DNA of 64,000 bases from Antedon bifida (lineage: Eukaryota; Echinodermata; Crinoidea; Comatulida; Antedonidae). The notes beneath the pieces are model-generated. The model saw only the letters and a list, made by a program, of their open reading frames with translations. It made no database searches and was not told the DNA's origin. This document shows, in pieces, positions 1-64,000 of this stretch. The stretch lies in NCBI GenBank assembly GCA_963402885.1, contig OY727096.1, forward strand, positions 8,131,501 to 8,195,500, written 5' to 3'. Every line of letters starts with the position of its first letter. The first letter of the stretch is position 1. Position numbers and translations under genes: made by a program.

Positions 1-1466
1 GTATACGGTAGCATAGACACACATCTTCCGAACATATTAGGATTTAAAGTGGTCGAAAATGGAAACGTACATTGCATAACACAACGTATACGGCGTATAA
101 CAACGTGTAAAATAATAGTACTTACAGTCGTAAGCTTTCCTCATAAAAATAGTAGCTTTCTCATAAACGAGTAAACAATAAACAGTACTCATAAAACAAC
201 CATAAAAGTATACAAGTTAAGTGGCTGACATTGGTAATTCAATAATTCTTAATCTCTTTATGAAGCGAGCAAGTACAAATTACTACCAATTGCCGACCTT
301 CCGATCATGTAATAAATCATAGCAGACGTGCTTCTGGATCAAGTTCAACACCTGTGAAATTCTCAGGTGTGTACTGCGTCAGATAGCTTGTTACACACAA
401 TTGCCAAAAGCGTCACACGAATAACGCTGTAACGCTTGTTGACACGAAACGCGTAGGCCTACTACGGTACCTGATGTAGTGCCAAATGCAGACTTTCCCC
501 CAAGTATGTATTTATTTCGAGGTGTTTCTGAAATACCTGGAAATGCAAGCTCAAGTAGTATACGTATGAAACGCCATATGTGCCAAATATTTATCTTTTT
601 ACTAATATTAAGTCATAACTCCGTCTGGAACCCAGACTATGCCAAATGATGTTCTATCCTACTCTGATAGCGTTGCGCAAACGCTACTCTTTTAACTTTA
701 TATACTGCGTTATATAACTATAATTGCACGAGAGTAGTACATGTTTCATAAGTAGACTATACATGCCAGCAATCCTAAACATACGGTACAATAGGCCTAC
801 ATGTTTAAGTGTCTGTTTATGTTTATAATGCGATGTAATTACGTTTTTATATCCTCATGATTGGTGTTACCTATAAAACACGTTCAATGAATGAGGAGCC
901 CAATCACTGAGTAAATTTATTTAGTATTTATTATACAACTTCATAATATTTACTGTAGGCCTACTCAACCAACCTAATTATATACGTCTTAGCTCTGCGT
1001 ATCTAACAACGCTAGTACGTTTATACTTTTGGGTAACATTTAATACTCCCAACTTTGAACTTTTTAATCGAAGAACATGGGTTATCGTACAAAGGATAAC
1101 ACAATGGTTATTTTTATGATTGAACACCTGTCGGGACCATGTGGAACCCTTGTTAGTAATTATTGTAGGGCTATGGTGGTTTATTTAATGTACAATGCTT
1201 TGTGGGCAATATACCGAGTAAATGGTAGTGTTCCTTGCCTCGTCAGACACATGATCCGCTCATGGCTTAGCTATTTGACATTAAGTTGGTTCCTATCCAC
1301 CAATAGCAACAACTCACATTAAACCAACTTACTCGGGTAAATAACTAAACACGAATGAGCCCATATCTATTAAATAAAAAAATTGAATCTAAAAAAAATG
1401 GAGTTAACCTAAACGTGACCCAAAAAAGGAAAGCAAACACGTGTGTTGGGCATGTAAACATACCTC
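1..1466. other. Non-coding stretch, no gene recognised
   Basis: I see no convincing exon here. Short open frames at 1077-1322 and 1355-1537 have no recognisable domain and no splice context. If the unrecognised exon at 1475-1946 is real, its next exon should lie here on the minus strand or beyond the left edge; I could not find it. About 90 bp at 550-640 recurs at 18061-18150. Confidence 0.5.
550..640 (+). repeat. Dispersed direct repeat, copy 1
   Basis: This stretch shares long identical blocks with 18061-18150, including TACGTATGAA, GCGCCATATGTGCCAAA-like text and ATTTATCTTTTTACTAA, followed by CTCCGTC and AACC(C/T)AGAC. The copies are in the same orientation about 17.5 kb apart. No terminal inverted repeats are visible, so I cannot say what kind of element it came from. 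Confidence 0.5.
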
Positions 1467-1474
1467 TTACTTAC

Positions 1475-1946
1475 CCATTGATTTCTCAAGCTTGCCTCTG
1501 CACGATTCGGATTTCCTATCCACATAAAAAACAATAACAAGATGTCCAAAGTTAGCCTCTGGGAAAGGGTCAATTACAATGACCGCCTCATGTGACCCAC
1601 TCCGCCTTAAAGAACTGTCCGGCAAGACTGTGTTAAATTTTCTGTTGGCTCTCGAACCTGATCTCGTATGAGCCGCTATATAGATATTTATGGAGTCTCT
1701 ACTAGTTTTTGTTAGCGCCCAACAGGAGGATTTTGTAATAAATTGGCTATTTTGGGTACAGTCTAACTGGTAAATAAAATCAACGGCTTGTGACACCAAA
1801 TATTCGTGCGTATTCCTTGAAGCTTGGGGAACAAGTTCATTCGACGACTTATCATCTTCCAGAACAACACACAACGCAATGGTTGATAATCCAAGAAACC
1901 GGAGTAAAATAAACAATATGCTAATAAATATCGTAAAATATGCCAT
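1475..1946 (-). CDS. Unrecognised secreted or membrane protein, first coding exon (partial)
   Basis: The open frame could start at 2012, but the methionine at 1946 begins a cleaner signal peptide or membrane anchor (MAYFTIFISILFILL, then hydrophobic to ALCVV), so I prefer it. The exon ends at an excellent splice donor, ATGG|GTAAGT, after codon position 1, immediately before the in-frame stop at 1467-1469. That donor is the main reason to believe it is a real exon. After the hydrophobic segment comes an ordinary soluble-looking sequence with cysteines, ending in a hydrophobic beta-rich stretch (VIVIDPFPEANFGHLVIVFY) and a C-containing basic end. I do not recognise the family. Downstream exons are not identified and may lie outside the window. 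It could also be a chance frame, but length, leader and donor together argue for coding. Confidence 0.4.
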
Positions 1947-2012
1947 AATGAAGAGTATTTTTAGTAAGTTTTGTAAGAAATTTTCTTTCGTCGTATCAAG
2001 TAATAATAACAC

Positions 2013-5000
2013 TTTTAAAATACTTCCATTTTGTTGTTGATGAGAAATGATATAACTTCATCCAAGGAGCAAACTTGACGACGTCAACTAATACAGGACA
2101 AGTCGTGTTGATATCAAAGCTGAATGTAAAGCACAAAACAAACTTATTGCCTTTTCAACTACCTTCGCATTGCCAACGCGGCAGATCAAAGAGAAACATA
2201 CTTAAAACACAAATAAAGCGGTTAAGCTTTTAAAACTAGTCATGCGAGGCTTGCAAATGAGAAGTCGGACGATACACCCATACAGCATATACCCCCAGTG
2301 TACAATCTTCATAACCAATCAATGTTCTTAGATTTCTTAGAACGTGTGTGCCGCCCGCCTTTCAGCCAATCAAAATCACCGTTTCATTATATCGATAGTC
2401 GATTAAACTGCACCTGTGGTTCGTCACTCAGCACATTATGAAAACATCAATTTAATATAAAAAGCCACCGAACATCACATTCCTACTATCATTTTTATTT
2501 ATGACAATACGGTGAAACTTATGGCCTATACGACCTATATTGTAATGCAGTAAGCCTGTTTTCGCAGCGTTCGTTAAAAAGTAAAAGGACCGCTCGCAAA
2601 TTAACTAAAAAAAGTATAGGCATATAATATTCATGAAAATGACGACTGGAATATTAGATCAACTGGAACTATGGTGTATATTAAATCAACTTCAATTGTA
2701 TCAATTACTATACTTTACTTACATAATTCAATTTGAACAACACATTTTTACTTGTTACTCCAGTCGCCGACACTTCTCTATTATGCATGCGGTTCCAAGG
2801 TGATTGCGAGGAATGAAACATTATAATGACTTTTTACCGATTATGTATAATGTTCAGGTTTATTTCCGCGGTAGCAGTACATTCAATAACAATCTATCAT
2901 GATCAAACATTTTTTAAACATGTGATAGACTATCTGCCACTCCCTTCTTTGGTTGAAATTCAACACTGGCTCACGATCAGAAACACTAACATCAATATAT
3001 TCATTTTCCACACAATATTAGTGTTTTCCCTTCTTTGTGTTAATTGGATTGATACATCATTTACCCGTTCGGGCTTATAGTTATTATTTAAGCGGCTAAG
3101 CCATGGCTAACTTTGGTGGGTAGGCCCCAACTTACAAATAACTAATTCTTAACAACGGACTTTTTGCTCATGATTTTATCCGGGAGATGTAACCCTGATT
3201 GTATACTGTATCGTTTGACGAGGAGACGTTTTTTGAAGTAAAACATAAATGAAAATCTCGATGTTTTGTGTTAATAGGATTTTGTAAGGTAATATAATAT
3301 AGCCTACTATTTGTTAAGGGGAGGTGCCGACGTCTACTATACTATACTGCTGGTTTAACTGTTAAAGAAGGTATAGGCCAACATTTTGTCTAGTCTTCCC
3401 CCTTTTTTCTATAGGAAGCCTTAGCTAAAACTCTTGATATGTTGACGTCCGAAATAAGAGAAACAAATTGAACAAAAAAGTAAGATAAAAACGTGCTTCT
3501 GTTTAACACAAATCATAAGCAGCACGGCCAAAGCAACGTATCTAGTTGTCATTAATGCACTTTTCAATTTGCTCTTAAAGTAGTATTGACAGTGTAACAG
3601 CGTTGGTTCCCTGAAATGCGTTCGGATCTGAAACACCGCGTTACACAACCGCTGTGATAATAGGCAGCGCCCAGCACGCCGGCTATTTACGGCAATCGTG
3701 TAGCGGTAGGGGTGCATTTGCTACTTAAAAGAGCGACCGAGGAATATACAATGGCCTATGCCCCGGTCCTCAGTCCCGGATAGACCCGACGACGCTTCCT
3801 CGGTTACTTAGCTATGATGTGGGCTAGCCAAAATGACCAGAGGATGTCGGCAACATTAAAACCTGTAAATAAACAAGGCTAAACACACAAACATCAAGTT
3901 GTTGCAACCGAAAAAGAAACTAATTTAGATGATAAATGAGAAAAACTTGAACGATGATAATGGGGAAAAGACGATGATAATGGGTTCTTAAAGACGGTTG
4001 TTATGGAAACACGTCAGCCATTTATTGTTCTTTACGTTGTGTTGATTTAAAGAATCGGAAAAGTACACTTATTGACTTTAAAGGTGACGTCAGCATAGCG
4101 ATTAGGCAACTTACCATCCTGTTTTTATTAATATGAAAATAACAAATCACATTAATTTTGACAGAAGGAAAATAAAGAGTGTTGAGTACGCGTGGATAGT
4201 ATCAATGAACTCCGTACCATAGGTACAGGTGATACAGTTATACGCCATTCGTTTTGAACTCTAACTCAGTGAGAAAACACATCAGTGAAATGCATTACTA
4301 CGCATAGTATAATATCAGGCCTATGGATCAGGATCCGTAGATGTTGTGATACCGTGTGAATTAGGATGGACCATCCATAATTGTGATATAAGAAACGATA
4401 AGGATGCTTTTATTGCAAATTGAACTATTATACAAATGAGGAAATGATGAAGAAAACAATTAAAAACAAATGAGTGAATAATGAATTAAATGAACTAAAC
4501 ACGATGACTAGGAGAGGGGTATATAAAAGTAGGGGCATTTGGGAAACGTGACATTAGAATATTGCAATCTACGCAGACGGATAGAGCATTAATACACAAT
4601 GTGAACAAGATTGTATTTACTAAAGACCCTTTTCGTGGACTGTATACTCCCAAAATAAAATATTAACGATGGCTTCGGTGTTTCATTTTTTTTTCTTCGG
4701 TATTACTTCTGGGTTTCAGTCAGGGCATGATCCTTGCAATACCACACAAAGGCATAAGTCTAGTTCGAAAGTTGTGATCTGAATTAGCCAAACAGACCAA
4801 CTAACAAACATGTAATCAGTCAAAATGTTTAAATCCAATCAATCAAAAAGAGCAAATGGACAAAAAAATATATAAGAACGAAACGACAAAGATTGATGAC
4901 GATCGATGACGAGACGACGACGGAGATCAATAATATTGAAAACTACGAAGAAAATTGATGATGATGATGATGATGATGATGACGAAAACATTGGTGATGA

Positions 5001-8000
5001 CGTAAATTGAATGATGACGAATCAAGAGTGATAAGGAAGACGACGTCGAAGAGTTATAAGGACGACGACGATCGATGACGGAGATCAATAATAAAAATAG
5101 ACGCCGAATAGTGATAAGGACGACGACGATCGATGATGACGAAGAAGAAAATGAATATTGGTATTGAAGACGACGCGAATAGTGGTGACTACATTAACAA
5201 TCAAATATTATGATGACGACAATAATTATGATAAAGGTGACAGTGGTATTGATTATTTTAGTAATTAAAATAATCGTTTCATAATATTTCGATATAAAGA
5301 AGTATGATATATTCCAACTTGTCTCCATGCTAAATTTCCTAGCTAGCACGCAACCTAAAAATTGGCGACCGTGGTCAGACTTAATTAACGTCAGGTAACC
5401 AATCAAAGACATGCCGAAAAAATTACTGTCATAGTCTATAATACGTGATGCTGTATGAAACTCTAACCCGAAACAAGCCGACGATGTCAGTGTTTTGTTC
5501 GCCTGCAATTTGCCACATGTTCGCTGATTGGTAAGGCGTGGGTATCTCGGCTTAGACGGATTTATACTTCTGAGTTTGGCCGTGATTTTCAGACAATTAA
5601 ACGTAAACCGCGCGTAAGGTGTGAATTAAAATTAAAACTTGAGTTTTCATGTCGAGTGTGAGTGTTTATCGGTACCGATCTGTAGCGGCCCTTTTGTACA
5701 ATTTCTCATTAATTTCCTTCATTCTTTGTATGCATGTGTTATGAATAGTCACAATTAACAAGAAAAATAAACAATGAGAAGAATTCTTAAAATGTTTTGC
5801 TTTTCAAATACAATTTTGTGTTGTCTGTTAATGATGATGCTAATAAGCGCTATATAAGAACGAGTATTGTTATTACGGCATTGCTAACTAAATTGTACTA
5901 ATTTTAATAAAATGATTATTGAACATATTTAATTAGCCTCTGTATAGTACTATAATTATGATGTATATTGATATTCAAATAATCTGGGTAGGTGGGAAGG
6001 TCCATGGCTGATCGTATCTTCACCACTCCCTAAAACCTCCTCCTTTACTTTTTACATTCGTATTTAAAAGAGTTCATTAACATGACATACACGTCATCCA
6101 TCTATACTCACATCAATTATATGATACTTTTTTGTTGGTAATTTTACCTAGCACACCTAAATATCTTTATAACCACAAGACGTGTACAAGGTGATGTTCG
6201 TATCGGTACATAACCATTTTCAAAGGCGACACCATCAAATGATTTTACCTTCGGCGTGTTTTATATAATTCTTTTCAATGGTGCCGTCTACTAGTTGAAG
6301 ATCATACCAGTAAACAGAAGAGGTCCTTCCCCCTGCATCGAGCGTTTAATATTGCTTCAGCATGAAATCATGAGCTTGGTTCCATTAAACTCTAATGAAA
6401 TGCTAAGCTCGCGCAGGCTGACCACATAACGGAATTTCTAGCAATGTCTACACACGCATTGTTATTAAATGTTTACCAGTGCACATTTCACTTCGGTAAT
6501 TACAACACCCCCATGTGAGCCCGTTAATCAAAGTCGGGTTAAGCGGATCCTTTGTACCAACCTGGTAATAATCAGACATCAACACCTTCGTAACCTTATC
6601 AAAAGAAATCAACAAATTCAATGCTAAAAACAAAATCTGTATTTCTTTCGAAAAAAATTTTTAATTCACGTTTTGCATGCGATCATTTAAATAAATCGAA
6701 CTTCACGTGACTACATTCAAGGCAGGTCGTCTGATGTGAGAAGGGGGTTATTAATGGTCATACATGGCCAGTACAGAGCCGTATAATGGGGCCACTTCAG
6801 CGTACATTTTCAGGAAAAACTCTAAAATCTAGGCCTACAACAGGGTGAGCACAGAACCCCGAAGCTGCAAAATTTATTACCAATTCAAATAATATTATTA
6901 ACATAATATTTATTATCTACTCTATAAATAGTGTGCAAGTAAAATACTAACATCAGTGTAACAGGTTCTAAATATACTCAGGAGACGAGAGCACAGCAAT
7001 AAGCATAATAATGAAGAACATTAAGACTAACCTTTTTTTTAAATTAAAACTATAGACATTAACTGATCACCGATCCGGCCACGCAAATGCAACGCTAAGA
7101 ATGATACATTTTCAAATATCAATATTTTCATTTTAAAGATATACGGTGAAATTGTTTTGTTTATATAATTTGTTTAATACAGTAATATCAAACGTATGTT
7201 ATCAAATTTGTTTCATTCAAGGTTTAAAATAAACTCAACCTCATTTTAAATTATTTTAAAACATTCATTGAAAAACTAATCTTATTGTTTACCCTTTGAC
7301 AATTTTTGTGCGCTTTTGTGTTTTTTTTTTCTCTTTTGTGGAGAAAACTCTTTTATCTCATTCGAACACTCAATGTACAAAAATCAGTGTTAAAAAATGT
7401 AATATAATTAACATACCGTAATCTATAAGATATAATTTAACATTTTCTCTATTATAAACAATTAATTTACACTTGAATATTAATGTGATTCAATACTATT
7501 TTTTCACAACTGTTTTGCTATTCAATTTTTGTGCGCTTCTGTTAATTTATTTTTGCAGGCCAATTTCAGCAGCCCTCACAATTTCCATTACATTATTATG
7601 TTTTATAGGCATGAGCTGCCGATATTAGGCCCATTTAAGTTTAAAGACATTTTATATTAATCAACATTTTCGGCGATTTCTGTCCGAAGAAGTGTGTTGT
7701 TATGAATGTTAGAGGACATTTCGGTATAAGATCAAAAACCAATAATTAGACACATTATCACTAACATTGTAAGCCAAGTGCTAACGACTAATAGTGATCA
7801 TTATTACCGCCAATCTATTATCATGCTTAATTGGCATTTCGAAAAACAAGATCTATTGTTTCGGGAACACGATTAGACCGAAAAAAGCAAAAATAAACTC
7901 GAAAAGATGGAGAAATTAAGTACAGTACAACCTCTACATTAAGGGGACACACTCAGGACCAAACAAAAAACTATCTCACTATTAGGAGTGTCTGTATTAG

Positions 8001-8964
8001 CCGTACAGTGTTAAAAACATATATTGCCCCTTGTTGTTTCGCGGGAAGAGTATGTAGTAATCATAGGACTAGGCCTACTGTAATACAAACAGAATGTGCA
8101 GCAAATAACATTGAGAATTGAAAATTCACAGTGTTCTCAAATTAATATATTAGTATAAAGATTAGAAAATTAACATGTTCTGTAATCTGATTGGATATAG
8201 AAGTACTTTAAGCGGACGACTTCTCGTGTTTACTACTAAATTGAGATACAGTTTCCCCGGTGGACTTTCTTTGTCGGCAAATTCAAAGTATGTAAAGTAT
8301 GCCTCTGTTTTAATTATATCGCATTATGTCTTTCAACTGAATCAAAATTCTGAGGCGGAGGTTCAAAAGAACCGCCTACGAATCGCTCGGGAAGAATTAA
8401 AAGAAGATAATGCAAGAGCAAGCTTCTATTGGGATGGAAAAAAAAGAGCGCACTTATTAGAAAAAAAAATCGTCTGCTGCCTATCTGATGACAACATTCT
8501 TCACACGTGTATTGATCATGAGATTTAATCCGCGAATTAATCTGATCACGAAAAGATCAAACAATGGTTCAATGTTTATATTATCTCTAATGAAGTTTAC
8601 GCAGTAATATAAATGTGTCGATCACCTCTAAACTTCAAAACTGTGTTATTTCATACATATGAGTAAATAAATTTCGAAATATTAAATAAACGACTTGCCT
8701 CGCTTATGCTTGGTTACATACGCGACCAATCACAAGCGATGGTTTATTCGAACAGTCATTATGTCATTGGTCAACTCGCCTGCATTAATACGAAGCTTTT
8801 CTATCATCATTATTTCTGTGAATGTAACATGGATATGTAAGAGGACGTTTCCTTAGCTGGAAGAACGTTAATCTATTTATACGCTACTGCTCTTTTATAC
8901 AATATAAGTTACACATTATTAGTAACGACAATAACTAACTTATAATAACTAACTTATTAAACAT
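2013..8964. other. Non-coding stretch with little structure
   Basis: No gene is supported across about 7 kb. The contents are AT-rich sequence, a GA-rich minisatellite near 4.9-5.2 kb, and short frames without splice sites or known motifs (2826-3080, 3421-3717, 5194-5508, 6448-6633, 8175-8528). Near 7920-7990 there is text like the ends of a dispersed element (CTACATTAAGGGGACAC) also seen near 35190. Confidence 0.45.
4885..5175 (+). repeat. GA/GAC-rich minisatellite
   Basis: Blocks such as GACGACGACGATCGATGA and GGAGATCAATAAT recur three to four times with divergence, and a run of (GAT)n lies near 4958-4980. It is a degenerate tandem array with no coding evidence. Confidence 0.55.
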
Positions 8965-9274
8965 GTATTGTCCCCCTGAAAAAATAATTCTTTAAATTGT
9001 TTTATTTTAATGTAACATAATAGTTATCCACTTTGACCAAAAATTGGATGGAAAACATGTATTTACCTGACAGAAATGTAATTTAAAGCAAAAAATTGTC
9101 AAATTGGCTGCAAGCCAATGGATATTGATTGAATTTAACCATTTATTTTGTCATTTTATAAGTGAAAACATTTTTTTCGTTTTTTTTCTATGGAAGTGAT
9201 TAACTTTATTAAAACTAACATATTCAAAGTCTGATTTAAATAATCTTCATTTTTTATGTTTTTGGGGGACAATA
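8965..9274 (+). mobile_element. MITE with TATTGTCCCCC termini, copy 1
   Basis: The element begins TATTGTCCCCCTGAAAAAAT and ends with the inverse, TTTTTGGGGGACAATA, giving terminal inverted repeats of about 16 bp. The 310 bp body matches 25130-25465 along its full length (shared ACATAATAGTTAT, CACTTTGACCAAAAA, AATTTAAAGCAAAA, AACCATTTATTTT). A third, 5'-end fragment lies inverted at about 34432-34544. No open frame is present, so it is non-autonomous. It sits about 630 bp beyond the stop codon of the first Ig receptor gene. Confidence 0.75.
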
Positions 9275-9901
9275 CATCTTTAATACTTATTTACAAGTAC
9301 CTATACATATAATATTGTATATTGCAGCATTGCCACAATAGGACGCACGCATCACATGACCTTATTTCAAGCTTAGATATAAACCCCATTTACATTTCAA
9401 AATGTAAGACTGCAACTCAGTACACAAATAGAGGGAAATGGCAAACGTCTACGATTGTTCTGCGTATAATATAATCATAATAAACTGTTGGGGGCGTAAT
9501 TTTCCCATATTTATACACGTGTGCTCTATGTGTACGTTGTAAAGCAAACAATTCGTATTTAAAGTTTCCAACGCATGTTACATTTTTCGAAAGCGTTATA
9601 AATTTACTCCACATACTAGATGGTATATTAGATTTTTAGATGAAAAGAAAACAGCGGAAAATTGATTTAGGACACGAGATATTCGACTTTGCCTCGTGCC
9701 CACTTACACAGTTAATACAGGCATTATTTAAATGTGTTCAGATTTACGGCAATGGGCGTTATCTTTAAACGTTTGTAAGATGTTCGTAAGTTCTACCGCA
9801 TAGAAAAACATAAGGGAACCTGCTTTGTTTTTTTACAATCTATAGGTAGTATACCCAACTCGCCATTTTTTTAGTGACGTTATTGCCGTTTATAACCTTC
9901 C
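9275..9901. other. 3' flank of Ig receptor gene 1, part of the segmental duplication
   Basis: From about 9490 this flank is recognisably homologous, in the same orientation, to 13220-13460 beyond the second gene's stop: shared blocks include GTTGTAAAGC, TTACATTTTT(C/G)AAAG and GCGGAAAATT(G/A)GATT. So the duplicated unit extends past the genes. No separate gene is seen. Confidence 0.5.
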
Positions 9902-12070
9902 TTAATTTGTGAATGGACGGTTAACGTATTCAACTGCTTCACAAATATCTATGGACTCTGGCGTTTGTAGAGGAAGGACGGCTTCTTGTTTCTGGTGGCT
10001 TCTTGAAAGTTGAGCGAGATTGGAACGACGTGGTAGAAGATCAACGTATTCATCTTCATCATCTTTCTCGCATAGGCCTACGTCACTGGGCTTTGGCATC
10101 TGCGAAGGAATGACCACTTCTTGTTTCTGGTGGCTTCTTGGAAGTTGAACGAGATTGAAACGACGTGATAGCATTTTAATGTATTCATCTTCTTCATCTT
10201 TCTCGCATAGGCCTACGTCACTGGGCTTTGGCATCTGCGAAGGAATGACAACTTCTTGTTTCTGGTGGCTTCTTGGAAGTTGAGCGAGATTGAAACGACG
10301 TGATAGAACATTAACGTATTCATCGTCATCATCTGCTTCGCATACATCACTGTTTGGCATCTGCGAAGGAATGACCACTTCTTTTTGGTGGCTTCTTGGA
10401 AGTTGAACGAGATTGAAACGACGTGATAGAAGATTAACGTATTCATCTTCATTATCTGGCACTTCGCATACATCACTGTTTGGCGTTTGTAGAGGAAAGA
10501 CCAATTCTTGCTTCGGGTGGCTTCTCGGATGTTTAGCGAGATTGAAACGACGTGATAGAAGGTTAGTGTATTCAATTTCATTGTCTGCTTCGCATACGTC
10601 ACTGGGCTTTGGCGTCTGCGAAGGAATGACCACTTCTTGTTTCTGGTGGCTTCTCGGAAGTTGAGCGAGATTGAAACGACGAGATTGAAGTTTAACGTAT
10701 TCATCTTTTTCGCATACATCACTGTTGGGCGTTTGCAGAGGAATGACAACTTCTTGTTTCTGGTGGCTTCTCGGAAGTTCTTCAGCGAGACTGAAGCTTG
10801 CTACAATATTAACGTATTGTCCGTCATCTGTCTTGTTCTGTAATGTTGACTGGTTGATTGTTTGCTGGTGACCATCCACTACAGCTGCGTCAGTTTCATC
10901 AATATTATGATGTTCGAATTGCATGTTGGCGTCTGGATCACTGGTTTGGTTATTCACAGAAAAATGTGGATTGTTGTCATTGGGGTGGTAGTCACCAGTG
11001 TGTTTAACCTGTTTTCTCATGACGTATAGTAGAAATGTCAGTAAACCAACAATAAACAACAATATCGATATAGTCCCTACCAGGATGAATATCAACTTGC
11101 CATTCAACTGCCAGTTGCTACTATCCTGTTCATTAAGTGGTATGGTATCCTCAACAATGAAATATATCTCATCAGAAGCGTTCTGAGCATTGGTACTCAC
11201 CAGACACTTGATGTTGTAATCACCAGTTGGTAAGTTGTTCACGCATCTTTCAGACATGCGTTCATTCTTGTTTCCATTTAATTCAGCACCGTTTAATGTC
11301 CAGTAGTAATCCATCTCAGTACTGGAGCCACCGTTAGCTGTGCATCTAAAGCACCGATTATCTAGAAATAATACGTAAGTATTGATGTCCACTGTTAATT
11401 GAGGACGCACCTGTAATGTCGAACTATAGCAATACGTTTCCACTGCAGAGTTATTTTTAGATCCGAGTGAAATACAGACAAAGAATATACCTTCTCCAGA
11501 ATGGAAGCCTTGAAATGTCTGGTTCAATTGTACTGTATTGTTCTGATTCAAACCATCGAATTTCGTTGTGATATTGTAGCTTCCTTGAAGCCATCCAATC
11601 ATTATTTCTTGAGGTTCGAATAGTGGTTGTACTGTACACGGAAGCGTTACGAGCTCTCCCTCGATGATATCTGTCACGAAACCATCACAAGTAACAATCA
11701 ATTCATCGTTGTATGGTGGAAAATCTTGGCGAACAAAATCTGAAGGAAGTATATAGTATCTATTACCAGCGTCTTGACATGCATGAATGGCATTGTACAT
11801 GTCAACAGTTATCACGATTTGGCAGTTGACTTGGAAGGAGTAATCAAAGTATTTACTGAATCTTCTAACATTGTTGTAATGGATTTCAAACGTTTCTGAA
11901 GTTATTAACAAGTTTTCTTTTTTATTGGAAGGTAAGATTGCCAAAGAACCGGTATGTGATTGGCACGTATAATGAGAGTCAAACTTAATAGGGTTCATGA
12001 CTGCAGAGGCACGCCTGGCAACCAGAAAGCTGATTACTACAAAGTAAGAGCGAATAATAAGAAACGTCAT
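9902..12070 (-). CDS. Type I membrane receptor, Ig-like ectodomain, long tyrosine-repeat tail
   Basis: A single intronless 722-aa frame. Residues 1-23 are a signal peptide ending ARRASA. Residues 24-320 form about three small beta domains. The clearest are Ig-like: C145...W160...GEGIFFVC (to C199), and C240/C243...YYW...TGDYNIKC (to C289). About five N-glycosylation sequons are present. Residues 326-350 are one membrane helix followed by MRKQ. The tail is low in hydrophobicity and built from seven tandem units of 39-45 aa with tyrosines at 419, 458, 501, 544, 585, 630, 675 and 715. Motifs are YVN, YTN (Grb2-type pYxN), YIKM (PI3K-type YxxM), YVKL and YVDL, each preceded by acidic residues; units share RRFNL...LPRSHQKQE. 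The start matches the aligned ATG of its paralogue at 15088. Role is inferred: a surface receptor recruiting SH2 adaptors, possibly immune. I do not recognise an orthologue. Confidence 0.85.
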   Translation of the reverse strand: MTFLIIRSYFVVISFLVARRASAVMNPIKFDSHYTCQSHTGSLAILPSNKKENLLITSETFEIHYNNVRRFSKYFDYSFQVNCQIVITVDMYNAIHACQDAGNRYYILPSDFVRQDFPPYNDELIVTCDGFVTDIIEGELVTLPCTVQPLFEPQEIMIGWLQGSYNITTKFDGLNQNNTVQLNQTFQGFHSGEGIFFVCISLGSKNNSAVETYCYSSTLQVRPQLTVDINTYVLFLDNRCFRCTANGGSSTEMDYYWTLNGAELNGNKNERMSERCVNNLPTGDYNIKCLVSTNAQNASDEIYFIVEDTIPLNEQDSSNWQLNGKLIFILVGTISILLFIVGLLTFLLYVMRKQVKHTGDYHPNDNNPHFSVNNQTSDPDANMQFEHHNIDETDAAVVDGHQQTINQSTLQNKTDDGQYVNIVASFSLAEELPRSHQKQEVVIPLQTPNSDVCEKDEYVKLQSRRFNLAQLPRSHQKQEVVIPSQTPKPSDVCEADNEIEYTNLLSRRFNLAKHPRSHPKQELVFPLQTPNSDVCEVPDNEDEYVNLLSRRFNLVQLPRSHQKEVVIPSQMPNSDVCEADDDDEYVNVLSRRFNLAQLPRSHQKQEVVIPSQMPKPSDVGLCEKDEEDEYIKMLSRRFNLVQLPRSHQKQEVVIPSQMPKPSDVGLCEKDDEDEYVDLLPRRSNLAQLSRSHQKQEAVLPLQTPESIDICEAVEYVNRPFTN
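9926..10816 (-). repeat. Coding minisatellite in the receptor tail
   Basis: Seven tandem units of about 117-135 bp, each a whole number of codons, encode the tyrosine repeats at residues 419-715 of the receptor. Units share the DNA text GGTGGCTTCT and GACGTGATAGAA on the plus strand. The two units reading CATAGGCCTACGTCAC differ from the unit reading CATACGTCAC by an exact 6-base insertion. The paralogue at 13685-15088 has only about one unit here, so copy number has changed since duplication. Confidence 0.85.
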
Positions 12071-13684
12071 CTTAAGTTTAGAGGTTAATAAAAATCCCTT
12101 TGTGACAAAACTTTTATGCTGTTTACGTCTCCCGTTGCAGTATTATGTACATCATTTTCCAATGCAAGAAATATTAAAGCGAATTCTTAATATTAGAAGA
12201 CTCCGTTGATATTTCGACAATAATTACCGCACCGTTATTTCTGCAATGCTGTACCTCGAAGTCCTTCAACACCGAGATGTGTGTAATTTAAAATGTCTAT
12301 CGACACAGTCTATCCTTGCGTCTATCTACAGTAATTCACTGTTTTCTATCGGAAGGAATGAACTATAACGACATTCGGATGACATACATCATGTTCTGGC
12401 TGTTTGTGTTTTAAGATGTACAATCATAATAAATGTATCTATGCAGTGTTTTAGTTTTTCATGTACAAAATTGATCGCAACAAGGAAATACAATAAGTAT
12501 CGATAATTCATTTAAGGCAAAAATGTTTTAATTAACTAGACTTTTGTCCGCCCTGGAGTTTCCAGAGTAGGCGATGCAAAATTTGAGCAACCTTAATTAC
12601 CCGTTTATACTGCATGGAACTTTTGCTAAACTAGACTTTTTGGCTGACACATAGTTCCCATATTACACAATATATAAACAATATATAGTTCCCAAATTAC
12701 ACAATATATAAACAATTTTTGCTTCGTTATTAAACAATTTATTTATGTACAATTTATCATAATAGCTTGACAGTATCGTAGACCGAGCATGACGTGTTGT
12801 CGACAGACAGTAGGAAGCTTTCGATTTGCGACAGCCGAGGACCGACTACCAGCCAAAAGTCAGGTGAATCGATGTTTCGTTCGTCGCCTGGACCTAAAAC
12901 CATCAAACCTGTGTCGGGGTGGCAGCAAGGTCATACGTCCCGATATTACCGCATGCGCACATTGAACTAACATGACGTAGTTTGGTCGTCGGTCATCGCA
13001 AATCAAAGGCTCCTTAGTAACTTATTTTCTACACACAACCGGCTACGGTACTGTTTCATGAAAAAAGCATGCAGAAAACAAGTAGTAGTACTCGATATTT
13101 TATGGCGCGCTTTCTAAAACATTATAATAACCGCGCTGTATTTACATTTTAAAAACAGTGTATAGAATGAGATTGAATCTACACGAATAGACGGAAATGT
13201 CGAACAAACGCCTACGAATTATAACAAATAATGTGCGGCCCTAATGTTTCTATGTTTATACACAAGTGGAAATGGGGTGTCCTTTATGTTCATGTTGTAA
13301 AGCTAATAATTCCTTCTGTATTTATAGTTGTAAAGGCAAGTAAAGTTACATTTTTGAAAGTGTACTATACGGCAGATTATATTTTGAGAAGTGTAAAGAA
13401 AACAACGTCACATCGGCGTAGAACAAGTGTATGCGGAAAATTAGATTGTTGGCCTTGTGCCAATAGGCCTACTATTAGGCCTTAATAAGCTAAGGTCTAC
13501 CTTCTCGGCTTTGGTATAGTTTAGTAAGGTGATATCTTTATTTAAGTTTTCAATTATACGAATTTAAATAAATTATATTCAGATTTATCTATATTAAGGA
13601 TTGTAAGAGTCCTTGTAAATATTGTCTTACAGCTATTTATATTTTTAGTGACGTCATTGTACATAATCATTCCCTTCTACTGCA
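12071..13684. other. Spacer between the two receptor genes
   Basis: It holds the 5' flank of gene 1 and the 3' flank of gene 2. A direct duplication of about 38 bp (CATAGTTCCCATATTACACA and a near copy) lies at 12650-12715. The frame at 13231-13485 falls in the duplicated 3' flank and has no homologous open frame in the other copy, so I do not call it a gene. Confidence 0.5.
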
Positions 13685-15088
13685 TTAATAATTGATGTAT
13701 TCCGCTTCATCATCTGCTTCAAATACATTACTGAATTCTGACGTTTGCAGAGAAATGATTTCTTGTGACTGTTGGCTGCCCGAAAGTTCTGGCTTGTGAG
13801 TGAGATTAAAACTCGACGCAAGGTTAATGTATTCCCCATCATCCGTCCTGTATACCATGTGCCTTGCTGCTTCCAGAGGAGTGATCAAATGTTCGTCAGC
13901 TGCAGCTTCGTCGTAAATAGCATGATGTCGAAGTTCAACTTGCATGTTGACGTCTGGATGTTCATTGGTTTGGCTATTCACAGCAACGTGTGTTTGGTTG
14001 TTATTGGGATGGTAGCCACCAGTGTGCTTAAGCTGTTTTCTCATGACGTATAGTAGAAATGTCAGTAAACCAACAATAAACAGCAATATCGATATAATCC
14101 CTACCAGGATGAATATCAACTTGCCATTCAACTGCCAGTTGCTACTATCCTGTTCATTAAGTGGTATGGTATCTTCAACAATGAAATATATCTCATCAGA
14201 AGCGTTCTGAGCATTGGTACTCACCAGGCACTTGATGTTGTAATCACCAGTTGGTAAGTTGTTCACGCATCTTTCAGACATGCGTTCATTCTTGTTTCTA
14301 TTTAATTCAGCACCGTTTAATGTCCAGTAGTAATTCATCTCAGTACTGGAGCCACCGTTAGCTTTGCATCTAAAGCACCGATGATCTAGAAATAATACGT
14401 AAGTATTGATGTCCACTGTTAATTGAGGACGCACCTGTAATGTCGAACTATAGCAATACGTTTCCACTGCAGAGTTATTTTTAGATCTGAGTGACACACA
14501 GACAAAGAATATACCTTCTCCAGAATGAAATCCTTGAAACGTCTGGTTCAATTGTACTGTATCGTTCTGATTCAAACCATCGAATTTCGTTGTGATATTG
14601 TCGCTTCCTTGAAGCCATCCAATCATTATTTCTTGAGGTTCGAATAGTGGTTGTACTGTACATGGAAGCGTTACGAGCTCTCCCTCGATGATATCTGTCC
14701 CGAAACCATCACAAGTAACAATCAATTCATCGTTGTATGGTGGAAAATCTTGGCGAACAAAATCTGAAGGAAGTATATAGTATCTATTACCAGCGTCTTG
14801 ACATGCATGAAGGGCATTGTACGTGTCAACAGTTATCACGATTTGGCAGTTTACTTGGAAGGAGTAATCAAAGTATTTGCTGAATCTAACATTGTTGTAA
14901 TGGATTTCAAACGTTTCTGAAGTTATTAACAAGTTTTCTTGTTTAGTTGAAGGTAAGATTGCCAAAGAACCGGTATGTGATTGGCACGTATAATGAGAGT
15001 CAAATTTAATAGGGTTCATGACTGCAGAGGCACGCCTGGCAACCAGAAAGCTGATTACCACAAAGTAAGAGCGAAAAAGGAACGCCAT
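13685..15088 (-). CDS. Type I membrane receptor, Ig-like ectodomain, short tail (paralogue)
   Basis: An intronless 467-aa frame. Residues 1-22 are the signal peptide, 23-320 the Ig-like ectodomain, and about 325-349 the membrane helix. Over residues 1-358 it differs from the neighbouring paralogue at about 20 positions, so it is roughly 94% identical, including one single-residue gap (VRRFSKY versus VRFSKY). After the membrane-proximal segment the tails diverge sharply. This tail is about 117 aa, with two tyrosine motifs: DDGEYINLA (Tyr420) and AEYINY at the very C terminus (Tyr464). Both are acidic-flanked YxN motifs matching the Grb2 SH2 consensus. The intervening SFNLTH...QQSQE...LQTSEFSNVFEAD corresponds to one degenerate copy of the repeat unit expanded in the other gene. 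This may be the ancestral or a contracted form. The native ligand and pathway are unknown. Confidence 0.83.
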   Translation of the reverse strand: MAFLFRSYFVVISFLVARRASAVMNPIKFDSHYTCQSHTGSLAILPSTKQENLLITSETFEIHYNNVRFSKYFDYSFQVNCQIVITVDTYNALHACQDAGNRYYILPSDFVRQDFPPYNDELIVTCDGFGTDIIEGELVTLPCTVQPLFEPQEIMIGWLQGSDNITTKFDGLNQNDTVQLNQTFQGFHSGEGIFFVCVSLRSKNNSAVETYCYSSTLQVRPQLTVDINTYVLFLDHRCFRCKANGGSSTEMNYYWTLNGAELNRNKNERMSERCVNNLPTGDYNIKCLVSTNAQNASDEIYFIVEDTIPLNEQDSSNWQLNGKLIFILVGIISILLFIVGLLTFLLYVMRKQLKHTGGYHPNNNQTHVAVNSQTNEHPDVNMQVELRHHAIYDEAAADEHLITPLEAARHMVYRTDDGEYINLASSFNLTHKPELSGSQQSQEIISLQTSEFSNVFEADDEAEYINY

Positions 15089-15849
15089 CTTACGTGTTAA
15101 ATGTTGTCTTCTGTCGGTCGTTGGAAAAGGTTACCTCACTTTTTTTAAAGTCTGAAAAACACTCAAATTCAATCCAGGCTACGAATGCATACCGTTATTT
15201 CTACGACAATGTACGTTGACGTATTTACGTTTTGATGAAGAAATGATTCGGCACGGTCACTGACACCAAACCGTGTGTGCAATTTAAATATTTATATCTA
15301 CACACTTGCTTTTAGACTACGGATTTCTACCTTTCTAGTCCACGGCGACACGAATTAGTTTAGTAAATAGTAGGCCTACTAGTAAGATTCGTCTGACAAA
15401 ACTGGCCTAACGTTCAAGTTCAAGTAATCTTTAATATGTTTTCATCAACTGGCACGCTGTTTATGTTTCGATATCTTTATGATCATCAGCAAATGTAGTC
15501 TACCGTTTAAATACACATCCAGTAATATCGTTAGGTCATGTAAAAATATCGATCACAACAAGGAAATGTAATTTAGTGTAGGCCTACACAATTACAAGCA
15601 AAACATATTGTCATAAACTAAACGCGTGCACGAACGCGGAAATTAAGTTTCATAACGAAACTTTGAACTACTTGCAGTTTCCCTGATTAGGTCCTACTCA
15701 CAAGTATTTGTCAAAACGAAACTTACATAACATACACACGTAATGTAATAAATGTTTGTTTCATTTCCTCGAACAATTATTTTTTCAAATAATTTATTAA
15801 AACAGTTTGATGGGGTTTTTTTAAGCATAGATGTAAATGTAAATGGGGG

Positions 15850-16385
15850 AATAACTTGTGACTTGCAGCCGCTGGGCTGAATTGCACACAGGTGTGGAGG
15901 ACACATAATACCACAACTTTCACTACTCGCCTAAGGGTCCCTTTTTGTCGAGTGTTGCCACCAAACGGCGCCCGTTCGTCTGTCCGACAGGGGCTGAATG
16001 GACCAGTTCGTCTGTCCGACAGGGGCTGAATGGACCAGTAAACCGGGGTTACCCCCTACTCTTCCGAAAGATGTACTGGGTTCTTTAAAGTGCACACGAG
16101 CCAGAGATGTGTACACCTCCAGTTTTAAGTCGTTATCTGAAGAAAAAAAAATAAGTAAAGGTATTTATACTGGTCCTCAAGCTTAACTGGAAACAGAGGA
16201 AATTCGGATTAGGCCCTCCACGGACCCACGGAAGCCAGTAGTGAAGCGCCTACTAGATCAGCACACCGGGAGACGATCTCCTACTCTTTTCGAATTATGT
16301 ACTAAGTTCTTTAGCGTGCACAAAATGTACACGGGACCAGCGGCTTTACGTCTCATCCGAAGGACGGATACAATTAGTATGTTGC
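15850..16385 (+). repeat. Dispersed repeat of a type common in marine invertebrates
   Basis: A 38 bp direct duplication (GTTCGTCTGTCCGACAGGGG block) lies at about 15978-16040. Two diverged copies of a block CCTACTCTT(C/T)...GTACT...GTTCTTTA...GTGCACA lie at about 16052-16115 and 16280-16335. The second is followed by GTACACGGGACCAGCGGCTT and CATCCGAAGGAC, a sequence type I recall from many invertebrate interspersed repeats. The element class is not certain. Confidence 0.45.
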
Positions 16386-18060
16386 AGATAGACCCGAACC
16401 CAATCTCAGTCAAGATAATCTGTATTTTATATGGATCATATTAATCTTACGTTAAATACAGTATGGTAAATAGTACCGCTGTAATGTTTGCAATAATACC
16501 GTGCTAATAATATAGTAAACAACAATCATAATTCAGATAGGTCAATCAAGGTCAAGCCATTTAAGTATGTTGAGTGGGATTATAATGGTTAAAAAGAATT
16601 AGGCCCGAGAATGCAACACACGTCAAACAAACGTAGTTATACGACAGTCCTTCTTACGATCAGTCCCTGCTTTAAAAAAACCAAAACTAGACCTGGCGTA
16701 AGCCGTTAATGTGGTAAATACCAAATAAACCACGGCGGAAAACACCGACCTCCTCGCGAAAAGAGAATGTTACATTCGCGTGTATGCGTTAATCTCGGCT
16801 AATACCACGTTCAAAGTGTCCGCTTTAATTAAGAGGTTTAAGTGTTTAAAAAGTTTAAATATTTTGTTCATGTGATGACAGAGCTCGCCATACTGTCGTT
16901 ACAATCTCTTACGGATTTACCAACCTTCAGAAAGACATGAGAAATTAAGACGTTATACTTCTAAGATACCCGGTATAATGTTACAGTAACTCGTCGGACC
17001 AACCAAAAGCCGTAGCATTAATTTCCAATGCAGTTTCTACCGTTTAATTAAAACAGCTCCCTTTCAACAATTGCCGTTCTGGATTTAAACACATACACGG
17101 CAAACAGCGTCGGTTAACATGCAGATCTATCGGAATGTTTTACCTAATTACTACAGCGATTTATCGGATAAGAGAAAATGCCCTTCGATCTCAAATTACT
17201 ATTCACTAATTAATAAAGATTTCTGATTGCGCGTAAACCGTTGATCATAGATTTTACATCGTAGCCGCGGATCATTGACTTTTGCGCAATTGAATCAACT
17301 TACCTTAGCATGTTGAAAGTATATTCTTTGATCTTTCCGCTATTTATAAACTTCGTATTTATTTCATATCAAATACGTTTTAAAATATATAGCTGTCAAA
17401 ACAATATTTTGATACAATAATACCGCAATATACTAACAATATGTACAGTATATGCTTTTCAGAAAACATTGATGCGGAGAAAAAGTTATCAATATATAGC
17501 ATTTGGTATTTTTTATAAAAGGCGTGATCGCTGGGAGACGATAGGTGTAGGGTCCTTAAATGACGTTCTTTAACCCCGTATGAATATTAATCCACTCATT
17601 TGAAGCGCGGTAGAGAAGGAAACGGCTGGGACTCAAATACTTTGAGAAATGGGTTTATTATTACATTATAATAATAATTTGACAACCTAAGCACATGATC
17701 TAACCAATTGTGGCAACAAATAAATAGGATGGAAAGAACGGGTGAGACTCGTCAACTTTGAGGTGGGGGATGTTTTATATTGTCTCACATGAATATAATC
17801 ATGTAGGACAATTAAAATAGCATGAGCCTCATATCAAGCCAATAACGAAACATTAAAAAGTGTTTATATTTGTCTTGTTATTAAATTTTCACTACTAGGA
17901 CGTGATTTGCAATATCGTTATACCTGTTCAAACAGAATTCCGGTTGAGTAATTTATAGACCCGCGTAATAGACTTGCTCCAAGTCTGTTGTTTTTGTTCC
18001 TCTTTATGTTAGTCCACCAGTCGACATTTCGATATTTGTCTGAAAACTACAGTTTACAAG

Positions 18061-18150
18061 CTAAAGTAATATACGTATGAAGCGCCATATGTGCCAAAAT
18101 ATTTATCTTTTTACTAAGTCAAAACTCCGTCCGTCTAGAACCTAGACTAA
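18061..18150 (+). repeat. Dispersed direct repeat, copy 2
   Basis: Second copy of the 90 bp repeat at 550-640, same orientation, with a 4-base CCGT duplication (CTCCGTCCGTCTAG) relative to copy 1. Confidence 0.5.
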
Positions 18151-18898
18151 CCCACGTACTATATTGCTGCATGATTTGTTGTGTGAACATACCTATAGAA
18201 ATTAAGGCAGGCAGTTGGTGATAATTTCCCATGTCATACACAATAAATCACATTTATCAATTAGACTGTACGACACCAGATCCACACTGGCACGCCAGGT
18301 CGCGCTGGGGTGTCTTTAAACTTTACCGCCATTTAAACTTCTCGCAGCAGGCTTCAATCGAAAACTATCAAACTCTTTAGCAAAGTTGGTAACGTATGGC
18401 TATTATTAAGTCAGATATTGATGACGTTACACCAACTCGTAGAACGACGATGGTGCAAGGGACTTTTGTTTCCACACGTTCATTCCCACAAAGATTCTAC
18501 TGTATGTTTGTTTTATATCAAAATCACACCAAGGCAATCTAACAGGACACTGAGCTCGCCTTGCCGAAATAGGAACTCTTAACAGTCATTTGATGTCTGG
18601 CTGCGACAAATACCAACAATACTGTATAATGTTGTCCTACATATTCTCCGCGGCGCGCAGTGCCTGATAAGGGCCGTGGAACTGATCATGTCGCAGCCAC
18701 GGGTTAATCCTTTGATCTGCGGAGCTCAGTATCCTGTTGTTCGATTGAATTGATCACACCCAGTTATTTTTCTGTTTTATTATAAGAGTGGTTCATATTG
18801 AGCGATAAATATTAATTTATTAATAAAATAAATAGACCGATGTAAGCGTCATGACTTCCCGTAGCCATTAGTTGGCAGGTTATTTTTAACTTTCAATG

Positions 18899-18925
18899 TT
18901 ATATATATATATATATATATATATC
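18899..18925. repeat. (AT)n microsatellite
   Basis: Uninterrupted alternating AT for about 26 bases. Confidence 0.9.
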
Positions 18926-20435
18926 TATAAACTCATCAGGCAATGAACATCTATATATGTATTCTCTCTTTTTACTTCCGTCAACAAAAATGTAGGGAAA
19001 AGCGGGTAGGTTTCGTTCGAACAATCGACCACATTCTGTTGTGAACAAAACTATAATTAAAGGTCACAGAGATTCAAATTTGTGTCGGGATAACGCTTAT
19101 ATATACTTCGACGAGGTGTAATTCTTCGAAAGATATGGAGAGCAGCGGAAGTCCAATATTTATTTATATCTTTTAAAAGCACCGGTCTGTCAATTTACGT
19201 ACGTTGACGTTTACAAGATTGGCTTCACGTTTTATTCGATTGAGAAGTAAACATTTGATTAGCAAACACCATGATTAAAAAAAATCAAACAATGAAATAC
19301 AATTATAACAAAAAAGACTCCGCGGTTTTAAAACCGACGCAAGACGCCGCGCCGCACGTTAAAACAGTAATTGTTTTCAAGCGCCTCATGTGACACAAAC
19401 GCATTACATCTCAAGTGCCACCGCTGAAATAAATAACGCCGCGCGGTCGAATAAGTCCCTGAAACCGCGCTGTGTATGATAAATCATTTAGCAGGGGTCG
19501 TTGAACCCGACTAATCCAAACAAGACAGGATTAACACAATTACCGCTATTGTAATGCTATTGCAATACGTATTGATTTAAAACTCTTAATGTAGATCTAA
19601 AGCCAATTTGTTCAATTTATCATAGGCCTATTATTACCACATACGGTCAAGGGTATAAACTTCAATTGTAGTTTACCGAGTCTGTTTATTTTTTCATACA
19701 CTCAAAATATGATCATGGTTGGGGTAAGTGCTTCTCGAATGTCATCTTGTCCAGATAGAGTTTTTTCTTTGCGTTGGAAAAAAAGAGTAGATCCCCCTCC
19801 TGCCAGAATTCACGTACGGTGTCTTTTTATTCGGGTATACTGTATGTATGTGCAGGCGCGAATGCTTACCAACATACCTAGGCATATAACGTGCAGATAT
19901 GGCTAAATACGTACTGTATAGGTTGGCATACCCGATAACACAGTTATACGCCTACTAACATTAGTATAGGCATTCCACGTGTAGATTTATCAATATACTG
20001 TCAGTGTCTGGTCACAAAATAATCTGCGAATCAGTGGCATACGAATGTATTTTTTGACTTTGATTTAATGATATACAAATGTGTCGTAAATACAGGCCGA
20101 ATAGTTCAGCAGAAAATAAAGATATTTTAAACTTATATACACACAATATCTTATTATATAATAGCCATACACCTTATATACCAGATCTGTAAACAATTGT
20201 TTGTTATTTATGTTGACAAATAAAGAGAACAAACAGAAAAGTAGAACAAAAATTTACTCGGAGTGGGGAAGACCTTATACTAGTAAATCAATTTTAATTC
20301 AAATTCCACTTAGTGCAAATTGAAGTCGCCCGTCGATACAGGCCATCACTAAAATCCGACATATTCGTTTCAAACTAATCGTAGTTATATTAGAATTATA
20401 TTAGAAATATATATACAAACGTAGCTTTATGCACT

Positions 20436-20535
20436 AAAATCAAATGACGTCACGATCAATAAGAACAATAAAATCGTTGTATCGTCACGATAGTATTGCT
20501 CTTACTATTTGACGTCATTTGATTGGATTTTAAAA
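20436..20535. repeat. Inverted repeat with paired TGACGTCA palindromes
   Basis: AAAATCAAATGACGTCA near 20437 faces TGACGTCATTTGATTGGATT near 20511, so the arms pair around a loop of about 55 bp. Each arm contains the cAMP-response-element octamer TGACGTCA. It may be a degraded MITE; regulatory function is only a possibility. Confidence 0.5.
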
Positions 20536-21427
20536 ATATATATATATTTTTATCAAAGGCATCATAAATAGTTATCCTATTGTTTTATGATGCAAACTTT
20601 TTTGATTTCTTTTTTTTTTTGGTAGAAAAAAAAGCACATTTGATCTATTTATCAATCGTTATTTTCCTAGTGTGAATGGGGCCCTTAACTAGCAAGACCT
20701 TTTTAGTAGTAAATTACTGAACCTATATTTTCATATCTTTGTCTGTTTCATGGAAACTGCCTCTTGATTTCTGCGATTTCTTAATCATACAGGGATATAA
20801 CAAATACAGTTCAGAAATAAACATCACGCGGTTTAGAGGGCGATCATCATTTTAAATTCTTGACAAAGTTAAGATATATTTTCTAACAATTTTTTTTTTA
20901 TAAACAACCTACAAAAAACATAGCTTTATTTCTAACGAACCTAGTTTTTACACACTAAAATATAGTAGTTACATGATATATAACTTAACAATTGACCTGG
21001 ACGGTCATTTAAATATAAATTATCATATATTTATCATACTTATTTTATTTTACAAATAACTTACAAAAATCCCCAGCTTTATTTGTAACATTTACGACTG
21101 TCAACATTCCCAGGGCTAATGAACCTATTTGTACATAAACACTTTATATTGTACTTACAGCTTTATGATATGTATTAACAATTGACCCGGAGATCAGCTG
21201 GGTAAATTCTATCAATGGTCAACGTAATAAATATATTGGCTGGGTAAATATTTCTATTCAAGTAGTACTACTATACTTTCTATTACGATGCAGGTTATTG
21301 CTAATGTTTCGTTAATGTTTACACTATGATAATAACAATATAATAATATTATTGTGTTGTTTTCAACCAGTCAACAAGTTTGTAGTGCATTGAAACAGAT
21401 GAAACAATTTTTGTTTTGTGCGAATTA

Positions 21428-22195
21428 CGGGTTTGCTCGAGTCTGGAAACGAAAGTTTGTTTTCTGCAGTTTGATGAACATTGTCAACTACTGTAGTCTA
21501 CACTAGCAAATTTGGGAAAAACCTTTCTTGACAAGCTCGCAGTTTGCTCGAGTTTGATAGTGTAGAATCCGCAAAATTGTTTTCTGCAGTTTGCTAAACT
21601 TTGTCAACTACTGTAGTCTACACTAGCAAACTTTGGGAAAAACCTTTCTTGACAAGCTCGCAGTTTGCTCGAGCTTGCTAGTGTAGAATTCCACAAACTT
21701 GTTTTCAGCAGTTTGCTGAACTTTGTCAACTACTGTAGTCTACACTAGCAAACTTTGGGAAACTTTTCTTGACAAGCTCGCAGTTTGCTCGAGTTTGCAA
21801 ACTAAAGTTTGATAATGTAGAATTCCACAAACTTGTTTTATGCAGTTTGCTAAACTTTGTCAACTACTGTAGTCTACACAAGCAAACTTTGGGAAACTTT
21901 TCTTGACAAGCTCGCAGTTTGCTCGAGTTTGTAAACCAAAGTTTGCTAGTGTAGAATTGTAACTGCAAACTTGTTTTCTGCAGTTTGCTGAACTTTGTCA
22001 ACTACTGTAGTCTACACAAGCAAACTTTGGGAAACCTTTACTTGACAAGCTTGCAGTTTGCTCGAGTTTGCAAACTAAAGTCTACGACTGTAGACTGTTT
22101 GCTGAAGATTTTTGATGGTCTACAATAGCAAACTTTAGAAAACTTTTCTTGACAAGCTTCCAGTTTTCAAACTAAAGTTTGTCAGTGTAGTCTAG
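21428..22195 (+). repeat. Tandem array, units of about 110-140 bp
   Basis: GTTTGCTCGAG occurs at about 21431, 21542, 21663, 21783, 21917 and 22056. Each is followed by a shared body: TTTTCTGCAGTTTGCT, CTTTGTCAACTACTGTAGTC, TACACTAGCAAACTTTGGG and TTGACAAGCTCGCAG. Unit length grows from about 111 to 139 because some units gain a GCAAACTAAAGTTTG block. Short TTTGC/GCAAA palindromes recur within units. Confidence 0.8.
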
Positions 22196-22522
22196 GTTTA
22201 CACATTTTTTTCAAATCTATATACAACCCTAACCTGAACACAATATTGGTCCTAGTAATAGTTCAAAGTAAAAGTTACTAGAAAAATTGACTACAGGCTT
22301 ATACCCAAATTAATATAATTATAAATACAGTATATCCTACTGTACTAATGCATTTTGTAGGCTCAAAATCACCAATTGTTGCTGGAGCTTTTAAAACCAC
22401 CGATATTATGATAAACAAAAATAGAATAGAAAATCTGTAGTCATTAAATTAAAATATTTGTAGCAGTTTTTACATATATATTTACAGTATTTCATACGAA
22501 TATATATATATTTCTGTTTCTT

Positions 22523-22712
22523 AAGCTCTGTCTACACTATCAAACTTTATGCGACAACAAAATGTGCTCATATATGGACATACCACTACCATATTTAGGG
22601 ATATCACTACCATATTTAGGGATATCACTACCATATTTAGGGATATCACTACCATATTTGGGCACATCACACTTTTTTTGTCAAACTAGTTTGATAGTGT
22701 AGACAGAGCTTT
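22523..22712 (+). mobile_element. MITE family A (AGCTCTGTCTACACTATC termini), copy 1
   Basis: Terminal inverted repeats of about 22-24 bp, starting AAGCTCTGTCTACACTATC and ending GATAGTGTAGACAGAGCTT. The interior has four tandem 21-bp units reading CACTACCATATTTAGGGATAT. TTA or TA flanks suggest a TA-type target. No coding capacity. Confidence 0.85.
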
Positions 22713-23072
22713 AGAGCACAAAATCTATTTCAAGTTTTTTCCCCTAAGATAATGACATGCTACTAGTCGTGGATATTTAGTTAGACCAGTAGCCCCTCAT
22801 TATTGGGAAATGACACTCAGCTTTCCCTATTTTAGTTTCTTACATCACAAAATCTCCCAAGATAACGATATGTTAGTCTTGTATATACAGACAAGCATTA
22901 ACGCCTTAAATTACACTTAGCTTTTCATATTTCAGTTTCTTACATCCCAAAATCTATCTCTGGTTTTTTTTTCCAAAATAAAGGATATGCTACAGTCTTG
23001 TATAGTTAGCAAGACAAGCACTAAATACCTCATATTTGAAATTACACCCAGCCTTCATTATTTCAGTTTCTT

Positions 23073-23208
23073 AAGCTCTGTCTACACTATCAAACTAGTT
23101 TGACAAAGTGTGATGTACCCAAATATGGTAGTGATATGACATCATCATATCCATATATGGGCACATCATATTTTTTGTCACATAAAGTTTAATGTGTAGA
23201 CAGATTTT
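23073..23208 (-). mobile_element. MITE family A, copy 2
   Basis: Begins AAGCTCTGTCTACACTATC and ends with a degraded terminus (AATGTGTAGACAGATTTT). One interior CCAAATATGGTAGTGATAT unit, inverted relative to copy 1. It lies about 190 bp past the ABCB6 stop codon. Confidence 0.8.
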
Positions 23209-23375
23209 TAGTTTAAGATGTTGGACACCAGAGAAGTGGTCTTTTTTTTCCTGAAACTTCTAAGAGGACAATGCTCTGGAAAATGAGGTTAGAGCATGTT
23301 ATAAGTGTCGATTGTCTCTTTCCATTGATATGGTATCATACCTTATCAAAGTGACAATCGTTTCTTACTTTTAAC

Positions 23376-23381
23376 TTTATT
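23376..23381 (-). promoter_or_regulatory. Candidate polyadenylation signal of ABCB6
   Basis: AATAAA on the minus strand (TTTATT on plus), 18 bases past the ABCB6 stop. The hexamer is visible; that it is used, giving a very short 3' UTR, is inference. Confidence 0.35.
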
Positions 23382-23398
23382 CTTGCCTATGTTGCTAC

Positions 23399-26300
23399 TT
23401 ATTTGTCTTTCTTATTTGAGCCATTGACATCTGGGTTCAACTGATCCCCCATTTCATCATCGGCACTAAGTTGTGATTGCCACATACTTTCATAAATTCC
23501 ACCCATCTCAAGCAATTCGTCATGTCTGTAAAATAAATTAGAAATTAATACTAATAGTGGAAATATCCATTAAATAAACAGAATCAATATACTATATTTC
23601 TATATAAAGATCACAAACACAGAATAAATTCTAAACCGCCTGGTAATATGCTGAAATTTAATTAATTCATTTGAAACAATAAAGATGAGGAAATATAATC
23701 TATATATACAAAATCCAAAGGCAAAATACTAAAATAATGACAATGCTGTGGGTATCAGTGGCTGAATCTGAATGGAGATACAATATAAAAAAATCTAATT
23801 GAAAACGATAGAGTAAAACAGGCAGAACAATTTTATACACAAAACATAGCTAATGAATGTATTTGTGCTGGGTGAATGTTGCCGGGGACATCCATCCATT
23901 TCACCCAGGAAGTAAAGACTAATTCAACACAGCGCTCATGAAATGTCTGGATATCTAAAAGTACTGTTAAATTATATCTATCCACCCTTAATTTTGTGTA
24001 CACTGACTCACAAACATACCAACATTAGAAAAACTTGATAATACCACTTTTCATAGTTCAAAGAGTTGACCACCATAAGCACTTTTAAAGATTTAAATTG
24101 TTTTTAAAAATTTTTGAAAAATAGGAATATGTATCTTCTAAACCAAGTCTCATGATTGATGGTTACCATTAATTGAAGGTATAAGCATATCAAGGTATAA
24201 GCATATGAAGTTGTAAGCGGCATTTTGAAAATGTGAAAAGTTTCCTATGGGCCAAATCCCTAGAATTTGTTTGGGTGGCATTTCAAATTCATATGAATGG
24301 TTTCCCGCAAAATTGCATTTTAAATAATTTTTGTTTAAAATGATGTTTTTAACCCTAACTATTATTTCTTTAAATAAAGGTCTGAGTTACATTTAAGCTG
24401 TGCCTGCACAGAATTGTTGGTTTTGATATGCTGTTATGTATTGTATTGATATTATACTGATTAAAGAGATACTAAACGAAACAAAACTAGTTTCTATATC
24501 TGCAAAAATAAAACCATGAAACACTAATTCTAGTAATATATATATAAATACATTACATTCAAACTGAAAGTGAGAAAATGGAATAAGTAAAATAAAATGA
24601 CTCAATTTCATTAGCAATAGGCTTTACATTTAAACAAACCAGTTATCTCATGCAATTACATACTGCTGAATAAAATACATATTATGATACAACCCGAGGA
24701 TATAATGTATAAAAAGATTAGCACCTTCTCAACAGGTCAAAGAGTTTAATCATACGATCAAACAACCGCAAAATCATGGCTTAACATACATTCAATCCGC
24801 AACGGAAATTATTCACAACACCTAAGGCAAAACCTTTTACAAAATAAACACATAATCAATCAGATTAGAAAAAATTTCTAAATTTGCCCTTTGTGACTTA
24901 CCGCCCTCGCTCTACGATCATGCCGTCCTGAAGAACTAGGATCGTATCTGCGTTGATGATTGTCGACAAACGATGCGCGACAACAATTGTTGTCCGGTTG
25001 TTGCAGACGTTATTTAACGACGCTTGAATGTTTCGTTCTGTCTTTGTATCCAGAGCAGATGTTGCCTATAAAACAGATGTTTGTCAAATTACTCATTTCA
25101 TTAATTTTGCATAATTATAATTAAAGATATATTGTCCCCCTAAAAAATAATTTTTTTAATTTTTTTTGTTGAATATGCCATTTTAATATCACATAATAGT
25201 TATTCACTTTGACCAAAAACTTGATCCAAAAAAAAACCATTTTACACCCAAAAAATGTAATTTAAAGCAAAATATACCTAAATTGTCTGGAAGACAATGG
25301 TTTTTGGTTGAAATTAACCATTTATTTTATCTTTTTATAAGTGAAATAATAATATTTGATGATTTTTTTTCTACAGAAGTGAATAACTTTATTAAAACTG
25401 TGAACTTGCCTATTCAAAATCTGATTTTATTAATCTTAATTTTTTCATGTTTTTGGGGGACAATAATAATAATAATACATCTTTAAAGTATAATTTATAA
25501 CACACCTGATTGTATTCTTGCAATCTGATTGGTTAAATATCAAAAGTGAACTCTACATGAGTGAGTATTTATTTATTAATAGTTTTTGCATTTCTTTTTT
25601 AAAATTTCCAATTTTAGTTTGACATGTTATGTGATCAGGCAAACGGTTCCAAATATTTGCCCCTCTATAGGCAATACTTCTCCTATGGGACCCAACAACC
25701 TGTCTCCATAATAGGGGTGTCCTAAAGAATGAGTTCTACTGTATTAGCTCATAGCAAATATATTGCTTGATGTTACAATTTTTGCAATTTCAACAAAGGT
25801 TGGCATCTCTCCAGATAGGAGTTTCTTCTCAAGATTATTTATTATATGATGTTATGACTGAATTGCATTTAAATTAAATGTAAACATTAATTTAGACATG
25901 TTATAAATATATTACAGACAATCCATACACACAATGCACAGACCTTATGTATATATACAGTATTAATATGTTGAAAAGCCAGACAGTGTAATTGCTGTAA
26001 ATTACCCATATAAGGAGTTAGTAAATATGGTTGAAGTAGAAAGAGATAGGTTAATTGCCATTATAGTATTTATTGGCAATTAATGTGATTAATAAGTGTT
26101 TATAACAAGTAGCAGAATAAGCAAAATGATGACTGTAAAACACACTACTGTATAAAGGTGGTTTAAAAGCAGAAGAGGTTTGTATATATAAATCATGTTA
26201 CATATAACAGTATTAAGCATGTTGTTGCATAGCGGCATTTGGCTATAATAGTGGCATGACATGCTACATTTTGCAATCCAGTTTCTGTTACTAGTGACAC

Positions 26301-29300
26301 ATACATACGTACAACATACATTGCTACTAGGTGGACACAGACACTAAAGTGGCATACATAATGTTGCTACTAGTGTCAGAAACATGTTGCTTCTAGCGGC
26401 ACACAAGTTGCTACTAGTAACACATGCACACTGTTGACACATAGATGTTGCTACTAGGTGGACACAGACACACACTGCTACAGTGGCATACATAATGCTG
26501 ATACTAGTGTCAGAGACATATTGCTTCTAGTGGCACGCAAGTTGCTACTAGTAACACATGCACACTGTTGACACATAGACGTTGCTACTAGGTGGACACA
26601 CACACACATTGCTACAGTGGCATACATAATGCTGCTACTAGTGTCAGAAACATGTTGCTTCTAGTGGCACGCAAGTTGCTACTAGTAACATATGCACACT
26701 GTTGACACATAGACGTTGCTACTAGGTGGACACACACACATTGCTACAGTGGCATACATAATGCTGCTACTAGTGTCAGAAACATAGTGTTAACACTTGC
26801 ATTTCCTAGTCATACACAGTTGCACATTGCAACTAGGTGGACATAAAAGTTGCTACAGTGGCATACATAATGTTGCTACTAGTGACAGAAACATAGTGTT
26901 AACACTTGCATTTCCTAGTCATACACAGTTGCACATTGCAACTAGGTGTACACTGAAAAGTTGCTACAGTGGAATACATTATCTTGGTACAAGAGTAAGT
27001 AACACATGCAGACTCCTACTGCACACATGCTATAGTGGAACTCACATACTGCTATAGTATCATACACACATTAGTATTACATTTTACACAGACCCATATT
27101 GCTACTAGTGGTTCGCATATGTTGCTACATAGTAAATATTTTAGAATTTTCACTTGCCTCATCTAGTAGTACTATCTCTGGTGATTTTAGCACTGTTCTT
27201 GCAATAGCTACACGCTGCTTTTCTCCACCACTTAATTTCAAGCCTCGTTCTCCGACAACTGTTGCATAACCTACAAAAGATGATTAAGAACATTCACAAA
27301 CCTTTATCCGTTGACCTTTATTTAACTGTTGAAAAGTGGATACAGATGAGTTAGGGGACAAATACTGTAAAAGCTTATTTGCTTGTAATAATAATAAAAT
27401 AATAATATCAAAGTTACAATTGTACCTTCCGGAAAATGTTGAATCTTATGGTGGATATCAGCAGCGACAGCCGCGTCTTCAACATCTTGATCGCTGCTTT
27501 TTACAGACCCGTATCGAATGTTGTAACTATTAAAGAAGAAGAAAGTAGAGTACATATATTTGCACAAGTATCTAAAATCCAGCAGAACATGCTTCAAATT
27601 TCCCAAGTGAATAATAACATAGACTACCCTGGATGAAAGATATACTACCCTGGATGTGACTTTTACCTGGATGTCAAAGCAGGTTAAATATAACTACCCT
27701 GGATGGGTAGGTTAGTGGATGTAAATGTTGATCCTAGATTACTGTGGAGGTGAAGGTTGACCCTAGGTTACTTTGGATGTCCAAAATTTACTTTGAGCTT
27801 TCCGAAAACATTATATAAAAACGTTTATATACATAAATGTACACATATTACATATCAATTGTATTCTAATTGGCCTATAACTGAACTTTGTAACTGTACT
27901 TACTGTATATCATTATTAAAAAGGACTGTGTCCTGAGGAACTACTCCAATGACTTTACGTAACGAACTCTGTGTAATCTAAGTGATAAAAGATACATTAC
28001 GTGATAACAGTACAAGGTTTTTAGATTCGGCAACATTGACAAAAAGGGGCTTACCCCTGTTCTAGAAATAATATATAAAACAAGATGAGCATTTAATCTG
28101 TGATTATTATAGTATAGTATAGTCGGATGAAGAGATATTTTAATTTTTATCGTATTCCATCAGACTTTAAAATGACGTAGAATTTTTGACTTTATCTTTT
28201 TTATCTGTATACTATTATGATGTATTTATATCTTGTGAAATGTGTTTTATAAGTGTTCCCAAATGTTTTTATACTTTTAATCTAATATTTTATATATTTT
28301 TTTTGTTTAAGTTTGTTTAAACAGAGATTAAAGCAATATTATAACAATAGAAACAGGCATGAATTTTAAATATAATATTTTGTTAATTGTACATAAACCA
28401 AATATTTGTCACAGAAATCAAGACGAAAAAACATGAATTTCCCTTAATATGGTCAAATACAAAATTTGGCAAAACTCTTCCATAAAAACCAGAAAGACTT
28501 TTTTTTCAGTAGTTAGGTAGTTAACCTAATGTAATAACATGTCTGGTGACTCCCTAGACGGTGAAAAAAGATGGTGGATATACGGTGGATAATTTTTGCT
28601 ATAGCATGAAAATAAAAATCTGAAGTTGAATAAAAATATCAGAAATGTAATATTTAAGTTATATTACCTATATTTAGTCATCTGATAAAATGTTTTACCT
28701 CACCGTTTATATTTCATAGCTTTTTAAAATGCCTCTCTATTTACAAAATGTGTGTACAAACGAATAGAGATTTTACTGTGTAATTTGAACTATCCCCCCA
28801 CTGATAAGAAAGTGCTTATTTTCAACAAGCTTGTGTAACACAAATAAAATCCCAAAAATTATGAAACATAGGGGAAACTATAGATCGATAATTATTGGAA
28901 TGTATGATCAATAGAAATTTTTTGCCCGCACCTGGCCTTTAAGTTAAGTAAATCACATTATGTTATTTTGGCTTGTTCTTTTTTGTTTGTACTAATGTTT
29001 GATTTTTTTGTTAGGGTTACATGCTTAAAGCACTTGTGCTTATTTTGTATCCCATTCCATTATCATATTATTGTATTGTATTTGTATATGTTTTTATTTT
29101 GATTATGGAATAAAAATGTCGATGAATTGAAAATTATATTCTATGAAATACACACAAAAAATTTCCTTTTTTTGAGGACGAAATAAAGTGAATTGAATTT
29201 TACCAGAAAGGCATTGCATTTCAGTACTAAAGCGTGGTTCTCACTAGCGACGCAACGTAACGCAACCCATGCAACGTAACAAAATGCCCTTCTAATAATA

Positions 29301-32300
29301 ATAATAACCTGCTTGTTGCGCGTCAACGTTAGCATGCCATAGACTTTGACCTGGTTCACCCTGCATACTTTTGAGTATGCGCTGTACTATGTTTTCCGGT
29401 GTTCTTTTGCCTTGCGTTGTTGCGTGAAATCAAACTGATTTGATTTCCTGTAGTGATGTTTGAAGCACTGTTACCTCGTCGGTTCCCACTTTTGATGGGA
29501 TTACGCAATACAGCACTTTGCGTCGCTGCGTTACGTTGCGTTCTAGTGGGAATCACGCTTAAGGAATGTAAATAAAATGCGTAAAATACAGTACATTACA
29601 GACATTATTCTCGAATGGGACTCTAGTCTAGCGTCCTCTAGATCACAGAGTTTTTTTTTTGTTGGCCAGGAATAGATTTGAACCCAAGAATCAGTACTGA
29701 ACCAACATGATCATCTAATTACAGTACAACATTTTTTACGAGGACATCCTTCAGGATTCAACAAAGTGTCCAATTAATAGAGGTTTCCCCTGTGTAGGGG
29801 TTGGCAAGAATTTTTTTTTTACAGAAAAGTAGTTCGCTCCCCTAGTATGAGCGTTCAAAAGCAGGTTTCAACCATACTACAAAGTAGCAATTGTGTTGAG
29901 TAAAGACTTACATTAGCTCTATGATGCAAAGCAATATCAATATATAATTTCAAAATTGAATCAACTTACTTTTTTAATATCTTGGCCATCAATAAGAATA
30001 TCTCCTCCATTTAAATCATAAAAACGGAACAGTAAACGGATGATGGTACTTTTACCTGCTCCAGATGGACCAACCTGCAATTGGCAAAAACCGATATTAT
30101 TCAATATAATATCTCTATACAAAAACCAACAAATGAATAATATACTGAAATAGTCTTTTTATAGTTATGTTTTACTCTGTCTACATTATCAAACTGACAT
30201 GATGTCATATCACTACCATATTTAGGCATATCACTACCATATTTAGGCATATCACTACCATATTTAGGCATATCACTACCATATTTGGGCATATCACTAC
30301 CATATTTGGGTACATCACTTTTTTGTCAACCCTAGTTTGATAGTGTAGACAGAACTTAAATTACGTTAGCAAATACTCACCAAAGCAACTGTTTCTCCTG
30401 CATTGACGGTAAATGATATGTTCTTCAAAATTTTTCGCCTGTTGAAATTACAAAATGGTTTTTAGCTTGACAAAGTAAAATTATACTGTAAAACCTCAAA
30501 AAGAAGCCCGTTTTAGGACTCTTAGGTGGGCTTCTTTTCGAGATTACTCTGCAAACTGAAGACGGGGCTTTTTTTTCGAAATGAATGCTGTAAATTTTGT
30601 GAATTGCTAATACAATAATATGATTTTTGAGACATTCTCTGCCAATTGCACATATTTTCCAAGAAAGCAGAAGATACAAGATGCAATCAAAGAACCATTT
30701 GGAAAACAATAAATATATGAGGCTTAATTGTTGAGATAATTGGGTTGTATGATCATTAATATCAATACGATATTAAACACGATTACACATTTTTATTCAA
30801 ATACAGTCTATCTTAAAAAGAATTCCAGACAATCTTGGAAAGAAACCCAATGTGCTCGAGATGTGTTACATTTTGCCAAAATAAAAGAAATAATGATAAA
30901 ATTTAATAAATCTATGTACAAATTAAAATATTGATGTACTTACTTTGAATTGTAATGAAATGAAACATCCCTAAATTCAACCTTTCCTTTAGTTAGTATT
31001 AATGTCTTAGCATTGGGATCATCACAAACCTGAACAAAAAACAAAATTATATATATACAAATTATAAATTGTATTTGTTGATGAATTAAGAAATTTAACT
31101 GGTTCATATTCAATATCAATAAGAGAATGGACACGGACATTAGACATTAATGTTGTTGTTACATAAATGGAGCTGTGAAAATGGTTCCTTTGCGCCGTAT
31201 TCAATTTGATTTTGGTATATTTAGGATATTTCATGGATTTTTCTATATTTTTTTATGTAAAATGCTTAGGAATATTTGTATTATGCATTATATTAAACAA
31301 CCATTATTATTATATAAGAATATCATAAGGTGACTTCCAAGTATACGTTCTTATAAAAAGAATAAATGTTATTTGTAACATAAGAATAAATAACTTACAT
31401 CTTGCTTAGCTTCCATCAAATCAATCATGTTCTCCATGTCAATAAAAGCCTGTTGAATCATCCTAAACAAATCAAGAAATTAAATAGTATCTATCACTAA
31501 AACAGAACATTATTAAATATTAGTAATAATAAAGATGATTATTTTATAAAAAACAAGAAATAAACAAACAAATATCAAAACTGTGAATAGCATTTGATGT
31601 ATCAGAACCACTAAACAATATAATACATGTTAACATCATCACCATCACTACACCACCACTTATACTGCCCTCGCCCCAATAGTGCCATACCAAAATCATC
31701 TGAACTCTCATTACCAAAATCAAGCACATAATTGCCAACATCTTATTTATGGCTGACATCTGTCTCAAATGACAATGACAATTAGTCCTACATGCATCTG
31801 TGCAGGACTGTTTAAAGCACCTTGGTTGTCCCCATCATTTATAAAGGGCTTCTCTCGTCCAGTGTGCCCACCTTAATCAGAGGAAAGGCAGAGTCAATAC
31901 GTCTGAGGAAGACACTTGATGCAGGAGTCAGCAGGGCCGATTTCAAATGCATGATGGGACCTCAGCTCCGTTTGTTTATAAAGTACCCGATATTGCCAGA
32001 TGGTCTCCCATCCAAGCTCTAACCGGTCCTAACCTTGCTCAACTTTGGTGACCAGACGAGAACTGGTGTTTCAACATGTTAAGGCCATACATTGCTTTTA
32101 TATTATTATAAATATCATCCTCTTACCACTGCTTTCATCACCACCTAAATCACAAACTCACAATACCATATCAAAAATAGTTATTACCTGTAGTAAGTAC
32201 CAAAGAAATTCAACGGTGCATACAACTGCATTATATATGTTGAAAACAATACATAATCTCCAACCTACAAAATAGAGAAATTGATTTTTCCTCATTTAAA

Positions 32301-35300
32301 AGTACAGTATTTATAAAGATAAAATGATTTGCCATGCCAGCAAATAACTGTGTCATGTATGTATACATTTATATATACTTACAATGATTTATAAAGAAAT
32401 ATATTTATTATTTGTGAAAAATCAATAAACAACAACTTGTGAGGTGGTTTTCCGAATGATCGCAAAATCAAAATGGTACTGGGTATGATCAACTAACGTT
32501 TTTGTCACCAACTAGCCATCCATTCATAGTACTGATGTAGTAGTCTATTTGTACAGCAACAGAATGGACCCGAGACATGACTTTTAGCTGATAGTATGTG
32601 TGCAGTTAGCCATCCGCCATAATAGCTCAATATAAATGCCAATAAAAAGGAAGTATGTGCTATTCAATTTCTAACAACAACTAACCTTTAATTCATGTTT
32701 GCTGACAAGGTAGGCACACAAAAGTGATCCGACTAACAATCCGATGATGATAATAATATTTTGAGACATGTTTAGAACACACAGAGATGATAAGGACTTC
32801 CATTCACTACTCTGAAATAATTTTTAAAATAGTCAGTTTGTGACCATCAAATCTGGACATGCCTGGAAAACAATCATTGCTGGGATAGCTGTATTGATTA
32901 TGGTGAATGCTGCAATAGAGGTAGTTATCACAACCTTGATTGATATGTAATCATCATTACTATTACTTTTTGATGCTATAAAAAATCTCATGATGCTTAA
33001 AAAACGTCAGTTATACCTTTATTATAACACTTGCAATTTGATTGGATAATTATGTATCACATGTCATTCGGAATTAGCTCTACCAAATGGAAAGGTGATA
33101 TCTAATGGTAATAAATAACACGCTCCCGTCCTAGCATTCGTCAATGATTTACAATTGAATAAAAGTAAATTTTTTGTATTTGATGAATGGCGATAATAGT
33201 TTAATGACATTTTTCAACTTATAAAATATTCTCACCATCCAACTCATAAACATTCCTTATTTGTATATAATATGTAATGCTATACACTTACTTGGTATTC
33301 TGTAATAGCTGTGTTGTATCGATCCACTTCAAAGTCTTCGTTACCATAATATTTCACCTAATAAGAAAAGTTATATAACATATATATAATGTATACATTT
33401 TATCTTATTTATAAACTTAAAAGCTAAATTGAATTCTTCGAAAATAGTATACATTAATTTTTAATGCAGTACTGCAATTGCAAAAAGAAAAACAAAACAC
33501 CTTTAACATGGCCTTCTGCACGGTCAATGTATTTTCACCTTACTTATAGATGAATAAATATCAATTGTATTTACAGCGATGGTGTAATAAATACAGTAGC
33601 TACAATGATGGATGGCTTATATTTAACTACTGAAAACTTGTCAGCACATTCATTTCATCATCTGATATGAAAAGGGGAAAAAAGAATAGCCTTATTAAAC
33701 CACCAAAGCATTCATGGTATATTGAACCCTGATTGAACAGCAAAACCCTCAGTATGAAGGAAAAGCACTAATGGTACACATGTGCAGCCGAAGACCATAT
33801 TAACAACTGTAAGATAATGTTGACTACTGTAGATAAAATATAGTACTACTATCATAGATTTATAAAGCTCATAATGTTGTGAAAGCTCCAAGCACTATAC
33901 ATATTATTACGCCGGCCATTTTTTGATCAAGCACGCACAGAAACATACTCCTATAATACAGCAAGAAATCAGTGCAAAGTTGTGTCTTGACTTTACCGTA
34001 TTATCTACAGTACCTTGACAAACTTTTTAAACTTACCGTTTCAAAGTTCAGTAGAGAATCAACAGCTTTCTGTTTGGTCTGGTTGTCCTTCAGGTTCATT
34101 TCACGCCTGAATTTAGTCCTCCATTCAGTTATCACAATTGTAGCAGCTTCAGAATAAAAAATGAATTGCATAAATAAGGAACATTGGTTTTATCCAATAA
34201 TAAAACTGAACATTTAATATTGAGTAATTAACTTCAATCTGTATGTGTTTAAAAGAAACCATCTTCTTATAAACTTTCTACAACCTTATGGATCACTTCA
34301 CCTAAATAAAGGACACAGTTTTTATCTAATAATAAAACTGAATATTTCATATTGAGTATAATGATGATTAATGATCATTTCATTCAGCCCCATCCTCTAA
34401 CATCAAGACAACTGTCTTTTGAACTACCGTGTTATTGATACAGGTAAATAACTTGTTTTTCGATTCAATTTTTTGTCCGAAAGTGAATAATTCATGGCAT
34501 ATTCAACAACAATTATTTTTTCAGGAGGACAATATATATTTAACTACTCGTACACTCAACTCGACATAAATTTAGGCCAATGAAACTATAAAATGTTTAG
34601 ATTTGTGAACTTTGACAAATTACACAAAAAATACTGATATAACATTTTTTCAAGAACTTACCAACATATGCTGTCATGGCAACGAACACAATAAGACCGA
34701 ACCAAGCATTAAAGCTTGTGACGAAAAACACAATGGCAATCAAAATGTCTGCAATAGTTGGAGCAATATTGAATATTATATAACTGTGGAAAAAAAAACA
34801 CAATCATTTATACAGTAATGTACTATTCTTTCAAACTCTCAACTAAAGACTGTGACATAAGGTATAAATACAAAAGAATATTTGTCCAAAAAATAAATGA
34901 AATGAAATCTTAGTTTAACTAACTATCCCATTCTGAATTAAAGTCTTGTTATGAGTATTATGTGTTATAGTATTGTATGAGAAATAGACAGGAATTTAAC
35001 ATTTGATTCAAAATGTTACCCACGAAAAAAATAAAACATAATACAGTTATATAACATCTAAGTAGATCCATATAATTTGATTGGGAGAATGCACACCACA
35101 TTATAAATTGAATATATTTTCTGTGCATTTCTGGATATAAAAAAATTGCACTCGTAGCCCCAAATGACAAATACAGTAGAACTTCTATTAAGGGGACATC
35201 TTTGGGGCCCAATCGATTGTTCCCTTATAGAACCTATTACCCTCATTGGTCATACAAATGTGTTCCTTTGTGTCGTGATTTTGCAAAAGTAGGGTTAAGG

Positions 35301-38300
35301 CCGATGTACATAGACGAGCAGTAACGGTAATAAAATATGGAATCTATGTAATTTCTTATGACCATTTACACACAATGCGGAGCGGATGGGCGGTTTCCGC
35401 TCAGGATAGATACAGATTCTATGTTGGACACCCGTTACCGCTCGCCTGTGTAAATTGGCCTTTACACTATATATATATTGTTATATAACAAATAGCAAAT
35501 TTTTTCATTTGTACAAAATAAAGATGAAATGTTCTATTCTTCCTTCCAACAAACCTTAGAATGCTATTGATACTGGTTGTCCCTCTGTCCATAATTCGAA
35601 GAACCTCTCCAGTTTTGCGGTTTAGATGCCAATGAAGGGACAACCTACAAGCAGGAAAACAAGTTGACTTACTTGGGAATTTAGCATGGGGTGACGGATA
35701 AGATACTGTATACACAATCCATAACAATGGGTGCCTTCTTAAAAGCTCTTTCCACACTATCAAACTTTATGTGACAACAAAATGTGATCTGCCCATATAT
35801 GGACATGATGATGTCGTATCACTACCATATTTGGGGATACCACTACCATATTTGGGTACACCACAAGTTATTTTGGTGAAATTAGTTTGATAGTGTAGAC
35901 AGAGGTTAACAGTGCCTAGAGTGGGTGAAATCATTTAATTTCTGTGTAAATTCTTCCCATCATCATCTGCCCAGCACTTTATATCAATAGGACTGATAGC
36001 TTAAATCTCCCTACTCTTCTGATAATGGCAGAAGTCTCTCCATATTACAAGTCATTTCCCGTGGCTCTCCCGCTATAATGCAGTTTCTCCTGATATTTTG
36101 AATAAACCAACAAATTCTCCAGATATGTATACATTTATAATTTTTAACTATTCTAGATTGATAAGGGAATAAAAACCTAATACTACAATTCGTTCGTTCC
36201 ATAAGATGATTATAATTAATTCATGGTTGTTTAATAAGTCAAATATTGCCTAACACATGTTTACAACTAAAGATGCCAATATCTTGTCATAGCGTCCTCT
36301 ATGGGTTTATGTATTATTATTAATTATTATTATAGCACCCTCTATAGATTTATAAAGTTTTATACCTCCCAATATTTCAGTTTTCCTAGGTGGGAGGTCT
36401 GAATGGCTGGTTTATTCAAATCGTGCACATTTTATTGGTATATTACTCATGTACAGTAGGTAAAAAACAGAATGTTGTGCAATGTAGTTATTAAATGGCA
36501 AACTGTAATAATATTTAAACTAGGTAAACTCTGCCCAACTTAAGCAGAATACCAGGCTTTTTATTTTGAAAATGGCAGGCCTAATTGCCTTTTGGAAATT
36601 ACAGGTGCCCTACAAATTGCACTCCTCAACACATTCAGCAGGTGTGCTTGCTGTTTGTATCTTGGTGTGTAGAAGTTACTAAATATAAGTTTCAGTGTGC
36701 TGTAAATCACACACCTCAAGGTATTTTTAAGTTTTCTATGCAAGTGATCACACCTAAAAAACAATGCCTGGAAGCATTATTTTTCTTCCTATGCGGTTAA
36801 GGCAGAAATCATTAATAATTAATTAAAATAATTTTGACATAATATGGGACATTATAGAGAGATTAAATAATTTGTGTAAACGGCGTTTGGCAACCGAAAT
36901 GTTTGGTCTAGTGGTAAAGGCTTTAACCTATTACACTATTTTTTAATAGTTGAGAGAGATTATTTAGAGGGTTAGGTTTAGTATATTTAGGAAGTAGATC
37001 AGCTATCTGGCAATTCTTTATAATAGAAAATAATTAAGGTAATGAATTATTCATGATTTCTGCCTTAACCTTATAGTTATAAATAAATAATGCGGCCTGG
37101 AATAATTACAATCGTGGATGAATTATTTTTCAGTAATCAGTAATAGATTATTAGTTTACCCATGTAGATGAGCAAAGAGCCGGACCATGATGCTTTTTGC
37201 TGTATACTGTTGAACATTGATCCAAAGAAACGATCGCAAGTTGTTTAGTAACCCAAGTCCACCTGAAAACATTTAAAATAAGAATTTTACAAAACAACTT
37301 TGAAAAGTCAATTAGAAGAAATGTGTATGTATCTGAATATATTCATGCAAGAGAGAAATACATTTCACATTAGTGTGACCAGAAATGTCTTCAGGGTTAT
37401 TAAAAAGAATAAAAACTTTGATAGGAAGGTGATTATTATTATTTTTGATATTTCAAATGTTCCAGGTACAGTAAACTTCCTTCTTTTTCAGGGAGTGGAA
37501 ACCTTATGACACTGTTTCTTGTGAAATAATCGACGGAAATGTCTTCAAGGTGTCTCCTCTACTGTAGTAAATGTATTCATTATTTCATAAATAAATAGAT
37601 TAACTTTTGAAATATATAGACTTACCAAAACCACCACCTTGCAGGAATTTTATAGCGACGTAAGTGACGATTAACTTCCATGGATTTATGGTTGCACCTT
37701 CCTCAGAATCCTCTGTCAATTTATCAACTATGTACAACAGAATAAGAAAGAAATGTCATTGTTATTAAACAGAGAAAAGACAAGGGGGTAAAGTAGAGAG
37801 GAATTAGGGTTCCTCATGCCTATAGCATTGTGTCTGTAAAGCCGCTGGTAAGGTCGGTTGCACCCTGTCATTTACCCTGTAGACCGGGCGGTTTTCATGT
37901 GAAAAGCCACAAAAGGTTTGGTGGTCTATATTTGTATTTATGCATATTTAGCCTAGTGTAGTTGATTTTTTTTAATGACAACAAAGATAGTGTACTACTA
38001 GTAGGAAGATATCACACTTCTTAAGGTCATACCAAAATATTTCTTAAAAAATGAAGCAGGCAAGGTGTTATAACATTCGTAAAGCTGGTTACTTATTCGC
38101 CAGGGGTGTAAATGCTTACAAGTTTGCAGAACTAGGGTGGCAAATGGTAGAGTAGGTAAAGAGTCATCAATCCATACCAAAATATTTTGTTACTTATTCG
38201 CCGTAGATACAAAAAAGTTCGCGGAAAATGGTAAAGTAGGTCAAAAATATTTTTTTAAATAATAAGTAGGTCAAGTTTTATAACGTTCGGAAAACTAATT

Positions 38301-41300
38301 ATGTATTCGCCGTAGAGAGCGTAAATGCATAAAGTTCGCAGAACTAAGGTGGCAAATGGTAGAGTAGGTCAAGGGTCATCGATCCATACCCAAAAATTTG
38401 AAAATGATAACGTTCGTGAAAGCTGGTTACTCCCTGGTTACTTATTCACTGTAGAGGGAATAGATACAACAACGTTTGCAGAACTAGGGTGGAAAATTGT
38501 AAAGTAGGTCAAGGGTCATCGATCCAAACCAAGATATTTTGAAAAAATTAGGTAGGTCAAGTTTTATAACGTTCGTAAAACTAATTATTTATTCGCCGTT
38601 TGTAAACGCAAAAAGTTCGCAGAACTAAGGTGACAAATGGTAGAGTAGGTCAAGGGTCATCGACCCATACCAAAATATTTTGAAAATATTAAGTAGGTGA
38701 AGTTTTATAATGTTCGTAAAACTAATCATTTATTCGCCGTAGATGCAAAAAAACAAAGTGCATCTGATTTTCCAGGGAATGGAATGTCAAAAATGTCTTT
38801 TGCATGCCGCTCAGGGCGAAGACTGTGCGTTGCTGAAACCACGTATATTACACAGGGCTTTTTTAACCGCGTTTTGTCCAAATTTCGTCTGCGGAAAAAC
38901 CTGCGTGGATATGGTACATCTTTTCTTGATGGTATATAATATTATAGCAGAGCAAGCGAATTAACACGCGAAGCCTTTTAATAAAAATCAACAGACCCTA
39001 CACACATCTCACTGAAATCGTTCGTCGTGTCAAAAGTACGGTTCCAAATGACGCTGCTTCTTCCGTATAGACTTTCCCCACATACGTTGCCGGGGGTTTT
39101 CCATAATCTAAGGCCATTTTTTAGGCCAAATCATAATTGTGCGTATAGTTTTGTATGCGTGTAGTACCCTATTTATCTTCATTTCCGTACGTTCGTAAAT
39201 ATTAGGGAGGTTTCGCAACCTTACGAATACGATAACGAAAACGGATACGTCATACATTTGTGAAATTTTTGAGCTGATCCCCATTTCATATTCGTAAAGC
39301 GTATTCGTGTTGACGAATATCACCAGTCATATTCGTAACTACAAAACGAGTATAGTTTTTGATCTATTTTGCACATTTTGCATTTGAATTAGGAATGATT
39401 CATGATTATAATATAATTATAGATTTATTGAAAGTAATTTACTAAAGTAATTTACTAAAATGCCAGGTCAATTTAGATAAATAGCAGTTTTTTATGGAAC
39501 GCCTCCTCTGCCTTCAGTTCACATTTATCATGCAGTACACACCAATCGTCATGCAGTACACACCAATCGTCATGCAGTACACACCAATCGTCATGCAGTA
39601 CACACCAATCGTCATGCAGTACACACCAAACATCATGCAGTACACACCAATCGTCATGCAGTACACACCAAACATGATGCAGTACACACCAATCGTTATG
39701 CAGTACACACCAATCGCCATGCAGTACACACCAATGGTCATGCAGTACACACCAAACATCATGCAGTACACACCAATCGTCATGCAGTACACACCAATCG
39801 TCATGCAGTCAAATATTGCGTAATTTATACCGCCACCTATCGACAAAATCGAATATCACGTGACGTTTATTAGACGGCTGTAAAACTAAGACTATTTATT
39901 ATTTCTTTTATGGAATTCAATGATTACAATGGCCTCCTAGCCGCGCCTACGTCCTATAGATTCCAAGATTTCTTTAATAGTTTTGCGAGCCATTTTAGTC
40001 ATAAAGCACGTGCGATGTAGTAGTAGACATCGTGAGTTGCTGTAGTATACAGTTTGAATAGCCTTAGTTTTACAGTCGTCTAATAAACGTCACGTGATAT
40101 TGGATTTTGTCGATAGGTGGCGGTATAAATTACGCAATATTTGACTGCATGACGATTGGTGTGTAATGCATGACGATTGGTGTGTACTGCATGACGATTG
40201 GTGTGTACTGCATGATGTTTGGTGTGTACTGCATGATGTTTGGTGTGTACTGCATGACCATTGGTGTGTACTGCATGACGATTGGTGTGTACTGCATGAC
40301 GTTTGGTGTGTACTGCATGATTTTTGGTGTGTACTGCATGACGATTGGTGTGTACTGAACGATGTTTGGTGTGTACTGCATGACCATTGGTGGGTACTGC
40401 ATGACGATTGGTGTGTACTACATGACCATTGGTGTGTACTGCATGATAAATGTGAACTGAAGGCAGAGGAGGCGTTCCATAGTTTTTAAAGTCCTCACTC
40501 GCTTTGATGTTACGCTAGGCCTAGGCAGCCAAGCACCAAGCAACACGTACCTGCGCTTCGCTCAAATTTACCGCAGTCATATTTTGGACGCGCCTCAATA
40601 TTTCGTTGCCATGCGAAACTGATTTTTTTATGGCTTACGAAAACGAATACGTGTGCGTGACGTATCCGTTTTCGTTATCGTATTCGTAAGATTGCGAAAC
40701 CTCTCTATTAGGCTGAATTTCCGTAGTAATTTATAGACGTTCCGAAATTTGAACCGTGTTATACCGGTAGCAGAGCAAAGTTTGCTTCTTTCTGCAAATG
40801 TCCTATCATTATTTTCTTTGTTTTATTTGGAGTGTGGTTTAAAACAACACTTTTGGAAAGTTTATAGTGGATAAATAAAAATGAATTTTTGGAAATTGTG
40901 GTTTTAACATTTGACTTTATTTAGCATTTTTAAATGAATTAAAATTGCAAATTATACAATTTAACCTTTTGCTCAATATATTTATAGCAACAGCTTCATA
41001 TTTTTTGTATAACTTTTAAAAATTATTAATTGATAATTAATTTACATTAATTGAGTACAGTTATTAGAATGTATTACCGTACCAAAAGTACCTTCATCGG
41101 GGACTTCCCCGTGACGTTCGCATTGAACGAAAAAAAAATTATCATGAATTTTACGTGCTAGAGTACCATTTGCGGCCATCTAGGGGTGTCATTTAACAAT
41201 TTGCTTGCTCAAATACTCAGTGTCTACAGCCCCGGAGTCTTTGGGCAACCCTCTTAAAATGGTCCTGCGACCGCCCCTGATAGCTCTATCTATATTTATT

Positions 41301-44300
41301 TACAGCAATTTGTTGAGGAAACTAAATATATCAATGTAAATAGGTGGTATTGATACAGTTGAGTAGTCCTACGTATCGGCTGGTGGTCTAGAAAAAAATA
41401 ATCGAATGCTATAGGCCTAATGTAAACTACAGTACATAATACCATAGATATTATAGTGTAATATATTAAATTCACTATAATCCTCTATGATGATGATACA
41501 CTATAGTATACTTCATAGCCACACATAAATATTGTAGGTAACCGCAGCGTTCCATTTTTTGATGTACGTCGGAAGGCTATATACTTTATGCATGCTGACT
41601 GCCAGTGATCGAAACAATAGGTACGCGGTTGTCTAGCGGTGTCCTTTGTATACGGTGGCCTATAAGTGTCACGGCAACTTTCAAAAAATATCACGGCAAT
41701 TTTTTCAAAAAAAGCCACGGCAATTTGAAAAAAGCCACGGCAATTTGAAAAAAGCCACGGCAATTTGAAAAAAGCCACGGCAATTTGAAAAAAGCCACGG
41801 CAAATTAAAAATAAAACATCACGGCAAATTAAAAATAAAACATCGCGGCAAAAATACCAGGACAACTTAAAAATGAAACACTACGGCAAATTAGTATTGA
41901 AACACCACGGCAAATTAATAATGAAACACCACGGCAAATTACAGAATGCCACGGCGGAAGTGAGTTACCACGGCGGAAGTGAAACCTTTGGAATCTTCGA
42001 TTTTTTCTGAGGTAAGTAATTATTTGTGGGGGGTTCGCTGTAAAGGGGGTTCGCCCAACCATAAAAACCCCCCTGGCTACGGGCTTGCGTACGTAGCACC
42101 AAAGATATCAAACAAAGTGTTGTTTATTATGAGTCACCTTGAGCTTTTCATTACACGACAGATTCTGCATAAAAGGTGCCGATAAGCGACTCACTCTGGC
42201 TCGCCTATCAGATCGCCCTAATATTAATAAAGAAACACTAAATCACCATGTCATTAAAATCTCGATTATTTGCGAAAGCCACAATATGGTAATTCCAATA
42301 ATATTACGATTACGAAATGTCCGGATACACAGGTTCCTAAAAATTATTTAAACGGTGTCGTAGGTAGGGATGGGTGAGTTAATTTCGTTGGGGGGGGGGG
42401 GGGGGGGTGTTGGGGGGGGGGGGGGTGGAGAGATGGGTCGCTTGTTAGTACTTATTTACGATAAATTTGAGTTTGCATTTACAGATATAGTTTCTTTTAG
42501 CACAGACAGGCATCAAACAATATTAACAAACTGCCTCCAATCGTGAGGTCAAACGTTAACTTACAACTGTAAATAAGACACTCTACTTCCTATGCCTCAA
42601 CTAAGACTTAGTTTATAAGCACAATGGTTTATCCATCATGCAATTAGTGAGTTACTTTATGTGGGATTGTTAATAAAATTCAATAAAATAATAAAGTTAC
42701 CAATATTTTTGTAAAGCACAGGAACATAAACATTAGCAACACGTCCAGTAATTAGTATTAACAGACAGATGATGACCTTAACTTGTAGAATAGAGTGACC
42801 CTTTGGCCAAATGTATGGCCATATCAGCTTTGTCTTGTGCCAGAAACCTGCCCATGCTGACCTTTGGACATTGTCTTTAGGATGTGGCTGTGGAAAATAA
42901 TATTGATATTAATATAAAATGAAGGTGATAAAACAAGAAATATTTCTTACGAAAAACGCCGCTCGAACAATGTTAGATCAAAATAAAATAAAAAATAAAT
43001 AAAACAGCTCACTATGTCGGTCGGTTGGTCGGTAAACACTAACTTGAGCACGTGACTGCAGCCATGTATATGGCCTTATTTTAATTGTTATGCCAGCAAG
43101 TCAATGACTAATGCACGTCTTTATAAGATGGTAAATTCAGAAGTAAAAATAACACACATTCTCCCTATATTACAGTAGAAAAGAACTTTATGTTGAAAAT
43201 GTTTAAACAAAAATACCAATATTTCGTAATAGACGTGCGACATTGACAATTTCTTCCCAAACCACCACAAGTGACTTAGACCCGTTCAATTGACCGTGTA
43301 TATCTCAGACAGCAATATCACAGATTAGCAACGGCTCCTGTGTCGCACTTGCTTTTCTATGTAAATTTGACGAGTCATCAATACTGAGCTTAAAGCGTAT
43401 TGGTCATCGGTGGTGACTCTGTAAATTTGCGCTTGCGCAGTTCTATTGTCTAGTCAAAATCAGTGATGCATGAAGACATTTTGAGAGAGAATCTTGCGAA
43501 ATCGCAATACGGCATGCAACCGTGTGACTTCCCCAGGCTAAATATATATGATGATGACGACATTATGCCTACTCTATGGTAAATGTATTTAGTAATAAAT
43601 ATAGTGTAGGCCTATTTCTTTTTAAAATAAAAAATAAATACATTTTCAATAAAATTTACACATTTAAATAAAAATAATATAATATATTTAAGGATCAAGT
43701 TGCTACTGACGATTGGCTACCATTCGTTCACATCTCTCTATCTCTTTCTATCAAGCAGGTCTGTTTTGAGCAAGAAGCTTAAAAGAACTAACAGATATAT
43801 CTAAGTTACGACTTTCACTGCCGCTTCTCCTCTTATGATGCGGCCAAAGTAGGTAATTTTCTTTTCATGATCTCCGCCAGTAGTTTTCTTTTCACGCCAA
43901 GTTCCTTCCTTGTATGTTTCTGTTTGTTATTTTCTATTTCCATGTGATGTTTGTTTAGCATTTAGATTTTGTTTTCCTATGCAGTAGCAACTCAAGTTAT
44001 CCATCTTGATTCAGAGTTCTTACATTCCGAATTCCAATTCGGAAAGCTTTTCCCTTCTTCCCCATTATGTTGACATGATACGGACTGACGTCAAGCGGTT
44101 TCCTTTCCACGGAGTTTGGGGTACCACTGTCATTTGGGACACTCCTCTCATTCTCAGAAACCTCTTCCTCAGTAACATCTAATGCGTACACTAAGGGTCC
44201 AAGCACTCATCTGTTTAACACGTATCCTATGGTATTCCCGGGCGTATTTAAGACAGTGGGTTCTCGTTACTTTCTGCCTTAGTGCCGTCCGACTTACTGG

Positions 44301-47300
44301 GATTCCTGTGGTTTTGCAGATGATGGTACGTGAAATTGCATTACACTGGTTATACTGACATTTTGCAATGACCGTTGGCTTTTAAAAATTAATTTCTACT
44401 GTTTAACTACTTATTTTTGGGTAAAACATAATTTTTTGGTCAAAAAACCCACTGGGTATATCCATGTAAAAAAAATTAAATTTCTACTGTTAACTACTTA
44501 TTTTTGGGGTAAAACATCATTTTTTGGTAAAAAATGATTGCTAATTTTTAACAAAAAAATGATGTTTTATCCCCAAAATAAGTAGTTAACAGTAGAAATA
44601 TAATTTTTTTTACATGGACATACCCAGTGGGTCGTACACTCCATGATTCAATCACTTTTATGTTGGTTCGGTGGGGTTTGCTATGTTTTTTGGAGGTTTG
44701 CAAGGGTTTGCGGGGGTTTAGCAATACCCTGTTTTTCCCGCCAAATTGGACGTCATATTGGATTCATGGCATAATGATGTCATCGTATCGACTTGATTCA
44801 TCAACTACTATGAGAAGTAGTTGTTAAAGTAAGCCTCTACTAATTTTAATCATTAAAACACAACTGAAAGTAACAAAAACCGTTAATTGATTTTCCCTAT
44901 CCCCTATATATAGGTATTTGTGTGTGTTAATAGGAATTTGTGTGTGTTATATAGGCCAAAATTTAAAAGTGCCATAAAAAAATTTCCCCAAGACCCTGGG
45001 ATGGGGATTTTTTTTCTGACATTCTATATGGTATCCTCTATCAGAAAAACCCAAAAATATTTCGCTATACTTTTTTCCCGCAAATGTGTATATTAATTGT
45101 TCTGCACCCAGGCTAATAATAAATTATAAAGAATAACATTTTAAAAGTAATTTTACATTTCAACACAGAGAAATAGAATATTCTATCATAGTAACATTTA
45201 TCAATAAAGTAGAGCTTTTGATGAACTTATAAAGCTTACAAATACTGAGGTTTAGTCAGCAGTTACACAATCCTGATAAAACAATTTACCAGAGATTGTT
45301 GGAAACAATTAAAATTATTATGATTACATTTCCCTTTGTGCACACTTGCCGACAGTTTTCACGTTATGTATCTCTTTGCTATGTAAATTTGCAGAGTCAT
45401 CAACAATGACCTTAATCCCCTCGTTGACTCAGCGAAATTTCCGAAGTTTAATGGTATTATTTAACAATGATCGACCCGGACCGCTAATGTTTACATATTT
45501 TTACGCAATCTTTCATTGTTTCTTGGGTCTTTCGAGCGTTGTTGGGACACTCGGACGTGAAGTGTTAATGTTGCAAAACCTGTGGAAAAGTTAGGGTTTT
45601 GATGTTTCAAACCAGCCTAGGACATGTTTTCGCTGATATCTTAACCTATGCATACACTAAAGACAAATATTTTAATATTTAAAACATTCCTTTTTTTTAA
45701 AAATTATAATTTAGTTTGACTGCTGCTACTTGTTATTTTGAAATATTCGACCTTAAGAGTGTACAAAAAAGGTGAAAAACATCGCGTCGCGTTGTAAATA
45801 TTCAAGAATGTCAGTGCCTACCTATTTTTCACAAATTGCAATGTAATCTGTGAATCATTTGATTGGTCAGTTTTTATGATCGTAACTAACGTTGAAGTTC
45901 GTCCAACGTCAGCGATTACAGATTTTAACGATTTTTAACGTTGATTTTTACCCCATTTTTCTGTAAAATCGTTTCCGTCAATTCCGTAATTTGCATAACA
46001 ATAAATTCACCAAGAGGAAAATCGAAATCAAAAGAACGACAGTGGTTAGGGTGTCTCTGCACCGCTGAGTTTAGCAGGTACGACTACAGTAGTCGACCGA
46101 CTATACAAGTCTACCTTGTAGGCATAAACTAATCAATATTCAATAAACTAAATATTATTAAAACCTCTTACCTTAAATCACTATGTAACATCAATATAAT
46201 ATTTTTAAAAAAATTTAGGGAAGAACATGATAATGTATGAAAGGTACCCTAGAAGGGCACCTAAATAATATTTAATTCTTTCTAAATAACTGTTTTGAGT
46301 AATCATGCTATACTAACAAATAAGAAAGAAACAAAACACGCGATATCGTAACTAATTTGAGGCCGTTTTATTCAGATTTATGGGAGGAAAAACCTTGTCC
46401 TTTTTAGTCGCGTGGACACGACTCTATAGTTCACTATGTCGGTCGGTCTGTCGGTCTGTCTGTCGGTCCGGTATCACGATGCATTGTAGCACGCGACTTA
46501 ATGGCTGTTGGCCTTGTTTTTTATGGTACTGTAGTTGTAAATAAAATAATGTGTGCAAAACACATTGCACGGGGTCCGATGGTGGTATGCGTTACTGTGT
46601 TTAAATACATTCTTTACATTTTAAAAATAAAGTGACCTATACACGAACCGCGACACAGATGTCGACGTCTGAGCTGGGCCAACTTCTAAATATGTCAGTT
46701 ACTGTAAATTGTTCGTACAAAAGGACACAGTGTGCCAGACAAGTGCGTCCTATCACTATCAAGTAACTTGATTCACATTTTGGTCCCTGTAACTTTGACA
46801 CAGCCAAGTGAATTACATGTTCTAAACACACTGCACGTCACCGGCGAGGTCCGATGACTGGCGGAAAACGCAACAAAAACAAGCGTAGACAAACCATTTT
46901 CCATCGGAAAAAAATCAGTTTATTACCTACCAGGTCTATTTATTAAGCGTACCATTTTCAGAACTTTCTCAAGCACGATGTTCATTATTAACGTAGCTAT
47001 AAGATGTTTGCTAAACGAAAGGTGCATGTGTTTTGTTTAGTAATGCCTATACAATAGGCATGCAATGAAACATCTAATCTACGTACCCATGGTACAGAGG
47101 GTTAATCGTAAATTTGAAGAAAAACAATTATCGTGAACATAATTCGTAACATTTTTCTGTAGCGTACGTCGATACATAGTAGGCCTACTGTAAATGACGT
47201 ACGCGTCGGTAAATTTCGCCTGGAAAGTAATTGCGCATTTTGGACTCTCTCATGAATGATAGAACATAATATATCGTGCACGCTTACACTGCAATTAGTT

Positions 47301-49206
47301 GGGCCCATCTTAAACGATTCGTACAAAGGGACACCGCCAGACTAGATCGCTATAATAAGTAAAATAGGTATAAACAATAATAAGTCTCAAGGCACTGAAG
47401 TGACCCCAAATCAAATGGTTTTTTTTAACTGTATATTATATTCTGCGACGAAAAGTCTGCCACCATTTTTATGCACATTACGTGAATAGCTATGTCGTAA
47501 TATCAACAGTTTGTGTCATTTTGTAACGGTTAACTAAAAAAATCGGTATTTGAGAGATTCGCAATTTCACTAAGACGCTTAGTGTCATTGATTGCTTTTG
47601 TTAATATATTTTTTTTATATTTTGCACATAATTTAGTTTAGGTTTCCTTGTAAATATTTTTTTTTCTTTATCTTTTATTTTACCTATTCTGAAACGCACC
47701 TTCATTCAAGAAGTGTGTCGCTGTTTTAAAAGCGTAGCTTTCCAAATAAATTATTTGGACAGTCGGTCAGCCCGTGCAGAGTCATATATATTGAAAGAGT
47801 TAAAGGATTTTAGAAAATCACGTGGTACATCACATTCTGTAATTATCCGTGGTGTTTTATTTTCAATTTGCCGTGCGCGTGTTTCATTTTAAGTTGCTGT
47901 GGTGTTTTTGTTAAATTGTGGTATTTTATTTTTAATTTGCCGTGATTTTTTATTTCAAAATTGCAGTGGGGTTTTGTTTTAGTTGCCGTGGTTTTTTGTT
48001 GTAAATTGCCGTGATATTTGTTTTAAGTTGCACGGCCGTGACACTTTTTTTTAGGCTAGCATGTGGTCCGAGGGCGCTAGACATTCGGCCAGCCCGTGGT
48101 CGCTCGCATCATAGTCAATTGACTATGATGAAACCAAAGATAGTGTAGTAGGTGAAACATACACAGTATGTGGTCCGAGGGCGCTAGATTACTATTTAAG
48201 TAACTAAGGAGGGCAGGCCGGCCTTCTATAAGTATAGGTGCATGAAGTAGGCATTAGTAAAAGTTGTTAGCTTTATATTTACAATTATATACAATATTTT
48301 CTAAATTCTTCTTTACAATATATTCTCTATATTCTACTGTTTTTTTGCTTAATTGTGTTTTTGTTTCTTATTTTACAGTAATTTTAATAAGCTTTTTTTT
48401 TATTAACATTTTTATATATAAACAAGACCATATGGCTGCAGTCGCGTGCTCAAATTTGAGTTAGTGTTTACCGACCGTCCGACATAATAACCCTGGACAT
48501 TTTGTATATTTTCCGTAATTTTTTTTTTTTTAATATAAAGGACAAACTTGACCTTGAATGAACTTACAGTTAATTCTTCATTCCTATCCTCATTCACCAT
48601 CAAATTGTAATTCCTTCTCGGTAACGCTGGTGCTCGGAAACCAATCACAAAGAGAAGAAATATAAGAACGTAACGACACACCCAAAGACCAAACGCGGTC
48701 TTCTGATCCTTGTTGCTGAGTTTCCACCACCATTGAGGACTATGCCACGAAACAAACGCCAACGTTTCGTTAACCAACGCACATGTCCAAAATATTAATA
48801 AAACAATTCCGTGACCTCTACCGCTGTAACTCATCAAAGTTTTTGAACGTTCCGTCCATAACAACGCAAGAGATATCATCCACGAAAGTATATAAAATAT
48901 CGTACTTAGTTCATTGTACCCATGAAGATGGCCTGCGTAATGTGTTGCAAAACCTATACGCATAATATACTGGATAATGATCAGTGAAGAAAGAATAATT
49001 TGGATTCTAAATCCTTTTGGTTGAGGTTGAAATTGTTGTTCAAGTCTGATAGCCCACATCCAGTAGACAAGCAATTGAGCACCTCCACCAAGAACCATGC
49101 CGGCCAGTAGAATCGATGATGTCACCGTGTCAAGAAAACAGATTGAGAAGCCATTTTGTGTCCATGCTGGAAGAACAGACGAGTTGTATGCACAGTATGA
49201 AAGCAT
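23399..49206 (-). CDS. ABCB6: ABC transporter B family member 6, complete, 19 coding exons
   Basis: Half-transporter linked to porphyrin and heavy-metal transport in mitochondrial outer, endolysosomal and plasma membranes. Exons in order: 49206-48568, 42887-42701, 37727-37626, 37262-37160, 35644-35555, 34783-34662, 34146-34037, 33357-33292, 32811-32686, 32264-32188, 31462-31399, 31029-30944, 30438-30381, 30074-29970, 27977-27904, 27526-27426, 27270-27158, 25065-24902, 23525-23399. All phases agree, giving 837 aa (human 842). Exon 1 is the family-specific N-terminal TMD0 ([10 protein letters not shown]). Exons 2-10 are the core membrane domain ([32 protein letters not shown]). Walker A GPSGAGKS starts at residue 612, then Q-loop Gln660, signature LSGGEKQR 716-723, Walker B Asp740/Glu741 and His772. 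All catalytic motifs are intact. I chose Met at 49206 because the upstream ATG sits next to a possible acceptor (TTATTATAG), suggesting a 5' UTR intron. Intron 17 has a GC donor. Splice joins come from reading, not cDNA. Confidence 0.95.
25130..25465 (+). mobile_element. MITE with TATTGTCCCCC termini, copy 2
   Basis: In ABCB6 intron 18, only 65 bp from exon 18. Termini TATTGTCCCCCTAAAAAATA and GTTTTTGGGGGACAATA. The body aligns with 8965-9274. The right end is followed by an (AAT)n run of four or five units before a CATCTTTAA flank that copy 1 also has. Confidence 0.75.
26230..27110 (+). repeat. Tandem array in ABCB6 intron 17, unit about 130 bp
   Basis: GTTGCTACTAGGTGGACACA recurs at about 26320, 26448, 26581 and 26715, so the period is about 130 bp; diverged units continue to about 27110 with a shortened period. 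Units contain CTACAGTGGCATACATAATG and CTACTAGTGTCAGAAACAT. Sub-blocks of GCTACTAGT recur inside units. The array ends about 50 bp before the unusual GC splice donor of exon 17. Confidence 0.8.
29230..29560. mobile_element. MITE with AAGCGTGRTTCYCACTAG termini
   Basis: Left end AAGCGTGGTTCTCACTAG then CGACGCAACGTAACGCAAC. Right end GTTGCGTTCTAGTGGGAATC then ACGCTT. The inverted ends share about 35-40 bp with a few mismatches. The element is 331 bp, non-coding, in ABCB6 intron 14. Confidence 0.75.
29662..29724 (-). mobile_element. Possible tRNA-derived SINE fragment
   Basis: On the minus strand, a box B-like GGGTTCAAATC follows an A box-like stretch (GATCATGTTGG) at roughly tRNA spacing. The match is weak and no tail is defined. 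Confidence 0.22.
30172..30357 (+). mobile_element. MITE family A, copy 3
   Basis: Degraded left end (CTCTGTCTACATTATCAAAC), right end GTTTGATAGTGTAGACAGAA. Interior with five tandem units reading CACTACCATATTTAGGCATAT. Lies in ABCB6 intron 13. Confidence 0.8.
31815..32096 (-). mobile_element. 5S rRNA-derived SINE (SINE3-like)
   Basis: The minus strand from about 32096 down to 31985 reads as a diverged 5S rRNA: GGCCTTAACATGTTGAAACA, then CCAGTTCTCGTCTGGTCACC, then AAAGTTGAGCAAGG, GGACCGGTTAGAGCTTGGAT and GGGAGACCATCTGGCAATAT. These align in order with the internal promoter region of 5S genes. It continues into about 160 bp of non-5S sequence with CATCAAGTGTCTTCCTCAGA, as expected for a SINE body rather than a 5S gene. 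It lies between ABCB6 exons 10 and 11. The 3' limit is approximate. Confidence 0.75.
34432..34544 (-). mobile_element. MITE with TATTGTCCCCC termini, truncated copy 3
   Basis: Read on the minus strand it starts TATTGTCCTCCTGAAAAAAT and continues GTTGAATATGCCAT...TTATTCACTTT, matching the left half of the copy at 25130. The right half is missing. Confidence 0.6.
35296..35464. mobile_element. MITE with AAGGCC(G/A)ATGTACA-type termini
   Basis: Left end AAGGCCGATGTACATAGACG then AGCAGTAACGG. The right end is the inverse, ending CCGTTACCGCTCGCCTGTGT then AAATTGGCCTTTA. The inverted ends span about 45 bp, interior about 75 bp, flanked by TTA/TTTA. In ABCB6 intron 5. Confidence 0.65.
35743..35907 (+). 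mobile_element. MITE family A, copy 4
   Basis: AAGCTCTTTCCACACTATC left end and GATAGTGTAGACAGAGGTT right end. Interior with two CACTACCATATTTGGG-type units. ABCB6 intron 4, about 100 bp from exon 5. Confidence 0.8.
38020..38760 (+). repeat. Tandem array in ABCB6 intron 2, unit about 105-150 bp
   Basis: Five to six diverged units share TTATTCGCCGTAGA, AAAGTTCGCAGAACTAAGGT, GGCAAATGGTAGAGTAGGTC and GGGTCATCGATCCATACC. The whole array is noncoding; frames at 37998-38180 and 38325-38507 arise from the repeats. Confidence 0.75.
39050..39204 (+). repeat. Older dispersed repeat, left part, split by the foldback element
   Basis: Shares GTAGTACCCTATTTATCTTC and ATTTCC(G/C)TACGT(T/C)CGTAA with the copy near 52020-52070, plus upstream TTGCCGGGG and a TAAG block. 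Its right part resumes at 40706. Confidence 0.6.
39530..39812 (+). repeat. 21-bp minisatellite, left arm of the foldback element
   Basis: About 13 units of ATGCAGTACACACCAATCGT plus one base, with variants AAACATC, GGTC and GCC at the unit end. Because 21 is a multiple of 3 it reads as (MQYTPIV)n on plus and (YCMTIGV)n on minus; neither is a real protein. The mirror array at 40147-40446 is its inverted partner. Confidence 0.9.
40147..40446 (-). repeat. 21-bp minisatellite, right arm of the foldback element
   Basis: About 14 units of TGCATGACGATTGGTGTGTA plus one base, inverse of the left array. The order of variant units differs between the arms, so the two arrays have changed independently since they formed. 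Confidence 0.9.
40706..41150 (+). repeat. Older dispersed repeat, right part
   Basis: Matches 52071-52380 in order: GAATTTCCGTAGTAAT, GACGTTCCGAA, GCTTCTTTCTGCAAAT, GGAGTGTGGTTTAA, TAGTGGATAAAT, TTTGCTCAATATATTTATAG and GACGTTCGCATTGAACG. The break relative to the other copy falls exactly at the foldback element. Confidence 0.65.
41690..41965 (+). repeat. CACGGCAA minisatellite, about 20-bp units
   Basis: GCCACGGCAATTTGAAAAAA repeats about five times, then drifts into CACGGCAAATTAAAAATAAA and CACGGCAAATTA units. The frame at 41485-41865 is only a reading of these units. An inverted relative lies at 47825-48045 in the same neighbourhood. Confidence 0.8.
42390..42428 (+). repeat. Poly-G tract
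   Basis: Runs of 18 and 14 G separated by TGTT, then TGGAG. Strong potential for G-quadruplex formation, and also a likely place for assembly error. Confidence 0.85.
43010..43080 (+). repeat. Dispersed repeat with GTCGGTCGGTCGGT
   Basis: TCACTATGTCGGTCGG...GTAAACACTAACTTGAGC then ACGTGACTGCAGCCAT. Related copies: 46430-46520 (same strand) and 48425-48490 (inverted, CATATGGCTGCAGTCGCGTG ... CGACCGTCCGACATA). All are in or beside ABCB6 intron 1. Confidence 0.5.
43975..44206 (-). pseudogene. Fragment of an RTE-like retrotransposon, endonuclease N terminus
   Basis: Minus-strand translation contains [19 protein letters not shown], which resembles the start of the apurinic endonuclease domain of RTE-type LINEs and their 'craniofacial development protein 2-like' relatives, typically RIGTWNVRTL. 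The frame hits a stop (TAA) directly after this motif where relatives have a lysine codon, and the domain is not continued. It is a dead fragment in ABCB6 intron 1. Confidence 0.5.
44448..44631. mobile_element. Near-perfect palindrome, foldback MITE
   Basis: Left arm CCCACTGGGTATATCCATGT followed by ATTTCTACTGTTAACTACTT and a GGGGTAAAACATCATTTTTT block; the right arm is the inverse, ending in ACATGGACATACCCAGTGGG. Almost the whole 184 bp pairs with itself. A partial direct copy of the left interior sits just upstream (about 44390-44440). Confidence 0.75.
47825..48045 (-). repeat. TTGCCGTG minisatellite, inverted relative of 41690-41965
   Basis: Units such as TTGCCGTGGTTTTTTGTT and GTGTTTTATTTTCAATTTGC repeat about seven times with drift. 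Read on the minus strand they are CACGGCAA units as at 41690. Confidence 0.7.
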
Positions 49207-49429
49207 TTTAAAATCTATAATAAACAAAAATAGGAATATTATGAGTCAGTACAGTTTCAAGATATCAACCAATTAATACAGATTTTAATTATACATTTTG
49301 TCTCGATGCTACAAAATGAATTAGAGTGTAGTGCTATGAATCTAACACATCTTCAACACTGAAACATACTGTAGTAGTAGGAGAGTTATTTGAAGTAGAA
49401 TAAAGCCAATCCTTTATTGTTATTGTTTT

Positions 49430-49522
49430 TATGGACATGATGATGTCATATCACTACCATGTTTGGGCAAACACTAACTATATTTGGGCACACACTCTGT
49501 AGTCACTGAGAGTCAGAGCTTT
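49430..49522 (+). mobile_element. MITE family A, degraded copy 5
   Basis: Keeps the interior (ATGGACATGATGATGTCATA, CACTACCATGTTTGGGC) and a trace of the right end (CAGAGCTTTAG); the left terminus is lost. Confidence 0.5.
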
Positions 49523-50284
49523 AGAGTCTGTGAATCATCACCTGTACACTACTGAGATACAAAAACTGTGATTTATCTATCAGAAACTATCAGAGATTAA
49601 CTCCGAAAATGCAGTCACCAAAATTGGCAAAAAAGTTATTTAACAATAACATTAAAAAAAAAAAAAATTCCTAGATCCTGGAAATCAAGATTATTATACA
49701 TCCTGAGAAACAGGTCAGGTCACCAAACAGCAAATAATCATGTTTTTTAAATGATATAGAAAATAATATAAAATAGAAACATTATTTGGTTATACTGTAC
49801 TGTATCATACCAGGGGTTCACAACAGTTTTCTAACTTGGGAAAACTGGTAAATAATGTTGCATGTCAGATATAGAGCTGACCATAGTTACACGGGGAAAA
49901 GCCTGGAATTTCATGGGCTTTAAGGACACTAACCGTCTTTTTGTATTTATTTTATTTTTTAGCAGTCTCAGCTTTTCACAGGCCATAGGTAGGCCTAAAA
50001 AAATGCACTGGCATTGCCTGTTGAGAACCTCTATTTTATACATTACAGTCAAAGGTCAATAAAACAGGGGTAAAATATAAATAATATATTATAAATCTAA
50101 AATATAAACTAAAAAAATTATTTTTATGAAATTGTGATACTAGGCTATTATGTAAGTAATGTTGCAAAATGTAAAATTGAACTGAATTGAACCGGGTACC
50201 TATTTATTGGTATTATTGACTCAATCAAGGACAATAATAGGAATAAGTACTACTATTTAAAAAATGCAAGTCAGAGTAGGGTCC

Positions 50285-50455
50285 AAAGATTCTTGTCGTC
50301 CAAATTTGAAGTGTGGTAAAGCCGAAAGTGTAGCAAATGTTTGGAACACACTTCCTGCGACAACAATAACATTGTAGAAGCTAACAGTAATCTTGAATTC
50401 AAGAAATGTTTCAAGAAGACGAGAGAGGCTACTACTACTACTAAATAAATAAAAG
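50285..50455 (+). pseudogene. Remnant of a LINE reverse transcriptase C terminus
   Basis: Reading across one stop or frameshift, the plus strand gives ESVANVWNTLPATTI... followed by EANSNLEFKKCFKK. This resembles the C-terminal tail shared by many jockey/CR1-type LINE proteins (RVVNxWNSLP ... SxNxFKxxL). Only the last 50-60 residues survive. The call rests on motif memory and is moderate at best. Confidence 0.4.
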
Positions 50456-50464
50456 GGTCCGCGT

Positions 50465-51035
50465 CTGAGGTTCAGGGACGATTCGGCCCTGAGACGATTC
50501 GGCCCGGGACTATTCGGCCCACTTTTGGTGGGACGATTCGGCCCACTTTTGGGCCGAAACATCCCACTTTGTGGGCCGAAACGTCTCACTTTAGACCAAA
50601 TTCATATTCATTTTTTTTTTATTTATCAAGTTTTTAAAGGTGTTTAACAATCCGTATTTTATTGATATTGATAAAGTTGATATAATATATATAATAAATT
50701 ACTAAAAAAACGTAATTTTATATTCAATTTATTACTTCGAAAACCTTGTTTATTTCGTGCATTCGCCAAGCGGCCAACAGAGGGCGTAACTTGTTTACGT
50801 TCGCGTGACTAAAAAATGATTATTTTTGACAATGTTTTCAAAATGTTTGCTTTATTACATCTTTATCACTAGTAGTGCTACCCCATAGTCACTCTGAAAA
50901 TAAAGTTTGGGGAAAAAAGCTTATTTTATCGTCTCAGGGCCGAATCGTCCCGGGCCGAATAGTCCCGGGCCGAATCGTCCCAGGGCCGAATCGTCCCGGG
51001 CCGAATCGTCTCAGGGCCGAATCGTCCCGTTACCG
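50465..51035. repeat. Inverted GC-rich cluster of CGAATCGTCCCGGGC units
   Basis: The left arm (50470-50590) has about six GACGATTCGGCCC units. The right arm (50930-51035) has six of the inverse, GGGCCGAATCGTCCC. Between them lie about 340 bp of AT-rich DNA. The arms contrast sharply with the surrounding base composition. A single related unit (GGGACGATTAGGCCCACTT) is near 59715. Confidence 0.75.
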
Positions 51036-51889
51036 CGTCTGATAGGATTAGGCCAACTTCGGCCACAGACAATTTCGGCCACAGACAATAATACTACCAT
51101 ATCTATGGAACGCCCATAGTGCCATTGATAGGGGAACAATGAGACACGACAATGTAATACAGGATTATCGATTTCATTGTGTTTTACTTTTGTTTTTTGT
51201 TTTTACACAGGAAAACACGGACACAGACAAACTTGGCAATTAATTAATTAATTAATAATGAAAATAAAATACGAACACGTATTTTGTAGCTAGGTGGCAT
51301 GATGAGATAAGAAACGAAGAATTACGTAGATACCGATATTTCAGAGTACAAAAAATACAATACGGTGAAAATTAAAATGTATAGTTTTTACAAATAAAAG
51401 AAATGAATGAGGCCTAAGTGATACTAATTTGTTTGTGTCAGGGTACAATAGAAATGATTTATAATATAAGAAACAAAGATTTACTAAAGTGATAATTACT
51501 GTAAATGTTTCGGTAAAGAATTATTAACGTCATGTACATTTTTCTATAAATATAAAATGAATCATGAAGTACGTAGGGATATATACTAATTTTAATGTGT
51601 CGAGGTACATACAATACACAACTTTGAAGGAATAAGAAACGGAAGAATAAAGTGGTTAAGAATACGATTTATTTTATCGGAAGAAACAATTGAAGAAAGT
51701 ATATAATTATTAAGAATTAATATGTTGTAAGATGTAAATGAAACACTGGTAAATAAATGTTAATAGAAATGCGTGCGTTTGTTTTTGCGTGTAAAATTTT
51801 ACCTAATAAAATGAACTTGAAATATTAGTAAAACACCACTACCCAAGAGGAATTATGCGAAGGCATTGAAGAATTTTTTTTTTAGATAT

Positions 51890-52400
51890 GTTTCTGAACA
51901 GGCTCGGAATGAATTTCTGACTGTTTGCGTCATGAGAAGGTACGTGGAAAACCCCGTCATATGGGTCGTTGATTTGTCCGTAGTCATTGCATTTTGCCGG
52001 GGATTCCCCATCATTTAAGTATTTCCGTAGTACCCTATTTATCTTCATTTCCCTACGTCCGTAATATTGGGCCGAATTTCCGTAGTAATTACGGACGTTC
52101 CGAACTTTGAAATAACAGTGTTTGATTGCTTCTTTCTGCAAATTTCTTTCATATTTTCTTTTCTGGAGTGTGGTTTAAGCAACACTGTTGTACAGTTTAG
52201 TGGATAAATGAAAATGAATTTTTTCAATTGTTGTTTTACTGACTTACTTAGCATTTATTGAAAAATAATACAATTCAACGTTTTGCTCAATATATTTATA
52301 GCAGCAATTATTAATTGATAATAGGCCTAGTAATTAGTTTGAGGACTTCCTCTGACGTTCGCATTGAACGCAACAAATGTTATCCTTAGTCGCATTTTTA
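51890..52400 (+). repeat. Older dispersed repeat, uninterrupted copy
   Basis: Full-length relative of 39050-39204 plus 40706-41150. At 52070 it reads GTAATATTGGGCCGAATTT, corresponding to the point where the foldback transposon interrupts the other copy. No coding frame. Confidence 0.65.
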
Positions 52401-54246
52401 TCCGAATTATTACTCATTTTGTTTGTATATTGACATGATATGATATGTTCATTTATTATGTGCTTAAAATATGTTAAATGCATATCGCCGCAAATTACTC
52501 AATATTATTTTTATGTTGGGTCTGATATGTTCGTTTTATTTATGCACCTGTGTTCTTAAGACATGACCTGAGCTCCATGATAAAACATTGAATTACTCCT
52601 GTGTTGTATTAAAAACCAATCAAATGAAGACGACAAAGTTTTATTAAATTTATTTTTTTTTATCACTAATTTTCTTCTTGATTCTGCTTGTATTGATGTG
52701 TAAGTTCCTGATATTCCTCTTTGTTCCTTAGGTCACCTAAGCAATGGAAGGAAAAACGTTTTAATTCAACTTATTTTTTTTTCTTAGCATTTCTTTTTTC
52801 ATAGCCAAACTATTAATACGTCTGTACTAAGAGAGTATTTAACTGTGTCACTGACAGTTGAATTTGTTTTTCGCCAAGACTCCATGATACAACTAAACTG
52901 GAATGGAAACAACAAATCTAATAAATGCAAATTGTAGTGGAATAACGTTAAGAATGATAACACTGTAATGTGTAGTAATAGTCATAAAAAATACTATACA
53001 ACAAAGCATGAGATGCGATAACTAATAGCAAAAACAATAGCACGGTCTAATTATGCGTGAATGGCACGCCATAGAAATCTGTTGTGGCCGAAACTGTCTG
53101 TGGCCGAAACGGTCATATGCCGTCTGATACGACCCGCCAGCCTCTTTTTTACGCCACTTCATTAAATCAATTGTAATTTAGGTGGCGCAAGCGGCAATGC
53201 TGAGTTAAATGTAAATGTACAGTATGACTAATAAGCTAGACCTAGCTAGCCAGTAAGCAACTAAAGACCTAGGCTAGGCGGCCCTACCTAGCCTAGGCCT
53301 AGGCACTATAGGTTAGGCCGGGTGGGTCCCTACCTGGCTGGACCCGATAAAGCCGGCGATGCTTCTTGTGGTAAAATGCACAGACGTACTTACCTCTACG
53401 TTTGTCAACGAAATGAATAATGACACACAATGACCTTTCTTATTTATTTACTCACGCACGGTGACAAATTTATTGTGAATTTATTTTTACCACCACCGAT
53501 AAAGAAAGAAAGAAATCAGCCTAGGCCTAGCGTATTGGGGAACAATCGAGACGGTTATATTATTTTTATTTTCAGTAATGCAGCGCCCCCTAGAAAAGTT
53601 CGCGATTAAAAAACTGTCTTTATATATATTCGAAATCCCGCCACTGGAAAAATGAATAGGAATAGACCCTATTTCTTTTTAAGCAAAATGATTTGCATAT
53701 ATTCAAATCATTTGGAATTGTTGCTGATTATTTAAACAGTTTCTTGTTCTCAATAAAAAGATACGCATGAACAAATTAAATAATAAAATCTGACATTAAA
53801 TGTTTTATTTGTTGAATGATTGAAACGGCCGTAAGTACATATACTGCCGTGAAGCACCTTCAATAAATCATATCTACATGTGATATCATAATTATGTAAC
53901 AATAAAGTAACTCAAACATTTTAAAATTGTCCAGATAAGCCTACATATCTATATATTAGTGTAATTTATAAATACCTGTTATTGTTTCCTCTAAAAAAAA
54001 CATAGTACTATAGCTAAATTTATTGTAATAATTATAAATATAAAAACAAATGTTTGTAAAAAAACTGTATAAATTAAAACTTAAAACAATACTTTGTGCT
54101 TTTTAGTTCACCACTAAACATGAAGATATATAAAAATGGTGAAATATAAGAAAACCATGCGATAATATGTAAAAATAGGGAGGTTTATGTACATTTTGAA
54201 TTTTTACAATGAATTGTAACAATGTAATTTATTAACAAAGATTTAT

Positions 54247-54375
54247 ATGCTACCACCCCTTCTCTCCTACAACCCCTTCTCTCCTACAACCCCTTCCCTC
54301 CTACAACCCCTTCCCTCCTTATATCCCTACAACCCCGTTCCATCCCTACAACCCTCTCTCTTACAACCACAAACA
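54247..54375 (+). repeat. CT-rich minisatellite, unit CCTACAACCCCTTCTCT
   Basis: About seven imperfect units of 15-17 bp. The 60-aa frame over it is a by-product. Confidence 0.85.
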
Positions 54376-55087
54376 AACCCCTGTACATGCCTCTTAATAA
54401 AAGCTATCTGCATTCAAGTAAAAACTTGATCAGAGAAAATGAGGCTTTCAACACTGAAATGACAAACAATACTACAAGAGATTTGCAAGATTGGAATTCA
54501 CTGAGCTGGCAAGATTAACAATGAGTATTCTATTAGACGTTGAACCAGTCAGGTCAGAAGGTCAGCCTTTAAATGCTCACAAAAAATAATACAAGCTAGT
54601 TATGATAACAAGATAATAGTATATGGAATAAGTTTGAGAGAACTGTATTTGTACAGAGATATATTTCCATGGGCATTACCAAACTGTTCCAAGGTCAAAA
54701 TTACAATCAAAATTGAGTTGGAAAAACTCAAAAGAATTCATATAACATTGCTATGTATAACAAATATATTATATGTTTAGTATTTAATTTTGGAATGAAA
54801 AAGTATGTAAATTTGTTTGAAAAGAAAAAACAAACACCCACTTCCCCGCTCACTGGTTGCCTATCTTTATGAATTCAACTATCCATATTAAACTAGAGTT
54901 TACAGATTATAAAATATTGATTAACAAATCTCTTATTAATAAAAAGTTTATAGAATTATTTAGTACAGTAGTTACAATATTCATTTCATCTCTTTTTTAA
55001 CTGCTTAAATATATTTTGTAGAAAACATTTGCTATAAAAATATTTTAATAAAATATAAAATTGATTTACTTTTTTTTCAATTCAAAT

Positions 55088-58000
55088 CTAGAGTTGTTCA
55101 ACCTTTTCCTTTTCACCCTGTGCAAAAACTAGCATGGCAAGTTGTTGTCGTGAGGCTAAGCCGTCTGCACGACTTTCTAAACATCGTTGGTAGTGATCTT
55201 CTCGGAGGGTTGGCTGGCAGACTCTTTCGTGATAACGTTCCTTAAGAGCTGGGTCGACAGCCCGGAAGACATGCAGCTTCGTTGCAAGAAACATCTCAAA
55301 GAGATCCGTGTCGGACTGGATGTGATCCGTGCTGCTTCCTGGGTGTTTCTCATCCCAGATTTGACGAGCATTTACAAAATCGGAGTTATAAAAGCTTGCA
55401 TGCTCATATAAAAGATTTTCAAAACGTCCAACATTTTTCGAGACCTCAATTTTTTCTGGATTTGGAGTATCCTTGTAGATAATGGTGGTGTCGTATTGTG
55501 AGAACGGAATTGGAAAGAAGACTTGGTAACCGAGAATAGAATTCATTCGAACACGATTTAGATATTCCTGGGATAATTCAGCATTTACAGTGCTGAGGAA
55601 AAATAAAGTTTCGGGTGGATGTTTCGCAGATATAACGTCCATAATGGCAATTGGAGATGGGATCGTGGTTTTCACGCTGATCCATGATATGCGAGAACCA
55701 GCATACTTTCTTACGTAATGTGACACGAGTTGTTTTATGTTACTGTAAATATCATCTTGAGCCATAACACGAGCTTCTGCAGGCGTATAGATAAAAATTA
55801 GCATCAAAGCAGAATTGTCGTGCGTTTCTAAGCAAACGGATGCATAAGACTCCAGAAAAACTTTCAGTTGTTCACGGTCATTTATCGTGACGGGAACAAT
55901 GATTGTTACCTGGTTGTACTCCGTCACGTAGGGCATGTTGATGATCTCCGCAGGCCCAAGCGGCCGCAGTAGTTGGACTCTTTTCTGGACTGTCTGCTTA
56001 TCTATAGTCTGTAACTGTAGATCTAATGTGTATTCCATACCTCTGGTTGGATCAAATCTTCGATAGCCGTTTACGAGTCTCCCTCCAGAGGAGAAGGTAT
56101 CACTGTAATCCGAGTTTAGCTTACTCATCGCGGTGCCTAGGATTTCATCAATATCTTGCTTGTCCGGACCAACTAATTGGGTTTTCGGGTTTATCTCAGA
56201 ATGACCATATATGTGAGTTGTCGTAAAATACTGCCATCCAATCACGTCGAATCGTGTAGTCGGCTTAAATGGTTCGTTAGTACCGGTTGGCCACGTCCAT
56301 CCATCCTCACCAGCTGGTGTGTAAGGAACAACCTTTTCAATCTCGTTTTTTATTTTCTCTATTTCCAGTTCCGTTTCATTAATGGCTACCTCTGAGAAGA
56401 ATTTGTGAAGTTGGTAGATAGAGCGTCTCTCTGTCACGTGAAAGACTGTGATGGCTTGTCGCATGTGTGCATCATTCATTTCTAACTCGCCAAGTGATTT
56501 TCCATCAAAGTTGTAACTGTTATAAATTGAACCCTACAAAATATAAAATTTAAAAAATACAGTATATTATTATATAAATTACAGTATATAATTATTGTAC
56601 AATTTGTGTTATATACAGTATATTAATTTATTTATTTTATTTCAAAACTCAAACCAACAGCAAAATTAATTCGCAATTACAGGAGGGTTAACATGCAATA
56701 CAGAAAGGGAGCCAAATACAATGAACATAGGCCTATACTAATTTATATTTATTTTAATAAATAGCATTAAACTATTATAATAAACTACTAAAAAATATTA
56801 ATAAAACATTTTTTTTATTGACAGGAATCAACAAACTTTGTGGTATATTATTTCAAATGGTTGTTGCCATGCGGTAATGGGTTAAAATCTGCTTTTAATT
56901 GGTCGAATGATGATGCTAATGTTCATTTTGTAAAGTTTTAATTAATAAAATTATCCATTTTTTAATTTTACTATTCCTTTGGTTATTTTTATACTGTTAT
57001 TTCTAAGCAATTTTTAACCTTTAGTTTATATTTTTATATCTATGCGTCAGTGTAAAGCTACACTATCAAACTTGTTTGATAAAAAAAAAGTGTGATGTGC
57101 CAAAATATGGTAGTGATATGCCTAAATATGGTAGTGATATAACATCATCATATCCATGGGCACATCACATTTTTTTGACACATAAAGTTTGATAGTGTAG
57201 ACGAGCCTTAAAGCATCATGTACTAATCCATATAGTGGACAGTGGATTAATTTGCATTGAATAAGCATTTAGCTACAAGGTACAGTATTCTTGGCCTAAT
57301 TAAGATGCAGGCCATAGCATTGTAGTCTTTACCTCATAAAGACTGGTACACTGTTGATTGGCATGCTGATAAACACATCTACCAACTTCAAGATCAGATA
57401 GACTACTGGTTGATGTCTTAATACAATCACCGATGTCTGGCCCGAATTTCTTTAGCAAATTCCGAGAAATGATGTAACCTGAAATAGAAATGAATAGAGA
57501 ATACAATGATGTATATTTTTATACTGTGGCTTCATGGTGAAAATACTACAACAATACTACAGTGATCTTCATAAGTTAGGATGCCCTTGGCTGGTCACAA
57601 AGAAAATAGTGTACGCTTGGATCAGAACGGTCAGATTTGGCATTATAAAGACAAAGCAAAATGTTTGTATGAAAACACAAATGAATACTGTATGATGTTA
57701 CAATTCCACACATTACATAGGAGGTTTTTTTTTCATATTAGGCCTACTGATTTTCTGGGCAATCAAATTAATTTTGATCGGTATTATTTTAGATTAAAGC
57801 TCTGTCTAACAGTCTACATTACCAAACTTTATGTGACAAAAAAATGTGATGTATCAATATATGGACATGATGATGTCATACTGTATCACTACCATATTTA
57901 AGCATATCACTACCATATTTGGGCACATCAAACCTTTTTTGTAAAACTAGTTTGATAGTGTAGACAGAGCTTTAAACTTCATAACCTTACTGTTAAACAT

Positions 58001-58890
58001 TTTTAGATTGATTGAGACATAGCAAAATGAAATCTATATAAGTAACCAATGAAAATATGTATAATTTTTTTTTAGCACCGAATGTTATTAGGCATAACAT
58101 GTGTAGATGTGTGTAATTGCAACTGTTTCTGTATTATTATGGTGTTGGGAGAAATATCCAATGTAACATCCATACCAGCCTCCTTTCTGCAGTAGGTAAA
58201 TCCCATATCAATTTCTCTAGTTGGCAGTCCAATGTACGTGTCACGTCCGATGCTGATGTGATTAACAAAATTCATCAATTTATCGCCATTTAAATATATA
58301 TCATCTTGTATCAACATAAACCAATCATAATCTTTTGCAAAATGTTCAAATATATAGTTCCACGTTTCAAAAGTGTACATGATTGGTTGTTCAGCTGAAA
58401 ATTGAACAATCTGCATTCCAGGTGGTAGGGCTGAATCCACTGGTTTATTTGTAAAAAATACTATTTTTGGCACCAAGTGTCCAATTGTTTTATTGATCGC
58501 GACACTCATAGATTCTAAATCCATACCGTGTGTTGCAGCCACAGCGACAAATATCTTATCTTTTATCTGAAGTTCCGGGGCAACATATCGGAATCGGAGG
58601 AGATTGTTGCGTTCAACCGTTTTCTTTTCTGGTGGATTGTGAGCTGTCATTAATACCGGTTGAAATTCTTCATCATCCATTGGATTACCATTGCCATCAA
58701 GACCATACAGTGAGTATGTCTTCCTGCTCGATCCTAGGCCTATGTGTGCTAAGCCTAACCTCTCGACACCACAGGTTGAGTTCACTAAAGGCGAGCACAG
58801 AAAACTAAGTGTCACTCCAACACTTGCTCCTATCAATATTGAAATGAGTGGTCGCCATCGCCTCATTGTACGGTTTATTGTTGAAGACAT
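55088..58890 (-). CDS. CHPF: Chondroitin polymerizing factor, complete, 3 coding exons
   Basis: Golgi type II membrane partner of chondroitin synthases in building the GlcA/GalNAc chain. Exons: 58890-58176, 57478-57333, 56533-55088. Phases agree, giving 768 aa (human about 775). Residues 14-32 are the membrane anchor (RPLISILIGASVGVTLSF, like human). Residues 110-290 are the first glycosyltransferase-like domain, with QDD at 195-197. LVNGYRRFDPTRGMEYTLDL from residue 440 is almost identical to vertebrate CHPF. The second transferase-like domain has TLFFLSTVNAEL near 596-607 where catalytic synthases carry a DxD metal site; its absence is typical of CHPF. The C terminus, RQQLAMLVFAQ, also matches CHPF. 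Starts 294 bp from PSMC5 in the opposite direction. CHPF and CHPF2 separated within vertebrates, as far as I know, so this may be the single pro-orthologue. Confidence 0.94.
56535..57332. other. CHPF intron 2
   Basis: Contains short AT-rich repeats (CAGTATATTA-type) near 56560-56630 and MITE family A copy 6. Nothing coding is seen. Confidence 0.6.
57054..57210 (-). mobile_element. MITE family A, copy 6
   Basis: AAGCTACACTATCAAACTTG left end, TTTGATAGTGTAGACGAGCC right end; interior with two AAATATGGTAGTGATAT units. In CHPF intron 2. Confidence 0.8.
57797..57972 (+). mobile_element. MITE family A, copy 7
   Basis: AAGCTCTGTCTAACAGTCTA left end (with a short insertion) and TTTGATAGTGTAGACAGAGC right end, flanked on both sides by TA (TTAA). 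Interior has two CACTACCATATTT units. In CHPF intron 1. Confidence 0.85.
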
Positions 58891-59184
58891 TATAATTATT
58901 TATCTATTATATGTATTTTAGCAGTACTTTTGCGTGATTCTCTACATTATTCCTGTTTTTCTTCGACAAATTTGTTGAAAGATGACATCCTATTCGTCGT
59001 ACTTCTTTCTGCCAACTGTACCAATCCCTCTATCTTGTTTTTAAGTCTAGTAATAACTATAGCCTTTAAATAAGACGTTTCGTGACTTATAACTTCCATC
59101 TGTCTTTTTATAAAGTACAATCAACTACAAAAGACGTATGTGAATAAGACTACGGGTATCCCATCATGCTTGGAAAGTTTAAAG
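58891..59184. promoter_or_regulatory. Shared bidirectional promoter region of CHPF and PSMC5
   Basis: Only 294 bp separate the two divergent start codons, so 5' UTRs and core promoters of both genes must fit here. There is no obvious TATA box. A CCAAT word lies near 59019-59023 (ACCAATCCCTC), and ACGT-containing words occur near 59070 and 59130. Transcription starts cannot be placed from sequence alone. Confidence 0.55.

Positions 59185-64000
<4,816 letters not shown>

Follow-up and report, generated by a model that had tools for sequence, protein, structure and literature searches.

Introduction

The vertebrate paired immunoglobulin (Ig) receptors KIR, LILR, SIRP and CD300A/C carry near-identical ectodomains on different tails. 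In CD19, CD22 and nephrin, one Ig-type chain with numerous phosphotyrosines in its cytoplasmic part serves as receptor and scaffold at once, and to our knowledge the sites of these proteins are not products of the tandem duplication of one unit. Adaptors of the LAT type combine a very short ectodomain with a membrane-proximal CxxC. CD300A and CD300C have been presented as a paired system with ligands in common (PMC12447643), and for the adaptors LAT, LAB and LAX the valency of Grb2 binding is reported to matter (PMC3291652). The hemITAM consensus is given as DGYxxL with a triacidic stretch (PMC3819593), and among invertebrates the Alr family of Hydractinia comprises 41 Ig superfamily genes in one region (PMC11999971); each of these sources is cited here for its statements on these points only.

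Here we describe a receptor-like gene of the crinoid Antedon bifida that resembles each of these systems in part. The window is a stretch of 64,000 nucleotides (assembly GCA_963402885.1, contig OY727096.1, positions 8,131,501 to 8,195,500), and coordinates given below are positions within it unless a contig is named. An earlier sequence-only reading had proposed an Ig-like receptor whose tail offers an expanded set of phosphotyrosine docking sites, and we have followed up that proposal in the window and across the genome.

Results and Discussion

Gene structure and Ig-like ectodomain

The gene (9902..12070, minus strand, as are all features of the window described below) is a single exon, one open reading frame of 722 aa with no internal stops, the stop codon being included in these coordinates. 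Together with a hydrophobic N-terminus and one membrane span in the hydropathy profile, this bears out the earlier description of an intronless type I membrane protein. The predicted signal peptide covers residues 1-23 (12002..12070, with a presumed cleavage site), and the transmembrane span, at about residues 326-348 (11027..11095), contains no charged residue. The remaining residues, 349-722 (9905..11026), form a tail of about 375 residues that we place in the cytoplasm because a signal peptide precedes the span and basic residues follow it. No AATAAA signal occurs within 600 bases past the stop codon, only the variants TATAAA and AGTAAA; a neighbouring paralogue, described below, has one AATAAA within the same distance.

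Three Ig-like regions can be delimited in the ectodomain. Domain 2 (residues 126-223; 11402..11695) and domain 3 (residues 224-310; 11141..11401) each show the Cys-Trp-Cys pattern of Ig domains (C145, W160, C199 and C243, W257, C289, respectively), invariant in all 26 family members aligned. Domain 2 modelled alone with AF2 is all-beta, with seven strands and a pLDDT of 71.6, and domain 3 overlaps a sub-threshold match to the Pfam family Ig_3 at residues 223-273. Region 1 (residues 24-125; 11696..12001; C83, C98), whose approximate boundary comes from the family alignment and residue patterns, is the one of whose Ig nature we are least sure: the family consensus around C98 is GIYTC, and the window gene reads AIHAC. 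Loose Ig patterns are found in regions 1, 2 and 3 of 52, 56 and 52 out of 56 members, respectively.

No match of the window protein reached a curated Pfam cut-off, its Ig_3 matches scoring 18.3 and 20.3 bits against a cut-off of 30. When the 26 family members were scanned, Ig_3 was matched in six (best E 3.2e-5), V-set_CD47 in two, and Ig_2, V-set and Lep_receptor_Ig in one each; the commonest match was Y_Y_Y, a family not filed as Ig, in 11 of the 26 (best E 0.00035). A profile built from the 26 sequences had CD22 as its top match in the PDB (E 0.0073). The whole window protein gave 29 PDB matches up to E 10, of which those to the ectodomain were for the most part to IgA chains, with E values from 0.54 upwards; matches to the repeat tail (a designed aldolase, and WD-repeat proteins or designs with a best E of 0.00038) were judged spurious. 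Modelled from two sequences, the whole ectodomain gave a structure with a pLDDT of 38.6, which was discarded. By residue pattern, weak or sub-threshold profile matches and one single-domain model, we therefore describe the ectodomain as Ig-like. The profile and structure searches that had been suggested for it yielded weak Ig matches and one all-beta domain model, with no curated threshold reached by the window protein and no usable full model.

The tail array

Repeat finding and unit alignment resolve the tail into seven tandem units of 39-45 aa bounded by eight tyrosine motifs (9926..10816). The tyrosines are Tyr419 (DDGQYVNI, codon 10814..10816), Tyr458 (KDEYVKL, 10697..10699), Tyr501 (EIEYTNL, 10568..10570), Tyr544 (EDEYVNL, 10439..10441), Tyr585 (DDEYVNV, 10316..10318), Tyr630 (EDEYIKM, 10181..10183), Tyr675 (EDEYVDL, 10046..10048) and Tyr715 (AVEYVNR, 9926..9928), spaced 39, 43, 43, 41, 45, 45 and 40 residues apart. 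The five positions N-terminal to each hold 2, 3, 3, 4, 5, 5, 5 and 2 acidic residues, in order. The site motifs are YVNI, YVKL, YTNL, YVNL, YVNV, YIKM, YVDL and YVNR, so that five are YxN and one is YxxM; asparagine stands at +2 in five of the eight and a hydrophobic residue at +3 in seven. The positions, the spacing, the preceding acidic residues and the division into five YxN sites, YIKM, YVKL and YVDL are all exactly as first read from the translation, and the description of the tail as a coding minisatellite also stands, as TRF detects 9959-10779 (period 258, score 1018) and 9971-10779 (period 135, score 931). One further tyrosine of the tail, at residue 361, lies apart from these eight.

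The units differ from one another, with pairwise pS of 0.08-0.66, which makes assembly stutter unlikely as the source of the long tail, a concern raised when the array was first noticed. Across all unit pairs pN/pS is 0.74, which suggests that selection on the array is weak, and tyrosine is only one among several columns in which the amino acid does not vary. A genome-wide search with the 312-aa repeat tail found the unit in no other gene, apart from a weak match in the neighbouring paralogue (E 0.009).

Origin of the array and a converted ectodomain

This paralogue (13685..15088, 467 aa) lies 1.6 kb upstream on the same strand and combines a near-identical ectodomain and membrane span with a tail holding two YxN tyrosines, Y420 and Y464, 44 aa apart. 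The single unit between them (13697..13831) is homologous to the array unit: the segment strictly between the two tyrosine motifs is similar to all seven units, with protein shuffles equalling or exceeding the observed score in 0-21 of 5000 trials per unit, and DNA shuffles in 0 of 1000 for each of the seven. The array therefore consists of seven copies of a pre-existing unit that is single in the neighbour. The first and last sites of both genes are YxN, and the pair carries the motifs DDGQYVNI (window gene) and DDGEYINL (paralogue).

The similarity of the two genes is distributed very unevenly. In 60-base windows they match at 52-60 positions over the stretch 12082-10997, which opens a little ahead of the ATG and closes with the membrane span, as against 21-38 in the 5' flank, which is background, and 21-49 in the tail. 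Local alignment gives 97% identity over 1014 nt of the ectodomain, 83% over 232 bp of the 3' flank and no match longer than 31 nt in the 5' flank; the contrast between ectodomain and tail is large but not total, for the tails still align at 81% over 324 nt. The ectodomain and membrane span have a dS of 0.07 (dN/dS 0.33), and the proximal tail a dS of about 1.2 on 44 synonymous sites. Because the block of about 97% identity (10997..12082) sets in at the start codon and stops where the membrane span does, it is a candidate for gene conversion. The simplest history would be an older tandem duplication followed by conversion restricted to the signal peptide, ectodomain and membrane span.

In the alignment of 26 members the paralogue's ectodomain is 95% identical to that of the window gene, the other members being at 30-36%. 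Near-identical ectodomains on different tails, a pattern of paired receptors, are thus present in this one pair, and among 45 listed pairs of the family the pattern is clear in this pair alone.

A large family with recurrent tail arrays

The genome searched comprises 315.6 Mb in 27 contigs. Against the best PDB chain its mitochondrial COX1 scores 811.9 bits when translated with genetic code 9 and 787.0 bits with code 5; echinoderms and flatworms both use code 9, in keeping with an echinoderm, and the adjacency of COX1 and COX2 would perhaps suggest a brittle star. The whole window protein gave 62 scored matches, and the ectodomain of a relative (343 residues) gave 118 at E ≤ 0.001. At least 81 of these 118, the window pair included, appear intact, meaning that at least 200 of the 343 query residues are covered and that the open frame, free of stops, is 330 aa or longer. 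They occupy 17 places on five contigs, with 11 members on contig 1, one on contig 7, 38 on contig 9, 28 on contig 12 and three on contig 14, all of these counts being lower bounds in so large a family. On this evidence the window gene belongs to a large family of predicted single-exon Ig-like type I receptors, whose genes lie in clusters, and the family is apparently undescribed. No description of such a family was found among open-licence PMC papers, judged by titles and the openings of abstracts, and the word immunoglobulin is absent from the available main text of two brittle-star genome papers (PMC11959729, PMC11310086).

In a look for positive selection in the ectodomain, dN/dS ratios for each domain, computed for nine of 11 chosen pairs and not pooled, are mostly below 1. 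They exceed 1 for region 1 in two pairs that have one gene in common (2.39 and 1.32), for domain 2 in two pairs whose dS is very low (6.76 and 1.36) and for domain 3 in one pair (1.14), as well as for several signal peptides among the nine pairs.

Tails were read in 56 of the at least 81 members. This sample comprises 54 open reading frames less three duplicates, seven shorter than 250 aa and three without a clear membrane span, leaving 41, to which 15 more were added, one of them (L029) running off its tile. The tails have a median length of 93.5 residues and a median of six tyrosines, and the longest has 908 residues and 34 tyrosines. A charged residue in the membrane span was found in none of the 56 members, and with the spans uncharged we see no sign of a division into activating and inhibitory forms.

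Several of these tails are themselves arrays. In a cluster on contig 12 (25.6-25.9 Mb), a 28-aa unit, DYVSSDTVIEKKRLQNARNENRETAEQT, is present in 0, 1, 2, 3, 4, 5, 6, 10 or 30 copies per gene when counted with a strict anchor. The 19 genes counted, eight of them without the unit, together hold 67 units, and tyrosine is present in 66 of these. The count covers 19 of the 23 genes listed for the cluster, the four in L021/L022 being left out. At 6.2 Mb on contig 9, two counted genes have five and 15 copies of a 31-aa unit, NSYETSGGSINVTDEPSTS..., with tyrosine in 16 of 20 units, and two further genes of that cluster have repeats of 52-aa and 28-aa units. Tail arrays with unrelated units thus recur across subfamilies, at 0 to about 30 copies. 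On an ectodomain tree of 39 genes, made by a quick method, array state changes at least seven times; this is no firm count of origins, as the deep forks are weak and arrays may also move by conversion. Thirteen genes were scored as array-bearing for the tree and 13 for the motif and tyrosine-window tests described below, the two lists differing slightly: of the genes with only two units, the first took in two and left out two others, and the second did the reverse.

A rival explanation is that the array of the window gene is a neutral by-product: a coding minisatellite, enlarged through slippage or unequal crossing-over within a disordered tail that tolerates such growth, its extra tyrosines adding nothing, with the receptor using the first and last motifs. 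Tyrosine is present in 73% of randomly placed 28-aa windows of non-array tails, and in 77%, 88% and 92% of windows of 31, 43 and 52 aa, the other unit lengths used; a tyrosine per unit is therefore nearly expected by chance, and we rejected it as evidence that would prove selection. That result and the pN/pS of 0.74 are why we retain the neutral explanation, which would also account for the very variable copy number and unrelated units of the relatives and for the missing +2 asparagine at three of the eight window-gene sites. Against it, tyrosine is kept at eight of eight sites despite the strong divergence of some units, acidic residues precede it, +3 is hydrophobic at seven of the eight, and tail arrays arose or moved several times; the open frame itself is no argument here, as only open arrays were sought. 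Weighing these points, we regard a purely neutral array as fairly unlikely.

Tyrosine motifs and possible signaling

The motif that characterizes the family differs from the one emphasized initially. In the 43 non-array tails a hydrophobic residue follows at +3 in 72 of 234 tyrosines (shuffle mean 42.7, maximum 61 in 1000 shuffles) and is enriched; asparagine at +2, seen 15 times against a shuffle mean of 22.1, shows no enrichment. The 13 array-bearing genes show enrichment of neither, YxxPhi accounting for 29 of 172 tyrosines (shuffle mean 28.2) and +2 asparagine for 17 (shuffle mean 16.6). Acidic YxxPhi motifs, often resembling EDVYYTIDD, are present in 46 of the 56 tails, and 13 tails have a C-terminal motif resembling YF[VT]L. 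Since the +3 hydrophobic residue rather than +2 asparagine is enriched in non-array tails, the tail signature of the family is YxxPhi after acidic residues, with YxN an overlay in the window pair. The ITIM pattern [SIVLT]xYxx[LIV] fits one tail tyrosine of the window gene and none of the paralogue, and is not the main tail motif. Other family arrays carry YVSSD or YETSG, without Phi at +3; the commoner, YVSSD, is neither YxxPhi nor YxN.

These results bear on the proposal that the gene encodes a dedicated scaffold receptor for the Grb2 family and PI3K, in which pYxN valency would be the point and LAT-like condensation would be built into the receptor. Five of the eight sites are indeed YxN and one is YxxM, the paralogue's two aligned tyrosines are also YxN, and variable Grb2 valency is an established theme for LAT, LAB and LAX, as stated in PMC3291652. 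The lack of YxN enrichment in non-array tails, its absence from three window-gene sites and the YVSSD and YETSG motifs of other arrays all argue against it, and we consider it improbable. What stands of the sequence-only reading is an Ig-like type I receptor with an expanded array of acidic tyrosine sites, and the idea of variable valency, which the two YxN sites of the neighbour and the 0 to about 30 units of other repeats in relatives support; YxN and Grb2 as the key to it were too narrow a choice.

Alternatively, the YxxPhi sites could be mainly endocytic signals for AP-2, the array tuning surface residence instead of kinase signaling. YxxPhi at seven of the eight window-gene sites and its frequency in the sampled tails would suit such a role. 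From general knowledge, and in keeping with the triacidic rule stated for hemITAMs in PMC3819593, acidic residues before the tyrosine fit kinase or Syk motifs better; eight copies are in our judgement more than sorting should need, and other arrays lack Phi at +3. We regard a chiefly endocytic function as improbable.

With moderate confidence, we favor immunoreceptor-like chains with variable tail valency. Tandem duplication of the segment between two tyrosine motifs has brought the window gene to seven copies and so to eight sites; the neighbour, with nearly the same ectodomain, a likeness kept by apparent gene conversion, has a single copy and two sites. Beyond this anatomy and evolution of the genes, we infer each step of the signaling. 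Clustering by a ligand would allow a Src-type kinase to phosphorylate the acidic YxxPhi sites, on which SH2 proteins of the Syk, SHP or Grb2 type could dock, the array offering a mixture. Both members of the pair would then respond to one ligand, each at its own docking valency. The size of the family, its clustering and the paired-receptor-like pattern suggest an immune role. We can more tentatively envisage an invertebrate immune repertoire in which the genome is free to evolve docking valency as a character of its own: expansions of unrelated units in several subfamilies would grade related ectodomains from 0 to about 30 sites, and conversion could keep one ectodomain on tails of differing valency so that one ligand is read at several gains. 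We consider this wider picture fairly unlikely.

If the arrays signal, they would provide a natural titration of receptor valency, with two or eight sites in neighbours and 0 to about 30 units in relatives, and would permit a direct test of whether an immunoreceptor has its gain or threshold set by how many docking sites it carries; invertebrate immunology would also acquire a large family of single-exon, Ig-like receptors. The finding gains interest in being widened from one gene to a family and becomes less tied to Grb2.

Comparison with known systems

Like KIR, LILR, SIRP and CD300A/C, the genes described here are clustered and Ig-like, and the window pair shares an ectodomain and differs in its tail. 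Unlike those paired receptors, the family is single-exon, bears tail repeats and has no charged membrane span among the 56 members, and the window pair differs in the number of its sites rather than in an ITIM versus a charged membrane span. The family resembles Hydractinia Alr, compared here by description, as a large invertebrate Ig-type family; Alr, by contrast, is a cnidarian allorecognition system, and tandem tail arrays are not mentioned in the available text of PMC11999971.

As in the hemITAM receptors CLEC-2 and Dectin-1, a YxxL/I motif preceded by acidic residues belongs to the receptor's own chain; the window pair reads DDG-x-Y-x-x-[IL]. The window gene differs from them in being Ig-like rather than a lectin, type I rather than type II, and in having eight sites; DDGQYVNI and DDGEYINL also depart from DGYxxL by one extra residue between G and Y, and the array sites after the first lack the glycine; an acidic stretch is present. 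With LAT, LAB and LAX the window gene has in common several YxN Grb2-type sites on one membrane-anchored chain, and it is set apart from them by a large Ig-like ectodomain of about 300 aa, by sites derived from a repeat and by the lack of a CxxC after the membrane span.

Like CD19, CD22 and nephrin, the window gene is a single Ig-type chain with many tail tyrosines, here putative phosphosites, and the earlier statement that no family of this design is known was consequently too strong. Unlike theirs, its sites come from a repeat unit, and the likeness is limited to a possible Ig fold, as in the profile match to CD22. The unusual part of the design is the tandem-repeat origin of the sites, together with its recurrence across the family.

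Tail arrays in the window gene and its relatives

Long tail arrays are also found in relatives of the window gene elsewhere in the genome. In the 1254-aa relative L020 (contig 12, 25908395-25912159, minus strand), a 28-aa unit that includes tyrosine is repeated about 30 times in the tail, which holds 34 tyrosines in total. A repeat of unrelated type, the 31-aa NSYETSGG unit, is present in about 15 copies in the 892-aa relative L026 (contig 9, 6243469-6246147, plus strand). Some 19 kb away, the relative at contig 9:6262283 has an ectodomain 92% identical to that of L026 but a tail of only 72 aa.

Within the window, a paralogue with a near-identical ectodomain and a tail bearing two YxN motifs lies at 13685-15088; the sequence-only reading did not mention it. 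A 178-aa shadow ORF (10213-10749, minus strand) runs through the window-gene array in another frame, as expected because the array period is a multiple of three.

Other family loci and window features

Two gene pairs, L021/L022 (contig 12:25921885 and 25926198) and L025/L027 (contig 9:6238992 and 6258841), represent either very recent duplications or an assembly duplication. The former are 100% identical across the gene and 600 bp either side, and the latter are 100% identical over the ectodomain and 600 bp upstream and 96% identical in the tail and downstream. Hydropathy detected no membrane span in three family ORFs with hydrophobic N-termini, at loci L010 (contig 12:2472506-2473519), L021 (contig 12:25918948-25919919) and L012 (contig 12:25631764-25632573), which are possibly secreted forms or broken copies.

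A 21-bp CATATCACTACCATATTTAGG-like satellite unit is scattered through the window (22580-22670, 30206-30319, 35820-35864, 57092-57140 and 57885-57930). A mitochondrial ABC transporter N-terminus (MTABC_N; 48412-49227), a chondroitin N-acetylgalactosaminyltransferase (55088-56479) and an AAA ATPase exon (62746-63204) are ordinary neighbours.
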